Shown here one piece after another: positions 1-25,884 of a stretch of DNA of 25,884 bases. Numbering within the stretch: the first letter of the stretch is position 1; each line of letters starts with the position of its first letter. The position numbers and the translations under genes are program-made. This DNA is from a virus. The notes beneath the pieces were generated by a model. It worked only from the letters and a program-made list of their open reading frames with translations, made no database searches and was not told the DNA's origin. The stretch is taken from the IMG/VR virus record IMGVR_UViG_3300042564_003044, positions 1-25,884 of that record; one strand, 5' to 3'.

Positions 1-287
1 GTATCTGTAGTTGCTGTTGCAGCACATTTAACTGTTTCCCATAATTGAGATAAAAAAGTATTAAATTTTGTTCCTCTGAAAAGAAAATCATTATTTTCAC
101 AATCTTTAAGAGTATCTCCAGTATATACTAAACAATCAGTAGATTGTAATCCATTAGGACATTCTTCTGTAAACTGTTCAGTAGTACAAGATGTAGTAAT
201 AGTTGTAACACAAGTAGGAGTTACTTGAGTACAATCTTGACATTGTGTACAACTTGGACAATTACAATTTGGATAATTTTGACACAT
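1..287 (-). CDS. Cys-rich virion-type protein, C-terminus cut by window edge
   Basis: Open from an ATG at 285-287 to the left edge (95 codons visible, no stop). The first 50 residues are very Cys-rich (CxCxxCxxCxxC pattern at residues 8-19). Residues 52-64 (CLVYTGDTLKDC) resemble the IQYSGPNLVIC segment of the next upstream protein (332 aa), which also begins MC-x2-(Y/C). This suggests the two share an N-terminal attachment module, as is common among tail-fibre and appendage proteins of Bacteroidota phages. It follows the 332-aa tail-fibre gene by 26 bases in the same direction. Function is not recognisable from the visible part; a tail or appendage role is inferred from position and the shared motif. 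Confidence 0.7.
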   Translation of the reverse strand, partial: MCQNYPNCNCPSCTQCQDCTQVTPTCVTTITTSCTTEQFTEECPNGLQSTDCLVYTGDTLKDCENNDFLFRGTKFNTFLSQLWETVKCAATATTD

Positions 288-313
288 AGTATTTATTTTT
301 TATTTATTATTTA

Positions 314-1312
314 TTATACACAACCCACCCATTGTATGGGAATAGCTTGAATATGAGAAGGAATTATACTAAAAGATTCAGGCTCAGTACTACCTACAAT
401 TGCAGAAAAACTCCCAGTTGCTGTTGAATTAATAGTAAATGTATGAGAATGTTCTCCTGCAGCTGAACAATATCCATCACTATAACATTCAATATCACTA
501 GACTCTGTATTTATTCCTGCTCCTTGACAACTAGTAGAATCTCCAGAAGGAATACCATCATTACAATTTCCACAATCATTTTCACCTATAGGAAATTTAT
601 GCCTATGTTTACCAGCTAAATCTGTTTCTCCTGTAAAATTTAAATCAAAATTAGCATTTACATTAAATGGTGTAGCAGGAATATTAGTAACATTTAAAGT
701 TACTGTATTACTCCCACTTGGAGTTGTAGTTGCACTAGGGCCATATTTTATAAATTGGTTTAAAGCATTTATAGTACCATTATTACCATTAGCTATAGCC
801 CACCCTGCCATAACAGTGTTAGGTAAACCTAATCCTGTAGGGCCAAAATCTGTTGCAGGTCCAAAATAAGGTAATATAGTTTTAGGAGGAACAAGTCCAT
901 TTAATTTAAAAGTATTTACTGCAGTTCCTGGAATAAAAGTTACTCTACTAGTATCACAAGAAGTTACAGTAACAGGTTTTGTTAATACTAAACTATTTAC
1001 TTGATTTTGTAAATTTGTTAATTGAGTATTTAAAGTTTGTAATTGAGTACAATAAGCAGATTCAGTATCTAAAATACTTTGTAATACTGTCTGCAATGAA
1101 GTTTTTGTTAAATTAATACAAGGACTATTTTCAACTAATCCTGTAAAATCTAATTGATTCTGTAAAACTCCTATACAATTATCTATTTTAGCAATTACAG
1201 AAGTAAGTAATTCCCCATTAGTAATTGTGTTTCCATTACATATAACTAAGTTTGGCCCAGAGTATTGAATTACTCCAGTATTACTTTCTATAGGATTACA
1301 ATCTTCACACAT
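314..1312 (-). CDS. putative tail-fibre/receptor-binding protein with collar-like C-terminus
   Basis: 332 aa. Residues 1-45 hold an MCEDC start and the IQYSGPNL-x-C-x-G segment shared with the neighbouring partial gene, probably a virion-docking part. Residues 88-110 are a short Gln/Leu-rich coiled-coil-like stretch. Residues 140-191 (PYFGP...GWAIANG...INALNQFIKYG) resemble the phage tail-collar fold, where a GW-x-x-(C/A)-(D/N)-G segment precedes a short loop. Two HxH motifs lie at 236-238 (HRH) and 288-290 (HSH); such motifs bind metal in some trimeric fibre tips. Six Cys lie between them. The C-terminus (IIPSHIQAIPIQWVGCV) is typical of fibre tips. A role in host recognition is inferred from this layout and from the tail-gene context; there is no direct evidence of receptor specificity. 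Confidence 0.6.
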   Translation of the reverse strand: MCEDCNPIESNTGVIQYSGPNLVICNGNTITNGELLTSVIAKIDNCIGVLQNQLDFTGLVENSPCINLTKTSLQTVLQSILDTESAYCTQLQTLNTQLTNLQNQVNSLVLTKPVTVTSCDTSRVTFIPGTAVNTFKLNGLVPPKTILPYFGPATDFGPTGLGLPNTVMAGWAIANGNNGTINALNQFIKYGPSATTTPSGSNTVTLNVTNIPATPFNVNANFDLNFTGETDLAGKHRHKFPIGENDCGNCNDGIPSGDSTSCQGAGINTESSDIECYSDGYCSAAGEHSHTFTINSTATGSFSAIVGSTEPESFSIIPSHIQAIPIQWVGCV

Positions 1313-1325
1313 ATTTTTTGTTTTA

Positions 1326-1342
1326 ATAGTTTACAAAACTAT
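1326..1342 (-). promoter_or_regulatory. possible -7 box inside a small palindrome
   Basis: On the minus strand TAGTTTTG (1334-1341) fits the Bacteroidota -7 consensus TAnnTTTG and would start transcription roughly 15 nt before the 332-aa gene. It sits in a perfect 7-bp inverted repeat with a 3-nt loop (ATAGTTT/AAACTAT). No TTTG -33 box is visible at the usual distance and no T-tract follows, so it is not a terminator. A promoter with an overlapping operator is one reading; chance in AT-rich DNA is another. Confidence 0.3.
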
Positions 1343-1359
1343 AAATAAATTTTAAGTTT

Positions 1360-1968
1360 TTATTTAATTTTTTCAATCAAAGAAGTTATAGTTTTTTCAT
1401 TTAAACATTGTAATGTATTTATTACATCAAAATCTACATATTCATAAGAAAACTCTTCTTCATACACATAAGATTCATTAGAAAATATTTCATTTGTAAT
1501 TGCATCATATTGAAAATTAAAAAACCCTAAATAATTAGTATTTTCTAATATTAATAATACTTTTTCTACATCTTCTACAGAATTTAATTGACAATTTATC
1601 CATAATGAATAAATATAAAATCCTTCTGTATTAGGAATAGTTGGAAGCTCAAATCTAAATTCTCTAGTAGTATCTAATGTTTTAGTACTTGTTTTAACAA
1701 TTAATTCTATTTTATTTCCTACAATTTTATTAAACCTTTTTATTGTTTTAACAGTACCATCTTCATTACTTGTACAACTATAAAACAATTTACTCATTTC
1801 TGGTAAATTAAAATTATTTTCTAAAAGTTGTTTTGTATGTATTAATTTTTGTAATTTATCTTTACAAACTTTGTATCCGTAAGTTTCAGATCTACAAAAA
1901 GATTGCACCAATTTTGAAATTTGGGAATCTAAATCACACAATAAATGTTTATAAGTACTTAACTTCAT
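1360..1968 (-). CDS. hypothetical protein, 202 aa
   Basis: Not recognised. The N-terminal 60 residues are mostly helical and charged with three Cys (MKLSTYKHLLCDLDSQ, later SFCRS and KVCKDK); the rest alternates hydrophobic and polar residues as in a beta-rich domain and ends in an acidic segment followed by a short helix. No signal peptide or membrane helix. It starts 8 bases after the stop of the 188-aa gene and is followed by a 47-base gap before the tail-fibre gene. Its place between PhoH and fibre genes suggests a virion accessory or fibre-assembly role, but nothing in the sequence proves that. Confidence 0.65.
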   Translation of the reverse strand: MKLSTYKHLLCDLDSQISKLVQSFCRSETYGYKVCKDKLQKLIHTKQLLENNFNLPEMSKLFYSCTSNEDGTVKTIKRFNKIVGNKIELIVKTSTKTLDTTREFRFELPTIPNTEGFYIYSLWINCQLNSVEDVEKVLLILENTNYLGFFNFQYDAITNEIFSNESYVYEEEFSYEYVDFDVINTLQCLNEKTITSLIEKIK

Positions 1969-1976
1969 TTTTTATT

Positions 1977-2543
1977 TTATTTGCATCCACAATCAATATT
2001 TAACACTCCTAACTTATATTGAAGACATTGGTATATTTCAGTGGCAGTTTCTTTTTTACAAAGACTAGCTGAAGATTTTAATCCTTCTCTATATAATTTT
2101 AAAGTTTCAATATCTTTTGTTTCTTGAGTTAATTTACCTGTACAATCATTTTCATTACAACATTTATTTTGTAAAAGTTCTAATGTTTTTTTGTCAATAG
2201 TACAATCTAGCTGACAAGTATTATAATAACAAAAAGTTTCTTTATTAACTACTAAAGGACTATTAGGATTTAATTGTTGTTCTACAACTAATTCCATAGT
2301 ATAATATCCTTCAGTAATATCTTGTAAATATTTACTAAGGTTAGTTTGTTGTCCTAAATTTTTAGCATTTAAAGTAAGTTGGCCTTCAAAAGGAATTAAT
2401 AGTTTTTTAGTAACAGTTTGCCCTGGCACCAATACATTAATATAAGTTGATTTAATTGCACCTAATGTTAAATCATACTCTGAAGTATTATTTACATAAA
2501 TATATGTACAACTATGTTGGCTAAATTCTAAGTTTAAATTCAT
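1977..2543 (-). CDS. hypothetical Cys-rich protein, probable virion component
   Basis: 188 aa, not recognised. Residues 1-105 look like a beta-sandwich (alternating pattern, VLVPGQTVTKKLLIPFEGQLTL). From about residue 105 comes a Cys-rich helical part (FCYYNTCQLDC, NKCCNENDC, CKKET, YQCLQY, IDCGCK). The many Cys resemble the Cys content of the neighbouring 148-, 197- and 332-aa proteins, as if this region encodes a set of Cys-rich appendage proteins. It starts 2 bases after the PhoH-like stop, so the two are translationally linked. The virion role is inferred from context only. Confidence 0.65.
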   Translation of the reverse strand: MNLNLEFSQHSCTYIYVNNTSEYDLTLGAIKSTYINVLVPGQTVTKKLLIPFEGQLTLNAKNLGQQTNLSKYLQDITEGYYTMELVVEQQLNPNSPLVVNKETFCYYNTCQLDCTIDKKTLELLQNKCCNENDCTGKLTQETKDIETLKLYREGLKSSASLCKKETATEIYQCLQYKLGVLNIDCGCK

Positions 2544-2545
2544 TT

Positions 2546-3214
2546 TTATTTATTTTTAAAACTCTCGTATAAGTTTAATATATCCTCTACTATTGGATCT
2601 CTATGATTAGTTAATAGTGCTACTTTTTCAAATTTATTTAAACCATTTTCTTTTAAATAATCTAAAAATTTAATTCCTGAAGTAACATTACGAGCTAAAT
2701 CTATTTGATTCACATCTCCACATAACATCATTTTACTTCCTTTCCCTAACCTCTCCATAACCATCTTAACCTGTGATTCTGTAGTATTTTGAACTTCATC
2801 CACTATAATTACAGCATCACAAAAAGTACTTCCTCTCATATAAGCAAATGGTCTTATTTGTATAATACCATCTTGTATCATTTTATCTACCTTTTCTTTT
2901 TTATACAATGCATAAAAATTTTGATAGATTGCTTGAACATAAGGGTCAAGCTTTTCCTCTAAACCACCTGGTAAAAATCCAAGTTTTTCTCCTGCTTCTA
3001 CAGCAGGTCTTGTTATTATTATATGTTTTACTTGCTTTTTAAAAAACAAATCTAAAGCCACTTGGCAGCATAATAATGTCTTACCAGACCCTGCCTTTCC
3101 TGAAATATAAGTAATGCTATTATCTAATATAACTGCTTTTGCTACCTTTTGTTCAGAATTTAAGCTAATTTGAAACTTAATATTTTTTTCTCTTTCATTT
3201 GCAAAGTCTGACAT
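2546..3214 (-). CDS. phoH: PhoH-like P-loop ATPase
   Basis: 222 aa, the length of a single PhoH domain. Walker A is GKAGSGKT (39-46), followed by the family motifs ITRP (67-70), GFLPG (79-83), AYMRGSTF (124-131), Walker B VIIVDEVQN (135-143) and the sensor-like MLCGDVNQID (163-172). All key PhoH residues are present, so an active NTPase is expected. PhoH proteins are widespread in bacteria and phages and are linked to RNA metabolism; the phage role is not settled. The gene lies between two tail-region clusters and is co-transcribed with them, which is odd for a metabolic ATPase. The start at 3214 gives MSDFANERE and leaves a 49-base gap upstream, where a one-mismatch -7 box (CATATTTG, 3237-3244) is visible. 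Confidence 0.92.
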   Translation of the reverse strand: MSDFANEREKNIKFQISLNSEQKVAKAVILDNSITYISGKAGSGKTLLCCQVALDLFFKKQVKHIIITRPAVEAGEKLGFLPGGLEEKLDPYVQAIYQNFYALYKKEKVDKMIQDGIIQIRPFAYMRGSTFCDAVIIVDEVQNTTESQVKMVMERLGKGSKMMLCGDVNQIDLARNVTSGIKFLDYLKENGLNKFEKVALLTNHRDPIVEDILNLYESFKNK

Positions 3215-3263
3215 AAATGTTTTTTAGGTTAAAATGCAAATATGAGAATTAATTTTGAGTTTA

Positions 3264-3545
3264 TTAAATAAAAGTTTGATTATATTCTCCTGATAAATTA
3301 TATTCTACACTTAACTTATTAATATTTTCTCCAATATAAACTGCAGAAATCAATTCAAAGTCTTTATTATCTTTAACTTTTAAAGTATTATATTTATCTT
3401 GAGCTTTTTTAACTTCTTCTTTTGGAGCCTTACTTTCTACATTTTCAATAGTAGTTGTAACTAATTTAGTTTCCTCATTTTTAGTGTCAACTTTATTGGT
3501 AGTGATTTCTACCCAATTATTATTTTTTAATTTTAAATATTTCAT
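3264..3545 (-). CDS. small fibre-module partner protein (copy B)
   Basis: 93 aa. It begins MKYLKLKNNNWVEI and has a charged helical middle. The C-terminal segment FELISAVYIGENINKLSVEYNLSGEY matches the end of the 111-aa protein (YQLISADFSEKSENVFTGIINFRVNTEH) in pattern, and both have a WVE near residues 12-13. The two are therefore diverged paralogues, each placed directly after a solenoid tailspike gene. Copy B has lost about 18 residues from the helical middle. It starts 4 bases after the 425-aa tailspike stop. A fibre chaperone or small fibre subunit is a guess from gene order only. Confidence 0.65.
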   Translation of the reverse strand: MKYLKLKNNNWVEITTNKVDTKNEETKLVTTTIENVESKAPKEEVKKAQDKYNTLKVKDNKDFELISAVYIGENINKLSVEYNLSGEYNQTFI

Positions 3546-3549
3546 ATTC

Positions 3550-4827
3550 TTATATATTATTTGTTGTTGTATTTAAATTATTAATAGGATTATTATTCCA
3601 ATCTAAACAATATGCTAATATTGAAGCTCCTAAATAACTAGGATTCATTCCTGTTGTAAAATAAGCATTTCCAGTAAATTTACCAAATGTATTACCTAAA
3701 AAACTATCATTTCCTGCTTTACAGTAATAAAAATTACCTGTTGACTCGTTAGTACCAAAACTTTCTTCTCCTGCTTCACAATTATAAAAACTGCCTCCTG
3801 CAATCAAATCTGGCCAACCTTGTTTACCTGCACCAAAAGAATTATTTCCACCTTTACAGTTTTTATAAATGCTATTAGCAATATTTGCACCAAAGGATTC
3901 ATCTCCTCCTACACAATTAATAAATGAATTGTCATCACTATTCTTAACTGAAAAAGAATTATCTCCTGCTTTGCAATTATTTAATTGAGATGTTTCTATA
4001 GTAGCTGATTCTCCAGGTACATTAGTTCTTCCAAAAGAACCCCTATCAGCAGTACAATTTGTTAATGTAGAACCAAAAATTCCCTTTTCACATCCAAAAG
4101 ATTCCATTCCTGATTCGCAATCATTTAAGATTGATTCAGGAATTACAAAAAAACCAAAACTTTGAGCACCAGCTAAACAATTTTTTAATACACTACTTTC
4201 TAATTGATAACCAAATGAAAAATCTAAAGCAGTGCAATTTTCTAATGTAGAACTTATTAATATTTCTTGATTACTTGAATCCCCAAAAGAACTAAATCCT
4301 CCTTTACAATTTTTAAAATTACCTGCAACTTTACCCTCAAAAGTAGTATTTGAAAAACTGTAATCTCCTCCAATTATATTTTCAAAATAATTATTATCGA
4401 AACCATCACTTATAATAAGTCTATTATTTAAAGTGGTTAAATTAAATCCTTTTATTTTAATATCTGAAGTAGTAACTTTTATAGCAGTATTACTATTAGA
4501 ACAAGTTAAAAATACATCTGCATCTCCTGTTAATGAAATTAAATCTACATAAGGAGTATCCATTTCTAAAGTATCAAAAAAATCATACTTTCCTGGGGCT
4601 ACTAATACAGTAACTCTATTAGTATCAGACAAAAGTTGCCCATTTGGAGTCAAAGTTTTTGCAAAAGCTAATTTGTCTACTAATTCAGTACCATTACTAA
4701 AAGTATTAAAAAGATTACCATAAACTACTATATAATTATTACCTTTTAGTTGCTCTTTTGCTTCTAGTTTATCTTCTAATATTAATAAACTATTACCTAA
4801 ATCTGAGTTTGTTATTAATGTTGCCAT
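3550..4827 (-). CDS. solenoid (beta-helix) tailspike-like protein, copy B, about 11 coils
   Basis: 425 aa. Residues 1-30 form a short N-terminal part without the longer head seen in copy A. Residues 33-110 (YIVVYGN...RVTVLVAPGKYDF...LEMDTPYVDLISLTGD) match the entry strands of copy A. From about residue 148 the chain repeats NCxxGxxSFG with a 19-26-residue period (Cys at about 174, 198, 217, 237, 258, 285, 305, 324, 350, 369), as expected for a right-handed parallel beta-helix with a Cys/Gly/Ser-Phe ladder. The C-terminal cap (YCLDWNNNPINN) matches copy A. Such proteins usually trimerise into tailspikes for adsorption; enzymatic activity cannot be judged. It follows the 197-aa gene by 31 bases. 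Confidence 0.75.
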   Translation of the reverse strand: MATLITNSDLGNSLLILEDKLEAKEQLKGNNYIVVYGNLFNTFSNGTELVDKLAFAKTLTPNGQLLSDTNRVTVLVAPGKYDFFDTLEMDTPYVDLISLTGDADVFLTCSNSNTAIKVTTSDIKIKGFNLTTLNNRLIISDGFDNNYFENIIGGDYSFSNTTFEGKVAGNFKNCKGGFSSFGDSSNQEILISSTLENCTALDFSFGYQLESSVLKNCLAGAQSFGFFVIPESILNDCESGMESFGCEKGIFGSTLTNCTADRGSFGRTNVPGESATIETSQLNNCKAGDNSFSVKNSDDNSFINCVGGDESFGANIANSIYKNCKGGNNSFGAGKQGWPDLIAGGSFYNCEAGEESFGTNESTGNFYYCKAGNDSFLGNTFGKFTGNAYFTTGMNPSYLGASILAYCLDWNNNPINNLNTTTNNI

Positions 4828-4858
4828 TTTTTATATTTTTATTTTATTATTATAATTT

Positions 4859-5452
4859 TTAATATCCCCATCCTAAAGTGTTTCCTGCTAAATCTGTTAT
4901 TTGAACTGTAGTTCCATTTGTATTAGTAGGAAGAATATATCCTATTAAATTACCTGCTAAATCATTTAGTGGTACTAAGGTTTCGGTACAAACAATATTA
5001 TCAGGAAAGATATATGCAATATGATTACCTGCTAAATCTAATAGATCCACTGTAGCATTTGCTAAACTACAACCACCACAAGATACTAATCCACAACAGA
5101 TTAGCAAATTAGTTACTATCTTGTCAAAGTTCAAAGTTTCAATAGTAGCTTTTGGTCTAATCTGACCTCCATCTATCCACCATTGATATGCTCCTTCTGG
5201 AATACATAAACTTGTTCCTTTTTTACAATTATAAATATCTAGGATAAGTTTTGTAAGTGAAATAAATTTATTTTTAGGTTTTTTATTAGATTTAATTAAA
5301 TAAGCTTTTTTTATGTAAGTATTTGTTGTAGCATTACATGTTAAATTATAACAATTAAATATATCACATAATATATTACTAAAACTAGTATAACCTGCTA
5401 ATTTAGCAGATTTACTTTGTCCTTTAAAAATTGCTTCAGATATTATATACAT
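4859..5452 (-). CDS. Cys-rich fibre-module protein, copy B, with DLAGN repeats
   Basis: 197 aa. Residues 1-120 are homologous to the 148-aa protein of copy A: SEAIFKG, DIFNCYNLTC, YIKKAYL, KKP, SL-x-KL-x-x-DIYNC, LC, QWWI, IRP and TIET occur in the same order. Residues 117-128 are Cys-rich (CCGLVSCGGC). Unlike copy A, the C-terminus carries three repeats headed by DLAGN (139-143, 164-168, 187-191), spaced 25 and 23 residues, each followed by a hydrophobic strand (HIAYIFP, LIGYILP, TLGWGY). The gene comes first in the second module, just after a hairpin at 5476-5505. An adaptor linking the tailspike to the virion is plausible from order but unproven. Confidence 0.7.
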   Translation of the reverse strand: MYIISEAIFKGQSKSAKLAGYTSFSNILCDIFNCYNLTCNATTNTYIKKAYLIKSNKKPKNKFISLTKLILDIYNCKKGTSLCIPEGAYQWWIDGGQIRPKATIETLNFDKIVTNLLICCGLVSCGGCSLANATVDLLDLAGNHIAYIFPDNIVCTETLVPLNDLAGNLIGYILPTNTNGTTVQITDLAGNTLGWGY

Positions 5453-5475
5453 ATAATATTATTTATTGTGTATAA

Positions 5476-5505
5476 ATAAGCACTTACCTTTTGATAAGTG
5501 CTTAT
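5476..5505 (-). terminator. 11-bp perfect hairpin between the two fibre modules
   Basis: ATAAGCACTTA (5476-5486) and TAAGTGCTTAT (5495-5505) pair perfectly around an 8-nt loop. In the direction of the genes the hairpin is followed by TTATACAC, a poor U-tract; in the opposite direction an AT-rich stretch ending in eight T follows. It lies 13 bases after the stop of the 111-aa gene and 23 bases before the next start. It may act as an attenuator, RNA-processing site or weak terminator that sets the ratio of the two modules. Confidence 0.5.
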
Positions 5506-5518
5506 AAATTTATTTTTT

Positions 5519-5854
5519 TTAAAATCTTATTTGTTTGTGTTCTGTGTTAACTCTGAAGTTAATAATTCCTGTAAATACATTTTCAGATTTCTCAGAAAAG
5601 TCAGCAGAAATTAATTGATAAACATCTTCTTCTTTTAATTCAGGCTTTAAAGAAGTATAAACTGTATTTAACTTTTCAGATAATTCAGAAGATACTGCTC
5701 CTTCTTTTAATTCTTTAATCTTTGCTATTAATTCAGATTTAGCTTCTGCATCTGTTTCTTTAGTAGATTGTATTAACTTTATTTGAGATTCTGTTAATTC
5801 TATAGGTAATAATTCTACCCAAGTTCCTTCTATAGTTGATTGATAATTTTTCAT
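5519..5854 (-). CDS. small fibre-module partner protein (copy A)
   Basis: 111 aa. It begins MKNYQSTIEGTWVEL, continues with a charged helical segment (about residues 20-80, rich in Glu/Lys/Ser) and ends in the beta-like DVYQLISADFSEKSENVFTG segment. The N- and C-terminal ends match the 93-aa protein at 3264-3545, so the two are paralogues. It starts 15 bases after the 334-aa tailspike stop. The hairpin at 5476-5505 follows its stop. Function unknown; always being next to a solenoid tailspike suggests a tailspike partner or assembly factor. Confidence 0.65.
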   Translation of the reverse strand: MKNYQSTIEGTWVELLPIELTESQIKLIQSTKETDAEAKSELIAKIKELKEGAVSSELSEKLNTVYTSLKPELKEEDVYQLISADFSEKSENVFTGIINFRVNTEHKQIRF

Positions 5855-5869
5855 ATTTTTATTTTATTA

Positions 5870-6874
5870 TTATAATTTATTTTGAGGAGTAAATCCTTGA
5901 TTATTTGGTTCTCCATTTCCATCTACACAATATACAGTTTTACCTGCCCCAGTTACTGTTTCAAATGTTCCAGAAGTTAAACGACAGTAATATAAAAACC
6001 CATCTAGTGTTCCAAAACCTCCAAATGAGGTAGATTCACCTATGCAGTTATTAAAAATACCGTTTGCTGTTCCATTACCTCCAAATGAAACAGAAGTTCC
6101 TGTACAATTTGTATATGTACCTGAAGATACTCCTCCCATAAGTGACCCTCCAAATGAATAAGCTCCTGCTTTACAATTTTCATATATTCCTGAAGATGTT
6201 GGAAACGTTGTGCCTCCTCCAAATGAATAAGCTCCTGCTTTACAATTAATAAAAGTACCTGAGGATCCACCGTTTCCTCCAAATGAAAAATCACCTCCTA
6301 CACAATTTATATAAGTTCCTGCTGCATTAAACACTCCAAATGAATTATTTCCTCCCGTACAATTTTCTATTTTTAGTAAATTTAAAGAAGGATTAGTTTT
6401 AAATTGTTTAGTTTGTACATCTACTCCCTTTACAAAAACATCATTTGCAGTTATAAAAATTGAACCTTTTTCAGGAGTTGATAAGACAAGAGGAGCATTA
6501 AAAACAATACTTCTGTTTCCATCTAAAGACACTAAATCAATAAAATTAGTATCCATAGTAAATACATTAGATTCAAAATTATAATTACCTGGGCCAGCTA
6601 TAATCGTAATTCTTTTTGTTGATGTAGGTAATCTCATTTGAGCAGCAGTATAAGCTGCTTGAAGTTCTGCAGCATTTTCTATATCTGTACCATTAGCAGC
6701 CACATAAATATATTGGCTACCTTCTAATCCTCCTCCAAAAAGAGTTCCTAATTCTTCTACAGTTATTTTATCTGTAGAATTTGCACCTACTCTTACAATA
6801 GGTAAAACATCCACTACGGGATTTATTTGACTTCCTAATACATTAGAAAGCTCTGTTATTTTTACACTTGACAT
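5870..6874 (-). CDS. solenoid (beta-helix) tailspike-like protein, copy A, about 6 coils
   Basis: 334 aa. Residues 1-45 (VKITELSNVL...VVDVLPIVRVG...DKITVEEL) are the N-terminal head pattern of many phage tail-fibre proteins. Residues 55-125 (YIYVAANGTDIENAAEL...ITIIAGPGNYNF...FTMDTNFIDLVSLDGN) lead into a solenoid whose coils repeat NCxxGxxSFG from residue 171 to about 284 (Cys at 172, 191, 211, 234, 257, 277), ending with a YC-x-D-x-N-x-x-P-x-N cap near 315-325. Two coils share an identical 31-bp DNA segment (6148-6178 and 6217-6247, 69 bp apart), evidence of recent coil duplication. It is homologous to the 425-aa protein but has about five fewer coils. Likely role: adsorption spike on the virion. 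A second minus-strand open frame inside it (6040-6294) is an out-of-frame product of the repeats. Confidence 0.78.
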   Translation of the reverse strand: MSSVKITELSNVLGSQINPVVDVLPIVRVGANSTDKITVEELGTLFGGGLEGSQYIYVAANGTDIENAAELQAAYTAAQMRLPTSTKRITIIAGPGNYNFESNVFTMDTNFIDLVSLDGNRSIVFNAPLVLSTPEKGSIFITANDVFVKGVDVQTKQFKTNPSLNLLKIENCTGGNNSFGVFNAAGTYINCVGGDFSFGGNGGSSGTFINCKAGAYSFGGGTTFPTSSGIYENCKAGAYSFGGSLMGGVSSGTYTNCTGTSVSFGGNGTANGIFNNCIGESTSFGGFGTLDGFLYYCRLTSGTFETVTGAGKTVYCVDGNGEPNNQGFTPQNKL

Positions 6875-6893
6875 ATTTTTTTTATTTAATTTT

Positions 6894-7340
6894 TTATTTT
6901 ATAATATATTGACCACTTTGAGTAAGTAAACAATTTGAATTTTGAGTAGTGATATTAGTTAATAAATTACAACATCCAAAAACTTTTTTAATTACTCCTG
7001 TAAAGCTAATAGTTTCAATAGTTTTTCTAGGTCTAATTACATCAGTAGTAATCCACCATTGTTCACTTCTTTGTCCTACACAAAGATTTTTATTTAGTTG
7101 GCAATTGTAAATGTCCATCACTAATTTGTTTAATGACATCCAGTTTGCACCTGGTTTTTTTCTACCTCTTAATAAATAAGCTTTTTTAATAAACAAATCT
7201 GTTTTATCTTCACAACAAGCGAGGTTAAAACAAGTAAAAATGTCGTTGACAATGTCTGTCATGTTAATAAAGGCACCTTGATTGACAAGTTTATGCTTGC
7301 CTTTATAAATTGCCTCTGAAAGAATTAAAGTATTTTTCAT
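6894..7340 (-). CDS. Cys-rich fibre-module protein (copy A)
   Basis: 148 aa, homologous along residues 5-125 to the 197-aa protein of copy B, with the shared order SEAIYKG, DIFTCFNLACC, FIKKAYL, KKP, SLNKL, DIYNC, LC, QWWI, IRP, TIET. It lacks the three DLAGN repeats and ends with NCLLTQSGQYIIK. The paired Cys (FTCFNLACC, GCCNLL) could form disulfides or bind metal. It is the first gene after the strong terminator at 7403-7438, and a -7 box at 7357-7364 could start its transcript. It starts the first copy of the three-gene fibre module. Specific function not recognised. Confidence 0.7.
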   Translation of the reverse strand: MKNTLILSEAIYKGKHKLVNQGAFINMTDIVNDIFTCFNLACCEDKTDLFIKKAYLLRGRKKPGANWMSLNKLVMDIYNCQLNKNLCVGQRSEQWWITTDVIRPRKTIETISFTGVIKKVFGCCNLLTNITTQNSNCLLTQSGQYIIK

Positions 7341-7356
7341 GTATTTATATTTTCAA

Positions 7357-7364
7357 CAAAAATA
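7357..7364 (-). promoter_or_regulatory. candidate promoter (-7 box) for the fibre-module operon
   Basis: Minus-strand TATTTTTG fits TAnnTTTG exactly and is the same octamer as in the better-supported promoter at 23537. It lies between the terminator at 7403-7438 and the ATG at 7340, where a new transcript must begin if termination is efficient. No TTTG -33 box is visible at 18-20 nt. Confidence 0.45.
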
Positions 7365-7402
7365 AGTATTAATTTTTATATTATAAAAAATTTTTAGTAT
7401 GT

Positions 7403-7438
7403 AAAAAAAATAGGTAGCAAAGAAATCTCTGCTACCTA
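7403..7438 (-). terminator. strong intrinsic terminator after the 391-aa structural gene
   Basis: On the minus strand TAGGTAGCA (7430-7438) and TGCTACCTA (7411-7419) form a perfect 9-bp stem with a 10-nt loop, followed immediately by eight T (7403-7410). This is a canonical rho-independent terminator, 55 bases past the stop of the 391-aa gene. The 152-base gap it sits in also holds the candidate promoter at 7357-7364. Confidence 0.9.
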
Positions 7439-7492
7439 CTCCACACACAAAACAATATATTAATTAATAATATTCTTTTTTTGTAGAATGTC

Positions 7493-8668
7493 TTATAGAC
7501 ATTCAAGTTCAATTGTTTTACCACAAGGACCTGTTGTAACAAAAGCATTCAAAGTATTTTCTACTGCAGTTTGAGTAGTAGTATGTGCTTCTGGAACCAA
7601 GATAGTTGTGATAAAGTTTGGATTCCAATTCATACCATTTGCATTCTCATTTGGAGAAACTGTATGATAACCCAATACATATTGGCAATATGTTTGATTA
7701 CAATCAACTAACAAGTTTTTAGTTCTTGATACACCCAATTGAGCATAGTAAGGAGCTCCTGTAGTTTCAACTTCGCTGTTTAAACCATCGAAACCTGTAC
7801 CACCTGGCATTTCATTATACTCTTCCCATTGTAATTTAGCACCATGACCTTCTGGCAATTGCATTCCTGTATTATCTACAGAAACACTTGTAGAATTTGG
7901 AGCCCATCCTGAATTTAAAGTAACTTGAATAGATCCAATAGTATATCTATCAATAATAGCTTCTGCTGGAGGGAAACATCCACAATCTGCAGTGTTTACT
8001 TTGAAAGTAACTTCGATTGCACAAGAAAATCCTGGAGCAGGAACGATTGGTGCAACTGCATCTGCTGAAGTTTTTACACTTGCCACATATTTTGACAATA
8101 ACTCATTTGACTCAATAGCAGCTTTGAATTTTAAAGCAACTTCTTCACAATCATGTGTGTAGTCGCAATCTCCATCACATGTAGGACAATCTTCTGACTG
8201 TACTGAAATGGTTTCTACATGGTATCTATTTTCTGGATAGAAAAAGTTTAATGTAGGATCATTTACTTTGATACCAATTGAGTAGTTTTGAGCACAATCT
8301 GTACAAGAAAAGTTAAACTTAGCTTTGTTAGAAGCACCTTCTTGAGGAGCTTTAACACTTGCATTATCCATTGAACATGAAGTTAAAGTTTCTCCTGCTG
8401 CTAATCTAACTCCGTCTGAAGAAAGTTTAGAAGCGTTTTTGTCAACTCCAATAGCAACATAAATTGATTTTACTCCTACAATAGTAGTAGCATCTACTGC
8501 TGTATTAGTTTCAGCATTGTAAAACCCGATTTGACCTGGTCTTAAAAGATATTGTTTAGAAGTAGCATTGTAAAATGCAGTACCAGTTGGAACAATACCA
8601 TATCCTGTCGCACTACCTGCAACTGCAGAAGTAGGAAGGAACATTTGTTTTTGAATTCTTGATCTCAT
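7493..8668 (-). CDS. probable abundant virion structural protein, 391 aa
   Basis: Begins MRSRIQKQMFLPTSAVAGSA. Residues 20-80 (GYGIVPTGTAFYN...LRPGQIGFYN...VGVKSIYVAIGV) form a beta-rich N-terminal domain. The middle has Cys clusters (FSCTDCAQN, EDCPTCDGDCDYTHDC near 155-175, DCGCFPP near 228), and the rest alternates like beta sheets to an ECL end. No signal peptide or membrane segment. I do not recognise a named family; a tail or capsid-accessory virion protein is inferred from size, position after the head-completion genes, and the private strong terminator at 7403-7438, typical of highly expressed structural genes. It starts 22 bases after the 234-aa gene. Confidence 0.65.
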   Translation of the reverse strand: MRSRIQKQMFLPTSAVAGSATGYGIVPTGTAFYNATSKQYLLRPGQIGFYNAETNTAVDATTIVGVKSIYVAIGVDKNASKLSSDGVRLAAGETLTSCSMDNASVKAPQEGASNKAKFNFSCTDCAQNYSIGIKVNDPTLNFFYPENRYHVETISVQSEDCPTCDGDCDYTHDCEEVALKFKAAIESNELLSKYVASVKTSADAVAPIVPAPGFSCAIEVTFKVNTADCGCFPPAEAIIDRYTIGSIQVTLNSGWAPNSTSVSVDNTGMQLPEGHGAKLQWEEYNEMPGGTGFDGLNSEVETTGAPYYAQLGVSRTKNLLVDCNQTYCQYVLGYHTVSPNENANGMNWNPNFITTILVPEAHTTTQTAVENTLNAFVTTGPCGKTIELECL

Positions 8669-8690
8669 TTTGATTTTTATTTAAAGTTTG

Positions 8691-9395
8691 TTAAATTTTT
8701 GATATATTTAATATTTTATTTAATTGTGATTCAAAATCTATAGTATTACCTACATCTCTCATTGCGATTAATACTGCAATATCTATGATTTTGTTTGATT
8801 GGAAAGTAGAGTTTACTTCTATATTTCTTTGTACAGCTAATGTTCCATCAGGTAGCTTATAAGTACCTCCTCCATTAATAAAATCTTGGGGATTCCCTGG
8901 ACGTAAAGGTTTTCTTATATAAGTGATAAATACTTTATCAATATCAAACCCTTCATAATATAAGTATAATTTATTTCCAGACATATCCATGTTTACTCTT
9001 TCAAAAGTATAAGAAGAATTAAACATTGGATCATTTGCGTATATATCGTCCTTTTGTATGAAAAAATTCTTAATTGTTTTCTTTGGACAAGTAGCTGTAA
9101 AACATACTGAATACGACTCTAAATATCTATAATAATCTGAAGGAAGATCTGCTGTGTAATAATCATCGTTAATCTTAGTTACAGCAAGAGGGAAGTCTTT
9201 TATTTCCAACTCTCTAATATCATCTCTTCTCTTTTGATTTATTTCTAGCTGTTCACAAATATTTTCCAACCATATTATATATGCTTCCCATAAGTATTCA
9301 TCAATCTGAGGCACTAAGAAATTAGCATTCCTTAAACCATCTACTTTGTTAGCATGTTGTTTAAACTTATAATGGGCATCTTTAATTGAAAACAT
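8691..9395 (-). CDS. putative head-tail connector (ring/adaptor) protein
   Basis: 234 aa. The helical N-terminal half (KFKQHANKVDGLRN...VPQIDEYLWEAYIIWLENICEQLEINQKRRDDIREL) followed by a beta-rich middle (YYTADLPSDYYRYLES...) and a helical end is the layout of head-tail adaptor proteins that sit below the portal. The family is not proven by a diagnostic motif. Its ATG overlaps the stop of the 303-aa gene by one base (TAATG), so it is translationally coupled. Its place downstream of MCP fits a head-completion role. Confidence 0.55.
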   Translation of the reverse strand: MFSIKDAHYKFKQHANKVDGLRNANFLVPQIDEYLWEAYIIWLENICEQLEINQKRRDDIRELEIKDFPLAVTKINDDYYTADLPSDYYRYLESYSVCFTATCPKKTIKNFFIQKDDIYANDPMFNSSYTFERVNMDMSGNKLYLYYEGFDIDKVFITYIRKPLRPGNPQDFINGGGTYKLPDGTLAVQRNIEVNSTFQSNKIIDIAVLIAMRDVGNTIDFESQLNKILNISKI

Positions 9396-10306
9396 TATTT
9401 CATTTTAGCTTTTAAAGCCTCTTCTAGGCTTAGATATAATGATGAATTTTCTGGTTTTTGTAAGAAATCAATAATATGAATAGTATCTGTTTGAAGCTGT
9501 TCTCCATTAAAGAATACTTTAACATTTTCTTTTCTTAACACAGCATATTGGTACATTTTTTCTACATTAATAGTAATCTCCAATTTAGCTTTATTTTTAG
9601 GATCTGATAATTCAATAAATAAATCTTGAATTGCTGCTAAAGTTTCTTTATTTTCATTTTCTGTAATCTTAGAATACAGTAAATCCTCAATAATGATTTC
9701 TTTCTCGTCTCCTGTTAATTTAATACCTAATGCGGTACTCATATCTCTTTTTTGTGATAAAGTAAGCTTATTGTATCTTTCGTGCAATTTGCTTGTTTTC
9801 TCACGCTTAGATTCTCTTATTGTAGCGTCTGCTACTTCATCTTCTATAATCCATTCTGCTGTTGGATGTTTTGAAAGAGAAGTTTCTCCTATAACTGTCA
9901 TTGGATCTGCCGACATAATTGCATAAATCAATTCTTCTGTAGGTTTATTCAAGTCAAGAGTTTGAATATCTCTTCCTAATTTTGCTCTACACTTTGAATG
10001 TGTAAAGAATGGATCTTTTCTGTTAGAAGGATCTGCTGATGTGATTTTTTGATTAGTAATCTCATCGTTTAAAGCTAATTTTCTAACCAATGTATTAATT
10101 TGCTCATCAGTGTATCTTTGGTTAATTGGACCTAGATTGTATCTATAAGAACTTTCATCAAATTGAGGCCTAATTGTATTAGCGTTTGCTAAAAAAGCAT
10201 AAGATTCTGATGCTTGTCTATAAGCAGGGTCAATATTAACTTGCCAATGCTTATTTTTTTTAATGTTTGGGTAAATTTTTACCTTTTTGTTTGTTAATGT
10301 GCTCAT
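9395..10306 (-). CDS. hypothetical virion-associated protein after MCP, 303 aa
   Basis: Not recognised. Lys-rich start (MSTLTNKKVKIYPNIKKNKHWQVNID), then a polar region with many Asn/Arg (RPQFDESSYRYNLGPINQRYTDEQIN), a helical charged middle (residues 160-230, SKREKTSKLHERYNKLTLSQK), and a beta/alpha C-terminus ending EEALKAKMK. No Cys-rich or membrane segments. The leader carries the AAACACACAAA element 9 nt before the start. It is the first gene past the MCP terminator and tRNA-like element, and is coupled to the connector candidate by TAATG. A head-completion or internal virion protein is inferred from context. Confidence 0.6.
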   Translation of the reverse strand: MSTLTNKKVKIYPNIKKNKHWQVNIDPAYRQASESYAFLANANTIRPQFDESSYRYNLGPINQRYTDEQINTLVRKLALNDEITNQKITSADPSNRKDPFFTHSKCRAKLGRDIQTLDLNKPTEELIYAIMSADPMTVIGETSLSKHPTAEWIIEDEVADATIRESKREKTSKLHERYNKLTLSQKRDMSTALGIKLTGDEKEIIIEDLLYSKITENENKETLAAIQDLFIELSDPKNKAKLEITINVEKMYQYAVLRKENVKVFFNGEQLQTDTIHIIDFLQKPENSSLYLSLEEALKAKMK

Positions 10307-10315
10307 TTTTTTTTG

Positions 10316-10326
10316 TTTGTGTGTTT
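10316..10326 (-). promoter_or_regulatory. ACACACAAA leader element of the 303-aa gene
   Basis: Minus-strand AAACACACAAA ends 9 nt before the ATG at 10306. Equivalent elements occur at the same distance before the scaffold, 71-aa and 143-aa genes. There is no Shine-Dalgarno site, so this may be a translation-enhancing leader or a sequence tied to the transcript 5' end. Confidence 0.5.
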
Positions 10327-10335
10327 AAAAAATAG

Positions 10336-10409
10336 TAGCAACGTACTGGAAACGAACCAGTTTAAATTGGCTTATGAGACCAACGAGATGCCTTACCTCC
10401 CACCTGCTA
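10336..10409 (-). tRNA. tRNA-Met(CAT)-like element, acceptor stem imperfect
   Basis: The minus strand folds into most of a cloverleaf. The D-stem is GAGG/TCTC with loop TAAGGCA (GG and A21 present). The anticodon stem is TTGGT/GCCAA with the 7-nt loop CTCATAA (anticodon CAT at 10374-10376). The variable region has five bases. The T-stem is ACTGG/CCAGT with 7-nt loop TTCGTTT. The acceptor stem is poor: AGCAG pairs with TTGCT, then two mismatches follow, and one extra base lies between the T-stem and acceptor stem. The A58 position in the T-loop is T. It lies between the MCP terminator and the 303-aa gene. It may be a degenerate or phage-adapted tRNA, or a tRNA-mimic structure used for transcript processing. 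Confidence 0.5.
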
Positions 10410-10440
10410 AAAAAAGGGGTGATTAGGTGGCCCACCCCTT
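10409..10440 (-). terminator. strong intrinsic terminator after the major capsid gene
   Basis: On the minus strand AAGGGGTG (10433-10440) and CACCCCTT (10414-10421) form a perfect 8-bp GC-rich stem with an 11-nt loop, followed by a T-tract (10409-10415, the last two T belonging to the stem). It starts 16 bases after the MCP stop codon. It should limit read-through from MCP into the 303-aa gene and helps explain high MCP expression relative to later genes. Confidence 0.9.
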
Positions 10441-10456
10441 AAAGCCTATGGTTATT

Positions 10457-12034
10457 TTATTTTCCTCTTAATACTGCTGGAATTAACTCACCGCATTTTG
10501 TAACATCTTTTACCATGATACCTGCGTATTCCATTCTATGTACGGTCCAGAAGTCACCTGAGTGAGACATCATTGAACCTTGGTTGTTTCCGTAAGGGCT
10601 AGATAATCCACCTTCAAATCCGTAAGCAACATCTCTCTTAGATTTCAAGTAAGAAATATTTTTACCAAAACCGTCACCTACTCCGTAGTTTACAAATGTA
10701 AATCTTGAAGACTCTGCTGGATAACCATTCTCATCTAAAATAGTGTTGAATGTAACGTCATCGTAAGCTTTCATGTGCATAACTGTCAATGAACCACCAA
10801 ATTTTAATTTGTATTGAGTCCATGGAGTTTCAGTGTAAGACAATCCTGTTGGTCCACCTGGTACTAATGAAGTTCCGTCAGTTTTGATGAAATAGTCTTT
10901 CATATCTTTGAAGAAACCTTGAGTGATTTGGTTGATAGCTTCATCAAACAATCTCAATCCAATCTCTCCTGTCCACATTACAACATTTCTTTGATCGTAA
11001 GCAACTCTACCAAAGAAAATATCTTGTAAGAAGTCTTTGATAAGACCAATAGAGAATGTATTGTAGTACTCTCTGTATCCATCTTCCAAAATCTCTTGAA
11101 GACCTGGACCTTGGTTTACAAAGTATCCTGTAGACTCGTCAATTACTGTAGAAGTACTTCTTTGATACATCAAGTGAAGTTCTTTTTCCATTTCAAACTC
11201 TTTGTTGAATTTAACCTCTGCTACTGAAGTGATATACATGTTACCTGTATTCTTTTTTGTCAATGCATTAGCAATTCTTGTTTGGAAAGCTTCTTGGCTC
11301 TCACCTGCTTTTCTTCCTGCCAATATCAACAAATCTGCCTCAGATAAGTTACCATTCAATCTACGTTGAGCAGCATCACCTGTCATTTGGTATTGTTTTC
11401 TAAATCTTGTCAATCCAGAACGGAATTTAATTTTACCGATAGCATCAACACTCATTGAACCACCTTTTACAGATGCCTCAGAATAAGTAGAGTGTAATTT
11501 CATCACTCGTGTTCCTGGTGTAAACAAACTATTGTCTACGAACAAATTAGGGCTATCAGTCATCAATTTAACTGTGTACACTGTGAAAGAACCTTCTTTA
11601 ACTGGAGATTTACTTACACGCATGTTGAATTTTTTGCTGTCAGTGAATACTAATGTATCACCCTCAACATAAGTACCCAAATCAAGTTTGATTTTGAATT
11701 CTCTTTGAGCAATACCTTTAGTTAAGTTTCCTGGTTCAACGTCTTCAACGATAAGAGCTGGTCTATATCCTGAAACCATGAATTCCCATTCTACTTTGTC
11801 ACCTTCAACTGTGATAGTGTCAGAACCTTGTGCAAGTTCTAATAATGGAGATGTTCCATCGAACAATGTTTTCATAGAAGCTAACTGACCCATTCCACCT
11901 AATGCATCAACGTCAGTTTTAATTAAACCTGCTTGATATAAGTTGTTTAGGTTGGTATAGTTCATACCCCAGTTACGATCACCTGTAATCGTAGGAGCTT
12001 TTATGATACCGAATTTACTTTGTGATAATTTCAT
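10457..12034 (-). CDS. major capsid protein (probable HK97 fold)
   Basis: 525 aa, in the size range of crAss-like capsid proteins. It opens MKLSQSKFGIIKAPTITGDRNWGMNYTNLNNLYQAG, has a beta-barrel-like insertion (about 90-180, IVEDVEPGN...VYTVKLMTDSP), a long helical middle (GPGLQEILEDGYREYYNTFSIGLIKDFLQDIFF) and ends with HRMEYAGIMVKDVTKCGELIPAVLRGK. This ending resembles the last strand and tail of crAss-like MCPs (recognised by pattern, not by alignment). Gene order TerL, portal, scaffold, MCP supports it. Base composition is visibly less AT-rich than its neighbours, as expected for a highly expressed gene. It starts 25 bases after the scaffold stop; a CAAACAAAA leader lies 10 nt before the start. 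A strong terminator follows it. Confidence 0.82.
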   Translation of the reverse strand: MKLSQSKFGIIKAPTITGDRNWGMNYTNLNNLYQAGLIKTDVDALGGMGQLASMKTLFDGTSPLLELAQGSDTITVEGDKVEWEFMVSGYRPALIVEDVEPGNLTKGIAQREFKIKLDLGTYVEGDTLVFTDSKKFNMRVSKSPVKEGSFTVYTVKLMTDSPNLFVDNSLFTPGTRVMKLHSTYSEASVKGGSMSVDAIGKIKFRSGLTRFRKQYQMTGDAAQRRLNGNLSEADLLILAGRKAGESQEAFQTRIANALTKKNTGNMYITSVAEVKFNKEFEMEKELHLMYQRSTSTVIDESTGYFVNQGPGLQEILEDGYREYYNTFSIGLIKDFLQDIFFGRVAYDQRNVVMWTGEIGLRLFDEAINQITQGFFKDMKDYFIKTDGTSLVPGGPTGLSYTETPWTQYKLKFGGSLTVMHMKAYDDVTFNTILDENGYPAESSRFTFVNYGVGDGFGKNISYLKSKRDVAYGFEGGLSSPYGNNQGSMMSHSGDFWTVHRMEYAGIMVKDVTKCGELIPAVLRGK

Positions 12035-12059
12035 GTTAATTTAATTTTGTTTGAATATT

Positions 12060-13190
12060 TTAATTTATGAATTCTAATTTCATTGTATCAGGTTTAACTT
12101 TTCCTGAAGCTCTTTTAAGGCTTTCTGCCAATTTGCTTTTTTCTTTACTAGCAACTTCTATTTTATCTGATTTATCCGAAAGGCCTTCATATAACTTATA
12201 AGCCAATGCTACCATTTTTTCTGGATCAGATAAATAGGTGTTTAATACCTGTTTAAATTTTGTAGCTTTTCCTACTACTTCTCCTTTATCATTTCTAATT
12301 TCTTGAGGACTAAAGATAAAATCTTCAAGATTATTTTTTTGGTTTTTAGCAATAACAATGTTTTCGCTTTTACCTTTTTGAATTGTCTCTCTAATTTTAT
12401 TTACACTCTTAGTATATTCTTCTCTTTGGATACGAGCATATTCTTGTTGAGACTTAATAAGGCCTTCTTCTTGCTTTTCTCTAAAAACTTTCAAGTCAGC
12501 TTGTATTTTACTAGCTTGATTGAAAATTTTTCCTTTTTCTTTATATCCTTCTACTAAAGAATCTACTTCTTCGTCTTCAAGATTTTTTACAGAGCTTAAA
12601 TATGTTTTAACTAAAGCTGTAGCATTATCTTCATCTTCAATATCTACATCCACCCAATTAGTCTCACTATATAAGTTAATGTAATCTTCAATGTTTCCTC
12701 CGTCTTTAATAAACCTAAGAACACCGTCTACTTTAGGATCCTCTACTTTATAAACGTTTTTTACTATGTTTAAAGCTCTTTCTTCAAGAGTTTGCTCATA
12801 GGCTTCAAACAAAGTTTCTTCGTTTCCATCCCAATCTTCTGGAAGATTTAAGAGATTTTTTTCTTGTAACTCTGATGCAAAAACTTTTAAAGGCTCCAAA
12901 TCAGTTTCATCTGATTCTTCTTCTTCTTCAGCTACTTCTTCAGAAGCTTTTTTCTCGTTCTTTTTTTCTAGTATTGCTTTTTTCTCTTCTTCTGATAATT
13001 CCAGTTCATCTATATTATCCTCGTCTATTAAGTCTTGGTTTACTAGAGAGACATCATCATCAAGATCTTCATCATCTTTGTTATTAAGTTCATCTTCATT
13101 TAGAGTTTCTATTTTGTCTGATAAATTATTATTATCAAGCATTTCTTCGCTAAACTCTAAGATTTCAAAATCTAAGTTATTTTCTGACAT
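12060..13190 (-). CDS. probable capsid scaffold protein
   Basis: 376 aa, extremely charged and acidic. Residues 1-110 are dominated by Glu/Asp (SEEEKKAILEKKNEKKASEE, then EEEEESDETD). Residues 115-230 are acidic/helical. Residues 230-290 are a probable coiled coil (QASKIQADLKVFREKQEEGL...EYTKSVNKIRETIQK). The end (LNTYLSDPEKMVALAYKLYEGLSDKSDK...KLEFIN) is basic/amphipathic, a usual place for capsid-binding helices in scaffolds. No protease motif is seen. Its position between portal and MCP is the classic scaffold position. The ATG is preceded at 10 nt by CACACACAAA. Plus-strand open frames opposite it (12303-12557, 12875-13087) are low-complexity mirrors. Confidence 0.68.
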   Translation of the reverse strand: MSENNLDFEILEFSEEMLDNNNLSDKIETLNEDELNNKDDEDLDDDVSLVNQDLIDEDNIDELELSEEEKKAILEKKNEKKASEEVAEEEEESDETDLEPLKVFASELQEKNLLNLPEDWDGNEETLFEAYEQTLEERALNIVKNVYKVEDPKVDGVLRFIKDGGNIEDYINLYSETNWVDVDIEDEDNATALVKTYLSSVKNLEDEEVDSLVEGYKEKGKIFNQASKIQADLKVFREKQEEGLIKSQQEYARIQREEYTKSVNKIRETIQKGKSENIVIAKNQKNNLEDFIFSPQEIRNDKGEVVGKATKFKQVLNTYLSDPEKMVALAYKLYEGLSDKSDKIEVASKEKSKLAESLKRASGKVKPDTMKLEFIN

Positions 13191-13200
13191 ATTATTTTTT

Positions 13201-13212
13201 TTTGTGTGTGTG
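13201..13212 (-). promoter_or_regulatory. ACACACAAA leader element of the scaffold gene
   Basis: Minus-strand CACACACACAAA ends 10 nt before the scaffold ATG. A near-consensus -7 box (CAATTTTG, one mismatch to TAnnTTTG) lies farther upstream in the same 125-base gap, so a transcript for scaffold and MCP may begin here. The rest of the gap is A/T runs with only a 3-bp CCC/GGG hairpin. Confidence 0.5.
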
Positions 13213-13315
13213 AATTATAATTGCTTTGTAATACAAAATTGAAAAAAAATTATTTTTTTGTAAATTATTTTTTTTTATAATAAAATAATTTACTCTGAAA
13301 CCCTTTATTTACGGG

Positions 13316-15829
13316 CTATTTCTTTTCATTTCCTTTTTTCTTCATCAAGCTTATTTCTGTTTCAATTTTTTTATTCTGAAGTAAAATTTGCTCTATTTTA
13401 GCATCATTGAGGTCCGTAGCAGCTTCACTTTCATTTTTCATCATCTGCAACTCAATTAAATCGTTGGTGCCATCTTCATTAACATCATTGGCTCTTGCAA
13501 AACGTTCAGCATTTAACTCTGCAGCTCTTAAAGTAGTTGCATTTTTGTCGTCAGCCATTTGTTTTTCAATTTTCATTTTCTCTTGTTCAGATTGAATTTG
13601 CATTTGCTGCATTTGCATTTGTTGCTCTTGTTGAGCTTTTTGCATTTGTTCTTCTTTTGCTTCTTTTTGTTCTTGTATTCTATTTATGATATTTTTTACC
13701 TCGGTAGCATTTTCAGTAGTAAGAATCTCTGTAGCTACTCTTAAATCACCATTACTGTTTTGAATAATAGGTTGAATAAGGTTTTTTAATTGACCAATAA
13801 TTTCTGTATCTCTCAAAGTATTGGTGATAAATACTTTATAATTATAATTTGCAAAATCAGCCACCTCTGTGTTCAAAGTAGCAACACTTAAGTCCGAAAG
13901 AATGTAAGAAGCCTTTAAAGGATTGTCCTTGTAAATTACTTTACATATCTCAATATAGTTTTCTACAGTTCTTTCTTTTACATAATTATGCATGTAAAAC
14001 CATTTCTCTGTCTGATTAGAAGACTGTATAATACTTTGTTGATTATTACCTATAGATTCATAAGGAGATTGTTGGCCTAAACGGCCAGGGTTATAACTCA
14101 TAGATTGAGCCATTTTTTTCTCAATATATTCTAATAGTTCAATTTTTTGACTAATTTCTTGAGTGTGTGATAAATCTATAGATTTCCAATACTGAGGATC
14201 TACTCCTACAGTTCTCATATCTCCTTCTCTTGAAGCAGAAATTAAAGCCACTTTGAATTTCTTGATATAAGTCATCCATTGTGTTGGAGTCATTTCTTTT
14301 GGAATCTGCTCAGAAATACCCATCAATACTCTTCCTATATCTGTTTTCATCAATTCAATAATTTGATTGATAATTACATTGTACAAGAATTGCCAAGGTT
14401 TTCCTAAATCTGCAATAGCAATTGGAGCAGAGTTTCTAGCAGAATATACTGATCCTGTATAAGGGCCTCTTATTTGAAAAGGATTGTCAATATCTCTGTA
14501 TTGATTAGGGATAGGTTCAATTTTCAAATAAATTTTAGGATTTGTAAAAATTTTATATCCATGCCAGAATTCAGGAATAAATATAATTTCTTGTTTAACA
14601 TCTGTTTCTTTATTGAAAACATATGTTTCATCCGCAATAGTTTTTTCTAAGGTTCCATTTTCATTAAGCCTGAAAATATATTTTATTTTTTTCAAAGATT
14701 TCCAAACCACATGGGTTACACGAAGTCTTCTAATTTTAAAGTTATCAGTGTAATCATCTTCCCAAGGATCCACCCAACTAGGAGTAGCCTCTGAATCTGT
14801 AGGATTCATAATAGCATTAGGAATAATTTCCCATACTTTAGAATCACTAGGAGAGTTTAAAGTAGACTCATATTTATCAAATACTTCTCGCTCTTCTTCT
14901 GTAATAATATTACCAAATTTTTGGTATATTTCATATATAGATATATATTCATCATATGTACACCAATCTGCCTCATCTAAAAAATCTACATCTTTAGATT
15001 TAGCATAATTAAAATACAAAGGATTACAAGCTTTAATAACAGGCTTACCATTTAGTTCTCCTGTCCAATATATCTCTTCTCCTGAAATAATCACATCTTT
15101 CCAGCCTTTATCAAATACTAATTTAATTCTATCTGTTCGTATATGATATTGTAAAAGCTCATCTGTAAGTTTTTCTTCAGGAAGTTTAAATCCTTTGGCC
15201 ATATAGGTTTCTACTTCAATAGGAGTCATTTTGTTTACAGTTTCTTCCAGTTGAGCATCAAGGCTATCAGAAATTTCCTGTAACTTATTCATGTACTCAG
15301 GATCCATAGAAGGGTCCATCTGAGCTTTTATTTGTTCCATTCTTTTTTGATTGGCCAATTTAGCTTTATTCAAAAGATCCTGTTTAACAATTTTAGAAGT
15401 ATTTTCTACTAAAAGCTCTCTACGAGTTTTTTGTCTAATAGATTCACTTGTGGAGTTAGTGCTTACCACTCTCAAATTAAAAGGTCTTTTAATCTCTTCT
15501 CCTTCTAAGTCGTGAAGTACTGTTTGCAATATTGGAAAGTGAATAAAATCACTTTGATTGATTTCCATTTCAGGAATATCCATACCTAATTCAGTTTGAA
15601 TAGTGTTTCCTGTATTTATATAACTGTTAAAATCCATTCTACCATTGTATAACTCGTAGTTGATTTTAAATTTTTCTTTTTTCTCGTTATAATAATTATA
15701 TTGGTTGCATAGGTAATCCATTCTCTGCCTTGCCCAAGCATAGTTGTCTGCTATTTTTTTCTTATAACTCAACCTGTCACTTCCAGGAGAGTTTAAGAAT
15801 TGCGAAGTTAAACTACTATTTATTACCAT
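13316..15829 (-). CDS. portal protein
   Basis: 837 aa, the size of crAss-like and other large podoviral portals. Residues 30-70 (DNYAWARQRMDYLCNQYNYYNEKKEKFKINYELYNGRMD) and the central section (GKPVIKACNPLYFNYAKSKDVDFLDEADWC, then the Trp/Asp-rich clip-like region near 370-400) fit the crAss-type portal pattern. The stretch with PIAIADLGKPWQFLYNVIINQIIELMKTDIG looks like the channel helix. The C-terminal part from about 700 is a long coiled coil with a Gln/Met-rich segment (about 726-750), then DVNEDGTND (782-790), a DxNxDGxxD calcium-loop-like motif, then a Lys-rich end. It follows TerL by 57 bases; a -7 box lies in this gap. Role: dodecameric vertex for DNA entry and motor docking. Confidence 0.85.
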   Translation of the reverse strand: MVINSSLTSQFLNSPGSDRLSYKKKIADNYAWARQRMDYLCNQYNYYNEKKEKFKINYELYNGRMDFNSYINTGNTIQTELGMDIPEMEINQSDFIHFPILQTVLHDLEGEEIKRPFNLRVVSTNSTSESIRQKTRRELLVENTSKIVKQDLLNKAKLANQKRMEQIKAQMDPSMDPEYMNKLQEISDSLDAQLEETVNKMTPIEVETYMAKGFKLPEEKLTDELLQYHIRTDRIKLVFDKGWKDVIISGEEIYWTGELNGKPVIKACNPLYFNYAKSKDVDFLDEADWCTYDEYISIYEIYQKFGNIITEEEREVFDKYESTLNSPSDSKVWEIIPNAIMNPTDSEATPSWVDPWEDDYTDNFKIRRLRVTHVVWKSLKKIKYIFRLNENGTLEKTIADETYVFNKETDVKQEIIFIPEFWHGYKIFTNPKIYLKIEPIPNQYRDIDNPFQIRGPYTGSVYSARNSAPIAIADLGKPWQFLYNVIINQIIELMKTDIGRVLMGISEQIPKEMTPTQWMTYIKKFKVALISASREGDMRTVGVDPQYWKSIDLSHTQEISQKIELLEYIEKKMAQSMSYNPGRLGQQSPYESIGNNQQSIIQSSNQTEKWFYMHNYVKERTVENYIEICKVIYKDNPLKASYILSDLSVATLNTEVADFANYNYKVFITNTLRDTEIIGQLKNLIQPIIQNSNGDLRVATEILTTENATEVKNIINRIQEQKEAKEEQMQKAQQEQQMQMQQMQIQSEQEKMKIEKQMADDKNATTLRAAELNAERFARANDVNEDGTNDLIELQMMKNESEAATDLNDAKIEQILLQNKKIETEISLMKKKGNEKK

Positions 15830-15848
15830 TATTTAGTTTTTAAAAAAA

Positions 15849-15856
15849 CAAAATTA
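15849..15856 (-). promoter_or_regulatory. candidate -7 box before the portal gene
   Basis: Minus-strand TAATTTTG matches TAnnTTTG and would place the transcript start about 13 nt before the portal ATG. No -33 TTTG is visible. The 57-base gap is almost pure A/T, so a chance match is possible. Confidence 0.35.
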
Positions 15857-15886
15857 ATTAAAAATTATTTTTTTATAAAATTTAAT

Positions 15887-18190
15887 TTAATATTTGAGTA
15901 AATTGGTGTTTTTTAATTGATTGCGGTACAAATCCGTGTAGAAATCTTTTGAAGTAGTTTGCACAATTTCTTCTGTTTCTTTTACAATCATTTCTCTATC
16001 TTGTTCTAGCCACAACATTAGAAGTAAAAATGCTGATACACGGTCAAAGTTTCCTTTATCATTATATTGTATAAGCTCTTCAATTAATAAATCATCTTTT
16101 AATGTATGTAAATTTCTAACTACCACTTCTCTTTTTGTACCATCTTCTAGTTCTTCTACATATTTCTTTTTTTCTTCTAATAACCATTGTTGAGCAAGTC
16201 TTAACGCATATTGTTTCAAAGGAGCTGTCATTGGTACTCCTACGTCATATTTTAAAGTGGGATCCTTTATAGCTTTCTCAATAACTTGTTTTGGAGTGAG
16301 AGCCAATATATGATAATTTCCTGTACGCATACAGTAGTTTTTAAAGTCAATAATGTTATTCTCAAACATTACTTCCGCATTAAAGTACTTGGCGGCCAAT
16401 ACACAATTTAAATGTATTTCTTCTGGCATATCATATCTTCCTACCCACCATGCAACTAATTCATTACCATTAGCATCTACAGTATTATTAGATTTATAGA
16501 CATAGATTGCTGCTAACGAGGTACCCCCTCCTTCATCTCTAATCGGGTCATATACAATTTTAAAAAGATTTCTAGGTATTATACCAGCAGGAGGATGTTC
16601 GTAAATCTCCCAGGCACTTCTCAAATCAGATTTAGAATCGTGAGGAAATCTATCTATAGGTTTTAAATCTGAATTAGGCTTGAACTTAACTCCTGAAATA
16701 TAATCTTTATCTTCTACCAATGACCCTACTGTTCTTAAATGTTTTTTAAACTGGTACCTATCATTAGTAGCTTGCTGTTCTCTAAGCATTACTATTGGGA
16801 ATTTATTACCTGTTTTTGACAAGAACATTTCTGAAGGCTTAAGCGGCCTAGACATAATATACTCATCATAGGCCGAAGTATTATTAGCTTGTTTTTTCTC
16901 TTCTCTTCGCTCCATTTCATACTTCAAAGCGGTTTCTACATCTGTATTTCCGTTATCATCTTTGTAAGCTAAGTTTGTATAAATTGCTGGTAGGAAAAAA
17001 CCTATTACTCCCCTGCCTTCGTAAATATCTTTAAACCCTAAAAAGTCATAAGCTTCAGGGTCTCTAAATATAATCTCAGATTCAATAACTTTTTCCATGT
17101 CTCCACCTGTTCCAAGATAGAAAGAAGACCCAAACTTACCTGCTCCCATATCCTGAGTAGATTCGTTGGCACCATGCACTGTAAGGATTTTATCTTCCAA
17201 TCCCACCTCTTCTACTACTAATACATTGTAACGGCCCCCAACGGCCGCTTGTTTATTGTCCTTATACGTTTCATGAATAAGTAAAGATCCTGTACCTTCT
17301 TTCACTGTAGAATTACCTATTTTCTTCTCGTACTCAAATCTATAAGGATTCTTAGAATTACCTACTTTAAGCGTACCAGAAAAAGCCCTACTAAAAGGAG
17401 AAGGAAAGTATTCTCTGTCAAAATATTCTCCAGGCAAGTTTTTTAAAGAGTTGGAGAATTTATCTAATAGTTGAGAAGATTTTCCAGAACTAGCAGATCC
17501 ACAAAAAATCTCCACTTTATTATTTCCTGAAAGATAATCTTCTACCGTTTTAGCCCCATCAGATAACCATTCATGTTCCATTAATGCTGAGGCCATAAAG
17601 GATTTTCCTCCCGATCGAGATCCTAATAAAAATAAATTCAAAGCATTATTATCATAAATAGGATTGCCCAAATTCTTATCATGAGTCTTATTTAAGTATT
17701 CTAAAGGATCTATGTATGTTTTTAATGAACCGTCAGTCTTATAACAATAATCAGATAGGTTATTTAAAAATTTTAGAGGAATGTCAGGGCCAGAAGGATT
17801 ATTTAATTTATCCTCTTTTAGTTTAACTGTCCAATTACAAGTGTATTCTTCATCTTCCTCAAATCCACTAAAACCTCTACAAATAAACCAACAATTTAAT
17901 ATTGTCCAGTTTATATCCAATAAACTAGGTCTTGATTTAATACGCTGTTTACCATCTTGAATAGTAATAGTGTGATAGTTGGTAAAATAATTCAACTGAG
18001 GATTCATATATCTCCAACGTAACCCTTCAGGAGTATTTTCTTGCCGCCACACTCCTAATATAAACTCTTCTAATTCTTTAGTCCAATACTCATCGTAAGC
18101 TGTACTATGAGGGTGTAAAGACGGGTGGTTTTTTATAAAAGAGGTGTTATCATATATTTTTGGAAATATATATTCAGTATTAATTATCAT
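15887..18190 (-). CDS. terL: terminase large subunit
   Basis: 767 aa with both TerL domains. ATPase: Walker A GSRSGGKS (190-197), Walker B VLVVEE (323-328), coupling motif near TGG (361-363). Nuclease (RNase H/RuvC-like): DPIRDEGGG with D548, E610 in EVMFENN, and D716 in NFDRVSA, giving the usual D-E-D metal-binding set. N-terminal residues 30-110 (EYWTKELEEFILGVWRQENTPEG...YMNPQLNYFTNYHTI) are the crAss-like/Bacteroidota-phage TerL type. A second P-loop-like segment, GSASSGKSS (231-239), follows the true Walker A. The gene powers DNA packaging through the portal. Its ATG overlaps the stop of the 72-aa gene (ATGA). Confidence 0.95.
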   Translation of the reverse strand: MIINTEYIFPKIYDNTSFIKNHPSLHPHSTAYDEYWTKELEEFILGVWRQENTPEGLRWRYMNPQLNYFTNYHTITIQDGKQRIKSRPSLLDINWTILNCWFICRGFSGFEEDEEYTCNWTVKLKEDKLNNPSGPDIPLKFLNNLSDYCYKTDGSLKTYIDPLEYLNKTHDKNLGNPIYDNNALNLFLLGSRSGGKSFMASALMEHEWLSDGAKTVEDYLSGNNKVEIFCGSASSGKSSQLLDKFSNSLKNLPGEYFDREYFPSPFSRAFSGTLKVGNSKNPYRFEYEKKIGNSTVKEGTGSLLIHETYKDNKQAAVGGRYNVLVVEEVGLEDKILTVHGANESTQDMGAGKFGSSFYLGTGGDMEKVIESEIIFRDPEAYDFLGFKDIYEGRGVIGFFLPAIYTNLAYKDDNGNTDVETALKYEMERREEKKQANNTSAYDEYIMSRPLKPSEMFLSKTGNKFPIVMLREQQATNDRYQFKKHLRTVGSLVEDKDYISGVKFKPNSDLKPIDRFPHDSKSDLRSAWEIYEHPPAGIIPRNLFKIVYDPIRDEGGGTSLAAIYVYKSNNTVDANGNELVAWWVGRYDMPEEIHLNCVLAAKYFNAEVMFENNIIDFKNYCMRTGNYHILALTPKQVIEKAIKDPTLKYDVGVPMTAPLKQYALRLAQQWLLEEKKKYVEELEDGTKREVVVRNLHTLKDDLLIEELIQYNDKGNFDRVSAFLLLMLWLEQDREMIVKETEEIVQTTSKDFYTDLYRNQLKNTNLLKY

Positions 18191-18405
18191 TTATGTATAG
18201 GAGCTCTAGGTACAATATCATTTTTTTTAATTATAATTTTTTTGGTGAGCATTTTTATAAGCTCTTCCCTAATATTGACTTGTTGAACTTCATATTTGTC
18301 AATGTTTTGTGAAATTTTTTCAAACAAATCCACTAAGTTTAAATCAGGATCTTTGTTTCCATCTATTTCAATGTAGTTGTGTTTCAAGTCAATCATTATC
18401 ATCAT
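18187..18405 (-). CDS. small protein coupled to TerL, 72 aa
   Basis: Sequence MMIMIDLKHNYIEID then an acidic helical middle (NLVDLFEKISQNIDKYEVQQVNIREELIKML) and a basic end. The stop overlaps the TerL start by four bases (ATGA), so the two are translationally coupled. This is where a small terminase subunit might be, but there is no recognisable helix-turn-helix, and it is shorter than usual TerS proteins. Three Met codons near the start (18405, 18402, 18396) leave the exact start open. Function unknown. Confidence 0.5.
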   Translation of the reverse strand: MMIMIDLKHNYIEIDGNKDPDLNLVDLFEKISQNIDKYEVQQVNIREELIKMLTKKIIIKKNDIVPRAPIHK

Positions 18406-18411
18406 AATTTC

Positions 18412-18627
18412 CTAATCTATTTGTTCATTTACATGTTCTAACGCTTCAGATTGTTCTGTAGCATTTTGTTTAATTCTTTCTAAAGAATCTTGCATTTCTT
18501 TAAATCTTTCTTTGGTATAGGTTCCAAGAAGTCTTGATAACCAAAAGTAACTTCCATGTTTTAACTCTAAAGGATTTGATTTAGCTTTAGGTTGATTGTA
18601 TTGATTTGGTTTGTTTACTGGGTACAT
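18412..18627 (-). CDS. small hypothetical protein, 71 aa
   Basis: Polar Asn/Pro/Lys-rich first 25 residues, then LKHGSYFWLSRLLGTYTKERF and an amphipathic helix (QDSLERIKQNATEQSEALEHVNEQID) that could form a coiled coil. It starts 25 bases after the 184-aa gene, and a TTTTGTGTGTG element (18637-18647, ACACACAAAA on the minus strand) lies 9 nt before the ATG. It leads the terminase-portal block. No family recognised. Confidence 0.55.
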   Translation of the reverse strand: MYPVNKPNQYNQPKAKSNPLELKHGSYFWLSRLLGTYTKERFKEMQDSLERIKQNATEQSEALEHVNEQID

Positions 18628-18636
18628 AATTTATTG

Positions 18637-18647
18637 TTTTGTGTGTG
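18637..18647 (-). promoter_or_regulatory. ACACACAAAA leader element before the terminase block
   Basis: Minus-strand CACACACAAAA ends 9 nt before the ATG at 18627, the same arrangement as at 10316, 13201 and 21788. No TAnnTTTG box is seen nearby, which suggests the element itself is the signal, at the DNA or RNA level. Confidence 0.5.
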
Positions 18648-18652
18648 AATAA

Positions 18653-19207
18653 TTAATTTGTTTTTTTTGATTTACTTACTAGTTTTTCAGTGAAAGATTC
18701 TTCTCTTCCTCCTCTAGCTCTAGTTTCTATATTTTCTTCTTGGTATTCTTTATAAATTTTTCCAAAAGACTCCCAAATAAGTTTAGAATCTTTCATCATC
18801 TTATCTAGGGCTTCAAAGGTATCTAAACTATAAGAAACCGTTTCTAAGAACTTATTTCTTTCCTCTATCTTATCTTGCCATACCTTCAACTCTCTTTGAA
18901 TCTTTGTCATCACTACTTTAGGGTAGGCATCTATCAAATCTTGATGGTATTCAAAGCTAAACGTATCATCTTTCAAGAAATATTTCTTAATATCCTCTTC
19001 TCTCTCATCTTTTCTAAGTCTAATCTTAGGAGACTTTATATCACAAAATAAAAATATAGCCCACATAACTTCAGAAGAAAAATCTTTGTTTTCAGTAGCA
19101 TTATAATAATCATCAAAAGGCTCTGTGAATTTAAATTCTGGATTTACTTCCCAAAAAGAATATCTATTCTTTTCGTAATCAAAATTCTGCATCAAATAAT
19201 AATCCAT
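18653..19207 (-). CDS. hypothetical phage protein upstream of terminase, 184 aa
   Basis: I place the start at 19207 (MDYYLMQNFDYEKN), which overlaps the SET gene end by 29 bases; a longer open frame to 19261 exists but would overlap SET coding by 83 bases, and ATG at 19192 is also possible. Acidic/aromatic start (NPEFKFTEPFDDYYNATENKDF), then SSEVMWAIFLFCDIKSPKIRLRKDEREEDIKKYFL, a pattern I associate with conserved phage proteins near the packaging genes, then helical segments (LDTFEALDKMMKDSKLIWESFGKIYKEYQEE) and a basic tail (RARGGREESFTEKLVSKSKKTN). Function unknown. A virion or assembly role is a guess from context. Confidence 0.6.
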   Translation of the reverse strand: MDYYLMQNFDYEKNRYSFWEVNPEFKFTEPFDDYYNATENKDFSSEVMWAIFLFCDIKSPKIRLRKDEREEDIKKYFLKDDTFSFEYHQDLIDAYPKVVMTKIQRELKVWQDKIEERNKFLETVSYSLDTFEALDKMMKDSKLIWESFGKIYKEYQEENIETRARGGREESFTEKLVSKSKKTN

Positions 19208-19583
19208 CTTCTGTATTTTTATTATTAAATAAATAAAGGTTTTTTGTGCATACTCGTTCACCTGTTTCTCTGTCTGTGAATTCTTTTATTATGATTTCTT
19301 CAGTTTCATAATAATTTCTTTTAATTTCATCCCCTTCCCTTATCTTTCTAATAGCCACTAAAGAGTGTCCTTCAACCCTAACATTAGGATCGAAAGAATG
19401 TTTTATGTATTTTACAATAGGATCTAATACATGGTAGTTATTATCTAATTGTATTGTGTGTTGAGTAGGTATTTTTGATTCTTCACAGCATATAAATAAT
19501 ACTGTTTGACCAGGGAAGAATTCCTTATTAGAAATAACTTCTTTAAATTTTTTATTTTTTATTATGTTAAAATGATTACTCAT
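19179..19583 (-). CDS. compact SET-domain protein (putative protein-lysine methyltransferase)
   Basis: 134 aa. The C-terminal SET signature is clear: HSFDPNV (62-68) matches the NHS-x-x-PN motif, followed by GHSLVAIRKIREGDEIKRNYYETEE (72-96), matching the LVAxRxIxxGEEI-x-x-(D/N)Y segment with the conserved Tyr at 91 or 92. The N-terminal half (SNKEFFPGQTVLFICCEE...PTQHTIQLDNNYHVLDPIVKYI) matches the first strands and TIQL segment of compact SET proteins. The usual Asn of NHS is Lys61, so activity may be altered. The family transfers methyl groups from SAM to lysine. It overlaps the ClpP-like gene by 8 bases, pointing to coupled expression. Target and role in the phage are unknown. Confidence 0.8.
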   Translation of the reverse strand: MSNHFNIIKNKKFKEVISNKEFFPGQTVLFICCEESKIPTQHTIQLDNNYHVLDPIVKYIKHSFDPNVRVEGHSLVAIRKIREGDEIKRNYYETEEIIIKEFTDRETGERVCTKNLYLFNNKNTEDGLLFDAEF

Positions 19584-20100
19584 GTATTATTCTTGTTTTA
19601 AATATTTCTAATAAATCATTATAGTATAAAACTACATCTTCTCCTTTTAGTAATTTTTTCATTTGTTTGTCTGGAAGAGGTAAATTTCTTAGTAACTCAG
19701 AAAACCCTTTCTGTTCTAATTTATTTTTAAAATCTACTTTATCATAAATATGGTTCTTATTCATATCTAAAATAGCGTCTATTCTAGGAAAATGAATTAA
19801 ACTTCTTATAGATTTATCCAATAGACAAATAGGTACAGAAGTATTTAAGAGTAGAAAAAACCCTGAACTTGAACAATCTTCTATAGGGTAGAGTATAATG
19901 TCTCCATATTCTTCTATGGCTTTACTTATAGGGTAAACATAGCTTACATATCCCCCAGGACTATTTATAAAAAAATTAACAGGAAGATCACTTGAATTTA
20001 AAAAAGAAAGAGCATCGTTTATAGCTGATAACTCAAACGGTCCTTCAAAAATATAATTTAATCTTTTTGCTTCCAAAAACATTTCTGTATTTTCCTCCAT
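19576..20100 (-). CDS. ClpP-like serine protease
   Basis: 174 aa. Family motifs in order: NFFINSPGG (42-50), the oxyanion/substrate loop; CSSSGFFLLL (76-85), with S78 aligning with the ClpP nucleophile; IHFP (102-105), with H103 exactly 25 residues after S78, as in ClpP; and D155 in LLKGEDVVLYYNDLLEIF, matching the Asp position before the final helix. All three catalytic residues are therefore present. Phages use ClpP/S49-type proteases as prohead maturation proteases, and the gene lies just upstream of the terminase-portal-MCP block. A host-directed protease is the alternative. It lacks a signal peptide and starts 5 bases after the DUF1573-like gene. Confidence 0.82.
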   Translation of the reverse strand: MEENTEMFLEAKRLNYIFEGPFELSAINDALSFLNSSDLPVNFFINSPGGYVSYVYPISKAIEEYGDIILYPIEDCSSSGFFLLLNTSVPICLLDKSIRSLIHFPRIDAILDMNKNHIYDKVDFKNKLEQKGFSELLRNLPLPDKQMKKLLKGEDVVLYYNDLLEIFKTRIIHE

Positions 20101-20105
20101 ACTTA

Positions 20106-20432
20106 TTAAATTATATTTTTAGCTATCCTTAAAGAAATAGCTGTAGCATTTCCAAAAACATAAATGAATTTATCTGAAGGAGTACCTAGTTTAATAGTAA
20201 AACTTAATTCTTTGCTTTCTCCTGGCTCTATTATTGTTCCTGTATTTACACCTAATGGTGTTGTGCATCCACAGCTTTTTGATACATCTTGACATATAAA
20301 AGTTTCTTCCCCTATATTTTTTACCATAACTGATCCTGAAACTGTTTCATCTCTTTTACCTTCTACAACTATAACTTCTGGTTCAAATACCACTGTAGTA
20401 AGCTTTAAGTTTGGGTTTATAATTTCTGACAT
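20106..20432 (-). CDS. DUF1573-like (Ig-like) protein
   Basis: 108 aa. A beta-sandwich pattern with VSGSVMVKNIGEETFICQDVSKSCGCTTP (31-59), containing the SCGCT signature at 53-57, then IEPGESKELSFTI (68-80). This matches DUF1573, an immunoglobulin-like domain common in Bacteroidota and their phages. There is no signal peptide, so it is probably a virion or cytoplasmic version. It follows the Cys-cluster gene by 4 bases and precedes the protease by 5 bases. Ig-like domains often decorate phage capsids or tails, but this is inference. Confidence 0.75.
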   Translation of the reverse strand: MSEIINPNLKLTTVVFEPEVIVVEGKRDETVSGSVMVKNIGEETFICQDVSKSCGCTTPLGVNTGTIIEPGESKELSFTIKLGTPSDKFIYVFGNATAISLRIAKNII

Positions 20433-20436
20433 ATGA

Positions 20437-20742
20437 TTATAATTTTATATTATTTTTTATTTTAAAAGCTTCCCAATCTTCTTTATTCATCATATCAGGA
20501 AAGCAAGGATTTTCTTTTCTTTTACATCCATCGGTGCCATAATATAAATCAGGTGTTTCGCACCCACATTCTAGGCAACTTCCATTTAAGGAACAAGCTT
20601 GCGCCACTTCATGTCTCCATAGCACTTGTTCTTTTTCACATTCAGATAAAAAACCTGCCTCTCTAACTTGAGCAGAGAGGAAGTTTTTTACATTTTTAAA
20701 ATTAATTTTTGCAGGATTAGCTGCGTTAGGATTTGAAAACAT
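20437..20742 (-). CDS. Cys-cluster (putative zinc-binding) protein
   Basis: 101 aa. The helical N-terminal half (KINFKNVKNFLSAQVREAGFLSECEKEQVLWRHEVAQAC) is followed by a cluster of Cys at 50, 56, 59, 61, 73 and 80 (CSLNGSCLECGC...GCKRKENPCFPDMM) and an aromatic end (NKEDWEAFKIKNN). The spacing is suitable for metal binding. I recognise the CLECGC...CFP-x-MM-x-x-x-x-W pattern as recurring in Bacteroidota phages next to DUF1573 genes, though no function is known to me. It is packed tightly in the operon (6 and 4 base gaps). Confidence 0.65.
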   Translation of the reverse strand: MFSNPNAANPAKINFKNVKNFLSAQVREAGFLSECEKEQVLWRHEVAQACSLNGSCLECGCETPDLYYGTDGCKRKENPCFPDMMNKEDWEAFKIKNNIKL

Positions 20743-20748
20743 TCTATT

Positions 20749-21054
20749 TTAATTTATTTCTAAAATATTCCAGTTTTCCATAAATTCTGAGGTGCCCTTG
20801 GTTTTTGAATCTTCTTCTTCATCTTCATCTTCTTCTTCCATTTCAAGAGGGTTTTTTTCAAAAAACTTTTTCATGCTTTTTGATTTTCTGTCTTCGTTAA
20901 AATTCCAAATATCTACTGTAAGTAAATATCCGTTTGAAATTTTTTCAATTGTTTTTGTAATGTCCTCAGTGTCAGTTCTTTTAGATAGGATAACTTTTTC
21001 GCTATCTTCTCCTGTCTCTTTACTGATTGTCATTTTGCTTTTTTTGTTTTCCAT
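20749..21054 (-). CDS. hypothetical acidic protein, 101 aa
   Basis: Lys/Thr/Glu-rich start (MENKKSKMTISKETGED), a strand-like centre (ISNGYLLTVDIWNF), then a very acidic run (EMEEEDEDEEEDS, about 72-84) and an ENWNILEIN end. Not recognised. The plus-strand open frame opposite it (20792-21064) is a mirror of the acidic run. It lies in the tight small-gene operon. Confidence 0.55.
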   Translation of the reverse strand: MENKKSKMTISKETGEDSEKVILSKRTDTEDITKTIEKISNGYLLTVDIWNFNEDRKSKSMKKFFEKNPLEMEEEDEDEEEDSKTKGTSEFMENWNILEIN

Positions 21055-21064
21055 TTTTTTATAG

Positions 21065-21337
21065 TTATAGGTTAATAATAAAGTCTACAAATCTTTCCCA
21101 CAAAGATAATTTAGGTGCTTTCTTTTCAAGAATACCTGCAGTAGGGAAAGTACATTGAGGAGTTTCATAAACAATTGGAGTTTCATTTACAATGTTATCC
21201 TCAATTTGATTTCTCTCTAAGAAAGCTTTTTCTTCTTTTTTAGATACTCCTGGACTATTTGTTTTTTTATTTCTAGGAGTGGAAGGTTTTTGTTTGGGTG
21301 TAGAAACCTTATTTTGTTTATTATTTTTTTCTTTCAT
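21065..21337 (-). CDS. hypothetical basic protein, 90 aa
   Basis: Strongly basic and disordered start (about 45 residues rich in Lys, Asn, Pro, Thr: NKQNKVSTPKQKPSTPRNKK), then EKAFLERNQIEDNIVNETPIVYETPQ and a hydrophobic end (LSLWERFVDFIINL) that could be a peripheral membrane or protein-docking helix. No family recognised. It starts 8 bases after the 143-aa gene. Confidence 0.5.
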   Translation of the reverse strand: MKEKNNKQNKVSTPKQKPSTPRNKKTNSPGVSKKEEKAFLERNQIEDNIVNETPIVYETPQCTFPTAGILEKKAPKLSLWERFVDFIINL

Positions 21338-21345
21338 GATAAATT

Positions 21346-21777
21346 TTAGTTTAAAATGTGTTTTACGGTGATTAAATCTTCAGGGATTAAAAATGTTAAT
21401 TCTAAAGGCTTATCTGTTTCTTCTAACTTGTGGCAATAAAATGCAAAAGGCATCAATCCTTGTAAATAACTTCCAAATACAGGACGAGCTTCTCCATTAG
21501 GATCTCCTCCTACAGGCGGTTTATAACTTACAATTGGTTTATCCACCATGTTATCTCCTAAAGATACAATATCTCCTGGAACATATTTGTTACTACCATC
21601 TGCCATTAATACTTTAAAAGCATTTTTAATTTCAGTGGTTTTGTGTTGTTCCATACCTACAAGCTGGGAAGCTAATTCACTTCTCTTAGCAAAGCATTGA
21701 ACTAAAATGTGATTTTCTCTTTCAATTTTAAAGTTAAAATCGGGGATTGGTTGATTTTTAAATTCTTTAATGGTCAT
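21346..21777 (-). CDS. possible GroES-like co-chaperonin or small beta-barrel protein
   Basis: 143 aa. NHILVQCFAKRSELASQLVG (26-45), FKVLMADGSNKYVPGDIVSLGDN (54-76) and the end TFLIPEDLITVKHIL resemble the three key segments of GroES (N-terminal strand and mobile loop, the GxV...VGD segment, and the closing strand ending in (E/D)DIL). Length is between host GroES and larger phage co-chaperonins such as T4 gp31 (111 aa). The match is by eye and weak, so another phage beta-barrel is equally possible. Its leader holds a TATATTTG -7 box and the ACACACAAAA element, so it likely starts a transcript. Confidence 0.4.
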   Translation of the reverse strand: MTIKEFKNQPIPDFNFKIERENHILVQCFAKRSELASQLVGMEQHKTTEIKNAFKVLMADGSNKYVPGDIVSLGDNMVDKPIVSYKPPVGGDPNGEARPVFGSYLQGLMPFAFYCHKLEETDKPLELTFLIPEDLITVKHILN

Positions 21778-21787
21778 AATTAATTTT

Positions 21788-21798
21788 TTTTGTGTGTT
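21788..21798 (-). promoter_or_regulatory. ACACACAAAA leader element of the 143-aa gene
   Basis: Minus-strand AACACACAAAA ends 10 nt before the ATG at 21777. Downstream of the -7 box at 21813-21820 it would lie in the transcript 5' leader. Confidence 0.5.
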
Positions 21799-21812
21799 AA
21801 AATTATATTTTG

Positions 21813-21820
21813 CAAATATA
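21813..21820 (-). promoter_or_regulatory. candidate -7 box TATATTTG
   Basis: Exact match to TAnnTTTG in the 61-base gap between the HU-like gene and the 143-aa gene. Transcription would start about 30 nt before the ATG, placing the ACACACAAAA element in the leader. No TTTG is present at the usual -33 distance, only AT-rich sequence. Confidence 0.5.
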
Positions 21821-21838
21821 CGAAAATAATTTTTATTT

Positions 21839-22102
21839 TTATTTTTTATTTTTCAATATTCGTAAAGTATTTATCATTTTTTTTGTTTTTTCTACTTCTC
21901 GTAGTTTAAAAAATATTTTAAGTCTTTTTTTTATTTTTAAGACACTAGGGGAAAATTTTCCAAACTTGGGAAAATAAATCTCTCTTGCTGGAGAAGCACT
22001 CATTTCTTTTGAGACAGTTTTAACATAATCTTGATAGATTTTTTGTACTTCTTCCGCAGAAATATTTCCTAGGTTATGAGCAACTTCTTCAAAAATATTC
22101 AT
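21839..22102 (-). CDS. HU/IHF-like fragment protein, 87 aa
   Basis: Residues 1-56 (MNIFEEVAHNLGNISAEEVQKIYQDYVKTVSKEMSAS...EIYFPKFGKFSP) follow the N-terminal helix-loop-helix plus first strands of HU/IHF proteins, where the strand normally reads V-x-(L/I)-x-GFG-x-F. The usual DNA-binding arm is replaced by a Lys/Arg-rich tail (VLKIKKRLKIFFKLREVEKTKK...NKK). crAss-like phages encode IHF-like proteins, which fits. It may bind or compact DNA. Its ATG overlaps the previous stop by one base (TAATG). The call is by pattern and not certain. Confidence 0.5.
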   Translation of the reverse strand: MNIFEEVAHNLGNISAEEVQKIYQDYVKTVSKEMSASPAREIYFPKFGKFSPSVLKIKKRLKIFFKLREVEKTKKMINTLRILKNKK

Positions 22103-22296
22103 TATGAGTTTAAAATAATTACTGCTATTAATGATACCAGAAAAACAATGTACAATATATTAAATATATGTGAAAATATATTGCCATTAGTTTCCATATA
22201 TGGAAACTTTTCAAAATCTCTAAAAGAATTAAAATGTAACATTACCATAGAAAATAGTAATACACCTATGAAAAAAAGGTTTAATAAAGTTTCCAT
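22102..22296 (-). CDS. small membrane protein, two helices
   Basis: 64 aa. Hydrophobic segments at about 3-20 (TLLNLFFIGVLLFSMVML) and 44-63 (IFNILYIVFLVSLIAVIIL) flank a short polar loop with a KFPYMETNGN segment. This is a two-transmembrane layout typical of small holin-like or membrane-modifying phage peptides, but no holin motif is diagnostic, and it is not beside a lysin gene. TAATG overlaps at both ends couple it to its neighbours. A plus-strand frame over the same bases (22076-22333) has no operon context. Confidence 0.6.
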   Translation of the reverse strand: METLLNLFFIGVLLFSMVMLHFNSFRDFEKFPYMETNGNIFSHIFNILYIVFLVSLIAVIILNS

Positions 22297-22487
22297 TATA
22301 CTAATAATATTTTTAAGTTATCGTCTAAGCTAATTGCTATGGTTAAATTTTTATATTTTACAAGTTCTTCATAATACTCCATGCCTAATTCTCTTTTTAA
22401 TTCTTCATAAGCATTTTTATTCATAATTAATAATTTTCGGTAAGGAGAGTTTAAAATTTTTATTATCTCTACTATACTCTTATTCAT
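22296..22487 (-). CDS. small hypothetical protein, 63 aa
   Basis: Mixed charged sequence (SIVEIIKILNSPYRKLLIMNKNAYEELKRELGMEYYEELVKYKNL) with a hydrophobic end (LTIAISLDDNLKILLV). No family recognised. Its ATG lies within the last 8 bases of the 138-aa gene and its TAA overlaps the next ATG (TAATG), so its place in the operon is firm. Confidence 0.55.
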   Translation of the reverse strand: MNKSIVEIIKILNSPYRKLLIMNKNAYEELKRELGMEYYEELVKYKNLTIAISLDDNLKILLV

Positions 22488-22896
22488 AAACGTAATTTAT
22501 ATTAATGTTAAATGTCTTTTCTTTGTACATTTTTTCAAGCCATTCTGGTATCTCATAATCCAATACTCTTGGCTTAGAAAACTTATCTACAGGATTTGAC
22601 ACTACTTTCTTTAATATCTTAAAAGGAACAATCCTATCGTTTATATAGGCCCCAATATAAGAAGAAAAAACTTGCATATGTTTTGCAATTACTACATGCA
22701 TTTGGTTCATGTTTTTAAACTGGTCTACATTACTTGGATGTAATTTAGGATGATCAATTTTATAATACAATACCCAATATAAAACTTCAAGTGTTTTGTC
22801 AGATAGCAATAATCCTTTTGTGGCCAACAAAACTCTGGCCCTATCCATAAAGCATTCTTTTTTGCTTTTTTGTATTGTTTGTTTATATAATCCCAT
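22480..22896 (-). CDS. hypothetical protein, 138 aa
   Basis: Mostly helical (DRARVLLATKGLLLSDKTLEVLYWVLYYKIDHPKLHPSNVDQFKN), followed by SSYIGAYINDRIVPFKILKKVV and an EIPEWLEKMY segment. No recognised motif and no membrane helix. It follows the terminator at 22930-22962, with a leader of about 30 bases containing TACACTAAACATACAATC, loosely similar to the ACACACAAA leader class. Function unknown. Confidence 0.55.
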   Translation of the reverse strand: MGLYKQTIQKSKKECFMDRARVLLATKGLLLSDKTLEVLYWVLYYKIDHPKLHPSNVDQFKNMNQMHVVIAKHMQVFSSYIGAYINDRIVPFKILKKVVSNPVDKFSKPRVLDYEIPEWLEKMYKEKTFNININYVYE

Positions 22897-22929
22897 TGAT
22901 TGTATGTTTAGTGTATAACGTTTATAAAT

Positions 22930-22962
22930 AAAAAAAAGTTCCTAAAAGAATTTATAGGAAAC
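22930..22962 (-). terminator. intrinsic terminator overlapping the stop of the 83-aa gene
   Basis: Minus-strand GTTTCCTA (22955-22962) pairs with TAGGAAC (22938-22944) with one bulged T and a 10-nt loop, followed at once by eight T (22930-22937). The stop codon TAG of the 83-aa gene (22942-22944) is part of the 3' arm. This is an economical arrangement that ends the transcript almost at the stop codon. Confidence 0.7.
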
Positions 22963-23193
22963 AATATGTTCTCTAGTTTCTTCTAAAAACTTTAGTGAAG
23001 GCCCATAAGATAAATATGTAGGAGCCATGTTTTCCCAAAATTCTATAGTGTTGTCAATATCACTTAAAGCACATTGCTTTGTATAATGCCTAATAAAATT
23101 CCTACTAACCCCAGAAGATAAAGTTTTAAAATATTTATTAACTATGTGTTCTGCATATTTTTCTGGGCTATTATATTCTATATTTATATTCAT
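22942..23193 (-). CDS. hypothetical protein, 83 aa
   Basis: Helical throughout: MNINIEYNSPEKYAEHIVNKYFKTLSSG, then KQCALSDIDNTIEFWENMAPTYL, then a Lys/Glu end. The pattern (aliphatic helix, ALSDIDNTIEFW, end helix) resembles small phage proteins of unknown function from Bacteroidota. It ends in a terminator and follows the 104-aa gene by 12 bases. Confidence 0.55.
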   Translation of the reverse strand: MNINIEYNSPEKYAEHIVNKYFKTLSSGVSRNFIRHYTKQCALSDIDNTIEFWENMAPTYLSYGPSLKFLEETREHIVSYKFF

Positions 23194-23205
23194 GTCTTTA
23201 AGTTT

Positions 23206-23520
23206 TTATACCATTACTAGATTTTCTTCTTCTATTAGTTCTTTGATTACATCTCCATCAAAACCACTGCATTCCTTTGCCAAAGCTATGAAGGCTTCCA
23301 AATCATCTTTATGAATTGCGAATCTACTTAATTTATAAGTTTCATACGGAGCACATGTTTCATCCAAAGTAATTTCACCTAACATTACTCCTTGAATATT
23401 ATTTTGGTTTGGGTGAATAGTTATCCAAACACAAGTGTACTCCATATCTTTGGTAATCCATTTTTTCTTTGGGATCTCTTTCGGTCTGTTTGCATCATTG
23501 ATGCATATTAATCTACACAT
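23206..23520 (-). CDS. hypothetical protein, 104 aa (start fixed by promoter)
   Basis: Starts at 23520 (MCRLICINDANRPKEIPKKKWI). A longer frame to 23547 is unlikely because its first codon would lie upstream of the -7 box at 23537-23544. Beta-rich first part (MEYTCVWITIHPNQNNIQGVMLGEITLDETCAPYETYKLSRFAI), then an acidic helical end (KDDLEAFIALAKECSGFDGDVIKELIEEE). Four Cys are spread through the sequence. No family recognised; an early phage protein is plausible given its own promoter. Confidence 0.6.
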   Translation of the reverse strand: MCRLICINDANRPKEIPKKKWITKDMEYTCVWITIHPNQNNIQGVMLGEITLDETCAPYETYKLSRFAIHKDDLEAFIALAKECSGFDGDVIKELIEEENLVMV

Positions 23521-23536
23521 ATTTTTATTTATTTTG

Positions 23537-23566
23537 CAAAAATACAACTATTTTTTTAAATACAAA
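23537..23566 (-). promoter_or_regulatory. Bacteroidota-type promoter
   Basis: Minus-strand TTTG (23563-23566) and TATTTTTG (23537-23544) match the -33 and -7 consensus (TTTG / TAnnTTTG) with an 18-nt spacer. Transcription would start about 10 nt before the ATG at 23520, and the leader is A-rich. This is the best promoter in the window and decides the start of the 104-aa gene. Confidence 0.78.
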
Positions 23567-23575
23567 TTATTTTTT

Positions 23576-24097
23576 TTAAAAATCTTTTGCTAAGGCAGCA
23601 TAATGTGTCTTATCAAATAATCCTTGTACATCTTTTTTAATAATCTTGCCATTAAAAGACAAATATGGGTTGAATACCCAGTAGTTATGGTGATTTTCAA
23701 ACCGATCATACACCTGAAACTTCCCAATAACACCTAATTTAAATAATTTTTCTATTATAGTGAGAATTTTTCTCCTGTCTACATTAAAAAAATCTGCTAA
23801 TTCCTTCATAGTACTCTCTGGCCTTAATGGTTCCAAACTATTTGTATAGGCATGGGCCATCATAGACATCTTATAAGCCACTTTAAACTCAACATCTGTA
23901 GTTTGAGTTTCTAATAGTAGCCATGCTTTTGTAAAAAACCTAGAATAACTCTCTGCACTAATAAAAAAATTCATTGTAGGGTCTTTAGGTTTTTTAACTT
24001 CCTTTTCTTTACCCTCAATCTCTTTTACCTCTCCCGTCTCTAAATTAATTTTAGCTGCCTTTTCGTTATGTTTTAATTTTATTACTTTCTCGTACAT
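23576..24097 (-). CDS. winged-helix DNA-binding protein, RepL-like
   Basis: 173 aa. The N-terminal 40 residues are charged and probably flexible. Residues 45-90 are a helical bundle (FISAESYSRFFTKAWLLLETQTTDVEFKVAYKMSMMAHAY). Residues 96-127 form a helix-turn-helix (STMKELADFFNVDRRKILTIIEKLFKLGVIGKF), followed by the wing (YDRFENHHNYWVFNPYLSFNG), where YW-x-x-NPYL-x-F-x-G (139-150) matches plasmid RepL and MarR-like proteins. It may start replication or regulate transcription, perhaps acting on the repeats in the control region to the right. Co-directional with the early small genes. Role inferred. Confidence 0.6.
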   Translation of the reverse strand: MYEKVIKLKHNEKAAKINLETGEVKEIEGKEKEVKKPKDPTMNFFISAESYSRFFTKAWLLLETQTTDVEFKVAYKMSMMAHAYTNSLEPLRPESTMKELADFFNVDRRKILTIIEKLFKLGVIGKFQVYDRFENHHNYWVFNPYLSFNGKIIKKDVQGLFDKTHYAALAKDF

Positions 24098-24108
24098 ATT
24101 ATTTTACT

Positions 24109-24405
24109 TTATCCCCACATATAACATATTATTTTACCAAATTGTTTCCTTCTTTTTTTATTTAAAAGTCTTTTTATCCTCTTTTTTAAAGATCTGTTTT
24201 TTGTTTTTCTTTTTACAGCTCTACATTGTTCACATCTGCACACATGTATCTTACATGGTGATAAAAAACTATCATAAAGATATGAAGTGGTTTCTAAACA
24301 ATTTTTACAATATAGCTCTTCTGTAAGCCCCTCTGAAATGATTACCCTACAAGAATTACAAAGAGTGGCCCCCACTCCTCCGTTAAGCTTGTGTATTGGT
24401 TTCAT
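24109..24405 (-). CDS. zinc-ribbon protein with basic C-terminus
   Basis: 98 aa. LCNSCRVII...LYCKNCLE (about 15-37) is a CxxC...CxxC zinc ribbon. A second Cys set follows (SPCKIHVCRCEQC, about 50-62). The end is very basic (KRKTKNRSLKKRIKRLLNKKRRKQF), suited to nucleic-acid binding. It could be a small regulator or DNA/RNA-binding factor. It is coupled to the 94-aa gene by a 4-base ATGA overlap and precedes the winged-helix gene by 11 bases. Confidence 0.65.
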   Translation of the reverse strand: MKPIHKLNGGVGATLCNSCRVIISEGLTEELYCKNCLETTSYLYDSFLSPCKIHVCRCEQCRAVKRKTKNRSLKKRIKRLLNKKRRKQFGKIICYMWG

Positions 24406-24686
24406 ATTCTAGACATTAAAAGTAAATTAATTAAATACTCCGCATCCAGCCCTGTTTTTCTGCTTTTTTCTACAATAGAAATAACATCTTCTTTGCTAAA
24501 GATATTGTCTTGCTCAGAATTAAACTGATGATACCAATATTCTTTGGCAGCATCTGATTTAGCACCATTTATAAAGTCAACTTTATTAACTTCATAAGGC
24601 ACACAAACATCATAATCTAAGCCTGTTATTTCTTCCCAATTTTCTGAATATCTTTCAGCTGCTTCTAATAATTCTTTATTTTCCAT
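24402..24686 (-). CDS. hypothetical protein, 94 aa
   Basis: Sequence ELLEAAERYSENWEEITGLDYD, then KVDFINGAKSDAAKEYW, a pattern (AAE-x-Y ... DFI-x-GAK) I associate with small phage proteins of unknown function. The end is helical and hydrophobic (LDAEYLINLLLMSRI). It starts 6 bases after the 127-aa gene and its stop overlaps the zinc-ribbon start. Confidence 0.6.
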   Translation of the reverse strand: MENKELLEAAERYSENWEEITGLDYDVCVPYEVNKVDFINGAKSDAAKEYWYHQFNSEQDNIFSKEDVISIVEKSRKTGLDAEYLINLLLMSRI

Positions 24687-24692
24687 ACTATC

Positions 24693-25076
24693 TTATTTGT
24701 TTTTTGATTCAATATATTTTTTTGCCACTATCTCAAATACCTCTAATAATTCTGGGTAATCTCTAACATCTTTCAAAATATTTTTTAACTGATTTTTTAT
24801 TTCAAGATCAGTTTTTGATAAATCTTCCCTAAATTCTCCATTCTCTTCCTGAACACTATACAACTTTGTAAAATGATTTTTATAATATCCTCCATTCTGT
24901 TGCCCATTAGCATTATCATCTAACCATTTCACCTCTACAAACCTGTGTCCTTCGTAACAGTCATTAGTTACTACTACAGTAGCATTATTTTTTGCTAAAT
25001 AGTCTACTCTCAAATTGCTTTGTGAAGGATTAAACACTAAAACATCTCCCTTACTATACGTTTTGTTACTATACAT
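24693..25076 (-). CDS. SH3/KOW-like small protein, 127 aa
   Basis: Residues 5-70 (YSKGDVLVFNPSQS...ATVVVTND...HRFVEVKWLDDNA) alternate as a small beta-barrel, starting with the KGD-x-V turn of SH3/KOW-like domains; NGGYYKNHFTKLY closes the barrel. The rest is a charged helix (EDLSKTDLEIKNQLKNILKDVRDYPELLEVFEIVAKKYI). It is the first gene left of the control region, downstream of the -7 box at 25099-25106. Function unknown. Confidence 0.62.
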   Translation of the reverse strand: MYSNKTYSKGDVLVFNPSQSNLRVDYLAKNNATVVVTNDCYEGHRFVEVKWLDDNANGQQNGGYYKNHFTKLYSVQEENGEFREDLSKTDLEIKNQLKNILKDVRDYPELLEVFEIVAKKYIESKNK

Positions 25077-25098
25077 ATATTTTATTTATTTTAAAATA

Positions 25099-25129
25099 CA
25101 AAGATACAAACTTTTTTACAAATAGCAAG
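25099..25129 (-). promoter_or_regulatory. promoter for the leftward small-gene operon
   Basis: Minus-strand TATCTTTG (25099-25106) matches TAnnTTTG; CTTG (25126-25129), one mismatch from TTTG, lies 19 nt upstream. Transcription would start about 17 nt before the ATG at 25076. The promoter overlaps two of three TTTACAAAT repeats, so it is likely regulated. Confidence 0.55.
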
Positions 25130-25167
25130 ATTTATTTTACAAATTATAAGCATTTTACTTTACAAAT
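25115..25167. repeat. three copies of TTTACAAAT, about two helical turns apart
   Basis: Identical 9-mers at 25115-25123, 25136-25144 and 25159-25167 (spacing 21 and 23). The last two extend to TTTACAAATTATAA. Regular spacing next to the first leftward promoter suggests binding sites for a regulator. Confidence 0.65.
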
Positions 25168-25172
25168 TATAA

Positions 25173-25224
25173 CCCCCTAAGTTACCCCCTAAGTCACCCC
25201 TCAAGTTCACCCCCTAAGTTACCC
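25173..25224. repeat. four tandem iteron-like repeats (CCCCCTAAGTTA type)
   Basis: Copies at 25173-25184, 25185-25196, 25197-25209 and 25210-25221, followed by a partial CCC. Consensus CCCC(C/T)(T/C)AAGT(T/C)(C)A, 12-13 bp each, directly adjacent. C-rich runs are rare in the rest of this window. Such arrays occur in replication origins and in operators. They contain no spacers, so this is not a CRISPR. Confidence 0.75.
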
Positions 25225-25268
25225 ATTTTTTAAAAACCCCTCAACGAAGAAATGCGGGTTTCAGCGTG

Positions 25269-25315
25269 TCAAAAGTACAAAAATGTACACGAAAAGTACA
25301 AAAATGTACTTTTGA
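25269..25315. repeat. paired palindromes within a larger inverted repeat
   Basis: The 18-bp AAAAGTACAAAAATGTAC occurs at 25271-25288 and 25292-25309, 21 bp apart. Each copy holds the dyad GTACA-N4-TGTAC. The whole unit is framed by the 10-bp inverted repeat TCAAAAGTAC/GTACTTTTGA (25269-25278, 25306-25315). This looks like a tandem operator for a dimeric regulator. Confidence 0.78.
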
Positions 25316-25450
25316 CCCCTGGGAACCCTTGATTTTACTGGGCACTTTTTTTAACCCTTCTTTATTTATTTATGTGCAAGTTTTAAATATCCAAAATAGC
25401 CTAAAAAATCACCCAGAAAAAACTAAAAAAAGATCCATACCACCCCCCCC

Positions 25451-25575
25451 TATTTTATTTTTTTTACATCAGGCTAAAATCATGTATAAGGATAAAAAAT
25501 AATCATCACCCCCATATCACCATTTTATTTTTTTTTTACACCACATACCCAAAATGGTTTATGAGGATAAAAAAT
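25451..25575. repeat. two diverged copies of a 50-55-bp direct repeat
   Basis: Copies at 25451-25500 and 25521-25575 share ATTTTATTTTTTTT, then ACA, AAAAT, TTTAT or TGTAT, and end AGGATAAAAAAT. Each is preceded by a C-rich stretch ending in CCCC or CACC. Non-coding on both strands. The T-run then A-run layout gives strongly bent or easily melted DNA, as in origins. Confidence 0.6.
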
Positions 25576-25588
25576 GGGGTATCAACAT

Positions 25589-25613
25589 TACAAAGCCCAC
25601 CATACAAAGCCCA
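25589..25613. repeat. direct repeat TACAAAGCCCA, two copies
   Basis: Identical 11-mers at 25589-25599 and 25603-25613, 14 bp apart, at the left border of the G-rich terminal block. Role unknown; possible protein-binding sites. Confidence 0.5.
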
Positions 25614-25640
25614 ATTTTGAAATCCCCCCTTTAAATTCAG

Positions 25641-25884
25641 TGTGGAGCGTGTTTGCCAACTGAAAAAAAGATAGGCGGAGTGGGTACGGAGGACGTGGCG
25701 GAGGTGGGAGGGAGCGGAGCGTGGGAGTAGTTATGTATGTAGGTATGTATTGTATGTACTACTGACGGAGGGAGGGAGGAGGGAGGGAGGCTTTCGGGAG
25801 TGGTAGATATACATATAAAGCAATTCATATAAAATTGCAATGTAGTAGCGTGGGTATTCGGTGCGTTACATTAGTACACAATAC
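25641..25884. other. G-rich low-complexity terminus, no gene seen
   Basis: Composition switches to purine-rich, G-rich sequence unlike the rest of the window: GGAGG/GGGAG runs (25676-25728), TATG/TATGTATG repeats (25732-25759), then a run of GGG tracts (25767-25790, four GGG separated by 1, 4 and 1 bases, a G-quadruplex match). A minus-strand frame (25637-25840) has only low-complexity Pro/Ser/His and no promoter, so I do not call it. It may be a genome terminus, an origin element or a chimeric/assembly end. Confidence 0.6.

Follow-up and report, generated by a model that had tools for sequence, protein, structure and literature searches.

Setting and Genes of the Island

The window, that is, the whole stretch of DNA analysed here, is a virus record of 25,884 b whose minus strand carries, in this order, TerL, portal, a 376-aa protein, the capsid protein, a 303-aa protein, a ring-like 234-aa protein assigned by profile, a 391-aa protein, the island described below and PhoH. 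Family matches were obtained for the MCP (phrog_11589, 4e-64), the portal (phrog_6547) and TerL (phrog_6681), the MCP matching that of Fpv1 at 32% and that of crAss001 more weakly. Judged by these homologous proteins and by the order TerL-portal-capsid-ring-auxiliary capsid, the phage is crAss-like (Crassvirales-like). The nearest phage records are Flavobacterium psychrophilum phages such as Fpv1, and the host is probably a member of the Bacteroidota.

The original prediction described two modules, from 7340 to 5519 and from 5452 to 3264 on the minus strand, each with a Cys-rich protein followed by a solenoid tailspike and a small partner, and all six ORFs were confirmed in place. The features and their borders are:

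7493..8668, minus strand: 391-aa protein, upstream border of the island; profile match to Fpv1 gp18 (E 6e-13), synteny with crAss001 gp36
6894..7340, minus strand: CysA, putative 148-aa Cys-rich anchor/adaptor, conserved domain at about residues 1-127
5870..6874, minus strand: SolA, predicted 334-aa right-handed beta-helix spike with 6 NCxGGxxSFG coils, a putative N_A docking end (KITEL) and a C_A cap
5519..5854, minus strand: ParA, 111-aa spike-linked partner with C-terminus GIINFRVNTEHKQIRF, probable spike chaperone or cap
4859..5452, minus strand: CysB, putative Cys-rich anchor of 197 aa, carrying three DLAGN repeats towards its C-terminus at about 4870-5051
3550..4827, minus strand: SolB, predicted 425-aa beta-helix spike with 11 coils, a putative N_B docking end (MATLITNSDLG) and a C_B cap (TTNNI)
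3264..3545, minus strand: ParB, 93-aa partner, distant ParA homologue by profile
2546..3214, minus strand: PhoH-like ATPase, downstream border of the island (Pfam PhoH, 9.3e-63)

By its synteny with crAss001 (PMC10172136), the 391-aa protein would hold the auxiliary-capsid position. The coil counts given earlier for the two spikes were borne out, as was the restriction of DLAGN, with its three occurrences, to CysB. The same A+B arrangement is present in a nearly identical contig, IMGVR_UViG_3300020500_000005 (27,975 b), making an assembly artefact unlikely. Internal repetition is apparent in the Cys domain of CysA (window 6894-7340), where three repeats seem to recur at a spacing of about 43 residues (~24-43, 67-87 and 110-127).

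The proposed homology between the modules holds for CysA and CysB (148 and 197 aa; BLASTP E 2e-37, with 42% of residues identical across 123 aa) and for SolA and SolB (334 and 425 aa), which match over the whole protein with an E of 3e-19. A profile of the repeat-free SolA body, built from the single sequence and before iteration, retrieves SolB at 3.6e-9, so the similarity of the two spikes involves more than their repeats. For the partners (111 and 93 aa), a lack of significant similarity had been named in advance as grounds for rejecting the claim, and this is indeed what BLASTP returns (E 0.31), but profile methods recover the relationship. Thus, the ParA-family profile, searched against the 17 window proteins, finds ParB with an E of 1.4e-5 (next best, 0.31), and hhalign aligns the two families with 90% probability (E 1.7e-6), collinearly over 89 columns and nearly full length, using profiles built after the wider partner family had been collected. 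The idea of two homologous spike modules and two probable adsorption spikes is thus supported, and a wider host range might follow.

Fold and Family Assignments

The AF2 model of SolA (pLDDT 85.5) contains, as a single-chain prediction, a confident right-handed beta-helix at residues 49-334, the parallel beta-helix body of tailspikes of this type. Over those residues VIA-align gives Z values of about 15-17 to the tailspikes Sf6 TSP (2vbe), Dettilon (6f7k) and Fri1 gp49 (6c72), with about 16-17 for Sf6 and Dettilon, and these share the fold with SolA; nevertheless, identity to them is about 8-10%, and the coils of SolA are distinct in being short and regular and in differing in number from one relative to another. 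VIA-align also matches SolA to polysaccharide-acting enzymes with the same fold, which on its own is therefore no proof of receptor binding or depolymerase activity. Foldseek of SolA against the PDB gave nothing below 1e-3, and in BFVD the sole strong viral match was A0A6J5PWE7 (47%), which comes from an uncultured phage and is itself uncharacterised. The AF2 model of CysA (pLDDT 48) was too poor for comparison.

Comparison of the Cys domain with selected structural proteins of crAss001, phi14:2, Fpv1, cr115 and cr118 detected no homologue, and its profile produced only a chance-level match against PDB sequences. Pfam, PHROGs and NCBIfam gave no significant match to the Cys, spike and partner families, and CysB, SolA, SolB and an external partner retrieved nothing from some 50,000 phage records. 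In environmental viral contigs, by contrast, spike and partner occur frequently. A literature search on solenoid or LRR arms returned nothing relevant.

The Island in Related Phages

The sample comprised 45 loci that encode a related capsid protein, and 15 distinct islands could be read between the 391-aa gene and PhoH. The island is hypervariable, with one to three genes per phage beginning with a Cys domain of ~125 aa. Some of these genes stand alone, either as A-type (127-149 aa) or as B-type with DLAGN (197 aa), whereas in others the Cys domain continues into leucine-rich repeats (Pfam LRR_8, E 2e-10) or into a shorter unnamed domain. CysA homologues, 54-78% identical, occupy the same island in other phages, and CysB, with a 91% identical homologue in the closest relative, L006, belongs to a separate clade (support 100/100). 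In seven relatives searched along the whole contig, the Cys domain was confined to the island.

The composition of these cassettes follows a matching rule, in which CysA goes with N_A, CysB with N_B, C_A with ParA and C_B with ParB. Stand-alone A-type Cys genes of 148-149 aa are followed by proteins with a KITEL/LTGSE-type N-terminus, and B-type genes by spikes with a MAT-ITxxD N-terminus, a spike type that in the island always comes after CysB; at the opposite end, C_A caps pair with partners of 110-111 aa and C_B caps with partners of 93-95 aa. Both rules are visible in a mosaic lineage (L011, L012 and L042; one lineage, three contigs), which combines CysB and N_B with C_A and an A-type partner. 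The spike of this lineage shares about 92% identity with the L016 spike across aligned columns 120-280, but the two are unrelated in the first 40. Since the spike N-terminus matches the type of the neighbouring Cys protein, it is probably the end docking onto the Cys adaptor, and since the C-terminal cap matches the type of the partner, the latter would probably be dedicated to that spike, as a folding chaperone or as a transient cap. Near-identical spikes range from 314 to 460 aa, with ends still 95-98% identical.

In one relative, L031 (15172-17691), a 720-aa fibre built of NNxIG repeats, its N-terminus of the LTGSE type, takes the place of spike and partner, and the 114-aa gene downstream of it has no partner-family match.

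The Spike-Partner Pair beyond the Island

The partner family, whose hallmark is a C-terminal GIINCRVNGEHKQIRF, occurs in many unrelated viral contigs. In all 55 distinct testable cases (55/55), the partner lies just downstream of a spike of the SolA/SolB kind; conversely, 38 of the 48 spikes judged have a partner after them, with a gene between the two in three. Linkage and co-segregation with the spike C-terminal end, including the recombinant L011, were both found, as in a pair formed by a tail fibre and its cognate chaperone. Spike and partner are thus a mobile pair occurring in unrelated phages. Elsewhere the spike has a different N-terminus, which in some phages matches a known tail-fibre protein, and in a Flavobacterium MAG (prophage tail operon) the pair follows the baseplate-hub and tail-protein genes and closes the operon. 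Both this operon and the tail-fibre N-termini support a role in tail adsorption and a Bacteroidota host, which the window's phage would presumably share.

The word tail is nevertheless a matter of interpretation, since the spikes could instead be mounted on the capsid as head fibres. The island comes after the capsid and auxiliary-capsid genes, and crAss001 has two kinds of head fibre (PMC10172136). However, the crAss001 head-fibre genes (gp21 and gp29) are located elsewhere, and outside this lineage the spike and its partner belong to a tail/baseplate operon, or the spike bears a fused tail-fibre N-terminus, so that a capsid location seems improbable and we favour the tail. T4-type gp38 adhesins are permanent tip adhesins, and the partner could likewise stay on the spike tip rather than act as a chaperone; co-segregation with the C-terminal cap is what a tip-bound protein would produce. 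Yet a receptor-binding tip is expected to be its most variable part, and in unrelated phages the GIINCRVNGEHKQIRF motif is the most conserved part of the partner. A permanent tip adhesin is accordingly an unlikely identity for this protein, and a chaperone or transient cap is preferred.

Spike and partner are separated by a glycosyltransferase-like gene (phrog_1574; weak Anp1) at L049:5401-6084 and at L103:2504-3223, a hint that some spikes may be glycosylated. Spikes with no recognisable partner in L195, L198, L203, L211, L212 and L218 are followed by a long protein (377-1336 aa) starting like MTTYSFIQYDVL.

Duplication or Cassette Exchange

The two modules had been explained by a tandem duplication followed by divergence. 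The homologous pairs in matching order stand, but the AU tests and the closest relative speak against an in-place event as the origin of the present pair. In the trees, A copies cluster with the A copies of other phages and B copies with B copies. A grouping of the window's A and B copies as sisters, the mutual closest relatives that an in-place duplication would have left, is rejected by AU tests for Cys (p 4e-6), the Sol body (p 2e-57) and the partner (p 6e-101), with groupings partly chosen after the trees were seen and some long branches. The DNA direct repeats between the modules are short and 60-80% alike, and hence show no sign of recent duplication.

In L006 (MCP 99%, TerL 96%), the island begins with a 271-aa fused Cys protein, followed by CysB-SolB-ParB. 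Blastn aligns the window to this contig at 8668-6969 (90%) and at 5467-301 (86%), with nothing substantial between, which delimits two segments:

6969..7340, minus strand: shared Cys domain; similarity to L006 ends at 6969, about CysA codon 124, the putative exchange boundary
5468..6968, minus strand: putative exchanged cassette with the rest of CysA, SolA and ParA, missing from L006 (blastn gap)

Because the similarity breaks off where the Cys domain ends and sets in again at 5467, shortly before CysB, the arm cassette of slot one appears to have been exchanged for another, and the borders are those that a cassette replacement would leave. Judged from this one close relative, the window lineage would have gained A, the reverse change in the L006 lineage being possible.

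A duplication is not dispensed with altogether. As the Cys domain has been found only in this island, at least CysA and CysB descend from a duplication, so that an old duplication of the anchor has still to be assumed. It could also be argued that the whole three-gene module was duplicated in place in an ancestor, diverged for a long time and lost one or the other copy in relatives, and this agrees with three homologous pairs in matching order, with the island-only Cys domain and with a single clade of island partners, which is not rejected (p 0.17). Against it, SolA and SolB are separated in the tree by solenoids from unrelated phages, and one common origin for all solenoids of the island is rejected (AU p 2e-4); furthermore, the window's phage alone, among the 15 distinct islands, has both spike modules together, and the first slot of L006 is different, with sharp borders. 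To a duplication of the whole module we therefore assign a low probability, and cassette exchange on an anciently duplicated Cys anchor is preferred.

A Proposed Adsorption Island and Its Relation to Known Systems

Taken as a whole, the locus is probably an adsorption island in which swappable arms are mounted on a Cys adaptor. The homologies, the predicted fold of SolA, the linkage of the gene pair, the exchange boundaries and the N/C mosaicism are the observed part of this explanation. The conserved Cys-rich domain (about 125 aa) would be an adaptor attached to the virion and represented by several paralogues, each with a different display arm, either fused leucine-rich repeats or a neighbouring beta-helix spike plus partner. 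Docking of the spike and its chaperoning are read from co-segregation and linkage; location on the virion and receptor binding are likewise presumed. Cassettes would recombine at the Cys domain and at gene borders, and in this way CysA-SolA-ParA may have taken the first slot beside a pre-existing CysB-SolB-ParB, giving two different spikes. With even chances, in our estimation, the apparatus works as a plug-board, where a Cys adaptor seen so far only in this crAss-like lineage takes one to three arms, as fused LRR or as spikes docked in trans, and draws its spike-chaperone pairs from a pool shared with unrelated phages.

Alteromonas phages A5, V22 and P24 share a host-recognition module (tail fibre plus cognate chaperone) between morphologically different phages, and the chaperone requirement has been shown for V22 (PMC10579305). 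Like the window's, this module pairs a fibre gene with that of a small cognate partner downstream and recurs in distantly related phages. However, no shared family has been shown, the window spike is an NCxGGxxSFG beta-helix presumably seated on a multi-copy Cys anchor, and the need for a chaperone is here only presumed. The alcyoneusviruses RaK2 and phiK64-1 have a multi-spike adsorption apparatus, the arms of RaK2 including demonstrated depolymerases (PMC10253068). Several receptor-binding arms per phage are likewise predicted for the window's, although its arms have no demonstrated activity and a single adaptor family would bear them, fused or in trans. What is less usual here is that the number of arms varies and that one and the same adaptor also bears LRR arms.

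In crAss001, the fibre docking hub and fibres comprise THA gp38, THB gp39 and gp22 (PMC10172136). The likeness lies in hub proteins that contain Cys and whose genes come after the auxiliary capsid gene, and in a trimeric fibre docked by its N-terminus, as is presumed for the window's spikes, whereas the Cys domain has no sequence homology to gp38 or gp39 detected by HMM or hhalign. Synteny had suggested that this domain might be THA itself, an identity for which those searches gave no sequence support; a 188-aa protein (1977-2543) looks the likelier THA by eye and is likewise not significant.

The island may be regarded as a natural record of a crAss-like phage rebuilding its host-recognition gear, with a fixed adaptor, interchangeable arms and spike ends under different matching rules, which are open to tests with recombinant proteins. 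The Cys, spike and partner families should also aid in annotating host-range genes of uncultured Bacteroidota phages.

A third SFG-type spike, of 355 aa, was observed on the contig of the closest relative (L163:6670-8080), downstream of a tail-fibre gene and outside the window. Its N-terminus is of a different, Cys-containing type, and the 107-aa partner encoded after it ends in INCRNINLQLRQIRF.

Follow-up and report, generated by a model that had tools for sequence, protein, structure and literature searches.

A divergent family of compact SET-fold proteins is fixed at one site in a single clade of crAss-like phages, and the features of its sequence suggest that it is probably a working SAM-dependent methyltransferase. 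Sequence comparison solidly places the open reading frame (ORF) as a true, divergent and compact relative of SET proteins; by extension, the protein would bind SAM, catalyse methyl transfer and act on a protein substrate. Work on SET enzymes has centred on the histone methyltransferases of eukaryotes and on effectors of bacteria; within SET proteins the phage family is an isolated variant. It is a syntenic and strongly selected SET family, located in the packaging region of one clade of a widespread phage order. Its classical SAM motifs are altered. Small and expressible, the protein is suited to asking whether the SET fold can work without GxG and what role SET domains have in a setting devoid of histones.

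Genomic context and distribution

The window, i.e. the whole stretch of 25,884 nucleotides that was analysed, comes from an uncultured phage lineage and belongs to Crassvirales by its terminase large subunit (TerL), portal, MCP and HU-chaperonin-TerL order. TerL (15887..18190, minus strand) matches phrog_6681 (E 1e-84) and is 34% identical to that of Cellulophaga phage phi14:2, placed in Crassvirales by its record; the portal matches phrog_6547 and the MCP phrog_11589. The SET-fold ORF, recognised from the ORF listing, Pfam SET and the profile and fold matches, encodes 134 aa and runs on the minus strand from 19583 to 19179. The sequence-only reading had delimited it exactly and had given no strand; a plus-strand reading of 19179-19583 is ruled out by stops throughout.

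Directly upstream lies a Clp-protease-like gene (19576..20100, minus; PF00574 E 0.045, phrog_1827 E 2.7e-4), with an 8-nt overlap between its stop and the SET start. On the other side, the SET stop overlaps by 14 nt the likely ATG start of the TerL-proximal gene (18653..19192, minus), which is conserved across crAss-like phages (g095 in phi14:2) and for which the program's ORF, 18653-19261, begins at an upstream GTG. These two overlaps suggest translational coupling. Farther upstream are a DUF1573 Ig-like protein (20106..20432, minus; PF07610 E 9e-9), which diverges faster among relatives than SET does; a likely 10-kDa-chaperonin-like protein (21346..21777, minus) with no Pfam match, assigned by position only from crAss001, where gp15 follows HU; and an HU-like DNA-binding protein (21839..22102, minus), supported by PF00216 in relatives (E 4e-4 in L056 and 7e-4 in L022, just under the cutoff) and by the "protein HU" of crAss001 at the same place. 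The gene had been described as lying upstream of the terminase, as it does, with three small genes in between.

Close relatives have a common order, namely HU-like, chaperonin-like, an acidic protein, a phrog_13610 protein, DUF1573, Clp-like, SET, the TerL-proximal gene, small ORFs and TerL, and SET occupies one fixed position upstream of TerL in all close relatives with contigs that extend over the site. An obligatory tie to the Clp-like neighbour was rejected, since L056 keeps SET without a Clp-like gene. In crAss001 the corresponding region runs from HU and the 10-kDa chaperonin through two genes and an endonuclease to TerL. The TerL-proximal gene is present in phi14:2, but SET is not, and g096 of that phage, considered as a counterpart of SET, was rejected on its sequence. 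No SET was found in the DNA around TerL of relatives with TerL identity of 43% or less. When nine distant contigs, possibly fragments, were searched in full, eight gave no SET match, and in the ninth (G313) a giant ORF contained a weak match that stayed below the cutoff. Present in close relatives but not found in the DNA searched from distant crAss-like phages, the gene thus looks as though it was gained in one clade.

Other features of these genomes may be recorded here. In some relatives TerL carries an in-frame insertion of ~330 aa. In L106, where the TerL gene spans 6533-9892 (L106:6533-9892), the insertion matches two Pfam models, the intein splicing domain (E 2e-16) and LAGLIDADG_3 (E 2e-15), and TerL is of similar length in L098, L099, L056, L107 and L108. 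Within the window, a PhoH-like ATPase (2546-3214, minus; PF02562 E 9e-63) lies among tail-region genes, and the proteins at 3550-4827 and 5870-6874 (minus) contain repeated N-C-x-G-G-x-x-SFG-like units and are possibly beta-helical tail or fibre proteins.

Homology to SET proteins and predicted fold

Against Pfam SET (PF00856) the window protein scores 22.8 bits, the gathering score being 22.4, over residues 43-91 only, and all 20 of the family members compared match the same model (best E 4.3e-6); PHROGs and NCBIfam gave nothing useful for this ORF. The family comprises 33 loci in the viral-contig scan, with identities from 100% down to about 70%, and 20 of them make up the alignment used here (A1). 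Searched with the A1 profile, all PDB sequences yielded one match (E 3.8e-6, residues 4-104), BurB (PDB 9l4t, 9l4v), a SET-fold methionine S-methyltransferase of Burkholderia thailandensis (PMC12542666), which was again the sole match of the single L056 sequence (E 1e-4). A tblastn search of plasmids with the L027 protein led to genes of Streptomyces that carry the annotation SET lysine methyltransferase (E 1e-4 at best). Finally, hhalign of A1 with a canonical SET profile, built from 19 canonical SET proteins of other loci, gave 97.3% (E 2.3e-11, columns 4-95), and the control, the same canonical profile against TerL, 0.3%.

From the family sequences alone AF2 produced an unusable model (pLDDT 43). 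A second model, for which 13 non-family SETs were added to the alignment, was of moderate confidence (pLDDT 68.5, pTM 0.57, core 79-90) and supports a SET fold. With it, Foldseek ranked BurB at the top (E 1.4e-7, TM 0.66), followed by MLL1, ASH1L, SETD8 and vSET, and only SET-domain structures stand among the 50 matches listed. Matches to viral proteins were with SETs from giant viruses and from uncultured tailed phages. The structure prediction that the sequence-only reading had proposed as a check thus favours, at this moderate confidence, the fold it had suspected, and in the profile and fold searches no other fold came out with a higher probability. Inclusion of those 13 SETs may have biased the model; the sequence-profile evidence is independent of it.

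Conservation and altered motifs

Across A1, 60 columns are invariant, among them T43, I44, Q45, L46, H62, S63, P66 and N67, as well as G84, E86, N90, Y92 and K100. The dN/dS of the SET gene is 0.05-0.14 (12 pairs, dS up to about 2), which shows that the ORF codes for a protein and is subject to strong purifying selection. Beyond the clade, annotated phages yielded no homologue in tblastn searches with the SET protein of the window and that of L027, conserved family peptides found none in the prokaryote genome collection, and the family profile, run against 297 genomes of the phylum of the Streptomyces genome G001, recovered G001 itself only; a viral scan for intermediates returned nothing beyond the known members and the L061 contig.

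The motifs on which the SET assignment had been founded are all present. TIQL (residues 43-46; 19446..19457, minus) is invariant in the family and corresponds to TLQI of BurB. KHSFDPNV occupies residues 61-68, its KHSFDPN part (61-67; 19383..19403, minus) being the NHSxxPN motif with the first Asn changed to Lys. The segment LVAIRKIREGDEI (75-87; 19323..19361, minus) represents the SET strand and GEE-type turn ahead of the Tyr, and in NYY (90-92; 19308..19316, minus) Y91 aligns with Tyr124 of BurB and the SET catalytic Tyr. To call this a near-complete SET signature was nevertheless too generous, for the N-terminal GxG SAM loop and the post-SET cysteines (CxC...C after the domain) are missing in every family member. 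Such cysteines are found in many canonical SET lysine methyltransferases, though not in all. The canonical GxG aligns with F13-K-E15, within KFKEV (residues 12-16; 19536..19550, minus), where the family reads K-F/L-K-x; throughout, position 12 stays basic and position 14 stays Lys. HSFDPN is invariant, and the Asn that should precede it is Lys in the window, as had been noted, and in most members, yet the change is lineage-specific: Asn is present in two sublineages, L027-L031 and L056. Y91 is found in the window and most members, Phe replacing it in L025/L032.

How such changes may be read is best seen in BurB, in which SAM is contacted by R42, A44, H72, H93, R133 and H138, with His93 and His138 binding the adenine and Arg133 the ribose (PMC12542666). 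By alignment, R42 corresponds to K/R12 of the phage proteins, A44 to K14, H72 to H/Y42, T73 to T43, S88 to K58, L92 to K61, H93 to H62, Y124 to Y91 and R133 to K100. Thus the equivalent of H93 is invariant and the positions of R42 and R133 stay basic; A44 is Lys in the phage family, the main chain being in question there, and His138 has no clear equivalent. In BurB, Y124F keeps >60% of the activity and Y124A loses almost all of it, and catalysis is proposed to proceed via proximity and desolvation (PMC12542666). Since BurB does without the NHS Asn and tolerates Tyr-to-Phe, the phage changes do not prove inactivity. The suggestion that the Lys could alter activity or specificity is therefore reasonable in so far as the residue could matter, but the Lys is not evidence of inactivity, BurB having Leu there and yet being active. 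As far as sequence goes, the altered motifs would be compatible with an inactive as well as an active protein.

Function of the phage SET protein

An active methyltransferase is the best bet given the pocket equivalents and the strong selection. SAM would be held by H62 of the HSxxPN loop, by the basic residues K/R12, K14 and K100 and by the TIQL strand, which together would stand in for the usual GxG and Asn contacts; the methyl group would pass through the narrow SET channel past Y91, and catalysis would be achieved largely by positioning and not by a strict general base. The apparently coupled translation with packaging genes makes a protein present during virion assembly the likeliest target, for example a lysine of the HU-like or of another late protein. 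It is gene position that points to a protein substrate at all. Lysine methylation of MCP, portal or a host protein, the idea put forward in the sequence-only reading, would be a conjecture: the nearest solved structure is that of a small-molecule S-methyltransferase, motif I (GxG) is lost, and the SET ORF sequence contains nothing that points to MCP or portal. The HU-like protein may be a natural candidate by analogy, and no more, with the archaeal Go1-SET, the target of which is reported to be the DNA-associated protein MC1-alpha (in a study cited by PMC10117894). That the SET protein modifies the phage's own HU-like or other late protein around packaging, using a SAM pocket remodelled to do without GxG and Asn, is improbable as a complete account; if true, it would amount to a histone-methylation-like system inside crAss-like phages.

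The main rival to an active methyltransferase is a SET pseudoenzyme, which would transfer no methyl group and whose fold would serve head assembly in a structural, binding or chaperone-like role; it is possible, though clearly not the favoured reading. That GxG is gone throughout the family, that most members have Lys in place of Asn and that one lineage has Phe in place of Tyr would all suit it, as would the loss of the post-SET cysteines from a gene still under strong selection, and MLL5, reported as a divergent SET that lacks intrinsic activity (PMC5094779), is a precedent. The HSxxPN core, TIQL, the basic SAM-side positions and the invariant Y92 speak against it, and so does BurB, active with Leu for Asn and retaining >60% of its activity with Tyr-to-Phe (PMC12542666); the Actinobacterial relatives also lack GxG, and are themselves methyltransferases by annotation only.

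An enzyme of the BurB kind, methylating methionine or another metabolite during infection, is rather unlikely. It would account for BurB being nearest by sequence and fold, for the shared lack of the NHS Asn and the shared H..DP stretch after TIQL/TLQI, and a mechanism like that of BurB would tolerate the Phe of L025/L032. BurB may, however, rank first only because solved structures offer no other compact bacterial SET, the grouping of the two in the tree is weak and affected by long branches, and the phage gene sits among packaging genes. Moreover, BurB holds Met by main-chain contacts (PMC12542666), so that sequence cannot reveal the substrate. Least probable by far is that the protein is not a SET at all and that its motifs match by chance in a phage protein of another fold. 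A Pfam score only 0.4 bits above the cutoff, confined to residues 43-91, and the unusable family-only AF2 model might suggest as much; against this stand the near full-length profile-profile match, the BurB match over residues 4-104, the independent tblastn link to annotated bacterial SETs and the exclusively SET-domain structures among the 50 fold matches listed.

Comparison with known SET proteins

SET proteins had been said to be little studied in phages. Tailed-phage SETs are in fact already present in databases, while the sole paper found mentions one in passing (PMC9025141). In the limited literature searched, no report of the crAss-like SET family and nothing relevant on SET proteins in crAss-like phages was found; the crAss001 structure paper was discarded, its match being the "C2-set" of immunoglobulins. 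The further SET-like proteins that tailed phages encode (L061, L064, L151, that of P-RSM6 in L063, and BFVD entries) are likewise small, but those examined have retained GxG-type loops and NHSxxPN, occupy other places in their genomes and are not close relatives. One of them, of 126 aa (L151:1453-1833), is a second and more canonical SET in the genome of a close relative, on the L084 contig (G309), with NHSYTPN, a GLG loop and a Pfam E of 2e-14. The cyanophage P-RSM6 protein (L063:2968-3267), of 99 aa with NHSEEPN and annotated as hypothetical, is encoded by the gene immediately upstream of that for the baseplate wedge, gp25.

The compact SETs of Actinobacteria (Streptomyces, Amycolatopsis; L062, L066, L067), annotated as lysine N-methyltransferases and linked to the phage family by tblastn (E 1e-4), share with it P-x-x-[YH]-[ST]-[VI]-Q, HS..PN, TTE/ETE and the absence of GxG. 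They differ in being longer and in keeping NHS and the post-SET CxCG...C, and their function is known by annotation only. The phage SET branch has a length of 2.5 changes per column, and the tree unites it with BurB and the Actinobacterial proteins only weakly, perhaps through a long-branch effect.

BurB is the nearest match to the phage SET by sequence and by fold, sharing TLQI/TIQL, H..DP, HSxxPN without the leading Asn, Y124/Y91 and the basic R133/K100; it is only ~27% identical to it and, unlike the phage family, retains GxG (as GAG) and the post-SET cysteines. Enzymes of the BurB type turn Met into S-methylmethionine and are encoded alongside sulfonium-compound genes. Paramecium bursaria chlorella virus 1 packages a minimal SET of its own, vSET, which methylates Lys27 of histone H3 (PMC7019647). 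As a compact viral SET, vSET resembles the phage protein (Foldseek match 3kma, E 4.6e-5, TM 0.53). It acts, however, on the host histones of a eukaryotic alga, whereas the phage setting has no histones and the phage family has both GxG and the NHS Asn changed.

Follow-up and report, generated by a model that had tools for sequence, protein, structure and literature searches.

A probable lineage-specific C-rich minisatellite beside a conserved non-coding core in the divergent region of a crAss-like phage

Gene arrangement at the locus

The window analyzed here is the complete 25,884-base IMG/VR record IMGVR_UViG_3300042564_003044 and, judged from its protein matches, is a fragment of a crAss-like phage. 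Its TerL is 34% identical over 97% to that of Cellulophaga phage phi14:2, its TerL, portal and capsid match PHROG families, and portal and TerL also match crAss-like records, giving the related terminase, portal and capsid proteins expected of Crassvirales. The two divergent arms (replication versus structural) of this order are visible on long relatives, where the opposite arm carries replication genes (DNA polymerase A and a DnaB-like helicase). The window contains the structural arm alone, with all main genes directed leftward, and part of the 1.1–1.5 kb gap that precedes the divergent replication arm. The following features were located, from left to right:

23576–24097, minus strand: 173-aa protein, probably a winged helix on a low-confidence model; tests for RepL were negative
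24693–25076, minus strand: first leftward ORF, 127 aa, no family match
25099–25128, minus strand: putative leftward promoter of the Bacteroidota type (consensus match), TTG (25126–25128), 19 nt, TATCTTTG (25099–25106)
25131–25149, no strand: A/T-rich direct repeat TTTAYTTTACAAATTATAA, first copy, between promoter and array, partly degenerate in more distant relatives
25154–25172, no strand: second copy of TTTAYTTTACAAATTATAA, 23 bp from the first
25173–25224, no strand: C-rich 12–13 bp tandem array, 4.3 copies, a putative lineage-specific minisatellite (Tandem Repeats Finder, shuffles, relatives)
25225–25395, no strand: conserved non-coding core adjoining the array
25256–25328, no strand: larger imperfect inverted repeat around the dyad pair, 33-nt arms, 73% complementary
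25271–25288, plus strand: 18-bp direct repeat AAAAGTACAAAAATGTAC, first copy, with the 14-bp dyad GTACA-N4-TGTAC
25292–25309, plus strand: second copy of AAAAGTACAAAAATGTAC, 21 bp from the first, with the same dyad
25476–25500 and 25551–25575, no strand: A/T-run repeats, two 25-nt copies, poorly conserved by column comparison
25638, no strand: turning point of the intergenic DNA from C-rich (left) to G-rich (right)

A 69-bp tandem repeat (6103–6247, 2.1 copies, score 176) lies inside a 334-aa ORF (5870–6874), whose protein has recurring NC..G..SFG motifs in common with the ORF at 3550–4827. In three relatives (L114, L115 and L116) the TerL matches cover about 3.3 kb rather than 2.3 kb, which suggests that their terminase gene is interrupted by an intron or insert.

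The consensus of the Bacteroidota housekeeping promoter is TTTG ... TAnnTTTG. On the minus strand, 22 bp separate the end of the match TTG-N19-TATCTTTG from the first leftward ORF's start codon. Relatives were recruited with the 173-aa protein and an exact stretch of the conserved core, which gave ten contigs spanning the same intergenic region, seven of them read at length. The -7 box was found at the same place in all ten (one base is changed in L010), and the promoter boxes keep their position although the first gene behind them differs among relatives. In the closest long relative (L011), a NUMOD-domain, homing-endonuclease-like ORF (8409–8792) separates the promoter from the first leftward gene that is shared. 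A scan for terminators found none.

Structure of the C-rich array

The sequence-only reading had described four adjacent 12–13-bp copies with a C-run core, about 100–150 bp upstream of the first leftward gene, and both points held. The copies are in register at 25173–25221 (CCCCCTAAGTTA, CCCCCTAAGTCA, CCCCTCAAGTTCA and CCCCCTAAGTTA, spaced 12, 13 and 12 bp) and are followed by ACC. Tandem Repeats Finder reported 25172–25224 with a period of 12, 4.3 copies and a score of 76, which no dinucleotide shuffle of the intergenic DNA equalled in 1000 trials. For periods of 10–15 it was reached in none of 300 whole-window shuffles; at some other period, 10 of the 300 do reach it. The core letters of the array have no second occurrence anywhere in the window.

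The measured distance to the first leftward ORF is 97–148 bp, and that to the start of the 173-aa ORF is 1.08 kb. The array lies 67–125 bp upstream of the leftward -7 box, between the putative promoter and the conserved core. The A/T-run repeats claimed for 25451–25575 are also real, in the modest form of two copies that are 84% alike.

A motif common to phages was considered as well and rejected. Other matches in the collection were mostly coding-looking repeats in unrelated phages, together with three MAG contigs; a 22-nt string of the array fell, in unrelated phages, mostly within stretches resembling coding repeats.

Copy number among relatives

Array copy number was four in the window, two in the two nearest relatives (L011/G001 and L016/G006) and zero in the eight others, so that it differs between close relatives as in a variable-number tandem repeat. 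The two-copy array was present in two independent samples, and the four-copy array in this one assembly only. Both flanks of the array site are conserved despite the differences in copy number, and the -7 box is separated from the first dyad by 128–130 bp without the array, 151 bp with two copies and 176 bp with four. Only 2 of the 52 array columns are invariant, compared with 62 of 76 in the block holding the dyads.

On these comparisons, the array is best read as a young, lineage-specific tandem repeat (minisatellite) that is ordinary in kind. It would have arisen by growth through duplication rather than by loss. Lineage-specific arrays can still be functional.

Several close-relative contigs break in or near this intergenic region. 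The near-identical contig L002 ends just before the array (its position 1 corresponds to window position 25137), and the window end at 25884 and the left end of G006 are further cases, perhaps because the repeats vary within the population.

The conserved core and its paired dyads

In the core adjoining the array, 132 of 171 columns were invariant in ten sequences (25 of 30, 62 of 76 and 45 of 65 in its three parts), and identity among relatives was 82–96% (89–96% where aligned). At fourfold codon sites, TerL and the 173-aa gene share just 49–56% identity with distant relatives. The retention of the core beside a variable array, while fourfold sites have diverged this far, suggests that strong selection acts on the core and that the array is a recent addition that varies in copy number.

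The window and the seven longer contigs each have a single dyad pair, always at the core. Searches of phi14:2, crAss001 and p-crAssphage found no paired dyads, and the more distant contigs found via TerL gave no close match. From its conservation, the 18-bp pair is a better candidate than the array for a protein-binding site.

As single-stranded DNA, the larger dyad has a more stable fold than its shuffles (z -3.9), and a 106-nt stretch of the core surpasses all 200 shuffles. The consensus fold of the core contains no compensatory pair changes despite this, which makes a DNA site more likely than an RNA. A structured RNA in the region was rejected on the same ground, and no Rfam family scored above its gathering score. 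A 78-aa coding ORF across the core (25266–25502) was likewise rejected, having no family match and a GTG start that is GGG in most relatives.

These properties would suit an operator or promoter for phase-specific transcription, unrelated to replication, for instance a site for a regulator or a hairpin promoter used by the virion RNA polymerase. The core sits between divergent promoter-like boxes, the paired dyads resemble a double operator, and the 106-nt stretch has the fold just described; however, the hairpin pairs lack compensatory changes, and the literature searched yielded no promoter motif for the virion RNA polymerase. Such a role for the core is a serious possibility, to which we give somewhat less than an even chance.

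GC skew and the question of an origin

The array and A/T-run repeats together had been taken for a replication origin, with a GC-skew peak as the expected sign. The place fits this claim, being a divergent gap where the skew changes sign and, in seven contigs, the cumulative skew is minimal 200–420 bp to the right of the core start. For the parts named the claim is not supported: the array is absent from eight relatives and there is no cluster of DnaA boxes.

Gene direction changes where the cumulative skew is minimal, and at fourfold sites the main gene blocks show little skew, in either direction (about -0.12 to +0.11), which indicates that the skew is mainly a coding effect. In G002, the skew tracks genes that reverse direction again. 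As the signal is not seen at fourfold sites, GC skew was discarded as proof of an origin; in these genomes it reflects mainly the direction of the genes and counts as weak evidence of an origin.

Inside the non-coding gap, the skew passes from -0.35 to -0.42 on the left to +0.20 to +0.55 on the right in all 11 sequences, and the largest C-to-G switch of each of the seven contigs falls here. Codons do not explain this switch.

To the right of the turning point, positions 25640–25884 and the matching part in all relatives are rich in G and change quickly, with runs of the GGGCGGG and TCTGTCTG types. Where relatives extend further, this G-rich stretch measures about 480 bp or more and separates the C-rich half from the rightward promoter. 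Ahead of the rightward genes lies a hairpin whose stem varies while its flanks (GGGTAAGGGT ... CACCCATTTAAGCCT) are conserved, about 730–930 bp to the right of the dyad and outside the window (seen in G002/L012, G003, G004, G005, G007, L004 and L010). A similar element with a strong fold (z -5.0) is present in phi14:2 near 98.33–98.42 kb (L052 2262–2451), and the hairpin could be an origin element or a structured RNA shared more widely among crAss-like phages.

A recent review calls the start of replication in crAss-like phages unknown (PMC10136315), and papers on such phages predict their origin, or the boundary between replichores, in regions of this type (PMC10136315, PMC12386605). An origin could lie in the region that holds the array, with the two 18-bp repeats as initiator sites and the C-to-G switch marking the start of two forks. 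The dyad pair is conserved and single-copy with a spacing of two helical turns (21 bp), the non-coding switch is common to all the sequences compared, and DNA polymerase A and the DnaB-like helicase are encoded on the other arm. Against this stand the near-zero fourfold-site skew and the DnaA-box search, which found no cluster in the window's intergenic DNA (no exact box and one with a single mismatch). Moreover, phi14:2, crAss001, p-crAssphage and the distant relatives yielded no such pair and have a weaker switch, so such an origin would be clade-specific. An origin in the region, as distinct from the array, is a tentative reading, to which we give about one chance in three.

A bolder version treats the 1.1–1.5 kb gap as a novel kind of origin or switch in crAss-like phages, in which initiator-bound dyads spaced 21 bp apart and the strongest C-to-G switch would launch bidirectional forks or transcripts, and array copy number would tune the distance to the structural promoter. 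We regard this as unlikely.

The 173-aa protein and an iteron role for the array

A RepL-like winged-helix protein had been proposed 1.1 kb to the left of the array. The position is right and the winged-helix order recurs in a low-confidence model (H-H-E-E at residues 93–142, mean pLDDT 52); the RepL assignment found no support. The 173-aa protein gave no match above the cut-off to the Pfam RepL profile (PF05732), and hhalign with p-crAssphage RepL gave 1% probability and no alignment, both profiles being shallow. Winged-helix matches in the PDB had E above 0.006 only. A DNA-binding role is plausible. Identity of the protein is 84–97% within the clade.

The array would act as iterons if a phage initiator, possibly this protein, bound the 12-mers and opened the nearby A/T-rich DNA. 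Iterons usually have a period of 17–22 bp, which exceeds the 12 bp of the array. Short tandem repeats do adjoin A/T-rich DNA here, where the gene arms diverge and the cumulative skew is minimal, and origins have been predicted in such regions (PMC12386605, PMC10136315). The array is nevertheless missing in eight relatives, which have kept the remainder of the region as well as a 173-aa protein of 84–88% identity, whereas iterons would be expected to be conserved among relatives sharing a replication system; no exact copy of the DnaA boxes that often adjoin iterons was found in the window's intergenic DNA, and the protein has no RepL match. An iteron role is very improbable, and the repeats are probably not origin machinery.

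Very improbable as well is a G-quadruplex on the leftward-coding strand, for which the five minus-strand G-runs and a local G4Hunter-type score of 1.6–1.7 speak, but the strict quadruplex pattern is not matched on that strand, the G-runs are too few in the two-copy relatives, and the rest have no array.

Interpretation

Taken together, the comparisons make it probable that the array is a minisatellite that grew from zero to two to four copies in one small crAss-like lineage. Late genes of these phages are likely read by host RNA polymerase according to a review (PMC10136315), and this polymerase would read the leftward (structural) promoter. A protein dimer or pair of dimers may bind the two core dyads spaced 21 bp apart, and the bound protein may control the leftward promoter, start replication, or both. 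The array would be dispensable, altering at most the spacing between core and promoter.

The comparison of relatives focuses the origin search on a conserved core of 170 bp that contains two identical 18-bp sites; the array itself gives no answer. The dyad pair and the C-to-G switch merit the attention given to the array.

Comparison with known systems

The RepL of p-crAssphage (KP06_gp88, PF05732) resembles the 173-aa gene in adjoining the divergent region. It differs in lying on the other arm and in matching PF05732, and the two proteins do not align.

The leftward promoter resembles Bacteroidota housekeeping promoters in that TTG-N19-TATCTTTG precedes the first leftward gene of the window, although the window site is known as a consensus match only.

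Like the divergent region of other Crassvirales (crAssphage, crAss001, Lera phage), the gap separates oppositely directed replication and structural arms and shows a change of skew sign; an origin has been predicted in or near this region in some members (PMC10136315, PMC12386605). The paired dyads set it apart from phi14:2, crAss001 and p-crAssphage, and neither the array nor the strong C-to-G switch is seen in the divergent regions of those phages or in distant relatives.

As in the iteron origins of plasmids and phages, short direct repeats adjoin A/T-rich DNA, but the array is of 12-bp period, lineage-specific and missing from most relatives. The conserved 18-bp repeats, spaced 21 bp apart, come nearer to the iteron pattern than the array does, although there are two copies only.
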